The notes below the pieces were generated by a model. It had not been told where the DNA came from, did not search any database, and saw only the letters and a program-made list of their open reading frames with translations. DNA of 64,000 bases from Streptomyces sp. CG4. Its GTDB lineage: Bacteria; Actinomycetota; Actinomycetes; Streptomycetales; Streptomycetaceae. The position numbers were made by a program, and so were the translations under genes. Where the stretch lies: assembly GCF_041080655.1 (NCBI RefSeq), contig NZ_CP163525.1:2170001-2234000 (forward strand), written 5' to 3'. Shown piece by piece: positions 1-64,000 of this stretch (positions are counted from its first letter, which is position 1; every line of letters starts with the position of its first letter).

Positions 1-796
1 CGCCGGCCATCTGCCGGGTCAGCTCGTCCAGGGTGATCTCATCCCGTGTGTAATTGCCCACCATCGTGCCGCGCCGCAACAGGACGAACCTGTCCCCCAC
101 CAGGTATGCGTGGTGCGGGTTGTGGGTGATCAGGACGACGCCCAGGCCCTCGTCACGTGCTGCGGCCACATATTTCAGCACCACACCGGACTGCTTCACG
201 CCCAGTGCCGCCGTCGGCTCGTCCAGGACCAGGACCTTCGCGCCGAAGTGGACGGCGCGGGCGATGGCCACGCACTGGCGTTCGCCGCCGGAGAGGGTGC
301 CGATGGGCTGGTCGACGTCGCGGAGGTCGATGCCCATGCGGAGCAGTGCCTCGCGGGTGGTACGGCGCATGAGGGCGATGTCCAGGCGCTTGAAGGGACC
401 GGCGCCCTTACGGGGCTCGGAGCCCAGGAAGAAGTTGCGCCAGACCGGCATCAGCGGGACGACGGCCAGGTCCTGGTAGACCGTGGCGATGCCCCGGTCC
501 AGGGCCTCGCGCGGGGAGGCGAGGCGGGTCTCCTCGCCCTCGATGCGCAGAGTGCCGGCGTCGTGCCGGTGCAGGCCCGCGATCATCTTGATCAGGGTCG
601 ACTTGCCGGCGCCGTTGTCGCCCAGAACACAGGTGATGTCGCCCGCGTGGACCTCCAGGGAGACACCCTCCAGGGCGCGGACGTTGCCGTACTGCTTGCC
701 GACGTCGGTCAGTTCGATCAGCGGCGTGCGCTCGGCGGCCCCGGGCGCGCCGTCGGTCATGTCGTGGGTCCCGTCGTCGGTCCCGTCGTCGGTCAT
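1..796 (-). CDS. Sugar ABC transporter ATP-binding protein (partial, 3' end outside window)
   Basis: ATPase of a CUT2-type (ribose/xylose/fructose-like) sugar importer. Reading down from 796, the protein has a short charged N-terminal tail, a Walker A motif GDNGAGKST, a Q-loop region (YQDL), the signature LSGGE and a Walker [12 protein letters not shown]. It is still in frame when the window ends. The ATG at 796 overlaps the permease stop (ATGA); an in-frame ATG at 760 is the alternative. The 12 extra codons encode an acidic repeat (TDDG twice), so either start is possible. Family members can carry two ATPase domains; whether a second follows cannot be seen. Transcribed last in the operon with the permease and binding protein. 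The substrate is not deducible. Confidence 0.93.
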
Positions 797-1821
797 GTCG
801 TCGCCTCCGCGCGCTTCTTGACCCAGGCGTTCAGCAGGGTCGCGAGGAGCAGCATCGCTCCGAGGAAGAACTTGAACCAGTCGGGGTTCCACTCGGCGAA
901 GACGATGCCCTTGCTGGTCATGCCGAAGAGGAGGGCGCCCACGGCGGAGCCGATCGCGCTGCCGTAGCCGCCGGTGATCAGACAGCCGCCGATGACGGCC
1001 GCGATGATGTAGATCAGCTCGTTGCCGACGCCCTCGCCGGACTGGACGGCGTCGAAGGAGAAGAGCAGGTGCTGGCCGGAGATCCAGGCGCCGAAGGCCA
1101 CGCCCATGTAGAGGCCGATCTTGGTTCCCGCGACCGGGACGCCGACCGCGCGGGCCGCGTCCTGGTTGCCGCCGACGGCGAAGATCCAGTTGCCGGCGCG
1201 GGTGCGCAGCAGGATCCAGGAGGCGAGGGCGACCAGGCCCAGCCACCACAGGATGGTGACCTTGAAGCCGACGCCGCCGACGGTGAAGGTCGAGGCGAAG
1301 AGGGCGTGCGCGGAGGGGAAGCCCTCCATGTCCGCGATGGTCTTCGTCGACACCGTGCCGTCGATCAGCTTGGTGAAACCGAGGTTCATGCCGGTCAGCA
1401 TCAGGAAGGTGCCCAGCGTGATGATGAAGCTGGGGAGTCTGGTGCGGGTGAGCATGAAGCCGTTGAAGGCGCCGACGGCCAGCGTCACCAGGAGGGACAC
1501 GCCTACGCCGACCCAGGTGTTCGCGGTCATCTGGTAGCTGAACATCGAGGAGATCAGCGCCGAGGACGTCACGAGGACACCGGCCGAGAGGTCGAACTCG
1601 CCGCCGATCATCAGCAGCGCCACCGGTACGGCCATGATGCCGATGGTCGAGGAGGCGTACAGCACCGTGCTGAGGCTGGCGACGTTCAGGAAGCCGTCGG
1701 CGGCGCAGGCGAAGAAGACGAAGACCGCCACAGCGCCGACGACCGAGCCCAGTTCCGGGCGCGCCAGCAGCCGCTTCAGTGGCGAGGTCTGCAGAATCCT
1801 TTCATCAGTGGCTGTGTTCAT
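793..1821 (-). CDS. Sugar ABC transporter permease
   Basis: Membrane subunit of the CUT2-type importer, 342 residues, with about 8-10 hydrophobic segments. The family signature region [19 protein letters not shown] and the loop around [15 protein letters not shown] (the EAA-like ATPase contact) are both present. Start ATG at 1821 overlaps the stop of the binding protein (ATGA), and its own stop overlaps the ATPase start, so the three genes are translationally coupled. It resembles ribose/fructose permeases (RbsC/FrcC type); sugar specificity is not inferable. Confidence 0.93.
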
Positions 1822-2822
1822 CGGGTGCCCCGCTCGGTGTACGCGGCCAGCGCGGAGGCCTGGTCCTTGGTGATGATCTGCGGGCCGGTCAGGACCGGCT
1901 TGCCGCCGCCGAGGACGTCGCCGTTGTACTTGTAGGCCCACAGCAGGTCGACCGCCTCGTAGCCCTGGAGGTACGGCTGCTGGTCCACGGCGAAGCCGAG
2001 GGTGCCGTTCTTCAGCTCGGCGGCGACCTGGGCGTTGAGGTCGAAGGTGTCGATCTCGGCCTTGCTGCCCGCGTCGCTCTTCGCCTTCACGGCGGTGTCG
2101 GCGTACGGGGCGCCCAGGGTGACCACGGCGTCGAAGGAGCTGTCGGCCTGGAGCTTGGCCTCGATCGCGGACTGGACGTCGGGCATGTTGGTGCCGTTGA
2201 CGTAGAGCTTCTGCAGGGTGCCGTGGAAGGTCTTGGCGACGCCGTCGCAGCGCTGCTCGTGGCCGACGTTGCCCTGCTCGTGCAGCACGCACAGGGCCTT
2301 CTTCCTGCCGCGCTGGTTCAGTTCGTCGCCGACGGCCTCGCCGGCGATGGTCTCGTCCTGGCCGATGTGGGTGAGGGCGCCGAAGGCCTTGGACTCCGCG
2401 GAGCCGGAGTTCACCGTGACGACCGGGATGCCGGCCTTCTCGGCGCGAGCCACGGCGGCCTTCATGGCGTCCGGCTTGGCGAGGGTGACGATGATGCCGT
2501 CGACCCTCTTGTCGACCGCCGCGTCCACCAGCTGGGCCTGCTGCTGGGCCGCGGCGTCGTGCGAGTACAGGAAGTTGATGTTGTCCTTGACGGCGGCCTG
2601 CCTGGCGCCGTTCTGCACGATGTCCCAGAAGGTGTCGCCGTCTCCCGAGTGGGTGATCATCGCGAAGGTCCAGCGCGGGGTGTTCACCGCCGCCCTCCCC
2701 TGGGCCGCGGCGGCCTTGCGGGCGTCCTCGGCCCGCTTGCCTCCGGTGCTGCTGCACGCCCCCAGGGACAACGAGAGTGCCCCTGTGAGCGCGATGACTG
2801 CCCAGGTCCGAAACCGTGCCAC
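1818..2822 (-). CDS. Sugar-binding lipoprotein of the ABC transporter
   Basis: Periplasmic-binding-protein type 1 (ribose-binding-like) receptor, 334 residues. The GTG at 2822 is chosen because it follows an AAGGGG ribosome site and opens directly into a lipoprotein signal peptide (VARFRTW, hydrophobic core, lipobox LGAC). An ATG at 2933 is in frame but would put 37 hydrophilic residues before the signal. The mature part carries the typical fold landmarks: FAMITHSGDGDTFWDIV, AAVDKRVDGIIV and DLNAQVAAELKNGTLGFAVDQQ. First gene of the transporter operon, about 140 bp downstream of a candidate GntR operator (2959-2976). Confidence 0.92.
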   Translation of the reverse strand: MARFRTWAVIALTGALSLSLGACSSTGGKRAEDARKAAAAQGRAAVNTPRWTFAMITHSGDGDTFWDIVQNGARQAAVKDNINFLYSHDAAAQQQAQLVDAAVDKRVDGIIVTLAKPDAMKAAVARAEKAGIPVVTVNSGSAESKAFGALTHIGQDETIAGEAVGDELNQRGRKKALCVLHEQGNVGHEQRCDGVAKTFHGTLQKLYVNGTNMPDVQSAIEAKLQADSSFDAVVTLGAPYADTAVKAKSDAGSKAEIDTFDLNAQVAAELKNGTLGFAVDQQPYLQGYEAVDLLWAYKYNGDVLGGGKPVLTGPQIITKDQASALAAYTERGTR

Positions 2823-2958
2823 GAGGCGGTGCCCCTTCTTGCCGTGTTCTTGCTGTGTTCCGACGGACGAGAGGGGCTGCCGATCACCTCGGCAGCCCCA
2901 AACGATCCAGTATCGAACACGAGGAACACTCATGACGCAGCCGGGGGTGCCGCCACCC

Positions 2959-2976
2959 GTCCGCTTGTCCGGACAT
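2959..2976. promoter_or_regulatory. Candidate GntR operator, copy 1
   Basis: GTCCGCTTGTCCGGACAT, built round the perfect palindrome TGTCCGGACA (2966-2975). The same 18 bp, with one base changed, recurs at 3810-3827. The copy lies upstream of the sugar-binding protein gene, between it and the regulator's 3' end. Two near-identical copies, one before each transcription unit of a local-regulator locus, are the usual signature of an operator. Confidence 0.7.
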
Positions 2977-3000
2977 TGCGACGAAGCCGGCCGTCGTCGG

Positions 3001-3765
3001 TCAGGGCCGGACGAGCAGCTGGAACTCGAAGGAGTAACGCGTCGGACGGTAGATGTGGTCGCCGAACTCGACCGCGCGCCCGGTGTCGTCGAAGGTGGTG
3101 CGCTGCATGGTGAGCAGCGGGGCGCCCTCGGCCTCGGCGAGCCGCTCGGCCTCGGCGGCCGTGGCCGCGCGGGCGCCGATGGACTGCCGGGCGCTGTGCA
3201 GGGTGATGCCGGCGGAGCGCATCAGCCGGTACAGGCCGGTGGCCTCCAGCTGCTCGGTGTCCAGGTCGAGCAGGCCCGTCGGGAGGTGGTTGACCAGGTA
3301 CGCCATCGGCTCACCGTGAGCGAGGCGCAGCCGCTCGATGCGGTGTACGTCGCCGCCCTCGGGGACGCCGAGTGCGGCGGCGACGGCGGCGGAGGCCGGC
3401 AGCACGGTGTTGACCAGCACCTTGGTCGCGGGGCGCTGGCCGGCCGCCTCCAGGTCGTCGTAGAGGCTGCTCAGCTCCAGCGGGCGCTTGACCTGGCTGT
3501 GCACCACCTGCGTACCGACGCCGCGGCGGCGCACGAGGAGTCCCTTGTCGACGAGGGACTGGATGGCCTGGCGGACGGTCGGCCGGGACAGGCCGAGCCG
3601 TGCGGCCAGCTCGATCTCGTTGCCCAGCAGGCTGCCCGGGGTGAGGCTGCCGTGCTCGATGGCGGCCTCCAGCTGCTGGGACAGCTGGAAGTACAGCGGC
3701 ACCGGGGAGCTGCGGTCCACACGGAGGTCGAGCGAGACGGTCGGGTCCACTTCTGGTTTCGGCAC
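3001..3765 (-). CDS. GntR-family transcriptional regulator (HutC/UTRA type)
   Basis: 254 residues. The N-terminal winged helix-turn-helix (about residues 20-90; LAARLGLSRPTVRQAIQSLVDKGLLVRRRGVGTQV) is followed by a UTRA ligand-binding domain (about 100-250) with the typical HRIERLRLAHGEPMA and EFGDHIYRPTRYSFEF segments. It sits between the sugar ABC operon and the divergent dehydrogenase. Both flanking promoters carry the same 18-bp palindrome, so it probably represses both units and is released by a sugar or sugar-derived ligand. This is an inference from position and repeat occurrence. Confidence 0.93.
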   Translation of the reverse strand: MPKPEVDPTVSLDLRVDRSSPVPLYFQLSQQLEAAIEHGSLTPGSLLGNEIELAARLGLSRPTVRQAIQSLVDKGLLVRRRGVGTQVVHSQVKRPLELSSLYDDLEAAGQRPATKVLVNTVLPASAAVAAALGVPEGGDVHRIERLRLAHGEPMAYLVNHLPTGLLDLDTEQLEATGLYRLMRSAGITLHSARQSIGARAATAAEAERLAEAEGAPLLTMQRTTFDDTGRAVEFGDHIYRPTRYSFEFQLLVRP

Positions 3766-3809
3766 GGACTTGAGCGTAGCCCCGTGATCGGTTGACGGGA
3801 AGTTGTGTA

Positions 3810-3827
3810 GTCCGATTGTCCGGACAT
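3810..3827. promoter_or_regulatory. Candidate GntR operator, copy 2
   Basis: GTCCGATTGTCCGGACAT; palindrome TGTCCGGACA at 3817-3826. It ends 5 bp before a TTGACA -35 hexamer (3833-3838) that probably drives the dehydrogenase gene, and lies 45 bp upstream of the divergent regulator start at 3765. It could control both. Confidence 0.7.
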
Positions 3828-3868
3828 ACGCATTGACAGCGCCCGGGGTCCGCCCTCACTTTGATTCC

Positions 3869-4891
3869 ATGCGCATCGGGGTCATCGGTACGGGCCGCAT
3901 CGGCACCCTTCACGCGAGAACGCTCAGCCGTCACCGTGAGGTCGGATCGCTGATCCTGACGGACGCGGATCCGGCGCGGGCGCAGGGGCTGGCGCACCGG
4001 CTGGGCGAGACGGCGGCGCCCGGCGTGGACGAGATCTTCAAGTGGGGTGTGGACGCGGTGGTGATCACCACGGCGACACCGGCGCACGCGGAGCTGATCG
4101 GGCGGGCGGCGCGCTCGGGGCTGCCGGTCTTCTGCGAGAAGCCGATCGCGCTCGATCTGCCGGGCACGCTGCAGGCACTCGACGAGGTGGCGACCGCGGG
4201 AACGATCCTGCAGATGGGGTTCCAGCGGCGCTTCGACGCGGGATACGCGGGCGCCCGTGAGGCCGTCCGCGCGGGGCGGCTCGGCCGGCTGCACACCGTG
4301 CGCGCGATGACCTGCGACCAGTCCCCTCCCCCGCCGGAGTGGCTGCCGCTGTCCGGCGGGCTGTTCCGGGACACGCTGATCCACGACTTCGACGTGCTGC
4401 GGTGGGTGACGGGGCGTGAGGTGGCCGATGTGTACGCCGCCGGGTCGGACGGCGGGCCCGCGATGTTCCGTGCGGCCGGCGACGTCGGCACGGGCGCGGT
4501 GCTGCTCACCCTGGACGACGGCACGCTTGCCACGGCCACGGCGACCCGGCTGAACGGCGCGGGCTACGACGTACGCATGGAGCTGGCCGGGGAGCGGGAC
4601 ACGGTCGTGGTGGGCCTGGACGACCGCACGCCGCTCGCGTCCACCGAGCCGACCGGACCGCCGCCCGCGGACAAGCCGTGGACGGGCTTTCTGGAGCGGT
4701 TCGGACCCGCGTACGAAGCCGAGTTGAACGCCTTCGTGGACGTGGTGCTGGGCGAGCGCCCCAACCCGTGCGACGGCCACGAGGCCCTGCAGGCCCTCCG
4801 CGTGGCCGAGGCCTGTGAACGCTCCCGCCACGAACACCGCCCGGTGGCCCTCGCGGAGATCCCGGACCGGGCCCAGGCGTCCCACCGCTGA
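3869..4891 (+). CDS. Gfo/Idh/MocA family NAD(P)-dependent dehydrogenase (inositol 2-dehydrogenase-like)
   Basis: 340 residues. The protein starts directly in the Rossmann motif (MRIGVIGTGRIGTLHARTL) and contains the family EKP motif (FCEKPIALDL) that positions the nicotinamide. The C-terminal substrate domain has the D-x-x-x-H signature (RDTLIHDFDVLRWVTG). The ATG at 3869 is chosen because upstream in-frame codons precede the Rossmann start. No Shine-Dalgarno sequence is present, and TTGACA at 3833-3838 would place transcription close to the ATG, so the mRNA may be leaderless. Adjacent to the sugar importer, it probably oxidises the imported sugar or inositol; the exact substrate is open. Confidence 0.88.
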   Translation: MRIGVIGTGRIGTLHARTLSRHREVGSLILTDADPARAQGLAHRLGETAAPGVDEIFKWGVDAVVITTATPAHAELIGRAARSGLPVFCEKPIALDLPGTLQALDEVATAGTILQMGFQRRFDAGYAGAREAVRAGRLGRLHTVRAMTCDQSPPPPEWLPLSGGLFRDTLIHDFDVLRWVTGREVADVYAAGSDGGPAMFRAAGDVGTGAVLLTLDDGTLATATATRLNGAGYDVRMELAGERDTVVVGLDDRTPLASTEPTGPPPADKPWTGFLERFGPAYEAELNAFVDVVLGERPNPCDGHEALQALRVAEACERSRHEHRPVALAEIPDRAQASHR

Positions 4892-5040
4892 GCCCGCCAC
4901 ACCGGCCGCCCCGACCTGCCGGCTGCGGCACGGCCCGCCGACGCTGAGTGCCACGCCGAGAGGCGGAGGCGGAAGCCAAGCGACGCACGCGACCGAGTGC
5001 CCGGTGCCGAGCACCACACGCCGGGGCCCTGACGGGTCCG

Positions 5041-5524
5041 GATGCCGGGTGCCGACCGGCGTGGCACCCCGGGTGGTAATGACGGCCGGGCCGCCCGGCC
5101 GGGGGCCGTGACGAGGGTGCCCGGTCGGCGGGAACGACACGGGGCGGCCCCACAACCCGAACCGCGCCGGCGGCGTGAGCCCCAACGGCAGGGCGCAGCA
5201 CGCGGGATGGGCGACGTCGGCACGCAAACGGCCCGGCCCGCCAACCGTCCGCCGCGCTGGAGCAAGTGCCCGGGCTGCCGGGTGCCCGGGGGCCAACCGG
5301 CGTGGCACCCCGGGTGGTACTGACGGCCCGGCAGCCCGGCCGGGGGCGATGACGTAGGTGCCCGGGCGACGTGAACGACGCAGGGCGGCCCCACAACCCG
5401 AACCGCGCAGGCGGCGTGAGCCCCAACGGCAGGGCGCAGCACGCGGGGTGGACGACGTCGGCACGCAAACGGCCCAGCCCGCCGACCCTCCGCCGCGCTG
5501 GAGCAGGTGCCCGGGCTGCCGGGC
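5041..5524. repeat. Imperfect tandem duplication, about 241-bp unit, two copies
   Basis: Unit 1 is about 5041-5281 and unit 2 about 5282-5524. The blocks GTGGCACCCCGGGTGGTA (5061 and 5302), GGCGGCCCCACAACCCGAAC and CGCTGGAGCA recur in the same order exactly 241 bp apart; the copies differ at scattered positions. Non-coding, between two unrelated genes. Confidence 0.85.
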
Positions 5525-5581
5525 GGACCGGCCCGCCGACCCGGCCCTTCGACCCGGCGCGCGGGTCCGACCCGCGTGGGT

Positions 5582-5673
5582 GGCGATGTCGGTGCCGGTG
5601 CCCGTGCCCGTGCCCGTGGCGATGTCGGTGTCGGTGCCCGTGGCGGTGGCGGTGGCGGTGGCGGTGGCGGTGG
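5582..5673. repeat. Short tandem repeats (GTGCCC / GTGGCG units)
   Basis: A run of hexamers: GTGCCC three times, an interruption GTGGCGATGTCGGTG occurring twice, then GTGGCG about six times. A simple-sequence tract just downstream of the P450 stop codon. Confidence 0.85.
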
Positions 5674-5702
5674 TACAGGGGACGGGGACGGGTCGTCCGG
5701 GG

Positions 5703-6884
5703 TTACCAGCGGACCCGTAGCGTGCGTGGGCCTCTCATCAGGAGGCCGGGGAGCCAGTCGGTGGGGTGGCTGTCGAGGGTGAGGGCGGGGGCTCGGCGCA
5801 GGAGGGTGCCGATGGCTGTGTGGCCCTCCAGGCGGGCCAGAGGGGCACCCAGGCAGAAGTGGATGCCGTGGCCGAAGGCGAGGTGGCCGCGGGGGTCGCG
5901 GCGGATGTCGAAGCGGTCCGGGGTGGCGTAGCGGGCGGGGTCTCGCTGGGATGCGGTGAGGCCGACCATCACGTGGTCGCCCTGCGCGATGGGGACGCCG
6001 GCGATCTCCAGGGGCTCGGCGGCATAGCGGAACGTGGCGGTCTCCACCGGGCCGTCGTAGCGCAGCATCTCCTCGATCGCTCCGTCCAGCAGCGTCATGT
6101 CGGCGCGCAGGGCGGCGAGTTGGCCGGGGTGGGTGAGCAGGGCCAGGACGCCGTTGCCGATGAGGTTGACCGTGGTCTCGTGGCCGGCGATCAGGAGGAG
6201 GAAGGCCATGCCGCGCAGTTCTTCCGGCGAGAGCCGGTCGCCGTCCTCGGCGGTGGTGCGGATCAGGTCGCCGAGCAGGTCGTCGGCCGGGCCGGAGCAC
6301 CGCTTGTCCTCGATCAGCTCCGTCAGATACGCGGCGAGGCGGACGACGGCGTCGTACTCCGTCTGCGCGTTGGTCGGTGCGACCGTCTCCGTCGACATCT
6401 TGCGGAACTCGTCGCGGTCGATCTCGGGGACGCCGAGCAGTTCGCAGATGACGGTGATGGGCAGCGGGTAGGCGAGGGACCCGATCAGGTCGGCGCGGCC
6501 GGCCGGGAGCATCTCGTCCAGCAGGTCGTCGGTGATCTGCTGGACGCGCGGGCGCAGCCGCTCCACCCGCCGCATCGTGAACGCGCGGGCGACGAGGCCG
6601 CGCAGCCGGGTGTGCTGCGGTGGGTCGACCGTCAGCAGGTTCGGGCCGATCAGGTCCTCGTCGAGGAAACGCACATCGATCTTGCTGCCGTCCTTGGACA
6701 GGCGGGGGTCGGCGAGTGCGGCGCGGGCCTCCTCGTACCCCACGACGAGCCAGCTCTCGTACTCCTCTCCGGCGCCCGGTGGCCGGACGCGGTGGACCGG
6801 GCCCTGCTCGCGCAGCCGGGCGTACACCGCGTGCGGATCGCGGCGGAACTCCTCGCCGTACTCCTCCAGATCGATCCGTTTCAT
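5703..6884 (-). CDS. Cytochrome P450 (CYP105/CYP107-like)
   Basis: 393 residues, usual for soluble bacterial class I P450s. I-helix oxygen-binding motif AGHETT, K-helix ExxR in EEMLRYDG, and haem loop FGHGIHFCLGAPLAR with the cysteine ligand. The ATG at 6884 has a GGGAGGAC ribosome site; an upstream ATG at 6947 adds 21 unconvincing residues. No ferredoxin gene is adjacent. It lies 79 bp downstream of, and in the same direction as, a response regulator and sensor kinase, which may control it. The substrate is unknown; a role with the nearby phosphonate cluster is not supported. Confidence 0.93.
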   Translation of the reverse strand: MKRIDLEEYGEEFRRDPHAVYARLREQGPVHRVRPPGAGEEYESWLVVGYEEARAALADPRLSKDGSKIDVRFLDEDLIGPNLLTVDPPQHTRLRGLVARAFTMRRVERLRPRVQQITDDLLDEMLPAGRADLIGSLAYPLPITVICELLGVPEIDRDEFRKMSTETVAPTNAQTEYDAVVRLAAYLTELIEDKRCSGPADDLLGDLIRTTAEDGDRLSPEELRGMAFLLLIAGHETTVNLIGNGVLALLTHPGQLAALRADMTLLDGAIEEMLRYDGPVETATFRYAAEPLEIAGVPIAQGDHVMVGLTASQRDPARYATPDRFDIRRDPRGHLAFGHGIHFCLGAPLARLEGHTAIGTLLRRAPALTLDSHPTDWLPGLLMRGPRTLRVRW

Positions 6885-6963
6885 GACGTTCCCGTCCTCC
6901 CGAAGCAGCCCCCGAGGCCAGGACAGCAGCACCCCTTGCCCGCACAACGTCCGGGGCGCCCGG

Positions 6964-7635
6964 TCAGTGCCCGTCCTCTTCGAGGAGTCCGGCGTCGTAC
7001 GCCAGCAGGGCGATCTGCACGCGGTTGTCGAGGCCGAGCTTGGCGAGGATGCGGGAGACGTGTGTCTTGACCGTGGCCACGCTCATGTACAGCTCGGCGG
7101 CGATCGCGGCGTTGGCGAGTCCGCGGCCGACGGCGACGGCTACCTCGCGCTCGCGGTCGTTGAGGACGACGAGCCGCGCGCGGGCGCGTGTCTGGCGTGC
7201 GTCGGCGGCGCTGCCGGCCGCGTGCCGCATCAACTGCCGGGTGACGGCGGGCGACAGTACGGGGTCGCCGGCCGCGACCCGGCGCACGGCGTCGACGATC
7301 TCGGCGGGCGGGGTGTCCTTCAGCACGAACCCGGCGGCGCCCGCGCGCAGGGCGTGCAGCACCTGCTCGTCGGCGTGGAAGGTGGTGAGCACCACGACCT
7401 GCGGGGCGTCGGCCCGGGCACGCAGCCGCTCGGTCGCGGTGAGCCCGTCCACCGACGGCATCCGGATGTCCATGAGGACGACGTCGGGCCGGGTGCGCGC
7501 GACGAGTTCCTCGGCCTCACCGCCGTCCGCGGCCTCGCCGACGATCTCGATGTCCTCGGCCCCGCCGATCATCAGGGCCAGTCCGGCCCGGACCAGCGGG
7601 TCATCGTCGACGAGGAGGAGTCTGATCGGCGTCAT
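6964..7635 (-). CDS. NarL/FixJ-family response regulator
   Basis: 223 residues. The receiver domain has the acidic pocket (LLVDDDP), phospho-acceptor Asp in VVLMDIRMPSVDG, Thr in VVLTTFHADE and Lys in FVLKDTPP. The C-terminal LuxR-type helix-turn-helix (about 150-215) includes LNDREREVAVAVGRGLANAAIAAEL with SVATVKTHVSRIL. It follows the sensor kinase by 63 bp and forms a two-component pair with it. DNA targets are unknown; the P450 gene immediately downstream is a candidate. Confidence 0.95.
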   Translation of the reverse strand: MTPIRLLLVDDDPLVRAGLALMIGGAEDIEIVGEAADGGEAEELVARTRPDVVLMDIRMPSVDGLTATERLRARADAPQVVVLTTFHADEQVLHALRAGAAGFVLKDTPPAEIVDAVRRVAAGDPVLSPAVTRQLMRHAAGSAADARQTRARARLVVLNDREREVAVAVGRGLANAAIAAELYMSVATVKTHVSRILAKLGLDNRVQIALLAYDAGLLEEDGH

Positions 7636-7698
7636 GGGCCTTACGTAATCACGGTGCGGGCGGCGTGTGGGGGGCGTATCGGCGTACTGGCGTGGTCA

Positions 7699-8976
7699 TC
7701 AGGGCGTCGGTCCGGTCTGTCCCCACGGCAGCCAGGCCCGGACGGCGAACCCGCCGTCGGCCGTGCTGCCATGCTCCAGACGCCCGCCGGCGAGGGTCGC
7801 GCGTTCGGTGAGGCCGATCAGGCCCTGGCCGGAGCCGGGGACGGGCGTGGGCTCGGCGCTGGGCGGCGGGTTGGTGATCGTGAGGGTGAGGCCGTCGCCG
7901 GGGGTGCCGGTGAGGCTCAGGGTGACCTCGGCGCCGGGGGCGTGCTTACGGGCGTTGGTCAGGGCCTCCTGGGCGATGCGATAGGCGGTGCGGCCGACGG
8001 AGGCCGGAACCGCGGCCGGATCGGCGACGCGGTGGTCCAGGGTGACCTTCATGCCCGCCTCGCGGCACTCGGCGACGAGGGCGTCCAGTGCGGCCAGGGT
8101 CGGCTGGCGCCGCTCGCCGGCCGCGTCCTCGGACTCGCCGGCCCGCAGCACACCGATGATCTCCCGCAGATCCTGCAGCGCCTCGTGCGCGCTCTCCCGG
8201 ATCACCCCGGCGGCCCGGGCGATCTCCTCGCGCGGTGCGTCCGGCCGGAACTCCAGGGCACCCGCGTGCACGCTGAGCAGGGTGAGCCGGTGGGCGAGGA
8301 CGTCGTGCATCTCGCGGGCGATGGCCTCGCGGGCGAGCCGCTGCGCCTGCTCGGCGCGCAGCCGCGCCTCGCTCTCCGCCCGGCGGGCCCGTTCGCGCAG
8401 GCTCAGCATCAGCAGCCGCTTGGAGCGTACGAACATGCCCCAGCCGATGACGGAGACGGCGAGCAGCACGGCGAACACGACGGAACCCGCGTAGGGCAGG
8501 CCGTTGTCGGGGCGCAGCCAGTAGTAGAGGGGTACGAGGGCGAGGTTCACCCCGCCGATCCAGGCGACGTACCGGAAGGGCCGGTGCACGGCCAGGGTGA
8601 ACAGGGCGACCAGGCCCGCGCCGCCCGCGGTGGAGGACACGAAGCCGACGGCGACCATGGCGACGGCGATGCCGACCGGCCAGCGACGGCGCAGCCAGAC
8701 GGTGCCGCAGGACAGGGCGCCGAGGACCACGTCGAGCACGACGAGGCCGTCCGGCACGTCCGGGTGCTCGAGCACGTCGGCGGCGGTCGCCAGGAACAGC
8801 AGTCCGGCCAGCACGAAGCAGCAGGTGTCGACGACCCAGTCCCGCGCGGTACGCCGGGGCCGTCGGCCGTCGGGGCCGGCGTCCGGGTCGAGCCCGTGGA
8901 GCAGAGCCGAGGGCAGCATCCACCGGCGGGCTCCTGCCCAGCTCGCCATGGTGTGGCCCAGCCCGTTCTCGTTCAC
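7699..8976 (-). CDS. Two-component sensor histidine kinase (HisKA_3 type)
   Basis: About 425 residues. Roughly five or six membrane segments fill the N-terminal half, then a short coiled coil (LRERARRAESEARLRAEQA). The dimerisation/H box REMHDVLAHRL carries the phospho-histidine, and an HATPase domain follows with N box EALTNARKHAPGA and G box GSGQGLIGLTERATLAGG. The GTG at 8976 has no Shine-Dalgarno but sits 8 bases after TACATT, so it may be read from a leaderless mRNA. An ATG at 8949 is the alternative; the in-frame codon at 9102 adds sequence unlike the family. Pairs with the downstream response regulator. Confidence 0.9.
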   Translation of the reverse strand: MNENGLGHTMASWAGARRWMLPSALLHGLDPDAGPDGRRPRRTARDWVVDTCCFVLAGLLFLATAADVLEHPDVPDGLVVLDVVLGALSCGTVWLRRRWPVGIAVAMVAVGFVSSTAGGAGLVALFTLAVHRPFRYVAWIGGVNLALVPLYYWLRPDNGLPYAGSVVFAVLLAVSVIGWGMFVRSKRLLMLSLRERARRAESEARLRAEQAQRLAREAIAREMHDVLAHRLTLLSVHAGALEFRPDAPREEIARAAGVIRESAHEALQDLREIIGVLRAGESEDAAGERRQPTLAALDALVAECREAGMKVTLDHRVADPAAVPASVGRTAYRIAQEALTNARKHAPGAEVTLSLTGTPGDGLTLTITNPPPSAEPTPVPGSGQGLIGLTERATLAGGRLEHGSTADGGFAVRAWLPWGQTGPTP

Positions 8977-9520
8977 GGTCGACCAATGTACGCAGGTCAC
9001 GGGGCGCCGACCGCATTCTGCGCGGGATCGGCTACCAAAGTCGCGACCGCATGGACTTTCGGCAGCCCTGGAAGCAGGGACTCCCGGCAGTCGCGGACGC
9101 ATGGATTCCGGCGGCGCCCCGTCGCACCAGGCCCGGCATGCCGGAACACCAGGCCGGCGTGCGTCCCCGCAGACTCAGTCCGTCGCCCTCGGCCGGCCGC
9201 GTTCCCGGCGGCCTTCCGGCCGCGCACGGCACCCGGAGACGTCGCCATCGCGTCCGCGTCCCAGCCGCACCGCCGCCAACTGCGCACGGACACCTCGCAC
9301 TCCGTGCTCTTCGACCATGCGCACGACCACAACGAGTGGCAGGAAGCAGGCCGGGCACGGCTCCGCCTCGCGCTGCTGCAGAAGCAGCCCACTGTCCCAG
9401 CGGAAGCCTCTCGAAGGAGCCACAGGCCAGGTTAACTTCCTGAAAACTCATGGGACTTCATAGGAAAATCTTCAATCTTGTCGTTGACATGCCAACGTCT
9501 ACGCGCGTCATCATGGGTGC
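8977..9520. other. Intergenic region, no gene recognised
   Basis: About 540 bp between the divergent sensor kinase and RNase genes. Several 80-140 codon ORFs exist on both strands but none has a recognisable family, a ribosome site plus plausible start, or consistent composition. The last 100 bp turn AT-rich and carry a TTGACA hexamer (9484-9489) suited to the RNase gene. Confidence 0.6.
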
Positions 9521-9916
9521 ATGAGATTCCCCCCACGCGCAACTCGTATCGGCGCCGCCGCCGCGCTCCTGTCCGCCCTCGTCGTCGGCGGCACCGTCTC
9601 CGCGACCACGGCGAACGCCGCGGCCGACTCGGTCGGCAGTATCTGCTACAGCGCCCTGCCGTCGCAGGCGCACGACACCCTGAACCTGATCGCCCAGGGC
9701 GGCCCGTACCCGTACTCGCAGGACGGCACCGTCTTCACGAACAAGGAAGGCGTCCTACCCAGCCAGGCCTCCGGCTACTATCACGAGTACACCGTGATCA
9801 CGCCCGGTTCGCCCACGCGCGGCGCCCGGCGCATCGTCACCGGCGAGGAGTCCCAGGAGGACTACTACACCTCCGACCACTACGCCACCTTCAACCTGGT
9901 CGACTTCGGCTGCTGA
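9521..9916 (+). CDS. Secreted guanyl-specific ribonuclease (RNase Sa family)
   Basis: 131 residues: a Sec signal peptide (RR, hydrophobic core, cleavage near ANAAA) and a mature domain of about 96 residues that closely matches Streptomyces RNase Sa. The catalytic Glu lies in GYYHEYTVITPG, the Arg in TRGARRIVTGE and the His in TSDHYATFNL, with one disulphide pair (SICYS and the C-terminal DFGC). It cleaves RNA after guanosine outside the cell. There is no Shine-Dalgarno sequence; TTGACA at 9484-9489 could give a transcript starting at or near the ATG. No barstar-type inhibitor gene is adjacent. Confidence 0.95.
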   Translation: MRFPPRATRIGAAAALLSALVVGGTVSATTANAAADSVGSICYSALPSQAHDTLNLIAQGGPYPYSQDGTVFTNKEGVLPSQASGYYHEYTVITPGSPTRGARRIVTGEESQEDYYTSDHYATFNLVDFGC

Positions 9917-10000
9917 GCCGGACGCCACGACCCGGAAGAACAGCGCGACAGAAGTAACGCGATCGACGTATCGCGGCGGAAGTACTCGAGTACCCGTCCA

Positions 10001-10044
10001 GCTCGCCCCGCGGCCCTCCCCACACTCCGGGCCGCGGGGCGAGC
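10001..10044. terminator. Strong stem-loop terminator after the RNase gene
   Basis: Perfect 16-bp inverted repeat (GCTCGCCCCGCGGCCC and its complement) with a 12-base loop, 85 bp after the RNase stop. It lacks a T-run, as is usual for Streptomyces terminators. Confidence 0.75.
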
Positions 10045-10148
10045 GGCGTCCCGGGCCGGCGCCGACCCGGACCCCGACGCTTGCCGTGCGGGAGCCGTAC
10101 GAAAGCCGGCGATCCCGCGACTTCTGCAGCCGATCCCGCGCGCGGCGG

Positions 10149-10412
10149 TCACCGGCGGCAGTCTCTGCATGGATTTGCCGACCGTGACTGAGGAACGACC
10201 CCGGCCGGCCGCCGCCAGTAACCCGAGCGCGAGACCTGAAGAACCCGGCATATCCGCTGCCCACCGAAACCGGCGCGATCGTCGGAGATGAAGTCCCGGC
10301 GGAGGGCCTTCACTTCATCTCCTTTGCGAAACAGCCGCCGCAGCAGCATCTCCCGCTCCCGCTGCCACTCCTTCTCGGCCTTGGACAGGCGGGCGTTCTC
10401 CGCCCGCAACAT
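10149..10412 (-). pseudogene. IS3-family transposase relic
   Basis: The 87-codon frame reads like the junction of the two IS3 proteins. It begins with an OrfA-type C-terminal coiled coil (LRAENARLSKAEKEWQRERE) and continues, after a few residues, into the N-terminus of OrfB (DFISDDRAGFGGQRICRVLQ, then VSRSGYW). Similarity stops near 10215; the DDE catalytic domain is missing. No terminal inverted repeats or target duplication were recognised. It marks the left edge of the phosphonate cassette. Confidence 0.75.
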
Positions 10413-10459
10413 CCTTGCATCCGCACGCGGCGAGAGGCGCCTGTCACAAGCTTGTCATG

Positions 10460-10487
10460 TGTCACCGAGGGTAACGGTGGTTACATT
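10460..10487 (+). promoter_or_regulatory. Candidate promoter and palindrome of the LuxR-type regulator
   Basis: TGTCAC (10460-10465), 16 bp, TACATT (10482-10487). Between and over the -10 lies the inverted repeat GTAAC-GGTG-GTTAC (10471-10484), a possible autoregulatory site. The start codon of the regulator follows 57 bp later. Confidence 0.4.
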
Positions 10488-10543
10488 TGAAGGCAGTGAA
10501 GACAGCGAGACGATGAACAATCGTGTCACATTTCGGGGGAACC

Positions 10544-11671
10544 ATGAGTAATCAGGATGTTTTACTGAGCCAGGAGGATATCGCGATCTACACCTCGCTG
10601 CTGCCCCGGCTGCCCGGACCCGTCGACGGGGCGCCGCCGGAGGCGGTGCGACGGCTGGTCGCGCACGGGCTGCTGCACCTGAGCGACAAGGCCGCCGACG
10701 GCCGTGACGGCATCGCGTACACCGCCGTGAATCCCGCCCTCGTGTGCAGTCTGTGGGTGAAGGGAATCCTCGACGAGGCGCGGGAGGTGATCGGGCGCCT
10801 GCAGAGCACCCAGGAAACGCTGGCTCCGGCGGTGGACGCCTACCGGCGGCAGCGGAACTCGGGCGGGTACGAGGTGCATTCGGGGCTGCCGAACATCAAC
10901 GCCGCCATTGAGATCGCCACCCGCGAGTGCCACGAGGAGATCCTGACCTCGCAGCCGGGCGGACCGCGCTCCGCCGAGGTGCTGTCGACCGCACTGCCCC
11001 CGACGCTCGACATGCTCAGGCGCGGGGCCCGGATGAAGACGCTCTACCAGCACAACGCGCGCTCCGGCGCCGCCACGCAGGCGTATGTGCGGGCCATCGA
11101 GGAGCAAGGCGCCGAAGTGCGCACCCTGGACGAGAACTTCGACCGGCTGATCATCTTCGACCGCAAGGTCGCCTTCATCCCGGGCACGGAGGACCGCTCG
11201 GTGGCAGTCGAGGTGCGCATCCCGGCGGTCGTCTCCTTCCTCGCGGTGGTCTTCGAACGGTCCTGGATCCGCGCCGTCCCCTTCACCCCGCCGGGCCGGG
11301 ACCGGGCGACGGCGCGGATCACCGACGAGATGGAGCTTGCGATCCTGCGGCACGTGGTCGCCGGTGACAAGGACGCCGTGACCGCCCAGCAGCTGGGCAT
11401 CAGCGTCCGGCGCTGCCAGGAGTACATCGCGCGGATCTCAGCCCGGCTCGGCAGCCGCAGCCGGGCACAGCTCGGCTACCTGATCGCCAAGTCGGGGATG
11501 CTGGAAGGGGGGCCGCCGGACGACCCCGAGGAGGTCACCGTTCAGGCTTCCTCGCTCTCGGTCACCGCCCGACCGGCCCGCGCCCGCATCGCGTACACCG
11601 CGTACACCGCCACCACGCCGGTCCCGAGCGCCAGGCACGCCATCCACAGGATGTCCCCGCCGTATGCCTGA
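10544..11671 (+). CDS. LuxR-type helix-turn-helix transcriptional regulator of the phosphonate cluster
   Basis: 375 residues. The C-terminal helix-turn-helix (about 270-330: VVAGDKDAVTAQQLGISVRR, then CQEYIARISARLGSRSRAQL) is of the LuxR class. The central region resembles the TrmB/phospholipase-D-like sensor found in many Streptomyces secondary-metabolite regulators. The ATG at 10544 follows a GGGGGAA ribosome site; the ATG at 10523 lacks one. The gene is convergent with, and overlaps by about 130 bp, the last gene of the phosphonate operon (MFS exporter). It is the only regulator in the cassette and so the likely pathway-specific activator. The effector is unknown. Confidence 0.85.
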   Translation: MSNQDVLLSQEDIAIYTSLLPRLPGPVDGAPPEAVRRLVAHGLLHLSDKAADGRDGIAYTAVNPALVCSLWVKGILDEAREVIGRLQSTQETLAPAVDAYRRQRNSGGYEVHSGLPNINAAIEIATRECHEEILTSQPGGPRSAEVLSTALPPTLDMLRRGARMKTLYQHNARSGAATQAYVRAIEEQGAEVRTLDENFDRLIIFDRKVAFIPGTEDRSVAVEVRIPAVVSFLAVVFERSWIRAVPFTPPGRDRATARITDEMELAILRHVVAGDKDAVTAQQLGISVRRCQEYIARISARLGSRSRAQLGYLIAKSGMLEGGPPDDPEEVTVQASSLSVTARPARARIAYTAYTATTPVPSARHAIHRMSPPYA

Positions 11672-12768
11672 CGCACCGTCATGCCCAGCGGTGCGCCCAG
11701 CACCAGGCCGAGGTTCCACACGAACTGGTACGCGCCCTGATAGGTCCCCGCGCGGCCCTCGGGCGCGTGCCGGACCAGGAACGCCGACGCCTGCGGCACC
11801 AGCAGGATCTCGCCCAGCGTCCACACGGTGAGCGCGGCGGCGTACGACCCCGCGCTCCCGGCGACGGCGTTCGCGCCGAAGCCGAGCGCCACCAGCAGCC
11901 CGGCGAGGACGAACTGGACGTCCATACCGAGCCGTTCGGCCAGCCGGGAGACGACGGGCTGCAGCACGATGATGAGCAGCCCGTTGAGGGAGACGACCAG
12001 GCCGTAGGCGTGCGGGCTGAGCCCGTGTGCCGCCATGTCCAGCGGCAGGGTCGACTGCTTCTGCAGGTAGATCAGGGCCAGGCAGAAGGACAGGCACAGG
12101 AAACGGGCCACCGGCCCGGAGCTGAAGGGGGACAGCAGGCCGCGCACGGCATCGCGGCTCTGCCGCCCGCCCGGCGCCCGTCCGGGCAGGCGCAGCGCTA
12201 CCGCGCTGTAGCACACGGCCGTCGTTGCATTGAGCACGATCAGCCACCCGGCTCCCCGTTCGAGCAGGACACCGGAGACCGCCGGCGAAATCGCGGCGCC
12301 GATGTTGGACGCCCAGTAGAGCAGCCCGAACGCGCGCACATGACCGGACTTGGGCAGGGCCCTGGAGACCACGACGGCACCGGCCGGCTTGTGGAGCGTG
12401 GACGCGCAGCCGGACAGCAGCACGACCCCGGCCAGAATGCCGGCGCGGTGGGTGCAGGCCAGAGCGAGGGAGGCGGCCAGCGAGATCGCCTGCGAACACC
12501 ACACCGCCGCCCGCGGCCCGACCCGGTCGGCCAGCGCGCCGCCGGCGAGCGACCCCGCCACCGACCCCGCGCCCCACACGCCCACCAGCACCCCGATCGT
12601 GCCGGCGGACAGCCCCGTCTCGGCGGCCAGATACAGCGAGAGGAAGGCCGGGACGAGGATGCCCAGCCGGTTGAGGAGCGTCCCCGCGAACAGCAGCCAG
12701 AACGCGGGCGGGAGCGGCTGCCGCACGTCGGCCGCTCCCTGCCCTGGTGGCGTGACCACCGCGGTCAC
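11542..12768 (-). CDS. Major facilitator superfamily exporter (phosphonate cluster)
   Basis: 408 residues, about 12 hydrophobic segments, with the MFS motif A in GGALADRVGPRAAV after helix 2. The GTG at 12768 overlaps the PEP mutase stop codon (GTGA), so it is the last, translationally coupled gene of the operon. MFS efflux proteins of this size commonly export the cluster's product and give self-resistance, which is the role inferred here. Its 3' end runs into the convergent regulator gene, so the two transcripts would be partly antisense. Confidence 0.9.
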   Translation of the reverse strand: MTAVVTPPGQGAADVRQPLPPAFWLLFAGTLLNRLGILVPAFLSLYLAAETGLSAGTIGVLVGVWGAGSVAGSLAGGALADRVGPRAAVWCSQAISLAASLALACTHRAGILAGVVLLSGCASTLHKPAGAVVVSRALPKSGHVRAFGLLYWASNIGAAISPAVSGVLLERGAGWLIVLNATTAVCYSAVALRLPGRAPGGRQSRDAVRGLLSPFSSGPVARFLCLSFCLALIYLQKQSTLPLDMAAHGLSPHAYGLVVSLNGLLIIVLQPVVSRLAERLGMDVQFVLAGLLVALGFGANAVAGSAGSYAAALTVWTLGEILLVPQASAFLVRHAPEGRAGTYQGAYQFVWNLGLVLGAPLGMTVRQAYGGDILWMACLALGTGVVAVYAVYAMRARAGRAVTESEEA

Positions 12769-13643
12769 GCCGACTCCAGCTCCTGCCAGTCGGTCAGTTG
12801 CTGCAGCGCGAAGATGTCCTTCACGGAGGCGATGCGGTCCTCCAGTTCGGTGGTCGCGCCGTGGTCGAGGATCGCGCCGTAGGTGTCGCGCAGCGCGCGG
12901 ATGGTGGCGCGCAGGCCCTGGTTGGCGTAGATCACCGTGGACACCCCGGCCTTGACGGCGTCGTCGATGTGCCAATCCGGGTACGTCGTCGGGACGACCA
13001 CCACCGGAGCGCGGTCCTGCCACTCGGCGAGGAAGGCGAGCACCTGCTCGTTGGTGGGCTTCTTGGAGTGCACCAGCACGGCATCGGCGCCCGCGTCCAC
13101 GTACGCGTGGCAGCGTTCCAGGGCGACCTCGACGCCGAGCCCGTCGATCAGTGCCTCGGTGCGGGCGATGACGAAGAAGTCCTCGGTGCGCTGGGCCTGC
13201 TTGGCCACGCGCAGCTTGGAGCAGAACGCCTCGGTGTCCAGGAGGGTGTGGGAGGTGGCCACGAAGCTGTTCATCTTGGGGAACTGCTTGTCCTCGATGG
13301 CGACCGCGGTGATTCCGGCGGCCTCGTACTCGCGGACCATGTGTGCCACGTTCAGGTTGTTGCCGTAGCCGGTGTCGACGTCGGCGACGACGGGGATGCC
13401 CAGAGCCTTCTGGGTGTTCGCCGCGGCCTCCAGGTACTCGGTCATCGTCAGCACGCTGGCGTCGGGCAGGCAGCGGGCCGCGGACACCTCCAGGCTGGAC
13501 GCCCATACGGCGTCGAAGCCGACGGACTCGGCGAGCCGGCCGCCCAGCGCGTCGTGCGCGCCGGCGACCCGCACCGCGCCCCCGGCGGCACGGCGTGCGG
13601 CGAGGACGGAGCGGAAGGAGGGGTGGCGGGGGGATGCGAGCAT
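12765..13643 (-). CDS. Phosphoenolpyruvate phosphomutase (committed step of phosphonate biosynthesis)
   Basis: 292 residues, full length for the family. Rearranges phosphoenolpyruvate to phosphonopyruvate, making the C-P bond. It is an isocitrate-lyase-superfamily barrel: the Mg-binding acidic loop is ADVDTGYGN, and the active-site lid motif EDKQFPKMNS (about 118-127) matches EDKxxxxxNS, which separates true PEP mutases from methylisocitrate lyases (KKCGH) and oxaloacetate hydrolases. The ATG at 13643 has a GAGGAG ribosome site. The equilibrium strongly favours PEP, so a driving step is needed. No TPP-dependent phosphonopyruvate decarboxylase is present; the aminotransferase in the same operon can fill that role. 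Confidence 0.95.
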   Translation of the reverse strand: MLASPRHPSFRSVLAARRAAGGAVRVAGAHDALGGRLAESVGFDAVWASSLEVSAARCLPDASVLTMTEYLEAAANTQKALGIPVVADVDTGYGNNLNVAHMVREYEAAGITAVAIEDKQFPKMNSFVATSHTLLDTEAFCSKLRVAKQAQRTEDFFVIARTEALIDGLGVEVALERCHAYVDAGADAVLVHSKKPTNEQVLAFLAEWQDRAPVVVVPTTYPDWHIDDAVKAGVSTVIYANQGLRATIRALRDTYGAILDHGATTELEDRIASVKDIFALQQLTDWQELESA

Positions 13644-13687
13644 GGCGGTGCTCCTCGATGTGGAGTGGGGTGAGAAAGGAAGAGGCG

Positions 13688-14935
13688 TCAGTTCGGGGCG
13701 GTGGTCACCGTGATGGCCTCCGCCGCCTCGCGGGCCCGCCGCAGCGCGTCCGGCCCGTTCGCGGCAGTGGCCACGACGTGCCCGTACCGGGCGGTGTTGT
13801 TGGGCGGCGGCGTGCTGCGGGCGCCGGATCCGACATACAGGTCGACGTCGACGACCCCGGGCATCCGGGCCGCGGTCCCGGCGCCCGTGACCGCGGTGAC
13901 GACACCCTCGGCCGCCGGGAGGAAGGCGATGGCGGCGGCCTGGTGCCGGCCGGGCGCGGGCAGGGGGCGTACGTCCCCGGGCTCCAGATACAGCGCGACG
14001 AGTTCGGCGGGGATGTCCACCCCGGTGGCCATCGCGACGAGCTGCGTGATCCGGTCGCCCGCGGGACGGCAGTTGACCTCGATGAGACGGGGGCCGTCGG
14101 CGGCCAGCCGCAGTTCGACATGGGCGGCGCCGAAGTCGAAGCCGACGGCGCGCACCGCGGCGGCCGCCACGTCCGCGCAGCGCTCGTCCAGGCCGGAGCC
14201 GAGTGCGGCGGGCACATGATGACCGGTCTCGCAGAAGTATGGCAGCTCGCCGAGCTCCTTGCAGGTGACGGCGAGCACGGACACCTCGCCGCCACGCACC
14301 AGCGCCTCGACACTGACCTCGGGCCCGTCGACGTACTCCTCGACCAGAGCCGCCGGGATCTTGCGCTGGCCGCGCTCGTTGTGGGTCTCCTTCAGCACCA
14401 GCCGCACCTGGTCGGCAGCGTCGTCAGCGTCGCGGCACAGGCGTACGCCGTTGCTGCCGCCGTCGTCGAGCGGCTTGACCACGCAGGGGTACGCCAGGCG
14501 AAGGCCGGACACCTCCTCCGGCGTCTCGACGCGGGCATGGCCGGGCATCGGCACCGCCGCCTCCGCGCACAGTCGACGGGTCTCGGACTTGTCGCGGGCC
14601 GCGCGGACCCCGGCCGGGTCGGGGCCGGGCAGCCCGAGGGCGCGGGAGGCCTCGGCGCCGCTGATCATGTGCCATTCGCCGACTGCGACGATCGCGTCGG
14701 CGGGGCGGGCCAGGCCGCGTACGGCGTCGACCACCGCGGCCGGGTCGTTGGTCTCGCAGGTGACGACCTCGTCCACCTGGCTGAGGTCCAGGCGTTCGTG
14801 ACCGGGCGCCAGATACAGCGACAGATCCCGGGTGAGGAAGGTGACCCGGTGGCCGGCGCGGCGAGCGGCGGCGATGGCCTCGTAGCCGCTGCCGGTGAGG
14901 TTGCTCTCCAGAAAGACGACGTGCCGGCCGCTCAC
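13688..14935 (-). CDS. ATP-grasp ligase (amino-acid/peptide ligase), second of two
   Basis: 415 residues. ATP-grasp fold: N-terminal Rossmann-like part, lysine of the ATP site in YPCVVKPLDDGGSNGVRLC, and the Mg-binding Glu/Asn in LIEVNCRPAGDRITQLV. It resembles carnosine-synthase/BacD-type enzymes that form peptide bonds through an acyl-phosphate. The GTG at 14935 overlaps the stop of the preceding ATP-grasp gene (GTGA). By analogy to phosphonoalamide biosynthesis, one ATP-grasp enzyme makes a dipeptide and the other joins it to phosphonoalanine; which does which here cannot be read from sequence. A 44-bp pyrimidine-rich gap separates it from the PEP mutase gene. Confidence 0.88.
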   Translation of the reverse strand: MSGRHVVFLESNLTGSGYEAIAAARRAGHRVTFLTRDLSLYLAPGHERLDLSQVDEVVTCETNDPAAVVDAVRGLARPADAIVAVGEWHMISGAEASRALGLPGPDPAGVRAARDKSETRRLCAEAAVPMPGHARVETPEEVSGLRLAYPCVVKPLDDGGSNGVRLCRDADDAADQVRLVLKETHNERGQRKIPAALVEEYVDGPEVSVEALVRGGEVSVLAVTCKELGELPYFCETGHHVPAALGSGLDERCADVAAAAVRAVGFDFGAAHVELRLAADGPRLIEVNCRPAGDRITQLVAMATGVDIPAELVALYLEPGDVRPLPAPGRHQAAAIAFLPAAEGVVTAVTGAGTAARMPGVVDVDLYVGSGARSTPPPNNTARYGHVVATAANGPDALRRAREAAEAITVTTAPN

Positions 14936-16218
14936 CCACCTGCCTCCGTGTCCACCACTTCCACCACGAAGAGTTCCTCGCTCAGCGCCGTCAACCGGTC
15001 CAGATCCGCGAGGAGTTGCTCGGGCGTGTCGGCGCGCAGCTCGATCCGCAGAGGGGAGGCGGCGCCCTCGTGGCGCGGCTGGACCAGGTCGCCGGGGTGC
15101 TTGTACACGTCGACCTGGGCAGTGGCGGACAGGGCGCGGACGTGGTCCAGGCCGTGGTAGGCGACGAGCTTTCCGGCCCGCTCCGGGTAGGGCGTGACGA
15201 CCGCGGCGGCCCCGTCGCGCACCGGCTCCACGTCCGGCTCCACGCCGCGCAGGACGTCCCGGTAGCCGGCGATCAGGTTGATGCCGTACGCCTCGCGCAG
15301 CAGCGGAGCCCGGTTGGCGCCGGGGCGGCCGGCCACCTCGATCAGCCGGGGGCCGTCGGGGCCGTGTACGAACTCGACGTGGGCGAGACCGCGCCGGATG
15401 CCGAGGGCACGGATCGCGTCGGCGGCCAGGGCGCGCATCCGGTCCCGTTCTGCGGGGGCGAGGCGGGTGGCGGTGACGCGGGCGAAGTGGTGGAAGTCGG
15501 TTCCGCCGAGGTCGGTGCCGGTGACGACGTCCACGACCGGGGTCGTCCACACCTTCTCGTCCAGCACCAGGCACTCCACGGAGTGGTTGGTGCCGGTCAG
15601 GAACTCCTCGACGAGGATCTCCACAGGGGTGTCCTCGATGCGCTGCCCGGCGCTGAACTCCGGGAGGATGGCTGCGAGTTCACGGAAGGCGGCCGCCAGA
15701 TCGGCGGCGTTCGCGCACCGCGAGACGAAGTAACTGCCCCACAGATTCCCGGGTTTGAGGACGACGGGGTATCCGGTGCCGGCCGCGAAGGCCAGCACCT
15801 CCTCCTCGGTCGTCACCACGGTCGAGCGAGCGGAGGCATGTTCCCCGATGTGCTCGGCGAACCTGCGCCGCATCGCGCTCTTGCTGCGCACCGCGGCCGC
15901 CGCGTCGCGGCTCATCGCGGGCAGCCCGAGCCGCGCGCACACCTCGGCCCACAGCGGCACCAGCGTCTCGTCCACGTTCAGCACGGAGTCGATCCGCCAG
16001 TGCCGGCCGATCTCCCGGATCCGTCGTGCGACAGCGTCGGCGCCGTCGGCGAACGGCATCCGCTCGACCAGATCGAACTCCTCGGGCTCCAGCGTGTGCA
16101 CGCTGCCGGAGTCCCGCAGCACACCGAGCGCCACCCCCGAGTCCAGCAGGCCGGCGTAGAACTCGGGGCGCTGCACGGCGCCGAAGTAGAGAACCAGCGG
16201 CCTGCGGTCACTCGACAC
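14932..16218 (-). CDS. ATP-grasp ligase (amino-acid/peptide ligase), first of two
   Basis: 428 residues. ATP-site lysine in YPVVLKPGNLWGSYFVSR; metal-binding segment LIEVAGRPGANRAPLLRE near residue 300. The two ligases are clearly diverged rather than a recent duplication, fitting two successive ligations. The GTG at 16218 overlaps the 3' end of the aminotransferase gene by 11 bp, and GGAGGTGATG before it, inside the aminotransferase, is a near-perfect ribosome site. Expected to act in the cytoplasm on amino acids, dipeptides or phosphonoalanine. Confidence 0.88.
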   Translation of the reverse strand: MSSDRRPLVLYFGAVQRPEFYAGLLDSGVALGVLRDSGSVHTLEPEEFDLVERMPFADGADAVARRIREIGRHWRIDSVLNVDETLVPLWAEVCARLGLPAMSRDAAAAVRSKSAMRRRFAEHIGEHASARSTVVTTEEEVLAFAAGTGYPVVLKPGNLWGSYFVSRCANAADLAAAFRELAAILPEFSAGQRIEDTPVEILVEEFLTGTNHSVECLVLDEKVWTTPVVDVVTGTDLGGTDFHHFARVTATRLAPAERDRMRALAADAIRALGIRRGLAHVEFVHGPDGPRLIEVAGRPGANRAPLLREAYGINLIAGYRDVLRGVEPDVEPVRDGAAAVVTPYPERAGKLVAYHGLDHVRALSATAQVDVYKHPGDLVQPRHEGAASPLRIELRADTPEQLLADLDRLTALSEELFVVEVVDTEAGG

Positions 16219-17404
16219 CGGTCATCACCTCCCGCAGCGAGGCGAGCCCCGCCACGATGCGGTCCTCGGCGATCGCGTACGACAACCGTACGAAGCCCTC
16301 GGCACCGAAGGCCGTGCCCGGGGTCAGGGCGACGCGGGCCTGTTCCATGAGGACGCCGGTGAGGGTGTCGGTGTCCGGGACCGGTTCGCCGCCGAGCTTA
16401 CGGCCGAGCACGTCGCGGACGTCGAGGAAGTAGTAGAAGGCGCCCTGGGGCGTGGTGGCGGGCCGGATGTGGTCGATGGTGGTGAGGGCCTCGCCGACCA
16501 ACCGGTGGCGCCGGGCCAGGACCTGGCGGACCTGCTCCGGGAAGCCGTCCAGCTCGCCCCGGGCGGCCGGCAGCAGGGCGTGCTGGACGACGCTGGTGAC
16601 GTTCGAGGCGGTGTGGCTCTGCAGGTTCTTCACCGTGTCGATCAGCGCACGCGGGCCGTGCACATGCCCGGCGCGCCAGCCGGTGACGGCGAAGCTCTTG
16701 GAGAACGAGCCGATGCCCACGGTGAGGTCGCGGGCCTCGGGGACCAGGGCCGCGGGGTGGGCGTGGGCCGCGCCGGGCAGGACGAGTTCGCCGTAGCACT
16801 CGTCGAAGACGATCCATATGCGGTGGGCGACCGCCCATGCGGCGATGCGGGCCAGTTGCTCGGGCGGGCAGACCGAGCCGGTCGGGTTGTTCGGGGTGTT
16901 GAGTACCAGCAGGCGGGTGCGCGGGGTGCGCAGCGCCTCCAGGCGGTCCACGTCCGGTACGAAGCCGGTGTCGGACGTCTCGACCGGCACCGGCTCGCCG
17001 CCCGCGATGCGGATCTGCGCGGCGAAGGTGCCCCAGCCCGGGTTGGGCACCAGCGCCTGGTCGCCCGGGTCGAGCAGGGCGAGCGCGGCGAGGTGCAAGC
17101 CGTGCTTGGCGCCGGTGGTGACGACCACCTCCTGCGCCGCGTACGGCACCCCGGACAGCTGGGTGATCCGCTCGGCCAGCGCCTCGCGCAGGGCGGGCAG
17201 TCCGGCGGTGTCGGTGTAGCGGTGGGTGTCCGCGTCGGCGGCCGCGTGCAGGGCGCGGACGATCTCGCCGGGCGGGGCGAAGTCCAGCTCTCCCGCGGCG
17301 AAGTTGACGATCTCGACGCCTTGGGCGCGCAGGGCCTCGGCCTTGTTGCGGGTACCGGAGGTCTTGGATCCGGACACGGAGTTCGCGCGTGCGGCGAGGC
17401 GCAT
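16208..17404 (-). CDS. Class I/II PLP aminotransferase, probable phosphonopyruvate aminotransferase
   Basis: 398 residues, aspartate-aminotransferase fold type I. The PLP-binding Lys is in GSFSKSFAVTGWRAGH; substrate/PLP contacts are in NTPNNPTGS and VFDECYGE; a conserved Arg for the substrate carboxylate lies near FVRLSYA. The ATG at 17404 has a TAGGAG ribosome site. Next to PEP mutase, and with no phosphonopyruvate decarboxylase in the operon, it probably aminates phosphonopyruvate to L-phosphonoalanine, pulling the PEP mutase equilibrium forward as described for phosphonoalamide biosynthesis. The phosphonate specificity is inferred from context. Confidence 0.87.
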   Translation of the reverse strand: MRLAARANSVSGSKTSGTRNKAEALRAQGVEIVNFAAGELDFAPPGEIVRALHAAADADTHRYTDTAGLPALREALAERITQLSGVPYAAQEVVVTTGAKHGLHLAALALLDPGDQALVPNPGWGTFAAQIRIAGGEPVPVETSDTGFVPDVDRLEALRTPRTRLLVLNTPNNPTGSVCPPEQLARIAAWAVAHRIWIVFDECYGELVLPGAAHAHPAALVPEARDLTVGIGSFSKSFAVTGWRAGHVHGPRALIDTVKNLQSHTASNVTSVVQHALLPAARGELDGFPEQVRQVLARRHRLVGEALTTIDHIRPATTPQGAFYYFLDVRDVLGRKLGGEPVPDTDTLTGVLMEQARVALTPGTAFGAEGFVRLSYAIAEDRIVAGLASLREVMTGVE

Positions 17405-17458
17405 GCGGGGCTCCTATCTGTCGTACGGGGAAAGAAGTGGGGGAAGGGAGTGAGAAGG

Positions 17459-18187
17459 TCAGCCCGAGATCACGCCGGCGATCACCGACACCGAGCTGAC
17501 GACGAGCAGCCCCAGGACGGCTCGCCGGAAGTGCTCGGAGTCGAAGCGGGCGAAGATGCGCTCGCCGACCACGATGCCGATGAACAGCGCGGGTACCCCG
17601 GCGAGCAGGGCCCACCCGACGTCGGCGGTGAGGCGCCCGCTGACCGCGTAACCGGTGAGCGACGCCAGGCTCGTTCCGGAGAACACCACGCCCAGCGTGG
17701 CGCGCTGCACCCGGGGCTCCAGCCGCAGGCTCTGCATCGCGGCCACCATCGGCGGGCCGTCGATGCCGGTGGAGGCGAAGGAAGCGCCGGAGAACACGCT
17801 GATCCAGGCAACCGCGGCGAGTCCGCCGCGCACTCTGACCCGGCGCCACACCATCAGCGTGCACAGCAGCACGACAACCGCGATGACCAGCGACAGCACC
17901 CGGGCGGGCAGCACGTGCAGCAGCCACACCCCGAACGGCACGCCCACCAGGCCTGCGCCGAGCGCGACGGCGGTGATCTGCCTGTGCACGTGCCGCCAGT
18001 CCTTCACGGCGATCCACAGACTGAGCGGCGCCGCCATGATCGCGGCGACGACGACGGCCGTCACCGGGTCGAGCAGCAGCGTCAGCGGCGGCACGGCGAC
18101 GAGCGAGAAGCCGAACCCGGCCGTGGTACGGATGACCGAGGCCAGGGTGAGGACGAGGAACACACCGGCGATGACGGCGGCGGTCAT
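17459..18187 (-). CDS. TauE/SafE-family membrane transporter
   Basis: 242 residues with about 7-8 hydrophobic segments and an internal two-fold pattern typical of TauE/SafE (sulfite/organo-anion exporter) proteins, including the N-terminal TTAGFGFSLVAVPPL motif. The ATG at 18187 overlaps the stop of the FAH-family gene (ATGA). The family exports small sulfonates and similar anions, so export or uptake of a phosphonate or carboxylate intermediate is a reasonable guess. A 54-bp pyrimidine-rich spacer separates it from the aminotransferase gene. Confidence 0.87.
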   Translation of the reverse strand: MTAAVIAGVFLVLTLASVIRTTAGFGFSLVAVPPLTLLLDPVTAVVVAAIMAAPLSLWIAVKDWRHVHRQITAVALGAGLVGVPFGVWLLHVLPARVLSLVIAVVVLLCTLMVWRRVRVRGGLAAVAWISVFSGASFASTGIDGPPMVAAMQSLRLEPRVQRATLGVVFSGTSLASLTGYAVSGRLTADVGWALLAGVPALFIGIVVGERIFARFDSEHFRRAVLGLLVVSSVSVIAGVISG

Positions 18188-18954
18188 GAGGCCCGCACCA
18201 CGGAGTTGGTGAGTTCGCCGATGCCCTCGACCGCGACCGTGACCGTGTCGCCGGGGTGCATCCGGGAGACGCCCGCCGGGGTGCCGGTGAGGATCACATC
18301 GCCGGGCAGCAGCGTCATCGCCGCACTGATGTGGGCGATCAGCTCGTTGACCGGGCGGACCATCTGCTGGGTGCCGCCCTCCTGCCGGAGTTCGCCGTTG
18401 ACGGTGGCGGTGACCCTCAACGCGGCCGGGTCCAGGTCGGTCTCCACCCAGGGGCCGAGCGGGCAGAAGGTGTCCGAGCCCTTGGCCCGCCACCACTGGC
18501 CGTCGGGCTTCTGCAGGTCGCGCGCGGTGACGTCGTTGGCGCAGGTGTAGCCGAGGAGCGCTCCCGGAACGTCCTCGGGCTGCAGATCGCGGCAGTGCAC
18601 TCCGATGACCGCCGCCAGCTCCGCCTCGTGGTGGAGCTCGTCGCTGTACCCGGGGAAGACGATGTCCTCCCCGGGGCCGACGACGCTGGTGGACGGTTTG
18701 AGGAAGATCAGTGGCCGTTCCGGCACCTGGTTGCCCAACTCCGCGGCATGGGCAGCGAAGTTGCGGCCGACCGCGATCACCTTGGAGGGCTCCACGGGGG
18801 CGAGCAGCGTCACCTCGTCCAGAGGGCGGCGGTCCCCGGCCGGGCGGCGGGTGCCATACGGGTCCCCGTCCAACGGCGTGATCAGCCAGTCGGCGCCGAG
18901 GATGCCGTACACCCCCTCGGTTCCCGCCGCTTCCCGATACCTCACGATGCGCAT
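18184..18954 (-). CDS. Fumarylacetoacetate hydrolase-family enzyme
   Basis: 256 residues, the length of the FAHD1/acylpyruvase group. Metal ligands: E-x-E in LHHEAELAAVIG and Asp in CANDVTARDLQ; a lysine follows in WWRAKGSDTF, and TGTPAGV closes the barrel. These enzymes hydrolyse C-C bonds of beta-diketo acids or decarboxylate oxaloacetate. Phosphonopyruvate is a close oxaloacetate analogue, so action on it or on a related 2-oxo acid is conceivable but untested. Starts 3 bp after the stop of the FAD/Fe-S gene and overlaps TauE by ATGA, so it is part of the operon. Confidence 0.88.
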   Translation of the reverse strand: MRIVRYREAAGTEGVYGILGADWLITPLDGDPYGTRRPAGDRRPLDEVTLLAPVEPSKVIAVGRNFAAHAAELGNQVPERPLIFLKPSTSVVGPGEDIVFPGYSDELHHEAELAAVIGVHCRDLQPEDVPGALLGYTCANDVTARDLQKPDGQWWRAKGSDTFCPLGPWVETDLDPAALRVTATVNGELRQEGGTQQMVRPVNELIAHISAAMTLLPGDVILTGTPAGVSRMHPGDTVTVAVEGIGELTNSVVRAS

Positions 18955-18957
18955 GCG

Positions 18958-21810
18958 TCATCCGTTCTCTCGCTGTGAACTGCCGCTGTTGCCCAGCGCC
19001 TTGCGTAGCAGTGCCGCCAGATGCGTCGCCGTGCGCCCGGTGCCCTGGGAGACCTGCGTACGGCAGGAGAAGCCGTCGGCGACGATCGCCGTGCCCTCGC
19101 CCGCCGCCCGCACCTTCGGGTACAGCTCGCGCTCCGCCGAGGACTGGGAGACCTGCCAGTGCCCGGGCTCATAGCCGAAGTTGCCGGCCAGCCCGCAGCA
19201 GCCGGCGGTGACCACGTCGGTGTCCACGCCAAGCCGCTTGAGGACGTCGAGCTCGGCCTGGTGCCCGGGGCCCGCTTCCTGGTGGCAGTGCGGCTGGAGT
19301 ACGGCGTCGCTGTCGAGGGTGCCGAAGGGCCAGGGGCCCTCGTGCCCGGCGACGAGTTCGGCGAGCGTGGTCGTCTGCGCGGCGAGCCGCCGGGCGACCG
19401 GTGAGTCGGGCAGCAGCTCGACGGACTCCTCGCGCAGCGCCTGGGTGCAGGACGGTTCGACGCCGACGACCGTGTGCCCGGCCGCGAGATGCTTCTCCAG
19501 GGACTTCAGGGAGCGCGCGAGCACCTTGCGGGCCACGCCCAACTGCCCCGTGGAGTACCAGGTCAGGCCGCAGCAGACCGGGCCGTCCGGCAGGACGACG
19601 CGGTAGCCGAGCGCCTCCAGCACCTCGACGGTGTCCTGCGCGCCGGACGGGTCGAGGAAGTTGGAGAAGGTGTCCGGCCACAGCACGACCGTCTGCTGCC
19701 CGGCACCGGCCGCCGGCCGCCGGGCCGTGAACCACTGCCGGAAGGTGCGCGGAGCGACGCCCAGCAGCCCGCGCCGGGTCTCCAGACCGGCCAGCCGCGA
19801 CAGCCGCCGGGCGATCCCCGGCCGCCCGGCCAACGCGTTGACCACGCCCGGCGCCAGGGAGCCGAGCCGGCCGAGCAGCGGCAGCCAGCCGAGCACGTAG
19901 TGCGCCCGGGGGCGCAGCCGCCCCTTGTAGTGCTGGTGCAGAAACTCCGCCTTGTACGCGGCCATGTCGACGTTGACCGGACACTCGCTCTTGCACGCCT
20001 TGCACGACAGGCACAGGTCGAGCGCCTCGCGGACCTCCTCGGAACGCCAGGCATCCGGCAGCGTCTCACCGCGCAGCATCTCGCCGAGGACCCGGGCCCG
20101 GCCGCGCGTGGAGTGCACCTCGTCCTTGGTCGCCTGGAACGACGGGCACATGGCACCGGTGGCGTTGCGGCAGCTGCCGACGCCGATGCAGCGGCGTACC
20201 GCGCCTGCCATCGAGCCCTTGTCGGCGGACAGGGTGAGCAGCGGCAGCGCATGCCGGTCGTGCCCCGGGCCGGGTCGGACATCGGCGTCCAGCGGGGCCG
20301 GGTCGACCAGGATGCCCGGGTTGAGCAGCCCCTTCGGGTCCCAGATCTCCTTGAACTCCCTGAAGGCGCCCAGGAGTTCAGGCGAGTAGGTGCGGGTCAG
20401 CAGCTCGGAACGGGCCCGCCCGTCACCGTGCTCGCCGGAGGCGCAGCCGCCGTGCGAGACAGCGATGTCGGCGGCGGTCTCGATGAAGGCGCGGTAGTCG
20501 GCGATGCCCGCCTCGCTGGTGAGGTCCCAGTCGACGCGCAGATGCAGACAGCCCTCGCCGAAGTGCCCGGTGATGGTGCCCCGCCGCTCCCGCTCGGCCA
20601 TCAGGGCGTGCAGGTCCTTCAGATATCCGGCGAGGTTCTCGGCGGGCACTGCGGAGTCCTCCCAGCCCGGCCAGGCCTCCCGGCCGTCGGCCATACGGGT
20701 GGCGATGCCGGCGCCGTTGCGCCGGATGCTCCACAGGGCGTCGGTGCGTTCGGTGTCGCCGAAGACCTCCCAGCGCGCACCGCTCTCCCGCCCGATCCGC
20801 CGCGCCCGTGCCTCGGCGTCCGCCGGGCCGGTGCCCTCGATCTCGCAGTACAGCCAGGCCCCGCCGGGTGGCAGCAGGTCGACGCCCGCCGCCTGTCCGG
20901 GCCGCGCGCGCAGCGCGTCCACCAGGGCGGCGTCCATGCCCTCGACCGTGAGGGCACCGGCCCGCGCCAGGGTGGGGGCCGCCGCGGCGGCGTCGTACAC
21001 GTCCGGGAAGCCGAGGACCAGCAGCACCCGGGCGGTGGGCAGCGGCACCAGACGGATCGTCGCGCCCACGACGAGGCCGCAGGTGCCCTCGGAGCCGACG
21101 AGCGAGCGCGCCACGTGGAAGCCGTGCTCGGGCAGCAGCCGGCCGAGACCGTAGCCGGAGACCTGGCGGCTGAAGCGGCCCAGCTCGGTGCGGATCTCGG
21201 CGAGATGCCTGTCGCGCAGCCCGCGCAGCCGCTCGTCGAGTTCGCGGTCGCCGGTGGTGCCGGCGCCCACGCTGAGCAGCCGTCCGTCGGCACGCAGCAG
21301 GTCGACGCGCTCGGTGATGTCGGCGGTGGTGCCCCAGGCCACGGAGTGGGGTCCGCAGGCATGGTTGCCGATCATGCCGCCGATGGTGCAGCGCGAGTAC
21401 GTCGACGGGTCGGGGCCGACGGTCAGTCCGTGCTCGGCGGCGCGGGCCCGCACGGTGCCCAGCACCGCGCCGGGCTGCACGGAGGCCGTACCGGCGTCCG
21501 GGTCGATCGCGAGCACCTGGTTCATGTGCCGGGAGAAGTCCAGCACCAGACCGGCACCGATGGCGTTGCCCGCGATGGAGGTGCCGCCACCGCGCGCGGT
21601 GACGCCGACCCCGTGCGCCGCGGCGACCGCCACGGCGGTGGCGGCCTCCTCGGCGTCCCGGGGTTCCACGACGGCACGCGGGACGACACGGTAGATCGAT
21701 GCGTCCGAGGTGTACGCGGACCGGGTCAGGGCGTCGGTACGGGCGCCGGGCAGCCGTTCGGTCAACTCCCGCAGGAAGCCGTCCGGTACCGAGGCGGAAC
21801 GGTCAGTCAT
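18958..21810 (-). CDS. FAD-linked 2-hydroxyacid dehydrogenase fused to Fe-S/CCG module (D-lactate dehydrogenase-like)
   Basis: 950 residues. N-terminal FAD-binding PCMH domain (about 40-270; GGGTSIAGNAIGAGLVLD and GGMIGNHACGPHS), FAD-oxidase C-terminal domain (about 280-520), then an iron-sulphur region with one cysteine set around CIGVGSCRNATGAMCPSF and one at CLSCKACKSECPVNVD. Two CCG-type segments at the end (PVCCGLTW, GCCGLAGNFG) are typical of GlpC/LldE electron-transfer subunits. Such fusions oxidise D-2-hydroxy acids and pass electrons to the respiratory chain. The start overlaps the dioxygenase stop by 8 bp. Its role in a phosphonate operon is unclear: possibly oxidation of a hydroxy-acid or phosphonolactate intermediate. 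Confidence 0.88.
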   Translation of the reverse strand: MTDRSASVPDGFLRELTERLPGARTDALTRSAYTSDASIYRVVPRAVVEPRDAEEAATAVAVAAAHGVGVTARGGGTSIAGNAIGAGLVLDFSRHMNQVLAIDPDAGTASVQPGAVLGTVRARAAEHGLTVGPDPSTYSRCTIGGMIGNHACGPHSVAWGTTADITERVDLLRADGRLLSVGAGTTGDRELDERLRGLRDRHLAEIRTELGRFSRQVSGYGLGRLLPEHGFHVARSLVGSEGTCGLVVGATIRLVPLPTARVLLVLGFPDVYDAAAAAPTLARAGALTVEGMDAALVDALRARPGQAAGVDLLPPGGAWLYCEIEGTGPADAEARARRIGRESGARWEVFGDTERTDALWSIRRNGAGIATRMADGREAWPGWEDSAVPAENLAGYLKDLHALMAERERRGTITGHFGEGCLHLRVDWDLTSEAGIADYRAFIETAADIAVSHGGCASGEHGDGRARSELLTRTYSPELLGAFREFKEIWDPKGLLNPGILVDPAPLDADVRPGPGHDRHALPLLTLSADKGSMAGAVRRCIGVGSCRNATGAMCPSFQATKDEVHSTRGRARVLGEMLRGETLPDAWRSEEVREALDLCLSCKACKSECPVNVDMAAYKAEFLHQHYKGRLRPRAHYVLGWLPLLGRLGSLAPGVVNALAGRPGIARRLSRLAGLETRRGLLGVAPRTFRQWFTARRPAAGAGQQTVVLWPDTFSNFLDPSGAQDTVEVLEALGYRVVLPDGPVCCGLTWYSTGQLGVARKVLARSLKSLEKHLAAGHTVVGVEPSCTQALREESVELLPDSPVARRLAAQTTTLAELVAGHEGPWPFGTLDSDAVLQPHCHQEAGPGHQAELDVLKRLGVDTDVVTAGCCGLAGNFGYEPGHWQVSQSSAERELYPKVRAAGEGTAIVADGFSCRTQVSQGTGRTATHLAALLRKALGNSGSSQRENG

Positions 21811-22489
21811 CGGCGCGCGGGAAGAAGTCGACGAGCAGCATGTCGCGGACGCCGGTGCGGTAGCCGTCGGCCGGCTCGATGGCGTCGACGCCGTGGAAGA
21901 CCCGCCGGTCGTCGATGATGATCGTCTCGAAGGGCTCGGTCAGCGTGGTGCGCAGCAGCAGCCGCATCTCGCGGTCGTAGATCTGCGAGCCGCCACCCTG
22001 GACACCGTCGCGGCCCATGAAGACCTGCGCGACGAAGTGGTGGCCGTCCTCGTGGATCCCCTCGGGGGCGGGCAGACCGTCGGCGTCGCGGGTGGCGGTG
22101 ATCCGGATCTGGTGGATGCCGACACCTCCGCCCGCCCGGTCGAACTCGCCGGGGAGCCGGTCGGCGAGGGCGGCGACCAGGGTGCGCAGCACACCGGAGG
22201 TCGCGAACTCCTCCGCGAGCGGCGGAAAGAGCCGGTCCACGCCGCCGTGCAGGGCGTTGACGTCGACGGACTGGTGGAACGCGCCGTGCCGGTCGGGCTC
22301 CATGCGGTCCACACCGCGGAACGAGCCGTAGCGACGGCGCCGGTAGTCGGCGCCGTCCTTCATGTACGCGTCGACGGGCAGGTCCTCCCAGGTCTCCCGG
22401 AAGGACTTCAGCTCCTCGTCGGAGTGGGTGGCCAGCGCCCGCAGCGTGTCGGCGGCCGGCACATGCAGGAACGGAGGGATGGTGGTCAT
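21803..22489 (-). CDS. 2-oxoglutarate/Fe(II) dioxygenase (isoleucine-dioxygenase-like)
   Basis: 228 residues of the 2OG-Fe dioxygenase family (PF10014 type), whose members hydroxylate free amino acids such as Ile, Leu, Met and Thr. Iron ligands: H-x-D in GIHEDGHHFV and the distal His in DDRRVFHGVDAIEP, with an Arg (RTGVRDMLLVDFFPR) for 2-oxoglutarate. The ATG at 22489 follows TGAGGACG. It begins 11 bp after the stop of the small secreted ORF. Within this operon it may hydroxylate the amino acid joined to phosphonoalanine, or a peptide; this is an inference. Confidence 0.87.
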   Translation of the reverse strand: MTTIPPFLHVPAADTLRALATHSDEELKSFRETWEDLPVDAYMKDGADYRRRRYGSFRGVDRMEPDRHGAFHQSVDVNALHGGVDRLFPPLAEEFATSGVLRTLVAALADRLPGEFDRAGGGVGIHQIRITATRDADGLPAPEGIHEDGHHFVAQVFMGRDGVQGGGSQIYDREMRLLLRTTLTEPFETIIIDDRRVFHGVDAIEPADGYRTGVRDMLLVDFFPRADD

Positions 22490-22500
22490 GGGTGTCGTCC

Positions 22501-22668
22501 TCAGGCGGCGGTCGGCGCGCTGGGACGGGTCAGATCCCAGCCGATGTCGGTGGCGTGCGCGGTCGAACCGGCGAGGAGGGCGGACCCGACGAGGAGGGCG
22601 GACCCGGCGAGGAGGGCGGACCCGACGAGGACAGCGGGTATCACGGGTATCAACAGACGGCGAAGCAC
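22501..22668 (-). CDS. Small secreted ORF of 55 residues with repeated signal-peptide core
   Basis: GTG at 22668 with a good AGAGAGG ribosome site 10 bases upstream; stop 11 bp before the dioxygenase ATG. The N-terminus (VLRRLL) is followed by a hydrophobic core made of three copies of a six-residue unit (VGSALL/AGSALL, 18-bp DNA repeats), an AHA-type signal-peptidase site, and a 16-residue tail TDIGWDLTRPSAPTAA. No family recognised. It may be a genuine small exported peptide, a truncated secreted protein, or a leader ORF affecting downstream translation. It is the first gene of the phosphonate operon by position. Confidence 0.6.
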   Translation of the reverse strand: MLRRLLIPVIPAVLVGSALLAGSALLVGSALLAGSTAHATDIGWDLTRPSAPTAA

Positions 22669-22694
22669 GGTGGTACTGCCTCTCTGGATGCTGG

Positions 22695-22717
22695 TGCGTC
22701 AGACATATGCGTCAGAC
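22695..22717. repeat. 10-bp direct repeat in the presumed phosphonate-operon promoter region
   Basis: TGCGTCAGAC occurs at 22695-22704 and 22708-22717, start to start 13 bp, separated by ATA. It lies 27 bp upstream of the small ORF start. Could be an activator site or overlap the -10 (CATATG between the copies). Confidence 0.45.
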
Positions 22718-22839
22718 GAGGCCCGCGCTCCGTGCGCCGTGTTCACAGCAGGTTCGCGTGGCCTTCGCCAGCCTGTCCCAGCCGCAGGGGCCGCTCAAGA
22801 TCAAAAAGGGTGCCTGAACCCGCACTGCGGAAACACGAC

Positions 22840-23220
22840 GGGGCCCGTGCGGGGGTTGAGGTTCCCCTCGGCGCGGGGTCGTCTTGGTCATGTACCAGGG
22901 CTGCGAGGTCCGCCGCTCCCTGATGTCGGCCGGGTGGTGGCCGTGGGCGGTGAACCACAGCACGACGATGGTGTGGCACGCCAAGTCGGCGATCCACACG
23001 AACTCCGTGCGGCCGTAACGCTCCGAAGACCTTCTTGCCGACGCGGTGGAGCAGGGTGTCGTCGATGACGGCCAAGACCGGCGCATGCGCCGGCAGCAGA
23101 GCCTCGACGCCCGCGCGGGCCAGGCGCAGTCCGATCCCACGACGCCTCGGAGAAGAAGGCATGGGCCCGCCGGTACGGCCACAGCCGGGCCAGTCCCGCC
23201 CCGGTCGGCATCCCGGTCAC
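22840..23220 (-). pseudogene. Decayed DDE transposase (IS701/IS4-like)
   Basis: Transposase similarity is spread over three reading frames. YRRAHAFFSEASWD lies near 23200-23160, then LRLARAGVEALLPAHAPVLA with the acidic motif VIDDTLLHRVGKKVF near 23130-23050, then EFVWIADLACHTIVVLWFTA and TSQPWYMTKTTPR near 23020-22870. At least two frameshifts and missing ends show it is dead. It borders the upstream (right) end of the phosphonate operon. Confidence 0.7.
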
Positions 23221-23245
23221 CGTCCGCCTGCCGGTCTGGGCGACC

Positions 23246-23292
23246 CATCAGCGGCAGCACCTCGCTTCGAGGCGGTTGGACAACCGCTGATG
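23246..23292. repeat. Inverted repeat next to the transposase relic
   Basis: CATCAGCGG (23246-23254) and CCGCTGATG (23284-23292) are perfect inverted copies. A smaller hairpin CCTCG-ctt-CGAGG lies inside. Could be a relic IS end or a terminator; undecided. Confidence 0.45.
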
Positions 23293-23356
23293 GTTCAGAG
23301 ATCCCGATTCTCCGTATCGACGCGGCCGTGCTCCCCGGTCAGGGGGCGTGGGCGGC

Positions 23357-23983
23357 TCACGCGTCCTCGGGGAGTTCGTACGAGCCGTACTCCGGGTCGC
23401 CCGCCAGGTCGTACGTCTGGATGGAGACGCCCGCGCCCGTGACACGGCCGCCGGTGCGCCGGAAGCCGGTGGGAGCCGTGCCCTCGGTGAAGAGGCGGTG
23501 GCCGGTGCCGAGGACGACCGGGAAGGTCAGCAGGTGCAGGGTGTCGAGGAGCCGGAGGTCGATCAGGGAGCGGACCAGGGCGCCGCTGCCGTGGACCTGG
23601 AGTTCGCCGTCCGTGCGCTCCTTCAGGGCCTGCACGTCCTTGGCGAGGTCGCCGTCGAGCACGGTGGTGCCGGACCACTGCGGGGCCTGGAGGGTGGAGG
23701 AGACGACGTACTTCGGGAGTGCGTTGAGCTTGCCGGCGATCGGGTTCGCCGGGTCGGTCACCTTCGGCCAGTAGCCGGCGAAGATGTCGTACGTACGGCG
23801 GCCGAGCAGGAAGGCGCCGGCGCGGTCGAAGACCTCGGTGACGAAGCGGCCGAAGTCCTCGTCGCCGTACACGAAGCTCCAACCGCCGTGGATGAAGCCG
23901 CCCCTGGTGTCCTCCTGGGGGCCGCCGGGCGCCTGGTAGACGCCGTCGAGGGTGACGAAGATGGTGGAGACGAGCTTGCCCAT
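23357..23983 (-). CDS. Dihydrofolate reductase-fold protein (RibD C-terminal family)
   Basis: 208 residues, a YwjB/YyaP-like stand-alone RibD_C domain: N-terminal VSTIFVTLDGVYQAPG, NADPH-site region FLLGRRTYDIFAGYWP, and TFPVVLGTGHRLFTEG near the end. The ATG at 23983 follows a GAAGAAGG ribosome site. Members reduce small substrates with NADPH but most, including this one, have no assigned substrate. Single gene with no clear tie to its neighbours. Confidence 0.9.
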   Translation of the reverse strand: MGKLVSTIFVTLDGVYQAPGGPQEDTRGGFIHGGWSFVYGDEDFGRFVTEVFDRAGAFLLGRRTYDIFAGYWPKVTDPANPIAGKLNALPKYVVSSTLQAPQWSGTTVLDGDLAKDVQALKERTDGELQVHGSGALVRSLIDLRLLDTLHLLTFPVVLGTGHRLFTEGTAPTGFRRTGGRVTGAGVSIQTYDLAGDPEYGSYELPEDA

Positions 23984-24057
23984 GGCGAGTGCCTTCTTCC
24001 GGGTGCGGGGTCTGTGGTCATCAGTGCAGACCCCGCGGGCACCCGCAACTCATCGGT

Positions 24058-24873
24058 TCATCCGGCGTGGGTGGAGAACAGTCCGCCGGTCGGGCCCTGC
24101 TTGTCGCCGCCCTGGGCCTTCTTCAGGGCGTTGGCGAGGCTCTCGATGGTGAGGGACTGCAGGATCACCCGGCCGTTGCCCTCCAGGGTGGCCAGGGAGA
24201 GGCCCTCGCCGCCGAACACGGCGTTCATGATCCCCTGGCGGTTGAGGCCGCCGATGCGCTGGACGCCGTACTGGATGCCCTCCTCGAAGGCGACCACGCA
24301 GCCGGTGTCCACCTCGATACGGCCGCCGAAGTCCGCCGGGTTGAGGTCGATGAAGTTGCCCGCGCCGGCGATGATCACCGTGCCGTACCCGGTGAACTTC
24401 TCCAGGATGAAGCCCTCGCCGCCGCTCATGCCGGTGCGGCCGCCGGCGAAGGCGATGCCGAACTCGACGCTGGACTCGGCGGCCACGAAGGCGTCCTTCT
24501 CGGCGAACCACGCGCGTGTGCCGTCGAGTTCCAGGGCCCGCATCTCGCCGGGGAGCACACCGGCGAAGCCGACCGTGCCCGCGCCGCCCTGGGAGGTGAA
24601 GTACTGGAACGCGAGCGACTCGCCCGCGAGCATGCGCTGGCCCACCTGCATGGCGGTGCCCATGGCCTGGCGCAGCATGCCGCCCATGCCACCGCCCCCG
24701 CCGCTCTGCTGCTGGCCGCCGTTGCCCGACGGGCCTGACAGCCGTGTCTCCATGGTCACGTTCGTGGTCTTGAACAGGAACTTTCCGGCCTCGCAGTACA
24801 CGGTCTGGCCGGGCTGCAGGTTCACGACCGCCATCTGCATGGCGTTGCCGACGATCTCTTGCTGAAGGGTCAC
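24058..24873 (-). CDS. AIM24 / TIGR00266-family protein
   Basis: About 271 residues of the AIM24 beta-helix family, named from a yeast mitochondrial protein; bacterial function unknown. Landmarks: LQPGQTVYCEAGKFLFKT, a Gly/Gln-rich insertion (about 55-75), FVAAESSVEFGIAF and IEVDTGCVVAFEEGIQY. The start is put at GTG 24873 (TLQQEIVG). The longer ATG at 24942 would lie inside a strong stem-loop (24942-24981) that terminates the allantoicase side or isolates this gene, and the extra residues look non-native. No transmembrane segment. Confidence 0.85.
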   Translation of the reverse strand: MTLQQEIVGNAMQMAVVNLQPGQTVYCEAGKFLFKTTNVTMETRLSGPSGNGGQQQSGGGGGMGGMLRQAMGTAMQVGQRMLAGESLAFQYFTSQGGAGTVGFAGVLPGEMRALELDGTRAWFAEKDAFVAAESSVEFGIAFAGGRTGMSGGEGFILEKFTGYGTVIIAGAGNFIDLNPADFGGRIEVDTGCVVAFEEGIQYGVQRIGGLNRQGIMNAVFGGEGLSLATLEGNGRVILQSLTIESLANALKKAQGGDKQGPTGGLFSTHAG

Positions 24874-24941
24874 GTGGGAAAGAACGCGGAAGACGGACCC
24901 GTAAGTTCCAGGCGGCGGGAACCGGGTCCGTACGGGTGACA

Positions 24942-24981
24942 CGCGGGGCGCCCGGTGCTGTCCAGGCCGGGGCGCCCCGCG
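24942..24981. terminator. Stem-loop terminator downstream of allantoicase
   Basis: 12-bp perfect inverted repeat (CGCGGGGCGCCC with its complement) and a 16-base loop, 16 bp after the allantoicase stop. It ends the allB-alc transcript before the AIM24 gene. Confidence 0.7.
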
Positions 24982-24996
24982 CGGGCAGGGGGTGGG

Positions 24997-26127
24997 TCAG
25001 CCGCCCAGCTCCTGGTGGCGGGCGGCGAGGCCTGCCGCGCCCTGGTCGGTGAGGGAGCCGTACAGGCGCAGGCGGGAGATGCCGCCGTCGGGGAAGATGT
25101 CGATCCGCGCGTGCGTGCCGACGGCCGGGGCCGCGAGGACGAAGCGGTGGTCGGTGTCGGGCTGGAGGCGGGTGCGCGGCAGGATCTCGGTCCACTCGCC
25201 GCTCTCGCCGTCCTTGACGGAGACCGAGGCCCATCCGGCGCTGTTGCCCTTCAGGTAGGCCGTGTCGATCTCGATCGCGCGGATCTGCGCCTGCGCGACC
25301 AGCTGGTAGCGGATCCAGTCGTTGCCCTGGTCACGGCGGCGGCGGGTCTCCCAGCCGTCGTCCATCTTGCGGGAGCGGCCCGGCTGGATGGTGTTGGTGG
25401 CCGGGGAGTAGAAGAGGTTGGAGGCGTCCTCGACCCGGCCGCCGTTCTCCAGGGCGACCACGTCGAAGGTGCCCAGGACCGACAGCCACCGGGGGTCGGG
25501 CACGACCTCGCCGTAGACCCGCAGGCGGGCTATGCCGCCGTCGGGGTGCTGGTTGACCCGCAGGTGCGTGAAGCTCTGCTCGACCGATACGGCGAAACCA
25601 TTCGCCGCGTGGCCGCCGACCGGGGTGCGCGGGACGAGGGTCGTCCACTTCACGTCGCCGGAGAGCAGTTCCTCGGGCGAGGGGGAGCCCGGTACCGAGG
25701 TGCCCTCGATGGAGACGGCCTGCGGGTAGTTGCCCCGGAAGTGGGCGGTGTCGACGACGATCCCGCGGATCACGCCGGGCGCGCCGAGGCGGACCAGCGC
25801 CCAGTCGTGGTCCTCCGCGGTCGGCCACGGGTGCTCGGCGGAGACACCGCGCCGGCGCCGGGTCTCCCAGCCGTCCATGATCTTGCCCTTGTGCCCGAAG
25901 TGCTCGGGGTCGAACTCGGCCGGCTCGGGCACCAGCAGGTTCTCCCGCTGGGCGAAGAACTCGTCGTTGGCGGCGATGACGCCGGCGCCGAGCTGCCGGT
26001 CGGCGAGGTTGGCGTACTGGGTGAAGGGGAAGTCGGCGGTGCGGTAGTCCGCGTACGGGTCGCCGCCTCCGTAGGGGTTCGCGTCGCCGGTGAAGCTGGT
26101 CAAACTCGATTGATGCAGCGCCGTCAC
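24997..26127 (-). CDS. alc: Allantoicase
   Basis: 376 residues. Hydrolyses allantoate to (S)-ureidoglycolate and urea. The family's internal duplication is clear: each half has the motif (M)DGWETRRRR, first as KIMDGWETRRRRG and again as KMDDGWETRRRRDQGNDW, each followed by the RGIVVDTAHFRGN / RAIEIDTAYLKGN strand and an LRVNQHPDGGIARLRVYG / ARIDIFPDGGISRLRLYG pair. The GTG at 26127 follows GGAAAGGA with a rather long 13-base gap. It lies 53 bp behind allantoinase and is presumably co-transcribed with it. Further breakdown needs ureidoglycolate lyase and urease, which are not in the window. Confidence 0.96.
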   Translation of the reverse strand: MTALHQSSLTSFTGDANPYGGGDPYADYRTADFPFTQYANLADRQLGAGVIAANDEFFAQRENLLVPEPAEFDPEHFGHKGKIMDGWETRRRRGVSAEHPWPTAEDHDWALVRLGAPGVIRGIVVDTAHFRGNYPQAVSIEGTSVPGSPSPEELLSGDVKWTTLVPRTPVGGHAANGFAVSVEQSFTHLRVNQHPDGGIARLRVYGEVVPDPRWLSVLGTFDVVALENGGRVEDASNLFYSPATNTIQPGRSRKMDDGWETRRRRDQGNDWIRYQLVAQAQIRAIEIDTAYLKGNSAGWASVSVKDGESGEWTEILPRTRLQPDTDHRFVLAAPAVGTHARIDIFPDGGISRLRLYGSLTDQGAAGLAARHQELGG

Positions 26128-26180
26128 GGTGATCAGGGGTTCCTTTCCGGGCGTCGGCCGGGTGCGGGGGCGGAGGTGGC

Positions 26181-27518
26181 TTACTGGGGGCGGGCGAGGA
26201 GGGTGCCCTTCGGCTCGCTGAACTCGCCGCCACCGGCGATCCGTTCGCCGCGCAGCCAGGTGGATTTCACGACGCCGTACAGGGTCTTGCCGGCGTACGC
26301 GGTGACCCGGTTGCGGTGCTGGAGGCCGGCCGGGTCGACGGTGAAGGTCTCGTCGGGGGCGAGGACGGCGAAGTCGGCGTCGCGGCCGGCCTCGATCGCG
26401 CCCTTGTCCCGCAGGCCCACGAGTGCGGCCGTCCGCGTGGACATCCAGCGCACGACGTCCTCCAGGCCGCACCCACGCGCGCGTGCCGCGGTCCATACGG
26501 CGGACAGGCTGAGCTGGAGGCCGGAGATGCCGCCCCAGGCGGTGGCGAAGTCGGCGGTCTTCAGGTCGGCGGTGGAGGGCGAGTGGTCGGTGACGACACA
26601 GTCGATGGTGCCGTCGGCCAGCGCCTCCCAGAGCAGGTCCTGGTTGGCGGCCTCGCGGATGGGCGGGCAGCACTTGAACTCGCTGGCGCCGTCCGGGACT
26701 TCCTCGGCGGTGAGGGTGAGGTAGTGCGGGCAGGTCTCCACGGTGACCTGGACGCCCTCGGCGCGCGCGGCGCGGATCAGCGGCAGCGCGTCGCTGGAGG
26801 ACAGATGCAGCACGTGCACGCGCGCACGGAGCCGCTTGGCCTGCGCGACGAGGTTCGCGATGGCCGTGTCCTCGGCGTCGCGCGGGCGGGAGGCGAGGAA
26901 GTCGGCGTACTTGGGGCCGCCGTGCTGCGGGGCGGCGGCCAGGTGGTGCGGGTCCTCGGCGTGCACGATCAGCAGGCCGCCGAAGCCGGCGATCTCCGCC
27001 AGGGACTGGGCGAGCCGGTCCTGGTCCAGGTGCGGGAACTCGTCCACCCCGGACGGGGACAGGAACGCCTTGAAGCCGAAGACGCCGGCGTCGTGCAGCG
27101 GGCGCAGGTCCTTGACGTTGTCGGGCAGGGCGCCGCCCCAGAAACCGACGTCGATGTGCGCCTTGTCGGCGGCGACCTGCTGCTTGACCCGCAGGTTCTC
27201 GACCGTGGTGGTCGGCGGGAGGGAGTTGAGCGGCATGTCGATCAGCGTGGTGATGCCGCCGGCCGCCGCCGCGCGGGTGGCGGTCCAGAAGCCCTCCCAC
27301 TCGGTGCGGCCGGGATCGTTGACGTGCACGTGGGTGTCGACCAGGCCGGGCAGCAGGACGTGGTCGCCGAAGTCCTCCAGCCGTGCGCCGGCCGGGATCT
27401 GCGCGTCGTACGGCAGGACGGCCGTGATCTTCCCGGCGGACACGGCGACCGAGGCGGCCCGCGTCCCTTCCGGAGTGATGACGCGCGTCGAGCGCAGGAC
27501 CAGTTCAGCGTCGGACAC
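26181..27518 (-). CDS. allB: Allantoinase
   Basis: 445 residues, amidohydrolase superfamily. Opens the hydantoin ring of allantoin to give allantoate. Binuclear metal site: HxH in [10 protein letters not shown], the carboxylated Lys in [11 protein letters not shown], His in LLIVHAEDP and VHVLHLSS, and Asp in [10 protein letters not shown]. The GTG at 27518 follows AGAGAGGGG. A strong promoter (TTGACT-17-TACGTT, reverse strand, 27739-27711) lies about 190 bp upstream, overlapped by two IclR-type operators; the long leader also holds a TCAAC-N5-GTTGA palindrome (27584-27598). Repression by AllR and induction by pathway intermediates is the likely control. Confidence 0.97.
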
Positions 27519-27583
27519 CCGAACCCCTCTCTGTACCGCCGTTTTACGCCCCAGAAACGGGATTTACACCCACGTAACGGATT

Positions 27584-27598
27584 TCAACGTTCTGTTGA
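27584..27598. promoter_or_regulatory. TCAAC-N5-GTTGA palindrome in the allB leader
   Basis: TCAACGTTCTGTTGA, arms perfect. It belongs to the motif family found over the -35 boxes of the uricase operon and katA, but here it lies downstream of the predicted allB start point, 66 bp before the GTG. Confidence 0.5.
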
Positions 27599-27676
27599 AG
27601 GAGTCTTCACTCCCACTTCTCCGCCGTCAAGGGGCACACTGCTGGACAGCGCGCACCCTGCACTCACTCTGGACGT

Positions 27677-27712
27677 TTCCACAAAGCGGAATTAGAATTC
27701 CAGCAAGCAGAA
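27677..27712. promoter_or_regulatory. Pair of IclR-type (AllR) operators at allB/allR
   Basis: TTCCACAAAGCGGAA (27677-27691) and TTCCAGCAAGCAGAA (27698-27712), start to start 21 bp. The second overlaps the -10 of the allB promoter. The same 15-bp pseudo-palindrome, in the same two-turn spacing, recurs before aceB, hyi and gcl. Confidence 0.75.
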
Positions 27713-27739
27713 CGTAGCTACGCACAAGCAGGGAGTCAA
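27711..27739 (-). promoter_or_regulatory. allB promoter
   Basis: Reverse strand: -35 TTGACT (27739-27734), 17-bp spacer, -10 TACGTT (27716-27711). Near-consensus for the vegetative sigma factor; the predicted start point is near 27704, within an AllR operator. Confidence 0.65.
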
Positions 27740-27792
27740 CCGACTGCCGGGTAGGCTTCTGCACTCCTGCCAGCCCCCGAAAGGAACGCGCC

Positions 27793-28587
27793 GTGCCGAC
27801 GTCCAGCGCCAGCACCACCGACTCCGCCAAGCCCGCCGCCGGGGGCGGTGTCCAGTCCCTGGAGCGCGCCTTCGACCTGCTCGAGCGGATGGCGGACGCG
27901 GGTGGCGAGGTCGGGCTCAGCGAGCTGTCCGCGACCAGCGGGCTGCCCCTGCCGACCATCCACCGTCTGATGCGCACGCTGGTCGCCTGCGGCTACGTCC
28001 GCCAGCAGCCGAACCGGCGGTACGCGCTCGGCCCCCGGCTCATCCGGCTCGGCGAGTCGGCGTCCCGGCTGCTCGGCACCTGGGCACGGCCGTATCTCGC
28101 CCGGCTGGTCGAGGAGACCGGCGAGACCGCGAACATGGCGCTGCTCGACGGCGACGAGATCGTGTACGTGGCGCAGGTGCCGTCGAAGCACTCGATGCGG
28201 ATGTTCACGGAAGTGGGCCGACGGGTGCTGCCGCACTCCACCGGTGTCGGAAAGGCACTGCTCGCCGGGGTGCCGGACGACGAGGTGCGGGCGCTGCTCG
28301 CGCGCACCGGGATGCCCGCGGCCACGGAGAAGACCATCACCACGCCCGAGGGTTTCCTGGCGGCGCTGGACGATGTGCGGCGGACGGGGTACGCCGTCGA
28401 CGACAACGAGCAGGAGATCGGGGTGCGGTGCCTCGCGGTGTCCGTCCCGGACAGCCCGACCGCGGCCGCGATCTCCATCTCCGGGCCGGCCGGACGTGTC
28501 ACCGAAGCGGCGACCGACAAGATCGTGCCGGTGTTGCAGCAGATCGCCCTTGAGCTGTCTCAGGCGCTGGCCAGTTCGGGCGCCTGA
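27793..28587 (+). CDS. allR: IclR-family regulator of allantoin/glyoxylate metabolism
   Basis: 264 residues. N-terminal winged helix-turn-helix (about 20-85; LSATSGLPLPTIHRLMRTLV) and C-terminal IclR effector domain (about 100-260; STGVGKALLAGVPDDEV and NEQEIGVRCLAVSVPD). The GTG at 27793 follows GAAAGGA. It is divergent from allB. A Streptomyces IclR-type repressor called AllR is known (from memory) to control allantoin-pathway genes with ureide or glyoxylate effectors; position and domain content fit it. The TTCC...GGAA 15-mers at five promoters in this window resemble IclR-family sites in size and symmetry and are its likely targets. Confidence 0.92.
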   Translation: MPTSSASTTDSAKPAAGGGVQSLERAFDLLERMADAGGEVGLSELSATSGLPLPTIHRLMRTLVACGYVRQQPNRRYALGPRLIRLGESASRLLGTWARPYLARLVEETGETANMALLDGDEIVYVAQVPSKHSMRMFTEVGRRVLPHSTGVGKALLAGVPDDEVRALLARTGMPAATEKTITTPEGFLAALDDVRRTGYAVDDNEQEIGVRCLAVSVPDSPTAAAISISGPAGRVTEAATDKIVPVLQQIALELSQALASSGA

Positions 28588-28604
28588 GAGCTCGATCGGC
28601 ACAC

Positions 28605-28922
28605 TCAGCCCCGCTGCGCTGGTCCCCCGAACAGGTCCACTGCCTCCCGGACCCCGCTCAAGCCCCCCGCCAGGGCGCTCACCGAACCAATGGCCCCGGC
28701 GATCAGTAACAGGGACTTGCGCAAGCGTGGGATCTCCGGTGAACCGTCGGAGGCCATCGCGGCCAGGGCCGCCAGTTCGTCCTCGGCTATGGCGCGGTCG
28801 GGGAACTCGGACGGGAGCGCGGCGAGTTCGCGGCGCAGCCGGGACACCGCGGTCCGCAGTTCCGCCACCTTCGGGTCCTCGTAGCTGCCGGTCACCGGTC
28901 TCTGCCCCAAGCTCCGCAACAC
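28605..28922 (-). CDS. Small membrane-associated protein (DUF5955-like)
   Basis: 105 residues. A helical first half with a repeated Glu/Leu/Arg pattern (VAELRTAVSRLRRELAALP) is followed by one hydrophobic segment near the C-terminus (KSLLLIAGAIGSVSALAGG). It matches a short protein family conserved in Streptomyces (DUF5955 as I recall it). The GTG at 28922 sits close behind GGGGGAGG; the next codon TTG is an alternative start. Convergent with allR, 17 bp between stops. Function unknown. Confidence 0.75.
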   Translation of the reverse strand: MLRSLGQRPVTGSYEDPKVAELRTAVSRLRRELAALPSEFPDRAIAEDELAALAAMASDGSPEIPRLRKSLLLIAGAIGSVSALAGGLSGVREAVDLFGGPAQRG

Positions 28923-29050
28923 AGCCCTCCCCCTCACGCCGTCGTGCGCGGGCCAGTAAACGCCACCGCGTCCGGGAGCGCCACAGCGCGGACCGAAATT
29001 CAGCCCAAGGGGATCCGGCCGCCTGCCCTCCGGTCGGGTATGCAGGACGC

Positions 29051-29653
29051 ATGACGGAGAACCAGTACGAGGAGGTCGCCGGGCTGCTGCTCGCCGCCGG
29101 CGGGGGCAGACGGCTCGGCGGGCGGCCCAAGGCGCTGCTGACGCACCGGGGGCGGCCACTGGTCGAGTACGCGGTCGGGGTGCTGCGCGCGGCCGGATGC
29201 GCGCGGGTGCACGTCGTCCTGGGCGCCCGCGCCGACGAGGTGCGGGCGCGGGCCGACCTGAGCGGCTGCGTGCTCGTGGACAACCCCGGCTGGGCCGAGG
29301 GCATGGGTTCCTCGCTGCGGGCCGGACTGGCCTCGCTCGACGGAACGGGGGCGCGGGCCGCCCTCGTCAGCCTTGTCGACCAGCCGGGCATCGGGGCGTC
29401 GGCCGTGGCACGGGTACTCGGCGCGTACGAGGGCGAGAAATCGCTGATCTCGGCCGCCTACGACGGCTTGCGCGGGCATCCGGTGCTGTTCGGCGCGGCC
29501 CACTGGGCGGACATCGCGGCGACCGCCACCGGGGATCGTGGCGCCCGCGCCTATCTGAAGGAGCACGCGGCTCAGATCCGGCTCGTGGAGTGCGCGGACG
29601 TGGCCGAACCGTACGACATCGACACCGAGGCCGACCTGCGCCACCTTGAGTGA
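29051..29653 (+). CDS. MobA/MocA-like nucleotidyltransferase (molybdenum cofactor)
   Basis: 200 residues. NTP-transferase fold with the nucleotide-binding start LLLAAGGGRRLGGRPKALL, DNPGWAEGMGSSLRAGLASL, an Asp-containing VSLVDQPG metal site, and HPVLFG. This group (MocA, CTP:molybdopterin cytidylyltransferase, or YgfJ-like) matures the cofactor of xanthine-dehydrogenase-type enzymes, which would fit a purine-degradation locus although no xanthine dehydrogenase gene lies in the window. The ATG at 29051 lacks a strong ribosome site. Just upstream of aceB, same direction, with 184 bp between. Confidence 0.85.
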   Translation: MTENQYEEVAGLLLAAGGGRRLGGRPKALLTHRGRPLVEYAVGVLRAAGCARVHVVLGARADEVRARADLSGCVLVDNPGWAEGMGSSLRAGLASLDGTGARAALVSLVDQPGIGASAVARVLGAYEGEKSLISAAYDGLRGHPVLFGAAHWADIAATATGDRGARAYLKEHAAQIRLVECADVAEPYDIDTEADLRHLE

Positions 29654-29702
29654 AGAGGGTGGCACTGGGCGCCACCTTGCCTCGACTCAGAGAATCTCGA
29701 CA

Positions 29703-29717
29703 TCAACAAACCATTGA
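29703..29717. promoter_or_regulatory. TCAAC-N5-TTGA motif at the aceB -35
   Basis: TCAACAAACCATTGA, one mismatch in the right arm relative to the uricase/katA palindromes, overlapping the -35 hexamer TTGAAG of the aceB promoter. Confidence 0.45.
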
Positions 29718-29742
29718 AGTTCCACAATGAGAAAACTACTAT
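29714..29742 (+). promoter_or_regulatory. aceB promoter
   Basis: -35 TTGAAG (29714-29719), 17-bp spacer, -10 TACTAT (29737-29742). One AllR-type operator fills the spacer and another overlaps the -10/start point. Confidence 0.7.
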
Positions 29743-29755
29743 CCACTGTTCAGAA
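29720..29755. promoter_or_regulatory. Pair of AllR-type operators at aceB
   Basis: TTCCACAATGAGAAA (29720-29734) and ATCCACTGTTCAGAA (29741-29755), start to start 21 bp. They are more degenerate than at allB, hyi or gcl but in the same spacing and directly over the promoter. Confidence 0.6.
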
Positions 29756-29837
29756 GCGCCTGCCCGCACAGTCGGCGCTGTTTGCCCTATTCGTGCCACA
29801 AGGCACCCGGTGCCACCGCTGAAGGAAGTGACAGCTC

Positions 29838-31463
29838 ATGTCCGCACCAGCGCCGTCCCCGCTGGCCATCGTCGACGCCGAGCCCCTGCCCCGGCAGGAA
29901 GAGGTCCTCACGGACGCGGCGCTCGCCTTCGTGGCGGAGCTGCACCGGCGGTTCACCCCGCGCCGTGACGAACTCCTCGCCCGCCGGGCCGAGCGCCGCG
30001 CCGAGATCGCCCGCACCTCCACGCTCGACTTCCTCCCCGAGACAGCCGCGATCCGCGCGGACGACTCCTGGCGGGTCGCCCCGGCCCCGGCCGCGCTGAA
30101 CGACCGGCGCGTCGAGATCACCGGCCCCACCGACCGCAAGATGACCATCAACGCGCTCAACTCGGGCGCGAAGGTCTGGCTCGCCGACTTCGAGGACGCC
30201 TCCGCGCCCACCTGGGAGAACGTGGTCCTCGGCCAGATCAACCTGGTCGACGCCTACACCCGGAACATCGACTTCACCGACCCGAGGTCCGGCAAGTCGT
30301 ACGCCCTGCGCCCGAACGAGGAGCTGGCGACCGTCGTCATGCGGCCGCGCGGCTGGCACCTGAACGAGCGGCACCTCGTCGACGCCGACGGCACGCCGGT
30401 CCCCGGTGCCTTCGTCGACTTCGGCCTCTACTTCTTCCACAACGCCCAGCGGCTGCTGGACCTCGGCAAGGGCCCGTACTTCTACCTGCCCAAGACCGAG
30501 TCGCACCTCGAGGCGCGGCTGTGGAACGACGTGTTCGTCTTCGCCCAGGACTACGTCGGCATCCCGCAGGGCACCGTCCGCGCCACCGTCCTGATCGAGA
30601 CGATCACGGCCGCGTACGAGATGGAGGAGATCCTCTACGAACTCCGCGACCACGCCGCCGGGTTGAACGCCGGTCGCTGGGACTACCTGTTCTCCATCGT
30701 CAAGAACTTCCGGGACGGCGGCGCCAGGTTCGTGCTGCCGGACCGCAACGCGGTCACGATGACGGCCCCGTTCATGCGGGCGTACACCGAGCTCCTCGTC
30801 CGCACCTGCCACAAGCGCGGCGCGCACGCGATCGGCGGCATGGCGGCCTTCATCCCGTCCCGCAGGGACGCCGAGGTCAACAAGGTGGCGTTCGAGAAGG
30901 TCCGCGCCGACAAGGACCGCGAGGCGAACGACGGTTTCGACGGCTCCTGGGTCGCCCACCCCGACCTCGTCCCGATCGCCATGGAGTCCTTCGACAGGGT
31001 CCTCGGCGACAAGCCGAACCAGAAGGACCGGCTGCGCGAGGACGTCCACGTCGAGGCGGCCGACCTGATCGCGGTCGACTCGCTGGACGCGAAGCCGACG
31101 TACCACGGTCTCGTCAACGCCGTCCAGGTCGGCATCCGGTACATCGAGGCCTGGCTGCGCGGGCTCGGCGCGGTCGCCATCTTCAATCTGATGGAGGACG
31201 CGGCCACCGCGGAGATCTCCCGCTCGCAGATCTGGCAGTGGATCAACGCGGGCGTCGAGTTCGAGAACGGCGACAAGGCCACGCCGGAACTGGCCCGCAA
31301 GGTCGCCGCCGAGGAACTGTCCAACATCCGCCAGGAGATCGGCGAGCAGGCCTTCGCCGCCGGCCACTGGCAGGAGGCCCACGATCTGCTGCTGCGGGTC
31401 TCCCTGGACGACGACTACGCCGACTTCCTCACCCTGCCGGCGTACGAGCAGCTGCGCGGCTGA
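29838..31463 (+). CDS. aceB: Malate synthase A
   Basis: 541 residues, the length of the A-type enzyme. Condenses glyoxylate with acetyl-CoA to malate. Conserved segments: [19 protein letters not shown], catalytic Arg region [36 protein letters not shown] with the Mg-binding Glu/Asp, and [12 protein letters not shown]. The ATG at 29838 follows GAAGGAAG. With no isocitrate lyase nearby, and with AllR-type operators on its promoter, it probably serves glyoxylate released from ureidoglycolate. It ends in a convergent terminator. Confidence 0.97.
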
Positions 31464-31477
31464 GCAGCCCGCGCGTG

Positions 31478-31515
31478 CGAGCGGCTCCGGGAACGCACCG
31501 TCCCCGGGCCGCTCG
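31478..31515. terminator. Stem-loop between aceB and the HipA-like gene
   Basis: Inverted repeat CGAGCGGCtCCGGG / CCCGGgCCGCTCG with an 11-base loop and a slight bulge, between two convergent genes; probably bidirectional. Confidence 0.65.
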
Positions 31516-31523
31516 GCCGCATC

Positions 31524-32438
31524 TCAGCCCAGGTGGGCCGACCAGTCCTGTTCCGCGGCCGGTTTGCCGTGCAGGTCGGGGACCGTCTTCAGCCAGGCCG
31601 GGCGGCCCGCCTGGCGTTTCGCCGCGCGCAGGGCCTCTTCCGCGGCGAGTTGCTCGCGGCTCGGGAAGTCGGCGGGCAGCCACTCCTCGGACAGGCGCAC
31701 CCGGGCGAGCAGGTAGTCGACATAGGCGGCGCGGACGTCGTCCGGGGTCGCGAAGCCGGCGTCCTCCGCCAGCCAGGCGTCCGGGACCTCGGCGACGATG
31801 CCGCGCAGCAGCTCCTCGGTCACCCGCGGGGCCAGTTCGGCGTCGGCGGCGCGGACGTCGGGGCCGTAGTGGCCGAGGGCGTGGTGCCGGAAGTCGTACC
31901 TCTTGCCCGGGGCCGTGGTGTCCCAGCGGTGGTGGAAGACGAGGGCGGCGCCGTGGTCGATGAGCCACAGGCGCGGCGGTGCGGTGCCGAGCGTGGGCCA
32001 GACCATGAGGTTGGAGCTGTGGACCGTGCGGTCCACGTTGACGGTCAGCGCGTCCAGCCAGACGATCCGGCCGGCCTCCAGCGGGTCCACGGGGAAGCGC
32101 TTCGCGATCTCCGGGGTGAAGTCGCGGGCGCCCGGCAGATAGTCCATGCCGAGGTTCACGCCCGCGCTCGCGCCGTGCAGCTCCCGCACTTCCTGGTGCG
32201 GTTCGGAGTCGGCGATCGCGGGGTCGAAGTGGACGAGGACCAGCTCGGGGAAGCGCAGCCCGAGCGCGCGGGCGAGTTCCCCGACGATCACCTCGGCGAC
32301 CAGCGCCTTGTGCCCCTGCGCCGAACCCGTGAACTTGACGACATAGGTGCCGTCGTCGTCGGCCTCGACGACTCCGGGCACGGAGCCGCCGGACCGCAGC
32401 GGGGTCACGTATCGAACAGCAGTCACGTCGCGCAGCAC
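31524..32438 (-). CDS. HipA-family kinase-like protein
   Basis: About 304 residues related to the actinobacterial HipA-like kinase family. ATP/Lys region TYVVKFTGSAQGHKALVAEV; the catalytic-loop-like LDALTVNVDRTVHSSNLMVW and metal-binding IDHGAALVFHH resemble the DxxxxN and DHG motifs of HipA/PI3K-like kinases. The GTG at 32438 is chosen because it lies 7 bases after TACGCT, suggesting a leaderless message; longer frames add an unlikely Arg/Gly-rich tail. No antitoxin-like partner is adjacent, so a toxin role is not supported. Confidence 0.75.
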   Translation of the reverse strand: MLRDVTAVRYVTPLRSGGSVPGVVEADDDGTYVVKFTGSAQGHKALVAEVIVGELARALGLRFPELVLVHFDPAIADSEPHQEVRELHGASAGVNLGMDYLPGARDFTPEIAKRFPVDPLEAGRIVWLDALTVNVDRTVHSSNLMVWPTLGTAPPRLWLIDHGAALVFHHRWDTTAPGKRYDFRHHALGHYGPDVRAADAELAPRVTEELLRGIVAEVPDAWLAEDAGFATPDDVRAAYVDYLLARVRLSEEWLPADFPSREQLAAEEALRAAKRQAGRPAWLKTVPDLHGKPAAEQDWSAHLG

Positions 32439-32830
32439 ATCGATCAGCGTAGGCGCTCCACCGGGAGGGCCGGATCGGTTGCACCGCCCGGCGTGAGATC
32501 CATCACAGCCACCTCTGCAACTAGGCGCGCCGGATAGTAGATACGGCTCCGGCGACATAGGGGATTTGTCCGTCTTGCTGTGGACATGAGGTGTCCCTAC
32601 GAGCAGCCGCCCGCCGCCCGCTCGACGCCCTCTCGTATTCGTCGCCATGCGATGCCTCCTGATGGGGCGTCAGACACAAGCAAACATCGCGGACGCGAAG
32701 GCGGCATCTCACGGCTCTCCTGGCAAGGGCTGTCCGGGTCTACGAGGTGCGATAGTAGAAGCGCCCTTTGCGCTCCATGTGAGGCCGTTCTGAAAATGGG
32801 CGCTCGGCGATCACCGAGTGAGGTTCACGC
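32439..32830. other. Intergenic region between divergent genes
   Basis: About 390 bp between the HipA-like gene and the CAP-domain gene. No convincing ORF. A short hairpin CTCGG-cgatca-CCGAG (32803-32818) abuts the GTGAGG ribosome site of the downstream gene, and TGTCCG-16-TAGTAG upstream is a weak promoter candidate. No riboswitch recognised. Confidence 0.5.
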
Positions 32831-33577
32831 ATGGCCAAGCACCGCAAGACGCAGCGTTTCCGGCGAATAGTCGTCGCGTCCGTCGCCATCGGCGCCGTGG
32901 GCATACCGTCCGTCGCGCTGGCCTGTTCCGACTGGCCGTACGGCAGGACGGACCGGACGGACCAGGCCGACGCCGCCGCGACGAGCGCGCCCCAGCAGCA
33001 GAAGCACCACGGACACCGGCATCACCATCGCAACGGCCATCAGCACACGCCGCGGGCCACCGGGTCGCCCACGGAACACCCGAGCGGCGACAGGAACCCG
33101 ACCGCCCACCAGCCCCAGCGGACCGCCGCGCCCAAGCCCGCCGCCACCGCCGCCAAGGCCCCCGCCGCGTCGAGCACCCCGAAGCCCACCCCCACGGCGT
33201 CCGGCGTCACCGCGCGCATCCTGCAGCTCGTCAACGCCGAGCGGGCCAAGGCGGGGTGCCAGGACCTGGCCCTGAACTCGGAGCTGACCAAGGCCGCGCA
33301 GGCCCACAGCGCGGACATGGCGGCCCACCAGAACATGTCGCACACCGGCTCCGACGGCTCGGCCCCGGGCGACCGCATCACGCGGGCCGGCTACGACTGG
33401 AGCGCCTACGGCGAGAACGTCGCCTACGGCTACACCACCGCGGACCAGGTCATGGCGGGCTGGATGTCCAGCCCCGGGCACCGGGCCAACATCCTCAACT
33501 GCTCGTTCAAGGAGATCGGCGTCGGTCTCGCACAGCCCGGCAGCTACTGGACCCAGGACTTCGGCACGGCCCGGTAG
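32831..33577 (+). CDS. Secreted CAP/SCP-domain (YkwD-like) protein
   Basis: 248 residues: signal peptide (RRIVVASVAIGAVGIPSVALA), a low-complexity His/Gln/Pro/Ala-rich linker (about 50-120, with HHGHRHHHRNGH), then a CAP domain (about 128-248). CAP landmarks are ILQLVNAERAKAGC, the cavity His in AHSADMAAHQNMSH, GENVAYGY, and MSSPGHRANILNCSFKEIGVG. Bacterial CAP proteins are extracellular with mostly unknown activity. The His-rich linker might bind metal. The ATG follows GTGAGG. Confidence 0.93.
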   Translation: MAKHRKTQRFRRIVVASVAIGAVGIPSVALACSDWPYGRTDRTDQADAAATSAPQQQKHHGHRHHHRNGHQHTPRATGSPTEHPSGDRNPTAHQPQRTAAPKPAATAAKAPAASSTPKPTPTASGVTARILQLVNAERAKAGCQDLALNSELTKAAQAHSADMAAHQNMSHTGSDGSAPGDRITRAGYDWSAYGENVAYGYTTADQVMAGWMSSPGHRANILNCSFKEIGVGLAQPGSYWTQDFGTAR

Positions 33578-33660
33578 CCCCGCCGGCCCTCGCCGGCCCC
33601 CGTGGACCCGGAGCAGGCCGCCAGGTCGGCAGGCCTGCACCGGGTCGGCGGCACAGCAGG

Positions 33661-35151
33661 TCAGCGGTCCGCCAGCGGGTTCGGCACGGGCAGGTAGCGG
33701 GCGGCGGCGCCGTCCGCGCCGGTCCAGCGCAGCAGCAGGTTGGTCTTGCCCGGCAGGGTCGGCGAGGCCAGCAGGGCCGGGATCTCGGGCAGGTCGTGCC
33801 GGGTCAGTTCACGGCGGACGGCGGGCCAGGGGTCGAGACCGGGGTGGTGGTCGGCGAGGGCGGCGGCGATCTCGGTGAGATGGTTGACGACCAGGCAGTA
33901 CACCAGCCGCTCCCAGCCCGCCGCCCGGGTCACCTCCGGCAGCAGCTTGGTGCCCTCGGCGTCCCGGAACAGCGCCTGGACGGGCGTGCCGGCCGCGTCC
34001 ACGGCGACGAGGGTGTTCTGCAAGTGGGCTTCGAGGACGACCCCGTGGTCGTCGAACGCCTTCAGCGCGGGCGGGACGACCTGGCGCAGATACGCCTCCC
34101 ACCAGGCGTCCGGGTCGGCCGCGGCGGCCAGCGGGCTGCCGTCGAAGCCCTCGGCGAGGCCTGCGGCGAGCAGCGGGGTCGCGCCCGGCAGCAGATGGCC
34201 GCGCAGCCCGTCCCGGACGAGGACGGCCAGTTCCTCGAAGGCGAAGGCGGCCGTGCGGTAGCCGCGGTCGCTCAGCCAGGCCGCGGGCGGGCCCAGCGCC
34301 ACGAAGGCGTCTTTGGCAGCCGTGTCGGTACGGCGCAGTCTGCGCAGGTCGTGGCCCCACAGCCGGCGGATGTCGTTGGTGATGCGGACGTCCAGGCTGA
34401 ACTTCAGGAACAGATCGCGCCCGGGCTCGTACACCGTGCGGATCGCCGCCGTCGGCCGGCCGTCGAAGGCGGTCGTGCCGAGCCGGAGCAGCCGGCCGTC
34501 CGCGAAGGCCGCCGCCAGCTCCCGGCCCACCAGGTCCAGCTGCCACGGGTGGGCCGGCAGCAGCCGGTAGCCGGGCGGCGCCGTGCCGAGGGCGTCCAGG
34601 GCGCTGGTGTCACCCTCCTCGGCCACCTGGTCCTCGCGGACGGCGAGCAGCACCAGCGGGAAGCGGGCATGCGCCTCGGGGGCGTACGGCAGCCAGGACG
34701 CGACCGGGCCGCCGCCGCGCGCCTTGGGCGCCGGGTGGTAGGGGTGGCCGGTGATCAGGGACTGCTCGGAGCGCAGATAGGGGTCCGCGGGAGCCGTCGC
34801 CCGGGCGCGGGCGGTGAGCAGCGCGGCGACCGCGTCCCGGCTGTCGACCATCTCGGCGGGCAGGTCGCCGCCCGGTACCCCTGTGTGCCGGCGCAGTTCC
34901 TCCGCCACCAGTTTGACCAGTTCGGTGTGGCCGACGCGGTGCCAGGTCCCGTCGGTGTGCACCTCGGGGTCGGCGGGGCGGCGGCCGGCCCGCACCCGCA
35001 GCAGCCGCCCGCTGGGCAGCCGGTGGACCCGCGGGTCGCCGGCGGCCGTGACCGGCTCGGCCACCTCGCGCAGCAGGCAGTTCAGCAGGGGCGCGGCCGC
35101 GTAGGCGTCGGCGCGGGGGCCGACCGAGTCGGTGGGGGGTGTGAGGTCCAC
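33661..35151 (-). CDS. IucA/IucC-family (NIS) siderophore synthetase 1
   Basis: 496 residues, somewhat shorter than the usual 580-620. NIS motifs: GHPYHPAPKAR (nucleotide/citrate site), LLPAHPWQ, KFSLDVRITNDIRR, EAHLQNTLV and LFRDAEGTKL. These enzymes adenylate a carboxylate (citrate, succinate or similar) and join it to an amine or alcohol. The GTG at 35151 has a weak ribosome site. It is divergent from a second NIS synthetase with 161 bp between; I see no AGGTTAGGCTAACCT-like iron box there. No decarboxylase, monooxygenase or siderophore transporter lies near, so the product cannot be predicted. Confidence 0.92.
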   Translation of the reverse strand: MDLTPPTDSVGPRADAYAAAPLLNCLLREVAEPVTAAGDPRVHRLPSGRLLRVRAGRRPADPEVHTDGTWHRVGHTELVKLVAEELRRHTGVPGGDLPAEMVDSRDAVAALLTARARATAPADPYLRSEQSLITGHPYHPAPKARGGGPVASWLPYAPEAHARFPLVLLAVREDQVAEEGDTSALDALGTAPPGYRLLPAHPWQLDLVGRELAAAFADGRLLRLGTTAFDGRPTAAIRTVYEPGRDLFLKFSLDVRITNDIRRLWGHDLRRLRRTDTAAKDAFVALGPPAAWLSDRGYRTAAFAFEELAVLVRDGLRGHLLPGATPLLAAGLAEGFDGSPLAAAADPDAWWEAYLRQVVPPALKAFDDHGVVLEAHLQNTLVAVDAAGTPVQALFRDAEGTKLLPEVTRAAGWERLVYCLVVNHLTEIAAALADHHPGLDPWPAVRRELTRHDLPEIPALLASPTLPGKTNLLLRWTGADGAAARYLPVPNPLADR

Positions 35152-35312
35152 GCGATCCGTTCGTTTCGTCGGGGGTCGTCGCGCTCAGTATCTCTCTCGT
35201 CCCCGACAATCGTCCTGCGCCCGTCCGCCACCCCAGCGCCCTCTCCCCCAGCACCCACTCCATCGCCCCACGCCCCGTCGTCCTCCGCCGCCCGCGTCCC
35301 TGAGGAGCCGCC

Positions 35313-36824
35313 GTGCACCGTCCCCCCGCCGCCGAGGCCGTCGCCGAGGAACTGGCCGCCGTCCGGCCCGCGTTGCTGCCCGGGTACACGGCGGAGCTGC
35401 CGGGCGCCCGTGCCGCCGTACTGACCCGGCTATGGCGGGCGCTGGCCCATGAGCCGCTGCCGTGGATCACCGGCCGGGTGCACGGCGCGCACAGCCTCGC
35501 GCTGCGCCTCGCCGACGGACGGACGCTGTACGGGCCGCACGCGGACCCGTACGCCACGAGCGCGTACGTCACCGGGGTCCGCCTGGACCGGGAGCGCCAG
35601 GTGGACCCGGCCGAGCTGATGACCGCCCTGGCCGTGCCGCACGGCGCCGCGTTCGCGACGGAACTGGCCGGCAGCGTCGCCTCGTTGGCGTTGTCCCGGG
35701 CCGACGCGGATCACTCCAAGGAGTGGCCGGAAAGCGACTGGGCGTGGGAGCAACGGGTGACCGACGGCCATCCGTTCCACCCCAACTGCCGTTCCCGGCC
35801 CGGCTTCTCGGTGGCGGAGCAGCTGGCGTACGGCCCCGAGCACCGGCCGGTGGTGGAGCTCGGGACGGTGCCGGTGCCGGCGGACGAGTGCCTGGTGAGC
35901 GGCGACTGGCCGGCGGACCTGCGGGACGGCGAGCGGCTGCTGGTGCCCGTGCACCCGTGGCAGGCCGAGCACATCCTCAAGCGGTCGTACGACGCCTGGT
36001 GCCCGGCCCGCCCGCTGCTGTCCCTGCGCACCCTCGCGCTGCCGGACGGGCCGCATGTGAAGACCGCGCTGAGCGCCCGGCTGACGTCCTCCGTGCGGGA
36101 CATCTCCCTGTACTCGGTGCGGGCCGCCGCGCCGCTGTCCGCCCTCGCCGAGGAGCTGGCGGCGCGCACCGACGGCCTGCTGCACGTCACCCGCACGCTG
36201 GGCGCGGTCTCGGCCCACGCCCCCGACCTGGCCGCGCTGCTGCGGGAGTCACCCGAGGGGTACGCGGGTCCGGGCGAGCGGGTCCTTCCGGTGGCCGCGC
36301 TCCCGACGACCGGCCTGCCGGACGCGCCGGGCTGGCTGCCCGCGTTCACCCGGCTCACGCTGACCGTGGGCCTGTGCCTTCTCGGCCTCGGTGTGGCACT
36401 GGAGGCGCACGGGCAGAACCTGCTGGTGATCCTGGCGGCCGACGGCACCCCGGTGCGGCTCGTCTACCGCGATCTGGCCGACATCCGCATCAGCCCGGCC
36501 CGGCTGAGGCGGCACGGCATCGCCCCGCCGCCGCTCACCGGCCGCCTGATCACCGACGACGAAACGGCCCTGCGCCGCAAGCTGTTCGGCTCCCTGGTCG
36601 GGGGCGCCCTGGCCGCCACGGCGGGTTCGGGCCCGGCGCTGGGGGCGGCACTGTCCGCCGTCGTACCGGACCTGGTGGACTCCGCGGACCTGCGCGCCGT
36701 GCGCGAAGGCCCGCTGCCAGCGAAGGCGTTGACGCTGATGCGGTTGTCCCCGCGGACATCGGGCGACCAGTGGACGTCCCTGCCGAATCCGTTCGTTTTG
36801 GCGGCCGGCCCGTCCGCTCCATAA
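35313..36824 (+). CDS. IucA/IucC-family (NIS) siderophore synthetase 2
   Basis: 503 residues. Motifs: GHPFHPNCRSRPGFS, LVPVHPWQAEH, KTALSARLTSSVRDIS, GVALEAHGQNLLV and LVYRDLADIRIS. Clearly a paralogue of, not identical to, the divergent partner, and of matching short length, suggesting the two act in sequence. The GTG at 35313 follows TGAGGAGCC. The VWA-protein gene starts 9 bp after its stop, so these may be one transcript, although the products look unrelated. Confidence 0.92.
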   Translation: MHRPPAAEAVAEELAAVRPALLPGYTAELPGARAAVLTRLWRALAHEPLPWITGRVHGAHSLALRLADGRTLYGPHADPYATSAYVTGVRLDRERQVDPAELMTALAVPHGAAFATELAGSVASLALSRADADHSKEWPESDWAWEQRVTDGHPFHPNCRSRPGFSVAEQLAYGPEHRPVVELGTVPVPADECLVSGDWPADLRDGERLLVPVHPWQAEHILKRSYDAWCPARPLLSLRTLALPDGPHVKTALSARLTSSVRDISLYSVRAAAPLSALAEELAARTDGLLHVTRTLGAVSAHAPDLAALLRESPEGYAGPGERVLPVAALPTTGLPDAPGWLPAFTRLTLTVGLCLLGLGVALEAHGQNLLVILAADGTPVRLVYRDLADIRISPARLRRHGIAPPPLTGRLITDDETALRRKLFGSLVGGALAATAGSGPALGAALSAVVPDLVDSADLRAVREGPLPAKALTLMRLSPRTSGDQWTSLPNPFVLAAGPSAP

Positions 36825-36833
36825 GATCCGGCG

Positions 36834-38096
36834 ATGATCACAAGACAACGGCTGGCGGCGGGGGTCTGTGCTCTGCTCGCCGCCCTGGCGGCCGGGATCG
36901 CGTTCCCCGGCGGAGCCGTCGCCGACGAGACACAGACGGCCGCACCGAAGGTCGAACTGGTGCTGGACGTCAGCGGTTCGATGCGGACCCAGGACATCGA
37001 CGGGGGCTCCCGGATGGCCGCGGCGAAGCAGGCGTTCAACGAGGTGCTGGACGCGACCCCGCAGGAGGTCCAGCTCGGCATCCGCACCCTGGGCGCCAAC
37101 TACCGCGGCAACGACCGCAAGGAGGGCTGCAAGGACACCGCGCAGCTCTACCCGGTCGGCCCGCTGAACCGGACCGACGCGAAGACGGCGGTGGCCACGC
37201 TGCAGCCCACCGGCTGGACGCCGATCGGGCCGGCGCTGCTGAAGGCGGCCGACGACCTGAACAGCGGCGGCGGAACGCGCCGCATCGTCCTGATCACCGA
37301 CGGCGAGGACACCTGCCAGCCGCTCGACCCGTGCGAGGTGGCCCGCGAGATAGCGGCGAAGGGCGTCGGGCTGACCATCGACACCCTCGGCCTGGTGCCG
37401 GACGCCAAGACCCGCGACCAGCTCAGCTGCATCGCGGACGCCACCGGCGGCACCTACACCGACGTACGGCACAGGGAGCAACTGAGCAGCCGTGTCGGGC
37501 AGTTGGTCGACCGGGCGGCCGATCCGGTGGTGACACCGGTGGCCACCGAGGGCGCCGCCCAGTGCGAGAAGGCGCCGACGCTGAAGTCCGGGCTGTACAC
37601 GGACCGCGAGGAGTTCGGACAGCAGCGCTGGTACAAGGTCGACGTCGCTCCCGGCAAGGAGCTGCGCGCCTCGGTGAGCGTGGCCGACGACCGCGCCGTG
37701 GGCCCGAACTACGGGGTGCTGCTGCGGGCGGTGACCGCGAGCGGACGGGAGATCGTGCGCGGCGAGGCCGACGGCACGGGGCGTACGGACGCGATCTCGA
37801 CGGGTCTGCGCTACCCGAAGGCCGCGAGCGACGACGACAACGCGCCCGCGGAGACGGTGTGTCTGCAGGTCACCAACTCCTTCGCGGCCGGTGCGAGCGT
37901 CAAGACCACGCCCGGTCTGCCGCTGGAGCTGACCGTCGACGTCGTGGCCGGACCGTCGGGCCATCACGACGTGGCGTCCTTCGGCCTCGGCCGCGGCTGG
38001 TGGCTGCTGGGCACGCTGGTGCTGACCGGCTTCCTGGCGGGGCTGTTGTGGGGCTGGCTGTCGCGCTGGCGGGTCGCGATCTGGAGGACGAACTGA
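36834..38096 (+). CDS. Secreted von Willebrand A-domain protein with C-terminal membrane anchor
   Basis: 420 residues: signal peptide (cleavage after GGAVA), VWA domain (about 38-220) with an intact MIDAS (DVSGSMR; later TPIG and ITDGEDTC), a beta-rich middle (about 230-370), then one transmembrane helix (WWLLGTLVLTGFLAGLLWGWL) and a short basic tail. Four or more cysteines suggest disulphides outside the cell. The stop overlaps the next gene's ATG (TGATG), so the two are coupled and probably interact. Function unknown. Confidence 0.9.
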   Translation: MITRQRLAAGVCALLAALAAGIAFPGGAVADETQTAAPKVELVLDVSGSMRTQDIDGGSRMAAAKQAFNEVLDATPQEVQLGIRTLGANYRGNDRKEGCKDTAQLYPVGPLNRTDAKTAVATLQPTGWTPIGPALLKAADDLNSGGGTRRIVLITDGEDTCQPLDPCEVAREIAAKGVGLTIDTLGLVPDAKTRDQLSCIADATGGTYTDVRHREQLSSRVGQLVDRAADPVVTPVATEGAAQCEKAPTLKSGLYTDREEFGQQRWYKVDVAPGKELRASVSVADDRAVGPNYGVLLRAVTASGREIVRGEADGTGRTDAISTGLRYPKAASDDDNAPAETVCLQVTNSFAAGASVKTTPGLPLELTVDVVAGPSGHHDVASFGLGRGWWLLGTLVLTGFLAGLLWGWLSRWRVAIWRTN

Positions 38097-38899
38097 TGCG
38101 GATCACACGTGTCCTGGGCGGCGCGCTGCTGGCGCTGGGCCTGGCCGCCGGGCCGGCCGCCGCCGACACCCCGAGCCCTTCGCCGAGCGCCTCCGCCGAC
38201 GGCTCGGCACCCACCAAGGCGGGCACCTCCTTCCGTACGGCGACGGAGCTGGAGCAGGGGCAGCAGGCCACCGCGTCCGGCTCCACCGGTGACTACCTGT
38301 ACTGGTCGTTCCCGGCCGACATCGGCCGGCGGCCCACCGTCAGGGCGAAGGTGAAGCTCCCGCGGACGCACGGCGCGCAGACCTGGCAGCTCGACGTGTA
38401 CGACGGGCTGCGGCGCCGACAGGCCTGCCAGTACGGCGCCGACCCCCGTACCGCCGAGCAGGACGCCTCCTCGGTCGAGCTGGCCTGCGTACTGCGTACG
38501 GTGCGCGGCTGGGCGGAGCCGTCGGCCGACGACCCGCTGCCGGGCACGTACTACATCCGGCTGACCGTCGTGGACCTCGGCGCCGCCGATCTCGGTCAGC
38601 CGGTGAGCGCGGAGGTGCGCGTCGACTCCAAGGACATCGGCGGTTCGGCCGCGGCGGACGGCTCGCTGGGCAAGCCGCTGGTGCCCGGTATCGCCGTCAA
38701 GTCCGCGGAGAAGACGGACGGTTCGAAGACGGCAGTGCTGTCCAGCTTCGGTTCGCACGACGGCTGGTCCTCCGGGTGGTGGTCCGACCGGTGGGTGTGG
38801 ACCGGGATCGGTGCCGTGCTGGCGGCCCTCGCCGGGATCGGGGGGTATGCGCTGACGCGCGGATCCGGCCGGCCGTCGCGGGTGCCGCCGGGCGTCTGA
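38096..38899 (+). CDS. Secreted/membrane-anchored protein coupled to the VWA protein
   Basis: 267 residues: signal peptide (cleavage near PAAAD), a Ser/Pro/Ala linker, a beta-sandwich-like extracellular part (about 45-190; YLYWSFPADIGRRPTVRAKV, TYYIRLTVVD) containing a cysteine pair, and one C-terminal transmembrane helix (WVWTGIGAVLAALAGIGGYAL). Its ATG at 38096 shares one base with the VWA gene stop. The similar topology of the two suggests a cell-surface complex. No known family recognised. Confidence 0.85.
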   Translation: MRITRVLGGALLALGLAAGPAAADTPSPSPSASADGSAPTKAGTSFRTATELEQGQQATASGSTGDYLYWSFPADIGRRPTVRAKVKLPRTHGAQTWQLDVYDGLRRRQACQYGADPRTAEQDASSVELACVLRTVRGWAEPSADDPLPGTYYIRLTVVDLGAADLGQPVSAEVRVDSKDIGGSAAADGSLGKPLVPGIAVKSAEKTDGSKTAVLSSFGSHDGWSSGWWSDRWVWTGIGAVLAALAGIGGYALTRGSGRPSRVPPGV

Positions 38900-38923
38900 G
38901 CCGTACAGCCCGCAACTCTCCCT

Positions 38924-38950
38924 GAAGGCCCGCCGCTTCGGCGGGCCTTC
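38924..38950. terminator. Bidirectional terminator
   Basis: GAAGGCCCGCC (38924-38934), short loop, GGCGGGCCTTC (38940-38950), followed by a T/C-rich tract; lies between the convergent membrane-protein and HxlR genes. Confidence 0.75.
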
Positions 38951-38956
38951 GTCTTC

Positions 38957-39583
38957 TCATCCTTCCCGCAGCGCCTTGGCCAGGGGGCCGTCCCCCGTCA
39001 CCGTCACCCGTCCGGCCCGTACCGCCTCCGTCAGGCTCAGCTCGCCCCGGGCCACGGCCTCGCAGGTCGCGGCGTCCATCGTCAGGCGGGTGTCGGCCTC
39101 GCCGGGCGCGGGTCCGTCGCCGTACACCGGGCCCTCCTCGGCGCCGGCCCGCAGATGGAAGTCCCCCTCCTCCAGGTGGACTTCGACCAGCCCCTCCGCC
39201 TCCAGGCCGCGCAGCAGCGGCAGGGCGAACCAGTGCGCACGGACCGCGTCGGTCGGGCGCCGCTCCCCCAGCTCGGCCGCGCCCCAGCTGCCCAGGGCCT
39301 GCAGTACCGGCAGCAACTCCCGCCCGCGCCGGGTGAGTTCGTAGACGTAGGCCGCGCCCGGCGGGGGCAGCCGGCGTCGGGTGGTGAGGCCGTCGCGCTC
39401 CATGTCCTTGAGCCGGGAGGCGAGGACGTCCGTGCTCACGCCGGGCAGGTCCGCGTGCAGGTCCGTGTAGCGGCGGGGGCCGGCCAGCAGCTCCCGGACG
39501 ATCAGCAGGGTCCAGCGGCCGCCGACGAGATCGAGGGCGCGGGCGGCGGAGCAGTACTGGTCGTAGCTTCGGCGTGGTGACAT
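38957..39583 (-). CDS. HxlR-family transcriptional regulator
   Basis: 208 residues. N-terminal HxlR winged helix domain (about 5-100): DQYCSAARALDLVGGRWTLL, RELLAGPRRYTDLHADLPGV, DVLASRLKDMERDGLTTRR. A C-terminal extension (about 110-208) resembles SCP2/sterol-carrier-type ligand domains seen in longer actinobacterial HxlR proteins. The ATG at 39583 has no ribosome site but follows TAGACT by 7 bases, with TTGGAA 16 bp upstream of it, so it is likely leaderless. Palindromes at 39615-39640 between it and the divergent aminotransferase are candidate self-operators. Confidence 0.9.
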   Translation of the reverse strand: MSPRRSYDQYCSAARALDLVGGRWTLLIVRELLAGPRRYTDLHADLPGVSTDVLASRLKDMERDGLTTRRRLPPPGAAYVYELTRRGRELLPVLQALGSWGAAELGERRPTDAVRAHWFALPLLRGLEAEGLVEVHLEEGDFHLRAGAEEGPVYGDGPAPGEADTRLTMDAATCEAVARGELSLTEAVRAGRVTVTGDGPLAKALREG

Positions 39584-39614
39584 GCGACGCAGTCTAGACA
39601 CGTTGTTGGACTTT

Positions 39615-39640
39615 CCAAGCTCCCACTTGGTAAAACCAAG
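39615..39640. promoter_or_regulatory. Alternating CCAAG/CTTGG palindromes in the hxlR-aminotransferase gap
   Basis: CCAAG (39615-39619), CTTGG (39626-39630), CCAAG (39636-39640): two overlapping inverted repeats in an AT-richer stretch between divergent genes, overlapping the reverse-strand -35 of the regulator. Likely HxlR binding site. Confidence 0.5.
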
Positions 39641-39664
39641 CATCACAAGTTTCCGGAGGGGCGC

Positions 39665-40873
39665 ATGGAGTTCCGGCAGTCGAACAAGCTCAGCGAGGTC
39701 TGTTACGAGATCCGCGGCCCGGTGATCGAGCACGCCAACGCGCTGGAGGAGGCGGGGCACAGCGTGCTGCGCCTGAACACCGGCAACCCCGCGGCCTTCG
39801 GTTTCGAGGCGCCGGAGGAGATCCTCCAGGACATGATCCGGATGCTGCCGCAGGCGCACGGCTACACCGACTCCCGCGGCATCCTCTCCGCCCGCCGCGC
39901 GGTCGCCCAGCGCTACCAGAACCTGGGCCTGGAGGTGGGCGTCGACGACGTGTTCCTCGGCAACGGCGTCTCGGAGCTGGTCTCCATGGCCGTGACCGCG
40001 CTGGTCGAGGACGGCGACGAGATCCTCGTCCCCGCCCCGGACTTCCCGCTCTGGACGGCCGCGACGACCCTGGCGGGCGGCAAGGCGGTCCACTACCTGT
40101 GCGACGAACAGGCCGACTGGAACCCGGACCTGGCCGACATGGCGTCGAAGATCACGGACCGGACCAAGGCGGTCGTGATCATCAACCCGAACAACCCGAC
40201 CGGCGCGGTCTACCCCAAGGAGGTCGTCGAGGGCATCCTCGACCTCGCCCGCCGGCACGGCCTGATGGTGTTCGCCGACGAGATCTACGACCAGATCCTG
40301 TACGACGACGCGGTCCACCACTCGGCCGCCGCGCTCGCCCCCGACCTGGTCGTCCTCACCTTCTGCGGCCTGTCGAAGACGTACCGGGTGGCGGGCTTCC
40401 GCTCCGGCTGGCTGGTCGTGACCGGTCCCAGGCAGCACGCCAAGGACTATCTGGAGGGCCTGACCATGCTGGCCTCCATGCGGCTGTGCGCCAACGCTCC
40501 GGCCCAGTTCGCCATCCAGGCCGCGCTCGGCGGCCGCCAGTCCATCCGTGAACTGATCGTGCCCGGCGGCCGGTTGTACGAGCAGCGGAACGTGGCCTGG
40601 GAGAGGCTCAACGAGATCCCCGGTGTGTCCTGCGTGAAGCCCAAGGGCGCGCTGTACGCGTTCCCGCGCATCGACCCGAAGGTGCACCGGATCCACGACG
40701 ACGAGAAGTTCGTCCTCGACCTGCTGCTGCGCGAGAAGATCCAGGTGGTCCAGGGCACCGGATTCAACTGGCCCTCCCCCGACCACTTCCGCATCCTCAC
40801 CCTGCCGCACGCGGAGGACCTGGAGGCGGCGATCGGCCGGATCGGCCGCTTCCTCGGCGGATACCGGCAGTAG
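39665..40873 (+). CDS. Class I aminotransferase (AlaA-like, alanine/glutamate-pyruvate type)
   Basis: 402 residues, close to E. coli AlaA in length and motifs: SNKLSEVCYEIRGPV at the N-terminus, LNTGNPAAFGFEAP, IINPNNPTGAVYP, PLP Lys in FCGLSKTYRVAGFRSGW, and the C-terminal FRILTLP Arg. Transfers amino groups between alanine and 2-oxoglutarate. The ATG at 39665 follows TTTCCGGAGGGG. Divergent from the HxlR regulator, which may control it. Not to be confused with the distinct aminotransferase of the phosphonate operon. Confidence 0.93.
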   Translation: MEFRQSNKLSEVCYEIRGPVIEHANALEEAGHSVLRLNTGNPAAFGFEAPEEILQDMIRMLPQAHGYTDSRGILSARRAVAQRYQNLGLEVGVDDVFLGNGVSELVSMAVTALVEDGDEILVPAPDFPLWTAATTLAGGKAVHYLCDEQADWNPDLADMASKITDRTKAVVIINPNNPTGAVYPKEVVEGILDLARRHGLMVFADEIYDQILYDDAVHHSAAALAPDLVVLTFCGLSKTYRVAGFRSGWLVVTGPRQHAKDYLEGLTMLASMRLCANAPAQFAIQAALGGRQSIRELIVPGGRLYEQRNVAWERLNEIPGVSCVKPKGALYAFPRIDPKVHRIHDDEKFVLDLLLREKIQVVQGTGFNWPSPDHFRILTLPHAEDLEAAIGRIGRFLGGYRQ

Positions 40874-41080
40874 GGGCGGCTGCGGAGTCGCGGTCCGGAA
40901 GACATGACTCCCGGCGCCGTGCCCTTCTTGACCCGGGCGGCGGGCTTCGTGCGAAGATCGCCCCGCACGACCAGGAGAACTTCGGGACACAGCGGACCCG
41001 CGGGCTCCCCGGTGCGCGCCCGACCAGCGCCGCACCGCTGTTCTCCCTGGTCAGGATCCATCAGACCACGGGGAGCACGT

Positions 41081-42196
41081 GTGTTGTCGTACCGAACGCG
41101 TTGGACGGCCGTGACCGTGGCCGCGATGTGCGGGGCCGCGGTCGGGCTCGCGGCACCGGCCGCGCAGGCGGCGGAACCCGTGCCGTCGGGCCCGACCGCC
41201 GGGCAGGAGGCCCGCGAGGCGGCACGGTTCTGGACCGCGCGGCGCATAGCCGACGCACCGCCGCTGGACGGCCTGCGCAAGGCGCCGGACGGCGGCCGGC
41301 AGTCGGTCGCGGCCGCGGGCCGGCCCCAGGGCACCCTGTTCCAGGGGACCCGGCTCATCGGCACGTTCTTCGGATCCGACGGGCCCGGCGGCACCACCTG
41401 GCAGTGCACCGGCAGCGTGATCGACACCCCGGCGCGGAACATCGTCCTCACCGCCGCCCACTGCGCGCTGAACATGAAGGGCGACTACGTCTTCGTCCCC
41501 AAGTTCGCGAAGGGCGCGAGCCCCGACAAGCAGCCGTACGGCATCTTCCACGTCCAGCGGCTGTTCACCGACCCCCGCTATGTGCCCGACAAGGGGTCGA
41601 ACACCACGAAGAAGCCGGTGTCGGACCTGGACACCACGTTCGCCAGGGTGTCGGCCAACCAGCGCGGCCAGCGCCTCCAGGACGCGGTCGGCGGCGGACT
41701 GACCTTCACGCCCGCCGCCGGCTACACCCACAAGAACGTGACCGTCGTCGGCTATCCCTCCTACCGGCACAACGGCGCCGGACGCGCCGTCAAGTGCACG
41801 GTGCCGACCCGGCAGCTCTCCGGCTACCGGCAGATGTCGATGACCTGCGGCGGCTACTACGGCGGCGTGTCCGGCAGCCCGTGGATCACCGACTACAAGG
41901 ACGACGGGCGCGGCGGCCATGTCGTAGGCAACCTCGGCGGCTACAACGGCGGCGGCAACGACGCCAACGTCGACTACGTCAGCTACGCCCCGGCATTCGG
42001 CGGCGACGCCGCGAACCTCCTCGCCAACGCGGTGACGAACCAGGACCCGCCCGACGACCTGCCGCCCTATTCGGCGCTCAGGAACCCGTTGCCGGGCGGC
42101 GCCGCCCGGCAGCGCAGGGCCGCGCGGCCGACCTCGGCCGCCGACACCGGCGACCGGTCGGCGATCTGCTCGTCGTCCGGTCCGACGGCGGGCTGA
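41081..42196 (+). CDS. Secreted trypsin-like serine protease (C-terminus possibly frameshifted)
   Basis: 371 residues. Signal peptide (AVTVAAMCGAAVGLAAPAAQA), short propeptide, then an S1 fold: catalytic His in IVLTAAHC, Asp in KPVSDLDTTFARV, Ser in GGVSGSPWITD; cysteine pairs flank His and Ser. The GTG at 41081 follows GGGAGCAC. The last about 35 residues (from PLPGGAARQRR) are Arg/Ala-rich and unlike the family, while another frame continues into a VCBS/FG-GAP-like strand (42160-42264), so a frameshift near 42100-42150 may have replaced the original C-terminus. The protease domain itself is complete. Confidence 0.88.
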   Translation: MLSYRTRWTAVTVAAMCGAAVGLAAPAAQAAEPVPSGPTAGQEAREAARFWTARRIADAPPLDGLRKAPDGGRQSVAAAGRPQGTLFQGTRLIGTFFGSDGPGGTTWQCTGSVIDTPARNIVLTAAHCALNMKGDYVFVPKFAKGASPDKQPYGIFHVQRLFTDPRYVPDKGSNTTKKPVSDLDTTFARVSANQRGQRLQDAVGGGLTFTPAAGYTHKNVTVVGYPSYRHNGAGRAVKCTVPTRQLSGYRQMSMTCGGYYGGVSGSPWITDYKDDGRGGHVVGNLGGYNGGGNDANVDYVSYAPAFGGDAANLLANAVTNQDPPDDLPPYSALRNPLPGGAARQRRAARPTSAADTGDRSAICSSSGPTAG

Positions 42197-42264
42197 CCCT
42201 CTACAGGGGAGTCGGCGCCAAGGCCCTCGGCACCGAGACCACGCTGGTCAGCCCCGGCACCTGA
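42160..42264 (+). pseudogene. VCBS/FG-GAP-like repeat relic downstream of the protease
   Basis: In the frame +2 relative to the protease, the sequence reads DLLVVRSDGGLTLYRG and then a stop after LVSPGT. This is the blade pattern of FG-GAP/VCBS modules attached to many Streptomyces secreted hydrolases. Only about one blade remains, so it looks like a damaged former C-terminal domain. Confidence 0.5.
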
Positions 42265-42508
42265 CCCGCACGCCCCGTATCCAGCGCGCGACCGGGGACA
42301 GCAAGGCGCGCGACGCCCCCGCCGCCGTCGCCCTGCCCGCGCGGGCGACGGTCACCGTGGATCTGCGCCGCACACCCGCCGTACCGGACGCGCCGCGCCG
42401 AACTGCGGCACGGGCACCGGGAATGCCCGGCGGTGGCCGCCCGTTGATGATCTCCGTCGGCCGAGACCGGACAGGGGAACGGCCATCACCGGACAGGGGG
42501 AATCACCT
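42265..42508. other. Intergenic remainder
   Basis: No gene recognised. The sequence may be further decayed C-terminal coding sequence of the protease; the ribosome site AGGGGG of the next gene lies at its end. Confidence 0.4.
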
Positions 42509-43669
42509 ATGCCGATCGACGTGCACGGCACGGTCGCCGAGGGATTCGAGGGCGTACGCGAGGAGTTCGCGGCGGTGCTCGCCGAGGAGCGGGACGATCC
42601 GGGCGCCCAGCTCGTGGTGTACCGGCACGGGCGGCGCGTGGTGGATCTGTGGGGCGGCGACGGCATCGACGGGGACTCGCTGACGACGCTGTATTCCATC
42701 GCCAAGGGCGCCGCGCACCTCGTCGTCGCGCTCCTCGTCCAGGACGGGGTGCTCGACCTGGACCGTGAAGTGGCCGCGTACTGGCCCGAGTTCGGCGCCC
42801 ACGGCAAGGACCGGCTGACGCTGGGCGAACTGCTGGAGCACCGGGCCGGACTCGTCGGCGACGCCGAACAGCCCTTCACCGTGGAGGAGCTGGCCGACGA
42901 CCGGATCACGGCGGCCCGGCTGGCGCAGCGCAAACCGCTGTGGGAGCCCGGCAGCGCCTGGGGCTATCACGCCTTCGTCATCGGCGCCCTCACCGGCGAG
43001 GTGGTCCGCCGGGTGACCGGCCGGTCGATCCAGGAGCTGTACGAGGAGCGGATCCGCGCGCCGTACGGCCTCGACTACCACCTGGGCCTGCCCGCGGCGG
43101 CCGAGGCGCGCTGGGTGGACGTACAGCCGCTGGTGCCGACCCCGGAGGAGGCGGCGCTGCTCAAGGAGCGGGCGGCCGCCCCGGACAGCATCCGGGGCAT
43201 CGCCTTCGGCGCGCACGCGCCGGAGCCGATCGACCTGGTGGCCTTCGGCAATCACCCCCGGGTGAAGGCGCTCGGGCCGACGTCCTCGGGCGGGGTGGGC
43301 AACGCGCGCGGTGTCGCCGGGATGTACGCGGCCGCCATCAGCACCGTGGACGGCAGGCCGGCGCTGCTCACGCCGGAGACGGCGGCCGAGTTCGGCGCGC
43401 TCCGCACCCCGGGCGGGCCGGACCTGGTCACCGGCAGCGACAACCACTTCGCGCGCGGCTTCGAGCACACCCCCTCGCTCTTCCCGTTCCTCGGCGCCGG
43501 CACTTTCGGGCACAGCGGTGCGACCGGCTCGCTGGGCTTCGCCGACCCGGAGAACGGCATCGCGTACGCCTACACCCGGCGCCGGTTCGGCTTCCCCTCG
43601 GGGGTGGGCGCCGGCTGGGAGAACGGCCGTCTGGCGCAGTCCGTCCTGCGGGCGGCCGACTCCCTGTGA
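42509..43669 (+). CDS. Beta-lactamase-fold serine hydrolase (EstB-like)
   Basis: 386 residues, class C beta-lactamase/penicillin-binding-protein fold without a signal peptide. Nucleophile SxxK motif in LYSIAKGAAH (about residue 64), Tyr motif in WGYHAF, third motif HSG in TFGHSGATGSLGF. Cytoplasmic members are usually carboxylesterases or peptidases of unknown substrate. The ATG follows AGGGGG. The histidine phosphatase gene starts 35 bp downstream in the same direction. Confidence 0.9.
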   Translation: MPIDVHGTVAEGFEGVREEFAAVLAEERDDPGAQLVVYRHGRRVVDLWGGDGIDGDSLTTLYSIAKGAAHLVVALLVQDGVLDLDREVAAYWPEFGAHGKDRLTLGELLEHRAGLVGDAEQPFTVEELADDRITAARLAQRKPLWEPGSAWGYHAFVIGALTGEVVRRVTGRSIQELYEERIRAPYGLDYHLGLPAAAEARWVDVQPLVPTPEEAALLKERAAAPDSIRGIAFGAHAPEPIDLVAFGNHPRVKALGPTSSGGVGNARGVAGMYAAAISTVDGRPALLTPETAAEFGALRTPGGPDLVTGSDNHFARGFEHTPSLFPFLGAGTFGHSGATGSLGFADPENGIAYAYTRRRFGFPSGVGAGWENGRLAQSVLRAADSL

Positions 43670-43704
43670 CACGGTGCTGACAGGCGAGCGGGAAGGGCGC
43701 TGAC

Positions 43705-44304
43705 GTGGGTGACCTCTTTCTCGTCCGGCACGGTGAGACCGAGTGGTCGCGCTCCGGACGGCACACCGGCTGGACGGACGTGCCCCTCACCGAGCACGGG
43801 CGGGAGGAGGCGCGCCGGCTGGTGCCCCTGATCCGCTCGCACCGCATCGGGGCCGCGTTCGTCAGCCCGCTGCAGCGGGCCCGGGAGACCGCCGAGCTGC
43901 TCGGGATCCATGACGCCCGGGTCGATACCGACCTGCGCGAATGGGACTACGGCGGGTACGAGGGCGTGACCACCGTGGAGATCCAGCGGACCCGGCCCGG
44001 CTGGTTCCTGTTCACGGACGGGGTCGCGCCGGGGCCGCCGGAGCATCCGGGCGAGACCCCGGAGCAGGTCGGCGAGCGCGCCGACCGCATGCTGGCCAAG
44101 GCCGACGCCGCCCTCTGCAACACCGAGGGCGTCGTCGTCCTGATCGCCCACGGCCACTTCCTGCGCGTCCTCACCGCCCGCCGCCTCGGCCTGCCGCCCC
44201 GGCACGGGGCCCTGTTCCAGCTGGCGACGGGGGCGCTGGGCCGGCTGGGCACGGAGCACGACCGGCCGGTGGTGGCGGGCTGGAACATCCGGCCGCCCGC
44301 GTAG
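43705..44304 (+). CDS. Histidine phosphatase (phosphoglycerate mutase-like)
   Basis: 199 residues. RHG motif at the N-terminus (LFLVRHGETEWS), second Arg in SPLQRARETAELL, acid Glu in LREWDYGGYEG, and second catalytic His in LIAHGHFLRVL. These are broad phosphatases acting on small phosphorylated metabolites. The GTG at 43705 follows GAAGGG weakly. Just downstream lies a short GC-rich tandem repeat (CCTGACGGGGGTCC, about 44319-44350). Confidence 0.92.
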   Translation: MGDLFLVRHGETEWSRSGRHTGWTDVPLTEHGREEARRLVPLIRSHRIGAAFVSPLQRARETAELLGIHDARVDTDLREWDYGGYEGVTTVEIQRTRPGWFLFTDGVAPGPPEHPGETPEQVGERADRMLAKADAALCNTEGVVVLIAHGHFLRVLTARRLGLPPRHGALFQLATGALGRLGTEHDRPVVAGWNIRPPA

Positions 44305-44451
44305 GGGCCGGACGGAGGTCCCCTGACGGGGGTCCCCTGACGGGGGTCCCCGTACCGCGTCCCCGGGCGTTGTCAGTCCCGGACCGTACTCTTCGAATGG
44401 GGCGTCTTCCGGGCGTCCCGGGCGAGGGGACGGGAGCGGAAGGAGTGCGCT

Positions 44452-45075
44452 GTGACCCGACCGCCGAGCGCCGCGCAGCGGCGGGTGATCGAGGGCGCCG
44501 ATCCGGTGACGGGGCGGCTGCGCGGTACGGAGGCGCAGTTGGCGGCGCTGGTGAAGCGGGGGCTGGCCTTCCGGCATCCGCGCCCGCCGCACGAGCACTT
44601 TCTGACCCCGGCGGGCCACCGCATACGGGAGGCCGTGCCCGAGCCGGTGACACGGGAACCCGCGGCTGACGCCGGCGTGTTCGCGGCGCGGGTCGGCGGC
44701 GAGGAGGAGCCGCCCGGGGACGGTGCGGCGCGGCTGCGTGAGGTGCACGGTGCCTGGCAGGGGCTGCTGGAGCTGCGCCGGATGACCAACCCGGACGGCG
44801 CCGTGGACCGGCCGTGCGGCTGGGAGCGGGCGCATCTGGTCCGGGCCGCCGCGCTCGCCCTGGAGGCGGCCGGGCACCGTCCGGCGGGCGGGGACGCGGA
44901 CGGCTACCGGGTGCGCGCGACCCCGCAGCCGGAGGCGGTCGCCGTGCATGCGCCGGACGCGGAGAGCCTCGCGGCCTGCGCGGCCACCCTGGAGCGCGCG
45001 GGCTGGCAGGCCGGTGAGTACACCGAGCCGCGGACGAGGGTGCGCTATCTGCTGGCCTCGCCACGCCGGGTGTGA
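44452..45075 (+). CDS. Hypothetical protein with winged-helix-like N-terminus
   Basis: 207 residues, unrecognised family. The first about 65 residues look like a small winged helix (AQRRVIEGADPVTGRLRGTE, LAALVKRGLAFRHPRPPH, FLTPAGHRIREA). The rest alternates Ala-rich helices with strands and contains a conserved-looking GLLELRRMTNPDG and a C-terminal VRYLLASPRRV. The GTG at 44452 follows GGAAGGAGTG. Probably co-transcribed with the thioesterase gene 74 bp downstream. Confidence 0.75.
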   Translation: MTRPPSAAQRRVIEGADPVTGRLRGTEAQLAALVKRGLAFRHPRPPHEHFLTPAGHRIREAVPEPVTREPAADAGVFAARVGGEEEPPGDGAARLREVHGAWQGLLELRRMTNPDGAVDRPCGWERAHLVRAAALALEAAGHRPAGGDADGYRVRATPQPEAVAVHAPDAESLAACAATLERAGWQAGEYTEPRTRVRYLLASPRRV

Positions 45076-45098
45076 ACAGCGTGCCAGGATCGGAGCGC

Positions 45099-45141
45099 CA
45101 GCGTGCCGTACAGAGAAGGGGCAGCGTGCCGTACAGAGAAG
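45099..45141. repeat. 20-bp direct repeat, two copies, before the thioesterase start
   Basis: CAGCGTGCCGTACAGAGAAG at 45099-45118 and 45122-45141, period 23 bp, identical. It duplicates the purine-rich ribosome-site region, giving the gene two potential binding sites. Confidence 0.85.
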
Positions 45142-45149
45142 AGGAAACC

Positions 45150-45572
45150 GTGAGCGAACCGTTTTCCGTGCGCGTGACCGTCCGCGGCTACGAGACCGAT
45201 GTGCAGGGGCATCTGAACCAGGCGGTGTACCTCAACTACGCGGAGCACGCCCGCTGGTCCCTGCTCAAGGCGGCCGGAGTGACCCAGGCCGAGCTGATAG
45301 GCCGGGGTGTGGGGCCGGTGTCGCTGGAGACGACGATCCGCTACCGGCAGGAACTGCTCGCCGGTGACGAGGTCGACGTCACCTGCGGGTTCGAGTGGGG
45401 TGAGGGGAAGACCTTCCGGATCCGGCAGGAGGTCCGCAAGACGGACGGCACCGTGGCGGCCGAGATCACCGCGGTCGCCGGCCTGCTGGACCTGGAGGCG
45501 CGGAAGCTGATCGCCGATCCCGGCAGGGCTTTCAAGGAACTGACGGCCGACCCGGGCCTGTTCGGCCTGTAG
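45150..45572 (+). CDS. Hot-dog fold acyl-CoA thioesterase (YbgC/FcbC-like)
   Basis: 140 residues from GTG 45150. Catalytic region RGYETDVQGHLNQAVYLNYAEHARW contains the D-x-x-GH-x-N signature of 4-hydroxybenzoyl-CoA/YbgC thioesterases; ETTIRYRQELLAGDEV follows. The start is chosen over ATG 45072 because the latter reads through the 20-bp repeat and gives Arg/Gln-rich nonsense; AGAGGAAACC precedes the GTG. Cleaves short acyl-CoA thioesters; substrate unknown. Confidence 0.88.
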   Translation: MSEPFSVRVTVRGYETDVQGHLNQAVYLNYAEHARWSLLKAAGVTQAELIGRGVGPVSLETTIRYRQELLAGDEVDVTCGFEWGEGKTFRIRQEVRKTDGTVAAEITAVAGLLDLEARKLIADPGRAFKELTADPGLFGL

Positions 45573-45625
45573 CGCCGGAGGTCTACGGCGACGGGCGCGA
45601 GTTCGTACTCCGCCTTGGGCGGCGC

Positions 45626-45649
45626 GGGGCACGGCACTTGCCGTGCCCC
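45626..45649. terminator. Bidirectional hairpin terminator
   Basis: GGGGCACGGCA / TGCCGTGCCCC, 11-bp perfect inverted repeat with almost no loop, between convergent thioesterase and NCS2 permease genes. Confidence 0.7.
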
Positions 45650-45659
45650 GGGCGGGTGT

Positions 45660-47075
45660 TCAGTGGGCCGGCGTGAGTTCCTGGCCCGCCTCCATCGGAT
45701 GCGTGACGTCCTCGGCTTCGTTGCCCTTGCCCAGGTGGTTGAAGACGAGGTTGAGGAGGACGGCGGTGACGCAGCCGGTGGAGATGCCGGAGTCCAGGAC
45801 GATCTTCGCGGTCTCGGGGAAGGCGTGGTAGAAGCCCGGCGTGGTGATCGGGATGATGCCGACCGCGAGGGAGACGGCGACGATCAGGACGTTGTTGTCC
45901 TTCTCCAGTCCGGCCCGGACCAGGGTCTGGATGCCGCTCGCGGCGACCGAGCCGAACAGGACGACGCCGGCGCCGCCGAGGACCGGGCGGGGGACGACCG
46001 CGATGAGCGAGGCGGCCATCGGGCACAGGCCCATCAGGACCAGGAAGCCGCCGCCCACGGCGACGACGAAGCGGCTGCGGATCCGGGTCATGGCGACGAG
46101 GCCGATGTTCTGGGCGAAGGCGCTGCACATGAAGCCGTTGAAGAGCGGGCTGAGGGCGGAGCCGAGGGTGTCGGCGCGCAGGCCGGCCGCGATGGTCTTC
46201 TCGTCCGCGGGGCGTTCGACGATCTCGCCGAGCGCCAGCATGTCGGCCGTGGACTCCGTCATGGAGACGACCATGACCACGCACATCGACAGGATCGCCG
46301 CGATGTGGAAGGTCGGGGCACCGAAGTGGAAGGGGGTCGGGAAGCCGACGACGTCGGCGTGGGCGACGGGGCCGAAGTCCGTGGCGCCGAAGGGTATCGC
46401 GAGGAGCGTGCCGAGGATCAGGCCGAGCAGGACCGCGATCTGCTTGACGAAGCCGCGGGTGAAGCGGCGCAGCAGCAGGACGATGAGGAGGGTGATGCCG
46501 GCCAGGGTGAGGTTGGTCGTCGAGCCGTAGTCGTGCGCGGCGGGGTTGGGGCCCTGGGCCCAGCCGAAGGCGACGGGCAGCAGGGAGACGCCGATCAGGG
46601 TGATGACCGAGCCGGTGACGACGGGCGGGAAGAAGCGGATGGCCTTGCTGAAGAAGGGGGCGGCGAGGAAGCCGAGCAGGCCGGCGACGATGACCGCGCC
46701 GAAGATCATCGGCAGGGCGTCGGACTTGTCCTTGGCGGAGGCGACGATCGCCGTCATGGGGGCGACACCGGCGAAGGTGACGCCGTTGACGAAGGGGAGG
46801 CGGGCGCCGATCTTCCAGACGCCGAGCGTCTGCAGAAAGGTGGCGAGCCCGGCGGTGAACAGACAGGCTCCGGTGAGGAAGGTCAGATCGGTGGCGGACA
46901 GGCCTGCGGCCGCACCGACGATCAGGGGTGGGGCTACGACTCCGGCATACATGGCGGCCACGTGTTGCAGGCCACTGGTCGCCATTTTCAGGGCGGGGAG
47001 TTTCTCGTCTACGGGATGGGCGGCCACGGCGGCTCCTCCGGTCGGGTAACACGTCGTCGTCGACGCGGGTTTCAT
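45660..47075 (-). CDS. NCS2-family nucleobase/urate permease 1
   Basis: About 471 residues, 12-14 hydrophobic segments. NCS2 signatures: LQHVAAMYAGVVAPPLIVG in helix 1, the Glu-containing SMTESTADMLALGEI motif (helix 8), FAQNIGLVAMTRIRSR (helix 10) and GGAGVVLFGSVAASGIQTL. Proton-driven importers of xanthine, urate or uracil. Lying next to 8-oxoguanine deaminase and uricase genes, a purine or urate role is likely. The ATG at 47075 is the best start but has no ribosome site; the leader upstream is a degenerate repeat array. Confidence 0.92.
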   Translation of the reverse strand: MKPASTTTCYPTGGAAVAAHPVDEKLPALKMATSGLQHVAAMYAGVVAPPLIVGAAAGLSATDLTFLTGACLFTAGLATFLQTLGVWKIGARLPFVNGVTFAGVAPMTAIVASAKDKSDALPMIFGAVIVAGLLGFLAAPFFSKAIRFFPPVVTGSVITLIGVSLLPVAFGWAQGPNPAAHDYGSTTNLTLAGITLLIVLLLRRFTRGFVKQIAVLLGLILGTLLAIPFGATDFGPVAHADVVGFPTPFHFGAPTFHIAAILSMCVVMVVSMTESTADMLALGEIVERPADEKTIAAGLRADTLGSALSPLFNGFMCSAFAQNIGLVAMTRIRSRFVVAVGGGFLVLMGLCPMAASLIAVVPRPVLGGAGVVLFGSVAASGIQTLVRAGLEKDNNVLIVAVSLAVGIIPITTPGFYHAFPETAKIVLDSGISTGCVTAVLLNLVFNHLGKGNEAEDVTHPMEAGQELTPAH

Positions 47076-47248
47076 GGAGGTGGTGCGAGTGGTCGTGCGG
47101 GACCGGGGACGGGGTGGCGCTTGAGCGGGTCGAGCGGTGACCGTTCCGGGGCGCGTGCGTCCACACGCGCCCCGGAACGGCTGCCATGGACCCCGCTCGG
47201 GTCCACGGACCCCGGCCGGGAGCCGTCCCTCCCGGCCGGAGCGTTTCC

Positions 47249-47600
47249 GGCGAGCCGCCCGCAGGGGCGACCGCCGCGTCTTTCCGGCAGGCCGCCCGTG
47301 CGGGGCGAACTGCCGAGTCCTCTGGCAGGCCACCCTTACGGTGGCGAACTGCCGAGCACTGCGGCAGACCGGCCGCATGTTCCGGCCTGCCGGGGCCTGC
47401 GGCGAGTCGCCCGTACCGGGCGTCCGCCACGTTTTCCGGCGAGTCGCCTGTACGGGGCGACCGCCGAGTCTGTCGGTTTTGCCGGCGCGCCACCCGTGCG
47501 GGGTCGGCGGCCAGTCTGTGGAGTTGGCCGACGGGCCGCCCGTGCGGGGCGGCCGTCGGGTTCTCCGGCGGGGCCGCTCGGGGCGGTTTCGCCGAAGGGG
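47249..47600. repeat. Degenerate tandem array of hairpin-forming units (about 8-9 units of 37-45 bp)
   Basis: Units share the outline TTCCGGC-GAGTCGCC-CGTACGGGGCGACCG and have GCC/GGC hairpin cores. Clear units begin near 47249, 47288, 47325, 47405, 47443, 47485 and 47530. They vary in sequence and length and do not code. The array fills most of the 570-bp gap between the deaminase 3' end and the permease 5' end. Confidence 0.65.
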
Positions 47601-47648
47601 TCCGGTGGTCCGGCCGTGGGAGCGGCCGGCCTCCGGCGTCGGTGGGGA

Positions 47649-49034
47649 TCAGGCCTGGGCCGCGATCCGGGCGAGGCGCTGGGCCTCCTCGCGGGTGGAG
47701 CGGGCGATGGTGTCCTCGTCGACAGTGACCAGGCGGCCGCCCGCGACGATCTGCCTGCCGTTGACGAAGGACGCGGTGACCGGGGCCGCCGCACCGAAGA
47801 CCAGTGCGGTCACCGGGTCGGCGATGGAGGCGTGGGCCAGGGTGTCCATCTTCCACAGCACCACGTCGGCCAGCTTGCCGGCCTCCAGCGAGCCGATCTG
47901 GTCGGCACGGCCGAGGACCTGCGCACCGCCGTGGGTGCCGAGCCGCAGCGCCTGGCGGGCGTTGAGGGCAGCCTCGCGGTGGGCGCCGAGGCGGTTGATC
48001 AGCAGGGCGTTGCGCAGTTCGGTGTGGAGTTCGCCGGACTCGTTGGACGCGGTGCCGTCGACGCCGAGGCCGACCGGGACGCCGGCCTGGAGCATGTCGG
48101 GGACGCGGGCGATACCGGCGGCGAGACGGGCGTTGGAGGACGGACAGTGGGCGACACCGGTCTTCGTACGGCCGAAGGCGGCGATGTCGGAGTCGTTCAT
48201 GTGGACGCAGTGCGCCATCCACACGTCCTCACCGAGCCAGCCGGTGGACTCGAAGTAGTCCGTCGGGCCCATGCCGAACAGTTCGTGGCAGAACTTCTCC
48301 TCCTCCACGGTCTCCGAGCCGTGGGTGTGCAGCCGTACGCCGAGGCGGCGGGCCAACTCGGCGCCCTGCCTGAGGAGTTCGGTGGAGACGGAGAAGGGGG
48401 AGCAGGGGGCTACGGCCACCTGGGTCATGGCGTCGAAGGAGGCGTCGTGGTGCTGCTTGACGGTCTCCTCGGTCGCGGCGAGCGCGCCCTCCAGGGTCTC
48501 GACGGCGAAGTCCGGCGGCAGGCCGCCGTCCTTCTCGCTGCGGTCCATCGAGCCACGGGCCAGCGTGAAGCGGACGCCCATCTCGGCGGCGGCGCGGATG
48601 ATCGAGCCGGACAGGTCGCCGGAGCCGTGCGGGTAGACGTAGTGGTGGTCCATGGCGGTGGTGACACCGCCGCGGGCCATCATGGCGAGGGAGCCCTGCG
48701 CGGCCGCGTAGGTCATCTGCTCGTCGATGCGCGCCCAGGTGGGGTAGAGCGCGACGAGCCAGTTGAACAGGTTGTGGTCGGTGGCCAGGCCCCGGGTGAT
48801 CCACTGGTAGAAGTGGTGGTGGGTGTTGACCAGGCCGGGCGTGGCCAGGTGACCGCTCGCGTCGATCCGGCGCACCACGTCCTCGAGGCCCTGGGGAGCC
48901 TGGCCCGCGCCGAGCGACTCGATGCGGTTGCCGGCGATGACGAGATACCCGGAGGCGTACTCGGTGTCGCCCGCGTCCACGGTCGCGATGGCGCAGTTCT
49001 CGATGACGATGCGCTGGGCTGCCGATGATGCCAT
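47649..49034 (-). CDS. 8-Oxoguanine deaminase / guanine-deaminase-like amidohydrolase
   Basis: 461 residues. Amidohydrolase fold with HxH in LVNTHHHFYQW, His in VRLHTHGSETVEEEKF, His in VWMAHCVHMND, and Asp in VGLGVDGTASNES. The N-terminal motifs and the sequence after the metal site (TRGLATDHNLFNWLVALYP) match 8-oxoguanine deaminases, which convert 8-oxoguanine to urate. That product is the substrate of the uricase encoded just upstream. The ATG at 49034 follows AAGGAAGC. It is flanked by two NCS2 permeases. Confidence 0.87.
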   Translation of the reverse strand: MASSAAQRIVIENCAIATVDAGDTEYASGYLVIAGNRIESLGAGQAPQGLEDVVRRIDASGHLATPGLVNTHHHFYQWITRGLATDHNLFNWLVALYPTWARIDEQMTYAAAQGSLAMMARGGVTTAMDHHYVYPHGSGDLSGSIIRAAAEMGVRFTLARGSMDRSEKDGGLPPDFAVETLEGALAATEETVKQHHDASFDAMTQVAVAPCSPFSVSTELLRQGAELARRLGVRLHTHGSETVEEEKFCHELFGMGPTDYFESTGWLGEDVWMAHCVHMNDSDIAAFGRTKTGVAHCPSSNARLAAGIARVPDMLQAGVPVGLGVDGTASNESGELHTELRNALLINRLGAHREAALNARQALRLGTHGGAQVLGRADQIGSLEAGKLADVVLWKMDTLAHASIADPVTALVFGAAAPVTASFVNGRQIVAGGRLVTVDEDTIARSTREEAQRLARIAAQA

Positions 49035-49116
49035 GGTGCTTCCTTGTTTTTGGTGGCGGATTTCGGTGGCGGCCCGTGAACCGAAGGGGTGTCCACGGGG
49101 AGGGCACGGCAGGACC

Positions 49117-50538
49117 CTAGGAGGATTTGAGTGCCGGGGCGGTTCTGCCGCTCCGGGTGCCGAGATGATGGAAGAACAGGTTGAGCAGGACGGCGGCGAG
49201 CGCGCCCGCACTGATGCCGGAGCCGAGCACGGTCTGCGCCCAGGCCGGGAAGCCGGCGTAGAAGGCCGGTGCGGCCAGCGGGATGATGCCGGCGCCGAGC
49301 GCCACGGCGACCAGGACGATGTTGGAGCTGTCGTCGAGCCCGGCCTCCGAGAGGGTACGGATGCCGCTGACGGCGATGGAGCCGAAGAGCACGATGCCCG
49401 CGCCGCCGAGGACCGGCAGGGGGACCAGGGAGACGACCGCGCCGAGGACCGGGAAGGCGCCGAGGACCAGCAGGGCGCCGCCGGCGACGGCGACGACATA
49501 GCGGCTGCGTACCCGGGTCAACGACACCACGCCGACGTTCTGGGCGAAGGCGGAGGTCGGGAAGCCGCCGAAGACGGGTCCGAGCAGGGTGGCGATGCCG
49601 TCGGTGCGCAGACCACGGGTGAGGGTCCGCGCGTCGGTGCGGCGCCCGCAGATCTCGCCGAGGGCGAGCATGCCGGCGCTGGACTCGGTCATCAGCACCA
49701 GCATCACGATGCACAGCGACAGCACGGCGGCGGGCTGGAACGCCGGCGCGCCGAAGGCGAACGGCGTCGGCAGCGCGGCGACGGGCGCGGACTTCAGGGC
49801 GCCGAAGTCGGCCATCCCGAACGGGACGGCGGCCAGGGTGCCGACGAGCAGCCCGAGCAGCAGGGCGACCTGCTTGACGAAGCCGCGGCCGAACCGCTGG
49901 ATCAGCAGGATGACGGCGAGCGTGAAGCCGGCGAGCGCAAGGTTGTGCATGGCGCCGAAGTCGGCGGCGGTCTTGTCGCCGCCCTGAGCCCAGCTGACCG
50001 GGACGGGCATCAGGGTGACGCCGATCAGGGTGATGACGACACCGGTGACGAGCGGCGGGAAGAAGCGCAGCAGTCGCCCGAAGAAGGGTCCGACGGCGAG
50101 GCAGAAGGCACCGGCGACCATCACCGCGCCGTAGACGGCGGGGAGTTGGTGGCCCTTGCTGTTCGTCTCGGCGATCGCGAGGATCGGGGCGATGCCGGCC
50201 GAGGAGGCGGCGTTGACGAAGGGCAGCCGGTTGCCGACGAAGCCCTTGACGCCGATGGTCTGCAGGACGGTCGCGACACCCGCGATCAGCAGGCTCGCGG
50301 CGATCAGCCGGGTGCGGGCGGCCAGGTCGAGTCCGCAGGCCTGGCCGATGATGAGCGGAGGAGTGACCACACCTGCGTACATCGCGGCGATGTGCTGGAG
50401 CGCGGCGGGGAAGAGTCGCGCGACAGGCAGCTTCTCGTCCACCGGGTGCACGGACGCGACGGCCGTGACGGCGTCCTCGGTGTGCACCGGCGGGGTGGAA
50501 CAGGGGACTTCTGCCGGCCCCTTTGCAGGCTGTGCCAT
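49117..50538 (-). CDS. NCS2-family nucleobase/urate permease 2
   Basis: 473 residues; same layout as permease 1 (LQHIAAMYAGVVTPPLIIG, LMTESSAGMLALGEICGR, FAQNVGVVSLTRVRSR, GGAGIVLFGSIAVSGIRTL). The paralogues are about half identical by eye and probably differ in substrate. The ATG at 50538 has a good GGAGGG ribosome site. It follows uricase by 64 bp and is probably in the uraD-uraH-uricase operon, so urate or xanthine uptake is the likely role. Confidence 0.93.
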   Translation of the reverse strand: MAQPAKGPAEVPCSTPPVHTEDAVTAVASVHPVDEKLPVARLFPAALQHIAAMYAGVVTPPLIIGQACGLDLAARTRLIAASLLIAGVATVLQTIGVKGFVGNRLPFVNAASSAGIAPILAIAETNSKGHQLPAVYGAVMVAGAFCLAVGPFFGRLLRFFPPLVTGVVITLIGVTLMPVPVSWAQGGDKTAADFGAMHNLALAGFTLAVILLIQRFGRGFVKQVALLLGLLVGTLAAVPFGMADFGALKSAPVAALPTPFAFGAPAFQPAAVLSLCIVMLVLMTESSAGMLALGEICGRRTDARTLTRGLRTDGIATLLGPVFGGFPTSAFAQNVGVVSLTRVRSRYVVAVAGGALLVLGAFPVLGAVVSLVPLPVLGGAGIVLFGSIAVSGIRTLSEAGLDDSSNIVLVAVALGAGIIPLAAPAFYAGFPAWAQTVLGSGISAGALAAVLLNLFFHHLGTRSGRTAPALKSS

Positions 50539-50602
50539 GGTGATCCCTCCGGTGTCACGTGTCCCCGGCCCGGGTGGCGGGACCGGGGACACGCGTCCCT
50601 CG

Positions 50603-51526
50603 TCAGAGGTTGGTCATGTCGACCGGGATCTTCGGCTCACAGCCGTCCCGGAGGATGGTCGCCTCGATCAGGCCGTAGGGCCGGTCGGCGGCGTAGTAGA
50701 CCTCGTTGTCGTTCTTGAGCCCGAAGGGCTCCAGGTCGACCAGGAAGTGGTGCTTGTTCGGCAGCGAGAAGCGGACCTCGTCGATCTCGCTGCGGTTGTT
50801 GATGATGCGCGCACCCATCTGGTACAGCGTCTGCTGCAGGGAGAGGGAGTACGTCTCGGCGAAGGCCTGGAGCATGTGCTTCTTGACCTGCTCGTAGGAC
50901 TTCTCCCAGTTGGGCATCCTCTGCTCGTCGTCGGTCCAGTTGAACCGCCAGCGGCCGGAGACCTGGGTGGCCAGGATGCGGTCGTACGCCTCCTGCAGGG
51001 TCGTGTACTTGTCCTTGACGTAACCCCAGAATTCGGAGTTCGTCGAGTTCATCACGACCAGGTCCTTCAGACCGGAGACGACCTCCCACTGCTCACCGTC
51101 GTAGGTGATCTGGGTGACGCGGGTCTCCTGGCCCTTGCGGACGAACGAGTGCTTGACCTCGTCCGCGCCGATGAACTTGGAGTTGGCGTCGGAGGTCTCG
51201 ATCCGCTCCCAGGCGTACTCCTCGATCCGGATCCGGGCGCGGTGGATCGGCTCCTGCGAGGTGACGAAGTGGCGGGCGAGATGGATGCCGAACTGCTCGG
51301 CGGACTCGATGCCGTACTCCTTGGCGAACGCGTACACCGTGTTCTTGGTGGTGTCGGTCGGCAGGACGTTGGCGTTGGAGCCGGAGTAGTGGACCTCGTC
51401 CATGTCGCCGCTCAGCGCGACGGAGACGTTGAGGTCCTTGATGTGGTGGGTGGCGCCGTCCCGCGTGATCTTTACGACTCGGTTCTCGGCCTTGCCGTAC
51501 TGGTTCTGTCCCAGGATGGTGGGCAT
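50603..51526 (-). CDS. uox: Urate oxidase (uricase)
   Basis: 307 residues, cofactor-free. Oxidises urate to 5-hydroxyisourate with release of H2O2. The N-terminal Lys (GQNQYGKAENRVVK) and the Thr in VLPTDTTKNTVYAFAKEYG form the catalytic pair; EQFGIHLARHFV, the Gln-bearing SLQQTLYQMG and the LPNKHHFLVDLEPFG loop (active-site His) are present. Four bp behind the HIU hydrolase gene in an operon with uraD and uraH. Promoter control is discussed at 52499-52539. The linked katA gene carries the same palindrome, consistent with peroxide made here. Confidence 0.97.
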   Translation of the reverse strand: MPTILGQNQYGKAENRVVKITRDGATHHIKDLNVSVALSGDMDEVHYSGSNANVLPTDTTKNTVYAFAKEYGIESAEQFGIHLARHFVTSQEPIHRARIRIEEYAWERIETSDANSKFIGADEVKHSFVRKGQETRVTQITYDGEQWEVVSGLKDLVVMNSTNSEFWGYVKDKYTTLQEAYDRILATQVSGRWRFNWTDDEQRMPNWEKSYEQVKKHMLQAFAETYSLSLQQTLYQMGARIINNRSEIDEVRFSLPNKHHFLVDLEPFGLKNDNEVYYAADRPYGLIEATILRDGCEPKIPVDMTNL

Positions 51527-51530
51527 TTAG

Positions 51531-51932
51531 CTAGCTCCCTCGGTAAACGGAGTAGCCGAACGGGTTGAGCAGCAGCGGCACGTGGTAGTGCTCCCCGGGG
51601 TGCACGGCGAAAGTGATCGCCACCTCGGGGAAGAACACGGCACCGCTGTCCCGATTCGCGGGGGCGTCCTGCTGCGCATCGGCTTGCTTGTTCTCGGACT
51701 GCAAGAAATACGCCTCGACGGCGAAGTCGAGCCGTACGTGGGTGGTCCCCTCCGGCAGTGCCGGCAGGTCCTTGCACCGGCCGTCGGCGTCGGTCGCGGA
51801 GCCGCCGAGCGCCTGCCAGTCCGCTGCCCGGCCGCTGCGGGCGGAGAGCTGGATGGCGACGCCCTCGGCGGGGCGGCCGACCGAGGTGTCCAGGATGTGG
51901 GTGGACACGGAGGCGGTGGTGCTGGTGCTCAT
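51531..51932 (-). CDS. uraH: 5-Hydroxyisourate hydrolase (transthyretin-like)
   Basis: 133 residues. Opens hydroxyisourate to OHCU. N-terminal His in VSTHILDTSVGRPA, Arg further on, His in GEHYHVPLLLNPFGYSVYRGS, and the diagnostic C-terminal YRGS. An insertion rich in Gln/Ala/Asp (NKQADAQQDAPANRD, about 80-95) lengthens one loop. The ATG at 51932 lies 4 bp behind uraD. Confidence 0.96.
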   Translation of the reverse strand: MSTSTTASVSTHILDTSVGRPAEGVAIQLSARSGRAADWQALGGSATDADGRCKDLPALPEGTTHVRLDFAVEAYFLQSENKQADAQQDAPANRDSGAVFFPEVAITFAVHPGEHYHVPLLLNPFGYSVYRGS

Positions 51933-51936
51933 GGTG

Positions 51937-52449
51937 TCAGGCGTCCTCTTCGACGAGTCGGGCCAGTCGGATGCGGTTGATCTTGCCCAGCTCGGTGCGG
52001 ACGATCTCCCGCTCCTGCTCCGGCGCGTTCCCGATCCGCTCCTTGACGGCGTCGCGCATCTGCTCGCCGGTGCGACCGGTGGCGCAGATCAGGAACACAT
52101 GGCCGAACTTGTCCTGGTAGGCCAGGTTGAGTTCGAGCATCTCGGTCCTGAGTGCCTCCGAGGCGCCGGCCATGCCGCGCTGCTCGCGGGCGGAGGTGGG
52201 GTCGCCGGGCTTGGGGCGGCCGATCGGCGGGTGCCCCGCCATGGCCTCCTCCAGGTCCGCCGTGGTCAGCTCGGCCATGGCGGCGTCACTGGCGGCGTAG
52301 AGCTCGTCGGCGCCGGCGTAGGGGCGGGCGGCGAGCAGTCGCCGGGCCCACGTGGTGGAGGCACACGCCTCGTGGAGGGCGGCGAGGGCCGCGCGCTCCT
52401 CCAGGTCGTTGAACCGGGCCAGGCCCGGGGGCGTGGAAGTCGAAGTCAC
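51937..52449 (-). CDS. uraD: OHCU decarboxylase
   Basis: 170 residues. Decarboxylates 2-oxo-4-hydroxy-4-carboxy-5-ureidoimidazoline to S-allantoin. Catalytic His in AGHPPIGRP; other conserved parts are FNDLEERAALAALHEACAS, FGHVFLICATGRTGEQM and the C-terminal LGKINRIRLARL. The GTG at 52449 follows GGAGGC. First gene of the uraD-uraH-uricase-permease operon, about 43 bp after the predicted start of transcription. Confidence 0.96.
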   Translation of the reverse strand: MTSTSTPPGLARFNDLEERAALAALHEACASTTWARRLLAARPYAGADELYAASDAAMAELTTADLEEAMAGHPPIGRPKPGDPTSAREQRGMAGASEALRTEMLELNLAYQDKFGHVFLICATGRTGEQMRDAVKERIGNAPEQEREIVRTELGKINRIRLARLVEEDA

Positions 52450-52498
52450 GGGAGCCTCCGTGGCCGGATTCGGCCTTCGTGCTTGAGCGGGCTGCCGA

Positions 52499-52528
52499 TA
52501 GCTAACGCCCCCGGAAACGCCACGTCAA
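52499..52528 (-). promoter_or_regulatory. Promoter of the uraD-uraH-uricase operon
   Basis: Reverse strand: -35 TTGACG (52528-52523), 18-bp spacer, -10 TAGCTA (52504-52499). The -35 is part of the palindrome at 52525-52539. Confidence 0.65.
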
Positions 52529-52539
52529 CACTTTGTTGA
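52525..52539. promoter_or_regulatory. Palindromic operator over the uricase-operon -35
   Basis: Reverse strand reading TTCAACAAAGTGTTGACG. The katA promoter has TTCAACAAACTGTTGACG in the same position relative to its -35, a 17/18 match. Arms TCAAC/GTTGA are perfect. Confidence 0.7.
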
Positions 52540-52601
52540 AAATTCCGCGTAACAAGACGTATGGCTCCGGAGCCGTGCTACCGCCCCGCCCCCGTGGCCG
52601 A

Positions 52602-52964
52602 TCAGGCACCCTTCTCACGGTTGAGGTAGTTGTAGACCGTGAAGCGGCTGACGCCGAGCGCGCCCGCCACGGTCTCCACGCCGTGCCGCACGGCGAAGGC
52701 GCCGCGGGCTTCCAGTATGCGCACGATCTCCTGTTTCGCCTTGCGGTCCAGGTCGGCCAGCGGCCGGCCCTGCCGGCGCTCCATGGCGGCCAGGATGTGA
52801 TCGAGGGAGTCGGCGAGCTGAGGCAGGCGCACGGCGACGACGTCGACACCCTCCCAGGCGAGGACGACATCGTCGGGGCCGGCCTCGTCCGGCGGGACCA
52901 GCCGCCCGCCCATGGCGTCGACCAGCGGCTTCACGGCCGTGATGAAGGGCTCGTCCGCGCTCAT
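52602..52964 (-). CDS. Small helix-turn-helix protein
   Basis: 120 residues. A helical N-terminal part containing PLADLDRKAKQEIVRILEAR is followed by a Fis-type helix-turn-helix at the extreme C-terminus (VETVAGALGVSRFTVYNYLN). The N-terminal half (about 1-60; VDAMGGRLVPPDEAGPDDVV) may sense a ligand. The ATG at 52964 overlaps the stop of the thiamine-binding-like gene. It ends 150 bp before uraD and is read in the same direction. Position next to the shared uricase/katA palindrome makes it a candidate regulator of that site; unproven. Confidence 0.8.
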   Translation of the reverse strand: MSADEPFITAVKPLVDAMGGRLVPPDEAGPDDVVLAWEGVDVVAVRLPQLADSLDHILAAMERRQGRPLADLDRKAKQEIVRILEARGAFAVRHGVETVAGALGVSRFTVYNYLNREKGA

Positions 52965-53224
52965 CTATCGCCCTCCCCGTTCCCGTCGTCGACCACGTTG
53001 ACCTGGAGCGAGATCCGGGTGGCACCGGCCGCCAGGCTCTTGCGCAGCAACGCGTCCACGGCATCGAGCACGCGGTCCGCGCCGCCTTCGGCCGTGTTAC
53101 CGAACGGTCCGACGTCGACGGCGTCCAGTTCGGCCGTCTCGATGACCTCCCGCGCCACCAGGGCGTGCGCGGGCGCCTCGTCCAGATCGAAGGGTTCGGT
53201 CGTGAACTCCACTCTCAATCGCAC
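52961..53224 (-). CDS. Thiamine-binding-like (MTH1187/YkoF family) small protein
   Basis: 87 residues. Ferredoxin-like alpha/beta pattern with the family core DAVDVGPFGNTAEGGADRVL and AGATRISLQVNV. Relatives bind thiamine or related small ligands and often partner transporters or regulators. The GTG at 53224 follows AGGTTGAG. Its stop overlaps the helix-turn-helix gene (ATGA), so the two make one unit and could form a sensor/regulator pair. Confidence 0.7.
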   Translation of the reverse strand: MRLRVEFTTEPFDLDEAPAHALVAREVIETAELDAVDVGPFGNTAEGGADRVLDAVDALLRKSLAAGATRISLQVNVVDDGNGEGDR

Positions 53225-53278
53225 GCGCTCAACCTAGCGCCCGCCGGCGCTTTTCGGGCGGTCGGCAACGAACCCCCC

Positions 53279-53308
53279 TTGACAAGCGCCGACACACGAC
53301 GGCAATCT
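53279..53308 (+). promoter_or_regulatory. hyi-glxR promoter
   Basis: -35 TTGACA (53279-53284), 18-bp spacer, -10 CAATCT (53303-53308). The start point would fall within the first AllR-type operator. Confidence 0.6.
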
Positions 53309-53343
53309 TCCATTAAGCAGAAACGAACTTCCGTAATGCGGAA
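53308..53343. promoter_or_regulatory. Pair of AllR-type operators at hyi
   Basis: TTCCATTAAGCAGAA (53308-53322) and TTCCGTAATGCGGAA (53329-53343), start to start 21 bp; the second is nearly a perfect palindrome. They sit at and just after the predicted transcription start. Confidence 0.75.
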
Positions 53344-53373
53344 TATCGACCCACGGAAGGGAGCGCGGCCCGA

Positions 53374-54231
53374 ATGCCAGGTTTCGAATGGAGCACAGCC
53401 GCAGACCAGCGCTTCAACGTCAACCTGTCGATCCTCTTCACGGAACTCCCGCTCCTGGAGCGCCCCGCGGCCGCCGCCGCGGCGGGCTTCACGGCGGTCG
53501 AGCTGTGGTGGCCCTGGGTCGACTCCCCCACCCCCGAGCAGTCCGAGCTCGACGCCCTGAAGAAGGCGATCGAGGACGCGGGCGTCCAGCTCACGGGCCT
53601 GAACTTCTACGCCGGACAGCTGCCGGGCCCGGACCGCGGCGCCCTGTCGGTCCCGGGCGAGGAGTCGGACCGGTTCCGCGCCAACATCGACGTGGCCATC
53701 GCCTTCGCCCAGTCCCTCGGCTGCACGGTGTTCAACGCCCTGTACGGCAACCGCGTCGACGGTGTGGACCCGGCCGAGCAGGACGCCCTCGCCCTGGAGA
53801 ACCTGGTCCTCGCGGCCCGGGCGGTCGGCCGGGTCGGCGGGACGATCCTGGTCGAGGCCCTGAACCAGCCCGAGTCGCCGAAGTGCCCGATCGTGAGCGC
53901 GCCCCAGGCGATCGAGATCGTCGACAAGGTCAACGAGGCGACGGGTCTCGGGAACGCGAAGTTCCTGATGGACCTGTACCACCTGTCGATGAACGGCGAG
54001 GACCTGCCGTCGGTGATCGAGCAGTACGCGGCGAAGACCGGCCACGTCCAGATCGCCGACAACCCCGGCCGCGGCGCCCCCGGGACGGGTTCGCTCCCGC
54101 TGGAGGAGCTGCTCGACCAGCTGAGGAAGGCCGGTTACGACGGCTGGGTCGGTCTGGAGTACAAGGCCGGCGACCGCCCGAGCGCCGAGTCCTTCGACTG
54201 GCTCCCGCGCGAGGCGCGTGCCGCCCGCTGA
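53374..54231 (+). CDS. hyi: Hydroxypyruvate isomerase (Hyi-type TIM barrel)
   Basis: 285 residues, xylose-isomerase-like TIM barrel. Interconverts hydroxypyruvate and tartronate semialdehyde. Characteristic pieces: RFNVNLSILFTELPLLERPA at the start, FNALYGNRVDGVDP, catalytic Glu in ILVEALNQPE, metal residues in LMDLYHLSMNGED and HVQIADNPGRGAPGTG, and a final Glu in GWVGLEYK. The ATG at 53374 follows GGAAGGGAG. Forms an operon with glxR and lies in the glyoxylate branch with gcl. Confidence 0.93.
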   Translation: MPGFEWSTAADQRFNVNLSILFTELPLLERPAAAAAAGFTAVELWWPWVDSPTPEQSELDALKKAIEDAGVQLTGLNFYAGQLPGPDRGALSVPGEESDRFRANIDVAIAFAQSLGCTVFNALYGNRVDGVDPAEQDALALENLVLAARAVGRVGGTILVEALNQPESPKCPIVSAPQAIEIVDKVNEATGLGNAKFLMDLYHLSMNGEDLPSVIEQYAAKTGHVQIADNPGRGAPGTGSLPLEELLDQLRKAGYDGWVGLEYKAGDRPSAESFDWLPREARAAR

Positions 54232-54274
54232 ACCCCCCGACTTTGCAAGGCAGTTGAGAGAGGCACCCCCAATC

Positions 54275-55192
54275 ATGAGCAGCAACCTTTCCGATTCCTC
54301 CCGCCCGGCCCGCCCTGCGATCGCGTGGATCGGCCTCGGCATCATGGGCTCCCCCATGTCCGAGAACCTGATCAAGGCGGGTTACGACGTCACCGGCTTC
54401 ACGCTGGAGCAGGACAAGCTGGACCGCCTGGCCGCCGCCGGCGGCACCGTGGCCGGCTCGATCGCCGAGGCCGTGCGCGACGCCGACGTGGTGATCACGA
54501 TGGTGCCCGCGTCCCCGCAGGTCGAGGCCATCTCCTACGGCCCCGACGGCATCCTGGAGAACGCCAGGCAGGGCGCCCTGCTGATCGACATGTCCTCGAT
54601 CACCCCGCAGACCTCCGTCGACCTGGCCGCCGCGGCCAAGGACAAGGGCATCCGGGTGCTCGACGCCCCGGTGTCCGGCGGTGAGGCCGGCGCCATCGAG
54701 GCCGTACTGTCGATCATGGTCGGCGGTGAGCAGGCCGACTTCGACCAGGCCAAGCCGATCTTCGACGCGCTGGGCAAGACCATCGTGCTGTGCGGCCCGC
54801 ACGGCTCCGGCCAGACCGTGAAGGCGGCCAACCAGCTGATCGTGGCCGTGAACATCCAGGCGTGCGCCGAGGCCGTGGTCTTCCTGGAGAAGTCGGGCGT
54901 GGACCTCGCGGCCGCGCTGGACGTCCTGGGCGGCGGCCTCGCGGGCTCGACCGTGCTGACCCGCAAGAAGGACAACTTCCTCAACCGCGACTTCAAGCCG
55001 GGCTTCCGTATCGACCTGCACCACAAGGACATGGGCATCGTCACGGACGCCGCCCGCAACGTGGGTGCCGCGCTGCCCGTCGGTGCCGTGGTCGCGCAGT
55101 TGGTCGCCTCGCTGCGCGCCCAGGGCGACGGCGGTCTGGACCACTCGGCTCTGCTGCGGGCCGTGGAGCGCCTGTCCGGCGCCCAGGTCTGA
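54275..55192 (+). CDS. glxR: 2-Hydroxy-3-oxopropionate (tartronate semialdehyde) reductase
   Basis: 305 residues, beta-hydroxyacid dehydrogenase family. Rossmann motif WIGLGIMGSPMSENL, substrate loop DAPVSGGEAGAI, catalytic Lys in GQTVKAANQLIV, and HKDMGIVTDAARNVG in the C-terminal domain. Reduces the Gcl product tartronate semialdehyde to D-glycerate. The ATG at 54275 follows GAGAGAGG; the in-frame ATG at 54218 overlaps hyi and lacks a site. Co-transcribed with hyi (43 bp apart). Confidence 0.96.
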   Translation: MSSNLSDSSRPARPAIAWIGLGIMGSPMSENLIKAGYDVTGFTLEQDKLDRLAAAGGTVAGSIAEAVRDADVVITMVPASPQVEAISYGPDGILENARQGALLIDMSSITPQTSVDLAAAAKDKGIRVLDAPVSGGEAGAIEAVLSIMVGGEQADFDQAKPIFDALGKTIVLCGPHGSGQTVKAANQLIVAVNIQACAEAVVFLEKSGVDLAAALDVLGGGLAGSTVLTRKKDNFLNRDFKPGFRIDLHHKDMGIVTDAARNVGAALPVGAVVAQLVASLRAQGDGGLDHSALLRAVERLSGAQV

Positions 55193-55307
55193 CGCGCCCC
55201 TGAGACTTCCGGGCGGCGCCGCCGCTGACACCTGTCCTGTCGCGCCCAGGCGCCGGCGCCGTCCGGAACCACCCGCAGATCACCCGCAGACCAGGCTCAG
55301 ATCGACT

Positions 55308-55322
55308 TCAACAAACTGTTGA
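55308..55322. promoter_or_regulatory. Palindromic operator over the katA -35
   Basis: TCAACAAACTGTTGA inside TTCAACAAACTGTTGACG; the same sequence bar one base lies over the uricase-operon -35. The -35 hexamer TTGACG is its right end. Confidence 0.7.
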
Positions 55323-55348
55323 CGTTCAGATTGCCCCACTTCTAGGCT
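55319..55348 (+). promoter_or_regulatory. katA promoter
   Basis: -35 TTGACG (55319-55324), 18-bp spacer, -10 TAGGCT (55343-55348). The 12-mer ACTTCTAGGCTC containing the -10 is repeated 17 bp downstream (55356-55367). Confidence 0.65.
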
Positions 55349-55363
55349 CACAAGACTTCTAGG

Positions 55364-55378
55364 CTCCACAAAGCGGAA
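55364..55378. promoter_or_regulatory. AllR-type operator at katA
   Basis: CTCCACAAAGCGGAA, nearly identical to the first allB site. Exactly 21 bp on, at 55385, a left half-site TTCCG occurs but the right half is not conserved. Located about 10 bp after the predicted transcription start. Confidence 0.6.
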
Positions 55379-55414
55379 GAAGATTTCCGCTGCCATCCGC
55401 ACGGAAGGTCCACG

Positions 55415-56878
55415 ATGTCGAAGCGCGTGCTCACGACAGAGGCCGGCGCCCCGGTCGCCGACAACCAGAACTCCGCATCCGCCGGCGTCGGCGGCCCGCT
55501 CCTGATCCAGGACCAGCAGCTCCTGGAGAAGCTCGCACGCTTCAACCGCGAGCGGATCCCGGAGCGCGTGGTGCACGCCCGTGGCTCCGGCGCGTACGGC
55601 CACTTCGAGGTGACCGACGACGTCACCGGCTTCACCCACGCCGACTTCCTGAGCGAGATCGGCAAGCGCACCGAGGTCTTCCTGCGCTTCTCCACGGTCG
55701 CCGACTCCCTCGGCGGCGCGGACGCCGTCCGTGACCCGCGGGGCTTCGCGCTGAAGTTCTACACCGAGGAGGGCAACTACGACCTCGTCGGCAACAACAC
55801 CCCGGTGTTCTTCATCAAGGACCCGATCAAGTTCCCCGACTTCATCCACTCGCAGAAGCGGGACCCGTTCACCGGCAAGCAGGAGCCGGACAACGTCTGG
55901 GACTTCTGGGCACACGCCCCCGAGGCCACGCACCAGGTGACCTGGCTGATGGGCGACCGCGGCATCCCGGCGTCGTACCGGCACATGAACGGCTACGGCT
56001 CGCACACCTACCAGTGGACGAACGCGGAGGGCGAGGCCTTCTTCGTCAAGTACCACTTCAAGACGAACCAGGGCATCCGCTGCCTGAGCAGCGAGCAGGC
56101 CGCGGAGCTGGCGGGCAAGGACCCGGGCTCGCACCAGACGGACCTGCTGCAGGCCATCGAGCGGGGCGTGCACCCGTCCTGGACCCTCTACGTCCAGATC
56201 ATGCCGGCGGCCGAGGCGGCGGACTACCGCTTCAACCCGTTCGACCTGACCAAGGTCTGGCCGCACAAGGACTACCCGCTGCAGCGCGTGGGCCGCCTGG
56301 TCCTCGACCGCAACCCCGACAACGTCTTCGCCGAGGTCGAGCAGGCCGCGTTCTCCCCGAACAACTTCGTTCCGGGCATCGGCCCCTCCCCCGACAAGAT
56401 GCTCCAGGGCCGCCTGTTCGCCTACGCGGACGCACACCGCTACCGCCTGGGCGTCAACCACACCCACCTCGCCGTGAACGCCCCGAAGGCGGTCGCGGGC
56501 GGCGCCCAGAACTACGGCCGCGACGGCTTCATGGCGGTCAACGGCCAGGGCCGCGGCGCCAAGAACTACGAGCCGAACTCCTACGACGGCCCGGCGGAGA
56601 CCGGCCGCCCGCTGTCGGCTCCCCTGGCGGTCTCCGGCTACACGGGCAACCACGAGGCACCGCTGCACACCAAGGACGACGCCTTCTTCCAGGCGGGCGA
56701 GCTGTACCGCCTGATGTCCGAGGAGGAGAAGTCCCGCCTCGTCGCGAACATCGCCGGCGGCCTCTCGCAGGTCTCCCGCGACGACGTGATCGAGAAGAAC
56801 CTGGCCCACTTCCACGCCGCCGACCCGGACTACGGCAAGCGCGTGGAGGAGGCGGTCCGCGCCCTGCGCGAGGACTGA
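55415..56878 (+). CDS. katA: Catalase (small-subunit haem catalase)
   Basis: 487 residues, monofunctional clade 3. Distal His in [16 protein letters not shown], Asn in [15 protein letters not shown], Ser/Phe around [13 protein letters not shown], and proximal haem ligand Tyr in [20 protein letters not shown]-site residues lie around [12 protein letters not shown]. The ATG at 55415 follows GGAAGG. Placed between glxR and gcl and sharing a promoter palindrome with the uricase operon, it is most simply read as the catalase that disposes of uricase-derived H2O2. It ends in a strong terminator. Confidence 0.97.
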
Positions 56879-56897
56879 GACCAGTAACCCGCAAGCA

Positions 56898-56934
56898 GCG
56901 TACGGAACCTGACGGGAGGTCAGGTTCCGTACGC
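56898..56934. terminator. katA terminator
   Basis: Perfect 16-bp inverted repeat GCGTACGGAACCTGAC / complement with a 5-base loop, 20 bp after the katA stop. Confidence 0.85.
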
Positions 56935-57285
56935 GGCCCGCGCGACACGCCTGGCGGCCCGGATGAGGGGTGGCCGTACGGCGGTGGGCGCGGGCAGGGC
57001 GAGGACCGCGGCGGCGTGCGAGCCAGTGCGGTGGTGAAGGACCGGGTCCCCTTCTCGACCAGAGGGGAGGGGATCCCGGTTCCGTCGCATCCGCCGCGGT
57101 CCCACCCAGCCCCCTCCACGGGGGCCGCTCGCTCCGTCCGGCGGCGCGAACGTCCTGTCGCGCCCAGCCTCGCGCCGTCGGACGGTCACCATACGGACAC
57201 GAAGCGCTCCCCCGGTCCAGGGGGAGCGCTTCGTGCTGTCCGGGCCCCGCGTGCGGGTCCGCCGTATCCGCCGCACGCTGAAGAC
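56935..57285. other. Intergenic region, no gene recognised
   Basis: About 350 bp between katA and the small hypothetical gene. Apart from the second hairpin (57198-57235) I see no coding or RNA feature; the reverse ORFs across it are frame shadows. Confidence 0.6.
57198..57235. terminator. Second strong hairpin upstream of the small hypothetical gene
   Basis: CACGAAGCGCTCCCCC and its exact complement, loop GGTCCA. A 16-bp perfect stem in an intergenic position; it would insulate the downstream gene. Confidence 0.75.
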
Positions 57286-57516
57286 ATGGCCAATGCGCAG
57301 TATCCGCACATCGTGGTCCACTCCCCCGCCCTGGACGGCTCCCGGCGGGTCACCGAGGGGGACGTGACCCTGGGCATCGCCTCGCATCTGGACGATGTCG
57401 TGGAGATCCTCCGGCTGGCCGACCTGGACCGGATCGAGGTGGAGGAGAGCGATCTCATCGAGTGGCAGGGCGGCGGGCCCGACGACTGGCCCGGGCTGTC
57501 GGAGCACGAGCTGTAG
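57286..57516 (+). CDS. Small conserved hypothetical protein
   Basis: 76 residues, acidic. Begins MANAQYPHIVVHSPALDG, then GDVTLGIASHLDDVVEILRL and a C-terminal DWPGLSEHEL. The even spread of codon types and strong third-position GC support coding. No ribosome site is obvious. No known family; it looks like an orphan Streptomyces protein. Confidence 0.65.
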   Translation: MANAQYPHIVVHSPALDGSRRVTEGDVTLGIASHLDDVVEILRLADLDRIEVEESDLIEWQGGGPDDWPGLSEHEL

Positions 57517-57698
57517 CGGCTGGGCGTACGACAGCGGTCGTAGGCGGGCTACGCCATCCTCAAATGAAGCTCTGAAGACGGGGCCGAAGGCTTCAACCGC
57601 CCCCGCGGTGGGGCAGATTACGTGCATCACGGGGCCCGTCGGCACGGGGGCGGCGGGCCCCGCGACGGGGGAAGCACGGGGGTGCCACGGGGGACGCG

Positions 57699-57734
57699 AA
57701 AGGGCGGCCCGTCCTTACGGACGGGCCGCCCTTT
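57699..57734. terminator. gcl terminator
   Basis: AAAGGGCGGCCCGTCC / complement, 16-bp perfect stem with TTAC loop. On the gcl strand it ends in A-to-T pairs giving a short T-run; 31 bp after the gcl stop. Confidence 0.85.
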
Positions 57735-57764
57735 GGTGCGCCTGACGGTGTCAGACCTTCGGTG

Positions 57765-59552
<1,788 letters not shown>

Positions 59553-59629
59553 CGAGTACTCCTGCTTCGGCTGTCGGATGCGTACTCCCGTCGCGCCCCG
59601 CGGTGAGCACACTCTCCCGAGTGTCAAAC

Positions 59630-59665
59630 TTCCGCATTGCGGAACTTAACTTCTACTATCTGGAA
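59630..59665. promoter_or_regulatory. Pair of AllR-type operators at gcl
   Basis: TTCCGCATTGCGGAA (59630-59644, almost perfect palindrome) and TTCTACTATCTGGAA (59651-59665), start to start 21 bp, covering the predicted transcription start. Confidence 0.75.
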
Positions 59666-59667
59666 TC

Positions 59668-59696
59668 AATGTAGAAGCGCCGGTCAATGTCGTCAA
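59668..59696 (-). promoter_or_regulatory. gcl promoter
   Basis: Reverse strand: -35 TTGACG (59696-59691), 17-bp spacer, -10 TACATT (59673-59668). Predicted start near 59661, inside an AllR-type operator. Confidence 0.7.
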
Positions 59697-59750
59697 GAGA
59701 GGTCCGGAGACATGGCAAGCGCCGGACAAGCGGGGTGCGGGAGGAGGACG

Positions 59751-60755
59751 ATGAGAGGCGCTGTCCCGACGCGACGCCTGGGAGTGGCCATGCCCGAGAG
59801 CATGCCGGTGCGCTGTCCCGTCTGTCGGCGCGAGCACGTCTACACCGCGCCGGTGTATCCCTGCGCGTGCGGCACACCCACCGCCCCGCGCCTCGACCCG
59901 GCCGCGGCGCCGGTCGTGGCCGGGCACCGGGCCTGGGACGACGAGTGGATCGCGCTGCCGTGCACCCGTTGCGCCCGCCGCAACCACTGGCCCCACCCGG
60001 AGCTCGGCTGCCCCTGCGGCACGGTCCTGCGCATCCCGGTGTCCCTACCGGCCGGGACAGAGATCATGACGGAGACCACGAAGGAGATCACGACGGAGAC
60101 CACGAAGGCGGCATCGAGGTCGGACCCGATGCCGGAACCCACGTCCGGCTCGGCCTCGACGCCGGGAGTGGGTATGGAGCCGGGAGTGGCTACGGGGTCC
60201 CTGCACTCCGTGTCGGCATCACAGCCCCCGCCAGCCTCGCCGGCCCCGTCAGCCTCGACGGCCCCGACGTCCCCGTCACCCTCGCCGTCCTCGTCACCCG
60301 AGTCGGCCCCGCCTCCCCCGTCCGCGTCGGCCACCAAGTCGAAGTCCGGCACCCGCCCCGCCCACCCGGCCCGCGGCCCCGCCTTCCAGCCGCGCACCAT
60401 CCGTACCGCCCGCGACGCCGTCACCACCGCCGCGCTCTATCTGCGCTGGCTCGGCTACCGGGACATCCGGCGCGCCGACCAGCGCCCGCCGAACGGCATC
60501 GGGCTGGCCGGCCACGGCGTCCTCGCCCAGGTGGACCCGACCGTCCGCCCGGCGGCACCCCGGGACGTGGAGTGCCTGTGGCTGACGGCGATGACGGAGT
60601 CCGCGGACTGTGTGTACTTCTCCCTCGCCGGCTACACGGACGACGCCCGCAGCCGGGCCGACACCCTGGGCGTCCCCCTGTTCGTCCTCGACCTCACGGG
60701 CACCCCCCGCCCGGTCAACGCCTCGGCGGGCGACCTGAGCGTCGACGGAGCCTGA
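59751..60755 (+). CDS. Zinc-ribbon protein with Mrr-like C-terminal domain
   Basis: 334 residues from ATG 59751, which follows GGAGGAGG; ATG 59790 is a good alternative. Two CxxC...CxCG zinc ribbons (RCPVCRREH...CACG and PCTRCARRNHW...CPCG) are followed by a long Ser/Pro/Thr/Ala linker (about 110-215) and a C-terminal domain (about 225-334: TARDAVTTAALYLRWLGYRD, DVECLWLTAMTESAD, CVYFSLAGYTDDARSRADTL). The last part resembles the Mrr/restriction-endonuclease fold of Streptomyces proteins, but I do not see a clear D-QxK catalytic set. Function unknown; DNA binding is possible. Confidence 0.7.
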   Translation: MRGAVPTRRLGVAMPESMPVRCPVCRREHVYTAPVYPCACGTPTAPRLDPAAAPVVAGHRAWDDEWIALPCTRCARRNHWPHPELGCPCGTVLRIPVSLPAGTEIMTETTKEITTETTKAASRSDPMPEPTSGSASTPGVGMEPGVATGSLHSVSASQPPPASPAPSASTAPTSPSPSPSSSPESAPPPPSASATKSKSGTRPAHPARGPAFQPRTIRTARDAVTTAALYLRWLGYRDIRRADQRPPNGIGLAGHGVLAQVDPTVRPAAPRDVECLWLTAMTESADCVYFSLAGYTDDARSRADTLGVPLFVLDLTGTPRPVNASAGDLSVDGA

Positions 60756-60825
60756 TCGCATACCCGCGGGAGAGGCGGGAGAGATCGCGCCGGCCCCGGC
60801 TCGTGCCGGTCCGCCGCGCCCCGTG

Positions 60826-62436
60826 TCATCCGGCCGCCGTGCCCGGCGTCGCGTACGTCTCCCGCAGTTCGATCTTGCGTACCTTTCCGCTCACCGTCAT
60901 CGGGAAGGCCTCCAGAATCCGCAGCCTGCTCGGGATCTTGTAGTGCGCGAGCCGGCCCCGGCAGTAGGCGCGCAGGTCCTCCAGGGTGAGCGGGGCGGCG
61001 GGATCCCGCGGGATGACGCAGGCCAGGACCTCCTCGCCGTACGTCTCGTGCGGCACCCCGACGACCTGTACGTCCCTGATCCCGGGGTGGCCGTAGAGGA
61101 ACTCCTCGATCTCGCGCGGGTAGATGTTCTCGCCGCCCCGGATGATCATGTCCTTGATCCGGCCGACGATTTCGACGTAGCCGTCCTCGCGCATCGTCGC
61201 CAGGTCCCCGGTGTGCATCCAGCGGCCCGCGTCGACGGCCTCGGCGGTCTTCTCGGGCTCGTTCCAGTAGCCGAGCATCACGCTGTAGCCGCGGGTGCAC
61301 AACTCCCCCGCCGTGCCGCGCGGTTGGGTGACGCCGGTGGCCGGGTCGACGACCTTGACCTCCAGGTGCGGCAGGACCCGGCCGACGGTGCCGGTGCGGT
61401 GCTCCAGGTCGTCGTCCCTGCGGGTCTGCAGGGACACCGGGGAGGTCTCGGTCATGCCGTAGCAGATGGCGACCTCCGCCATGTGCATCTCGGCCATGAC
61501 CCGCTTCATCACCTCCACCGGGCACGGTGAGCCCGCCATGATGCCGGTGCGCAGGGTGGAGAGGTCGTACGTCGCGAAGTCGGGGAGGTTGAGCTCGGCG
61601 ATGAACATGGTCGGCACGCCGTACAGGGACGTACAGCGCTCGCGCCGCACCGCCTCCAGGGTGGCCTTCGGCTCGAAGGACGGGGCCGGGATGACCACGC
61701 AGGCGCCGTGGGAGGTGGCCGCGAGGTTGCCCATGACCATGCCGAAGCAGTGGTAGAAGGGGACCGGGACGCAGATCCTGTCCTGCTCGCTGTAGCCGAG
61801 CGACTCCCCGACGAAGTAGCCGTTGTTGAGGATGTTGTGGTGGGACAGCGTGGCGCCCTTCGGGAAGCCGGTGGTTCCCGAGGTGTACTGGATGTTGATG
61901 GGGTCGTCGCAGGACAGTTCCGGGTACGAGACTTCGGCGGTGCGGCGTTGGAGCAGCGCCTCCCAGCTCGGGTCGCCGATGTAGACCGTCTCCCGCAACT
62001 GCGGGCACCCGGCCCGCACCTCCTCGACCATCGCCCGGTAGTCGCTGGCCTTGTGCCGCAGGGAGGCGAACAGCAGGGAGATCCCCGCCTGGCGCAGGAC
62101 GTACTCGACCTCGTGGGTGCGGTAGGCCGGGTTGATGTTCACCATGATCGCGCCGATGCGGGCGGTGGCGTACTGGACCAGGACCCATTCCGGGCAGTTG
62201 ACCGCCCAGATGCCCACCCGGTCGCCCTTGGCGACGCCGGCGGCGACCAGCGCCTGCGCCAACTCCTCGACATCGGCGCCGAATTGGGCATAGGTCCAGC
62301 GCCGGCCCGACGGCACGTCGACCAGTGCCTCGCGCTCCGGCCATCTCGCGACGGCCCGGTCCAGATCGGCGCCGATGGTGTCTCCGAGCAGGGCGGTCGG
62401 ACTCGTCCCGTGCGTGTACGACGGCTGAGCGGTCAC
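60826..62436 (-). CDS. Fatty-acyl-CoA synthetase (AMP-binding)
   Basis: 536 residues, ANL superfamily. P-loop [16 protein letters not shown], adenylate motif [11 protein letters not shown], hinge [20 protein letters not shown] and [15 protein letters not shown], catalytic Lys in [12 protein letters not shown]. The middle ([13 protein letters not shown]) resembles medium/long-chain acyl-CoA ligases. The GTG at 62436 overlaps the preceding gene's stop (GTGA), so two acyl-CoA synthetases are made from one message. Confidence 0.95.
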
Positions 62437-64000
62437 CGGAAGTCCTCCTCGCGGTACTCGTCGGCCGAGCCCGCGGCGGTCGCCTCGCGCAGCTCGATCC
62501 GGCGGATCTTGCCGGAGACGGTCTTGGGCAGCGCGCCGAACTCCAGCCGGCGGATGCGCTTGTAGGGGGCGAGCACCTGGCGGGAGTGCTCGAAGATGAC
62601 CTTCGCGGTGTCCGGTCCGGGCTCGTAGCCCTCGGCGAGCACGACGTACGCCTTCGGCACCGCGAGCCGCAGCTCGTCCGGCGCGGGCACCACGGCGGCC
62701 TCGGCCACCGCCGCGTGCTCCAGCAGCGCGCTCTCCAGCTCGAACGGGCTGATCTTGTAGTCGGAGGCCTTGAAGACGTCGTCCGCGCGGCCGACGTAGG
62801 TCAGATAGCCGTCCGCGTCACGGGAGGCGATGTCCCCGGTGCGGTAGTAGCCGCCCGCCATGGCCTCCGCGGTGCGGTCCGGGTCGCCGTGGTAGCCGGT
62901 CATCAGACCGGCCGGCCGCTCGGACAGGTCGAGGGCGATCTCGCCCTCGGCGGCGCCGGGCGCGCCGGAGACCGGGTCGAGGAGTTCCACGCGGTAGCCG
63001 GGGCTCGGGCGGCCCATGGAACCGGTCTTGAGCACCTGGCCGGGGCTGTTGGAGACCTGCACGGCGGTCTCGGTCTGCCCGAAGCCGTCCCGGATGGTGA
63101 CGCCCCAGGCCCGCCGGACCTGCTCGATGACCTCGGGGTTGAGCGGCTCGCCCGCGGCCACCACCTCGCGGGGCGGGGTGGCGAGCAGGCCGAGGTCGGC
63201 CTGGATGAGCATGCGCCACACGGTCGGCGGGGCGCAGAAGGTGGTCACCCGGGCCCGGTCCATCTCGGCCATCAGCCGGGCCGCGTCGAAGCGGGTGTAG
63301 TTGTAGAGGAAGACGGTCGCCTCGGCGTTCCACGGCGCGAAGAGATTGGACCAGGCGTGCTTGGCCCAGCCCGGCGAGGAGATGTTCAGATGCACGTCAC
63401 CGGGCTGGAGGCCGATCCAGTACATGGTCGCCAGGTGCCCGATCGGGTACGAGGTGTGGGTGTGCTCGACCAGCTTGGGGCGGGCGGTCGTACCGGACGT
63501 GAAGTAGAGCATCAGCGGGTCGTCGGCCAGGGTGGGGCCGTCGGGGCGGAACTCGGCGGGGGCGGTGTACGCGTCCTCGTACGGCACCCAGCCCGGCTCG
63601 GGCCGGCCGCCGACCGCGATCCGCGTGTAATCGCCGGGCACGTCGGCGAACTTGGCGGTGTCCTCGGTCCGCGCGATCACCTGCCGCACCCGGCCGCGCT
63701 CCACGCGGTCGCGCAGATCGGCGGGTCCCAGCAGCGGGGTGGCCGGGATGACCACCGCGCGCAGCTTCATCGCGGCCAGCGCGGTCTCCCACAGCTCGGT
63801 CTGGTTGCCGAGCATGACGAGGATGCGGTCCTCTGCGGCGACACCCTGCTTCCGCAGCCATCGGGCCACTCGGTTCGACCGCTCGGACATCTCGGCGAAG
63901 CTCAGCCGGGTCTCGGCACCGTCCTCCTCGACGATGTGCAGCGCGGTCCGGTCGTTGCCGGCGGCGATCACGTCGAACCATTCCAGCGCCCAGTTGAAGT
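62433..64000 (-). CDS. Acyl-CoA synthetase (AMP-binding), 5' end outside window
   Basis: At least 522 residues, still open at the window edge with family-like sequence ([20 protein letters not shown]). P-loop [34 protein letters not shown], hinge [21 protein letters not shown] and [20 protein letters not shown], catalytic Lys in [14 protein letters not shown]. This motif set matches acetyl/medium-chain (ACSM-like) synthetases. Coupled by GTGA to the downstream paralogue. Confidence 0.94.

Follow-up and report, generated by a model that had tools for sequence, protein, structure and literature searches.

A palindrome conserved at the uricase operon and katA of Streptomyces marks a predicted purine-to-malate regulon and points to an HTH_22 candidate regulator

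Why should the promoters of a uricase operon and of a catalase gene share a nearly identical palindrome at their −35 elements, and which protein would read it? Here we address this question in 64,000 nucleotides of Streptomyces sp. CG4 (contig NZ_CP163525.1; hereafter the window), by a combination of promoter comparison, domain and fold searches and counts of co-occurrence among relatives. The features at issue are as follows.

52523–52540, minus strand: predicted operator box of uraD–uraH–uox, TTCAACAAAGTGTTGACG, overlapping the −35 (sequence; exact core in 79 of 80 relatives)
52499–52528, minus strand: predicted sigma-70 promoter of uraD, TTGACG, 18 nt, TAGCTA (sequence; conserved in 79 promoters)
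51937–52449, minus strand: uraD, OHCU decarboxylase, putative target (NCBIfam)
51531–51932, minus strand: uraH, hydroxyisourate hydrolase, putative target (NCBIfam)
50603–51526, minus strand: uox, uricase, putative target (NCBIfam)
49117–50592, minus strand: xanthine permease family (NCS2) gene, downstream in the direction of the operon (NCBIfam)
55307–55324, plus strand: predicted katA operator box, TTCAACAAACTGTTGACG, overlapping the −35 (sequence; conserved in 48 katA promoters)
55319–55348, plus strand: predicted katA promoter, TTGACG, 18 nt, TAGGCT (sequence; conserved)
55415–56878, plus strand: katA, catalase, putative target (NCBIfam catalase match below the cut-off)

The original prediction held that the two palindromes match at 17 of 18 positions and end in the −35 hexamer, and both points are confirmed: TTCAACAAAGTGTTGACG and TTCAACAAACTGTTGACG differ at one position, and both finish in TTGACG. 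They are the sole matches within the window at up to three mismatches, a threshold at which 100 dinucleotide shuffles gave none. A genome-wide search, suggested along with the prediction, found four exact copies of the 15-bp core, TCAACA-N3-TGTTGA, in the 10.2-Mb genome against 0.03 expected from composition; they lie at uraD, at katA, at cydA and inside a MarR-family gene. The last falls within the coding sequence, at about codon 24 (locus L003), and this gene was set aside as a candidate regulator. Four sites with two mismatches elsewhere in the same genome have neighbours without a link to purine catabolism.

Extending the comparison to relatives, we find that, of 101 Streptomyces genomes, 98 carry the exact TTCAACA-N3-TGTTGA pattern (TTCAACANNNTGTTGA); the pattern written in reverse, taken as a control, turned up in none. 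Searching with the uraD protein brought in 80 relatives; in 79 of them the core precedes uraD by 48–94 nt, and the remaining one has it with a single mismatch. From these loci came 48 katA promoters fit for comparison that carry the core; four katA homologues lack it. Of the 15 core positions, 14 reach 90% identity or more at uraD and again at katA, a level attained by 11 of 75 and 7 of 75 flanking positions; TTCAACA, the left arm, shows conservation equal to that of the −35; and the layout of box, TTGACG and TAG-type −10 is kept across 79 uraD and 48 katA promoters, the distance from box to start codon at katA varying among relatives. A palindrome whose 3′ end is the −35 itself might amount to no more than the surroundings of a strong −35, shared by two promoters through chance or basal strength. 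To this we assign almost no probability, given the conserved left arm, the contrast between core and flanks, the empty reversed control and the spread of the box over nine gene families, with a spacing to the start codon that differs. The recurrence of the box, above control, at functionally related promoters of many genomes argues instead, at the level of sequence, that the palindrome is a conserved regulatory element which katA shares with the uricase operon, and that the allB and aceB copies are genuine. These two genes lie in a part of the window that also encodes an AllR-like regulator, and katA carries a second box of its own.

27584–27598 (unstranded): predicted operator box in the allB/allR intergenic region, one mismatch (same place in 18 of 20 allB promoters from genomes with hth22)
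26181–27518, minus strand: allB, allantoinase, putative target (position and earlier annotation; homologues compared)
29703–29717, plus strand: predicted degenerate operator box upstream of aceB, two mismatches (at most two mismatches in 7 of 7 aceB promoters from genomes with hth22)
29838–31463, plus strand: aceB, malate synthase, putative target (earlier annotation; a gene named malate synthase A in the same island, locus L348)
27793–28587, plus strand: AllR-like IclR regulator, separate input (Pfam/NCBIfam)
55364–55378, plus strand: AllR-like box at katA, CTCCACAAAGCGGAA, separate second regulatory input (sequence; conserved in katA promoters)

The weaker copies that had been claimed at allB and aceB are thus present, with one and two mismatches, and their positions are conserved among relatives. 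AllR, an IclR-family protein whose regulon in Streptomyces and E. coli takes in the genes of allantoin and glyoxylate metabolism, shares targets with the palindrome, but it belongs to a protein family other than that proposed here and reads another box. Both the AllR-like gene and such boxes lie inside the window. The TTCC-N7-GGAA pair was predicted to be lacking at the uricase promoter, and this is borne out: the pair was not found there and occurs only elsewhere in the window, at 27677, 53329, 58185 and 59630. Among relatives the downstream AllR-like box (ccacaaagcggaa) accompanies katA promoters alone and not uraD promoters, and katA in the window has a one-mismatch form of the pair. Since uraD and katA share the palindrome and only katA has the AllR-like box, katA can fairly be read as receiving two separate inputs, one of them common with uricase. 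We regard it as very improbable that the palindrome is instead a second class of site for the AllR-like regulator. The two boxes do overlap in their targets (allB, aceB and katA) and share a 6-3-6 architecture, but TTCCAC-N3-GCGGAA is a different sequence that is absent at uraD, and AllR-like proteins persist in five genomes without hth22 (G247, G294, G043, G351 and G348) whose allB or aceB promoters, so far as readable, have lost the palindrome.

What, then, does the box mark? Of the 273 exact boxes in the loci examined, 240 stand no more than 450 bp ahead of one of nine related genes: uraD (147), katA (59), cydA (12), a DUF6986 aldolase (6), aceB (6), malic enzyme (5), moaA (2), allB (2, in addition to numerous one-mismatch copies) and, for a different family, the FeS/FAD subunit of xanthine dehydrogenase (1), these counts per gene being biased because many loci were fetched by uraD homology and some overlap. 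The functions of the targets form one route, from xanthine (xanthine dehydrogenase with its molybdenum cofactor) through urate, allantoin and glyoxylate to malate and pyruvate, together with catalase. Judged by the genes it precedes, the box is the mark of a purine-to-malate regulon in which removal of the H2O2 made by uricase is one arm. The original proposal of a shared regulatory element thus stands, in that the element is real, conserved and separate from the TTCC...GGAA pair, while its uricase–peroxide scope was too narrow. The box would subject both a catabolic enzyme that produces peroxide and an enzyme that removes it to a single conserved operator, and it permits direct prediction of purine-catabolic genes across Streptomycetaceae. 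We no longer count cydA as a firm member: its box is found in about 3 of 16 genomes with hth22 and also in G247, which lacks hth22, so that cydA may be a lineage-specific case, outside the regulon or served by another protein. The exact matches outside the family (L135–L151) were likewise dropped as regulon members, being mostly in coding sequence or, in one family, at a TetR/flavin-monooxygenase promoter, and looking unrelated. One match on a contig labelled viral (L346) is a Streptomyces chromosomal end beside an integrase.

As to the protein that would read the box, which the original prediction did not name, two overlapping genes upstream of uraD come into consideration.

52602–52964, minus strand: HTH_22 (PF13309) protein, 120 aa, proposed regulator (Pfam; co-occurrence; Tsukamurella)
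52961–53224, minus strand: 87-aa protein of the Thiamine_BP fold (PF01910), its gene overlapping that of the HTH_22 protein, putative sensor partner (Pfam, fold; fused to HTH_22 at locus L213)

The hth22 gene usually lies directly upstream of uraD. Its product matches HTH_22 at 73.7 bits against a curated cut-off of 29.6 (E 1.2e-20); the domain search returned HTH_22 only, finding no PAS-like YheO domain in the 120-aa protein, and profile and fold searches found no solved relative. Box and protein track each other closely. All 98 Streptomyces genomes with the box have an unbroken HTH_22 orthologue, and of the three without it two lack the orthologue and one has it frameshifted. A sample of the family gave 110 genomes with both, 8 with neither, 2 with the protein only and 1 with the box only; in 215 distinct family genomes the same classes number 201, 10, 3 and 1 (Fisher 7e-14, a value that ignores the kinship of the genomes and so overstates their independence), and the three protein-only genomes comprise one frameshifted, one truncated and one intact orthologue. 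Because the adjacency of uraD and hth22 lets one deletion remove gene and box together, we compared the unlinked allB and aceB promoters, counting boxes with up to two mismatches: 25 of 27 retain the box where HTH_22 is present, as against 1 of 8 where it is absent (Fisher 4e-5, uncorrected for relatedness). At uraD itself, G247 has lost the adjacent gene and the box in a single deletion and, like it, the hth22-less genomes G348 and G363 have no box; the uraD boxes of G010 and G428, in which the gene is broken, carry one and two mismatches, as expected of decay.

These observations point to the HTH_22 protein as the best candidate regulator, predicted to bind the box, and the joint tracking of box and protein points to an undescribed regulator joining purine breakdown with removal of its by-product peroxide. 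A rival reading accepts the operator and gives it to another conserved regulator, a PAS–HTH_22 paralogue or an unrelated protein, the HTH_22 protein being a mere neighbour of uraD lost along with it. Adjacency makes such co-loss easy, and two genomes break the match: G361 has an intact HTH_22 orthologue and no box, and in G386 aceB, DUF6986 and malic enzyme each have a box while no orthologue was found in that 250-contig draft. The recognition helix SRFTVYNYLN is, moreover, common to other HTH_22 proteins, so that a paralogue could bind some boxes, and we dropped the identity of the helix as an argument for the protein encoded here. Against this reading stand the loss of the unlinked allB and aceB boxes and the joint presence of HTH_22, box and uricase neighbourhood across orders or families, in Tsukamurella and G146; we consider it unlikely.

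The distant lineages also bear on the 87-aa partner. In Tsukamurella tyrosinosolvens (Mycobacteriales) an HTH_22 orthologue of 49% identity came to light when plasmid records were searched by protein, and the promoter was checked for the box only afterwards; genes for a thiamine-binding protein and then the HTH protein stand divergent from uraD–uraH–pucL, and the shared 113-bp promoter holds an exact box, GTCAACAGTTTGTTGAA, the only match in 18 kb. G146 belongs to a different family of the same class; there one 190-aa protein, encoded beside uox, unites the Thiamine_BP and HTH_22 domains, and the uox, xdh and symporter promoters carry boxes. Within Streptomycetaceae the two proteins have separate genes, that for Thiamine_BP being immediately upstream of hth22 in 134 of 148 loci examined. 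The window protein scores 23.0 bits with the Pfam model, just under the cut-off of 24.9, and its orthologues 41.2 and 38.8; its structural model matches 1yqh, 2eky, 1vk8 and 1lxn (E at most 2.2e-4 for 1yqh, 1vk8 and 1lxn). The partner is thus placed in PF01910 through its orthologues and its model, and is predicted to fold as MTH1187/TM0486/YkoF. Because its gene is coupled to HTH_22 and once fused with it, we infer that the Thiamine_BP protein is the natural candidate sensor, which would suggest that the poorly understood Thiamine_BP/MTH1187 fold can provide a transcription regulator with its sensing half.

Taken together, we hold it probable that the palindrome is the operator of a purine-catabolism regulon, most likely bound by an HTH_22 dimer with its Thiamine_BP partner and likely in repression. 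We propose that the HTH_22 dimer, encoded beside uraD, would occupy the box; that the regulon would cover uraD–uraH–uox (urate to allantoin), allB (allantoin hydrolysis), aceB (glyoxylate to malate) and katA (H2O2 from uricase), joined in some lineages by xdh, moaA, the DUF6986 aldolase, malic enzyme and cydA; and that the overlapping upstream gene supplies a Thiamine_BP-fold protein that probably detects one of the pathway's small molecules. HTH_22 on the box would exclude RNA polymerase from the −35, and on arrival of the pathway ligand it would leave the box and free the promoter. As the box covers a near-consensus −35, repression by occlusion is the most likely mode. Conversely, HTH_22 might serve the same regulon and operator as an activator, contacting sigma from a box centred near −40; the centre, about 4–5 bp upstream of the −35, is indeed a class II activator position. 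TTGACG is near consensus, however, and the box reaches into it, while the hth22-less G363 keeps TTGACG (TGTTGACG) and a −10-like TAGCTT with the left arm gone, as expected after loss of a repressor. Activation therefore seems possible though rather unlikely, and we infer repression to be appreciably the better supported sign of control. That the split and sometimes fused pair represents a new type of regulator, sensing a purine-catabolic metabolite and controlling the xanthine/urate-to-malate route with catalase, we put at even chances.

Among known systems, HucR and PecS are urate-responsive MarR repressors, with a uricase gene controlled through a palindrome, whereas the protein proposed here is of the HTH_22 type with a Thiamine_BP partner. 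DauR/YheO-type regulators join a PAS domain to a C-terminal HTH_22 domain; the proposed regulator has the same C-terminal domain but no detected PAS; instead it starts with a short alpha-beta element, and its Thiamine_BP-fold partner is a protein apart. The predicted fold of the partner matches the thiamin-binding fold of TM0486/MTH1187 (Dermoun et al. 2010, cited in PMC6393860), but in the present case the fold accompanies a DNA-binding domain, or is fused with one, and is tied to purine catabolism. XdhR of S. coelicolor, which regulates a purine-catabolic enzyme, is a TetR-family rather than an HTH_22 protein; its reported targets are xdh and antibiotic genes and its reported ligand is ppGpp, and the passages on it in the review PMC6627660 do not mention uricase or katA. 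The same uricase operon in S. coelicolor, SCO6209–6211, is lowered in an HbpS–SenS–SenR-dependent manner (passages of PMC4991794); this redox-linked two-component control has a proposed site, CCAGCCGCCGTCCGGT, that differs from the palindrome, which those passages do not mention. In the open-licence literature we found no report of the palindrome or its regulator, and an earlier description in a subscription journal is possible. For an apparently unassigned regulator gene, the analysis supplies an operator that can be tested and a regulon that hangs together. The S. coelicolor counterpart of this gene is likely SCO6208, judged by gene numbering only, which PMC3897704 lists as a ‘putative transposase’.

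Within the same island as the operator boxes (TCAACA-N3-TGTTGA), TTCC-N7-GGAA palindromes make up a second, AllR-like set of sites:

window 27677, palindrome TTCCACAAAGCGGAA
window 53329, palindrome TTCCGTAATGCGGAA
window 59630, palindrome TTCCGCATTGCGGAA

In the katA promoter, ACTTCTAGGCTC occurs twice (window 55338-55369): the -10 region, flanked by the operator and the AllR-like box, has apparently undergone a short tandem duplication. The distance from the katA operator to the start falls, among relatives, into classes, near -90 and at roughly -99 to -109.

An exact copy of the operator palindrome lies upstream of cydA (L218:2317-2331, own genome C1:4975316-4975330), and in other lineages the palindrome occupies the region that cydA shares with a divergently oriented Cyclophil_like (PF04126) gene, whose start is 24 nt away. 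This box is patchy in occurrence and is retained with one mismatch in G247, a genome without the HTH_22 gene hth22; it possibly serves another regulator. Another exact palindrome, TTCAACAGGCTGTTGA, falls within the coding sequence of a MarR-family gene, towards its 5' end (L003, own genome C1:3162660-3162674), and was found in one further genome, G067. In one non-Streptomyces family (L141-L145), a palindrome much like the operator (e.g. TCAACACGGTGTTGA), at times accompanied by another related copy, separates a TetR-type regulator from a flavin monooxygenase-like gene and is probably an unrelated TetR operator.

The first genes on a viral contig (L346, IMGVR_UViG_2667527450_000001) are hyi, Thiamine_BP and hth22 of Streptomyces, followed by an integrase gene in the usual place of uraD, apparently reflecting prophage insertion at the 3' end of hth22. 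In Streptomyces angustmyceticus, a record of 27 kb that bears the label plasmid p3 (L348, NZ_CP104320.1) carries the purine island as hyi, glxR, katA, hth22, uraD-uraH-pucL, permeases, 8-oxoguanine deaminase and aceB, with exact boxes at both uraD and katA; its glyoxylate carboligase-like genes appear in two fragments.
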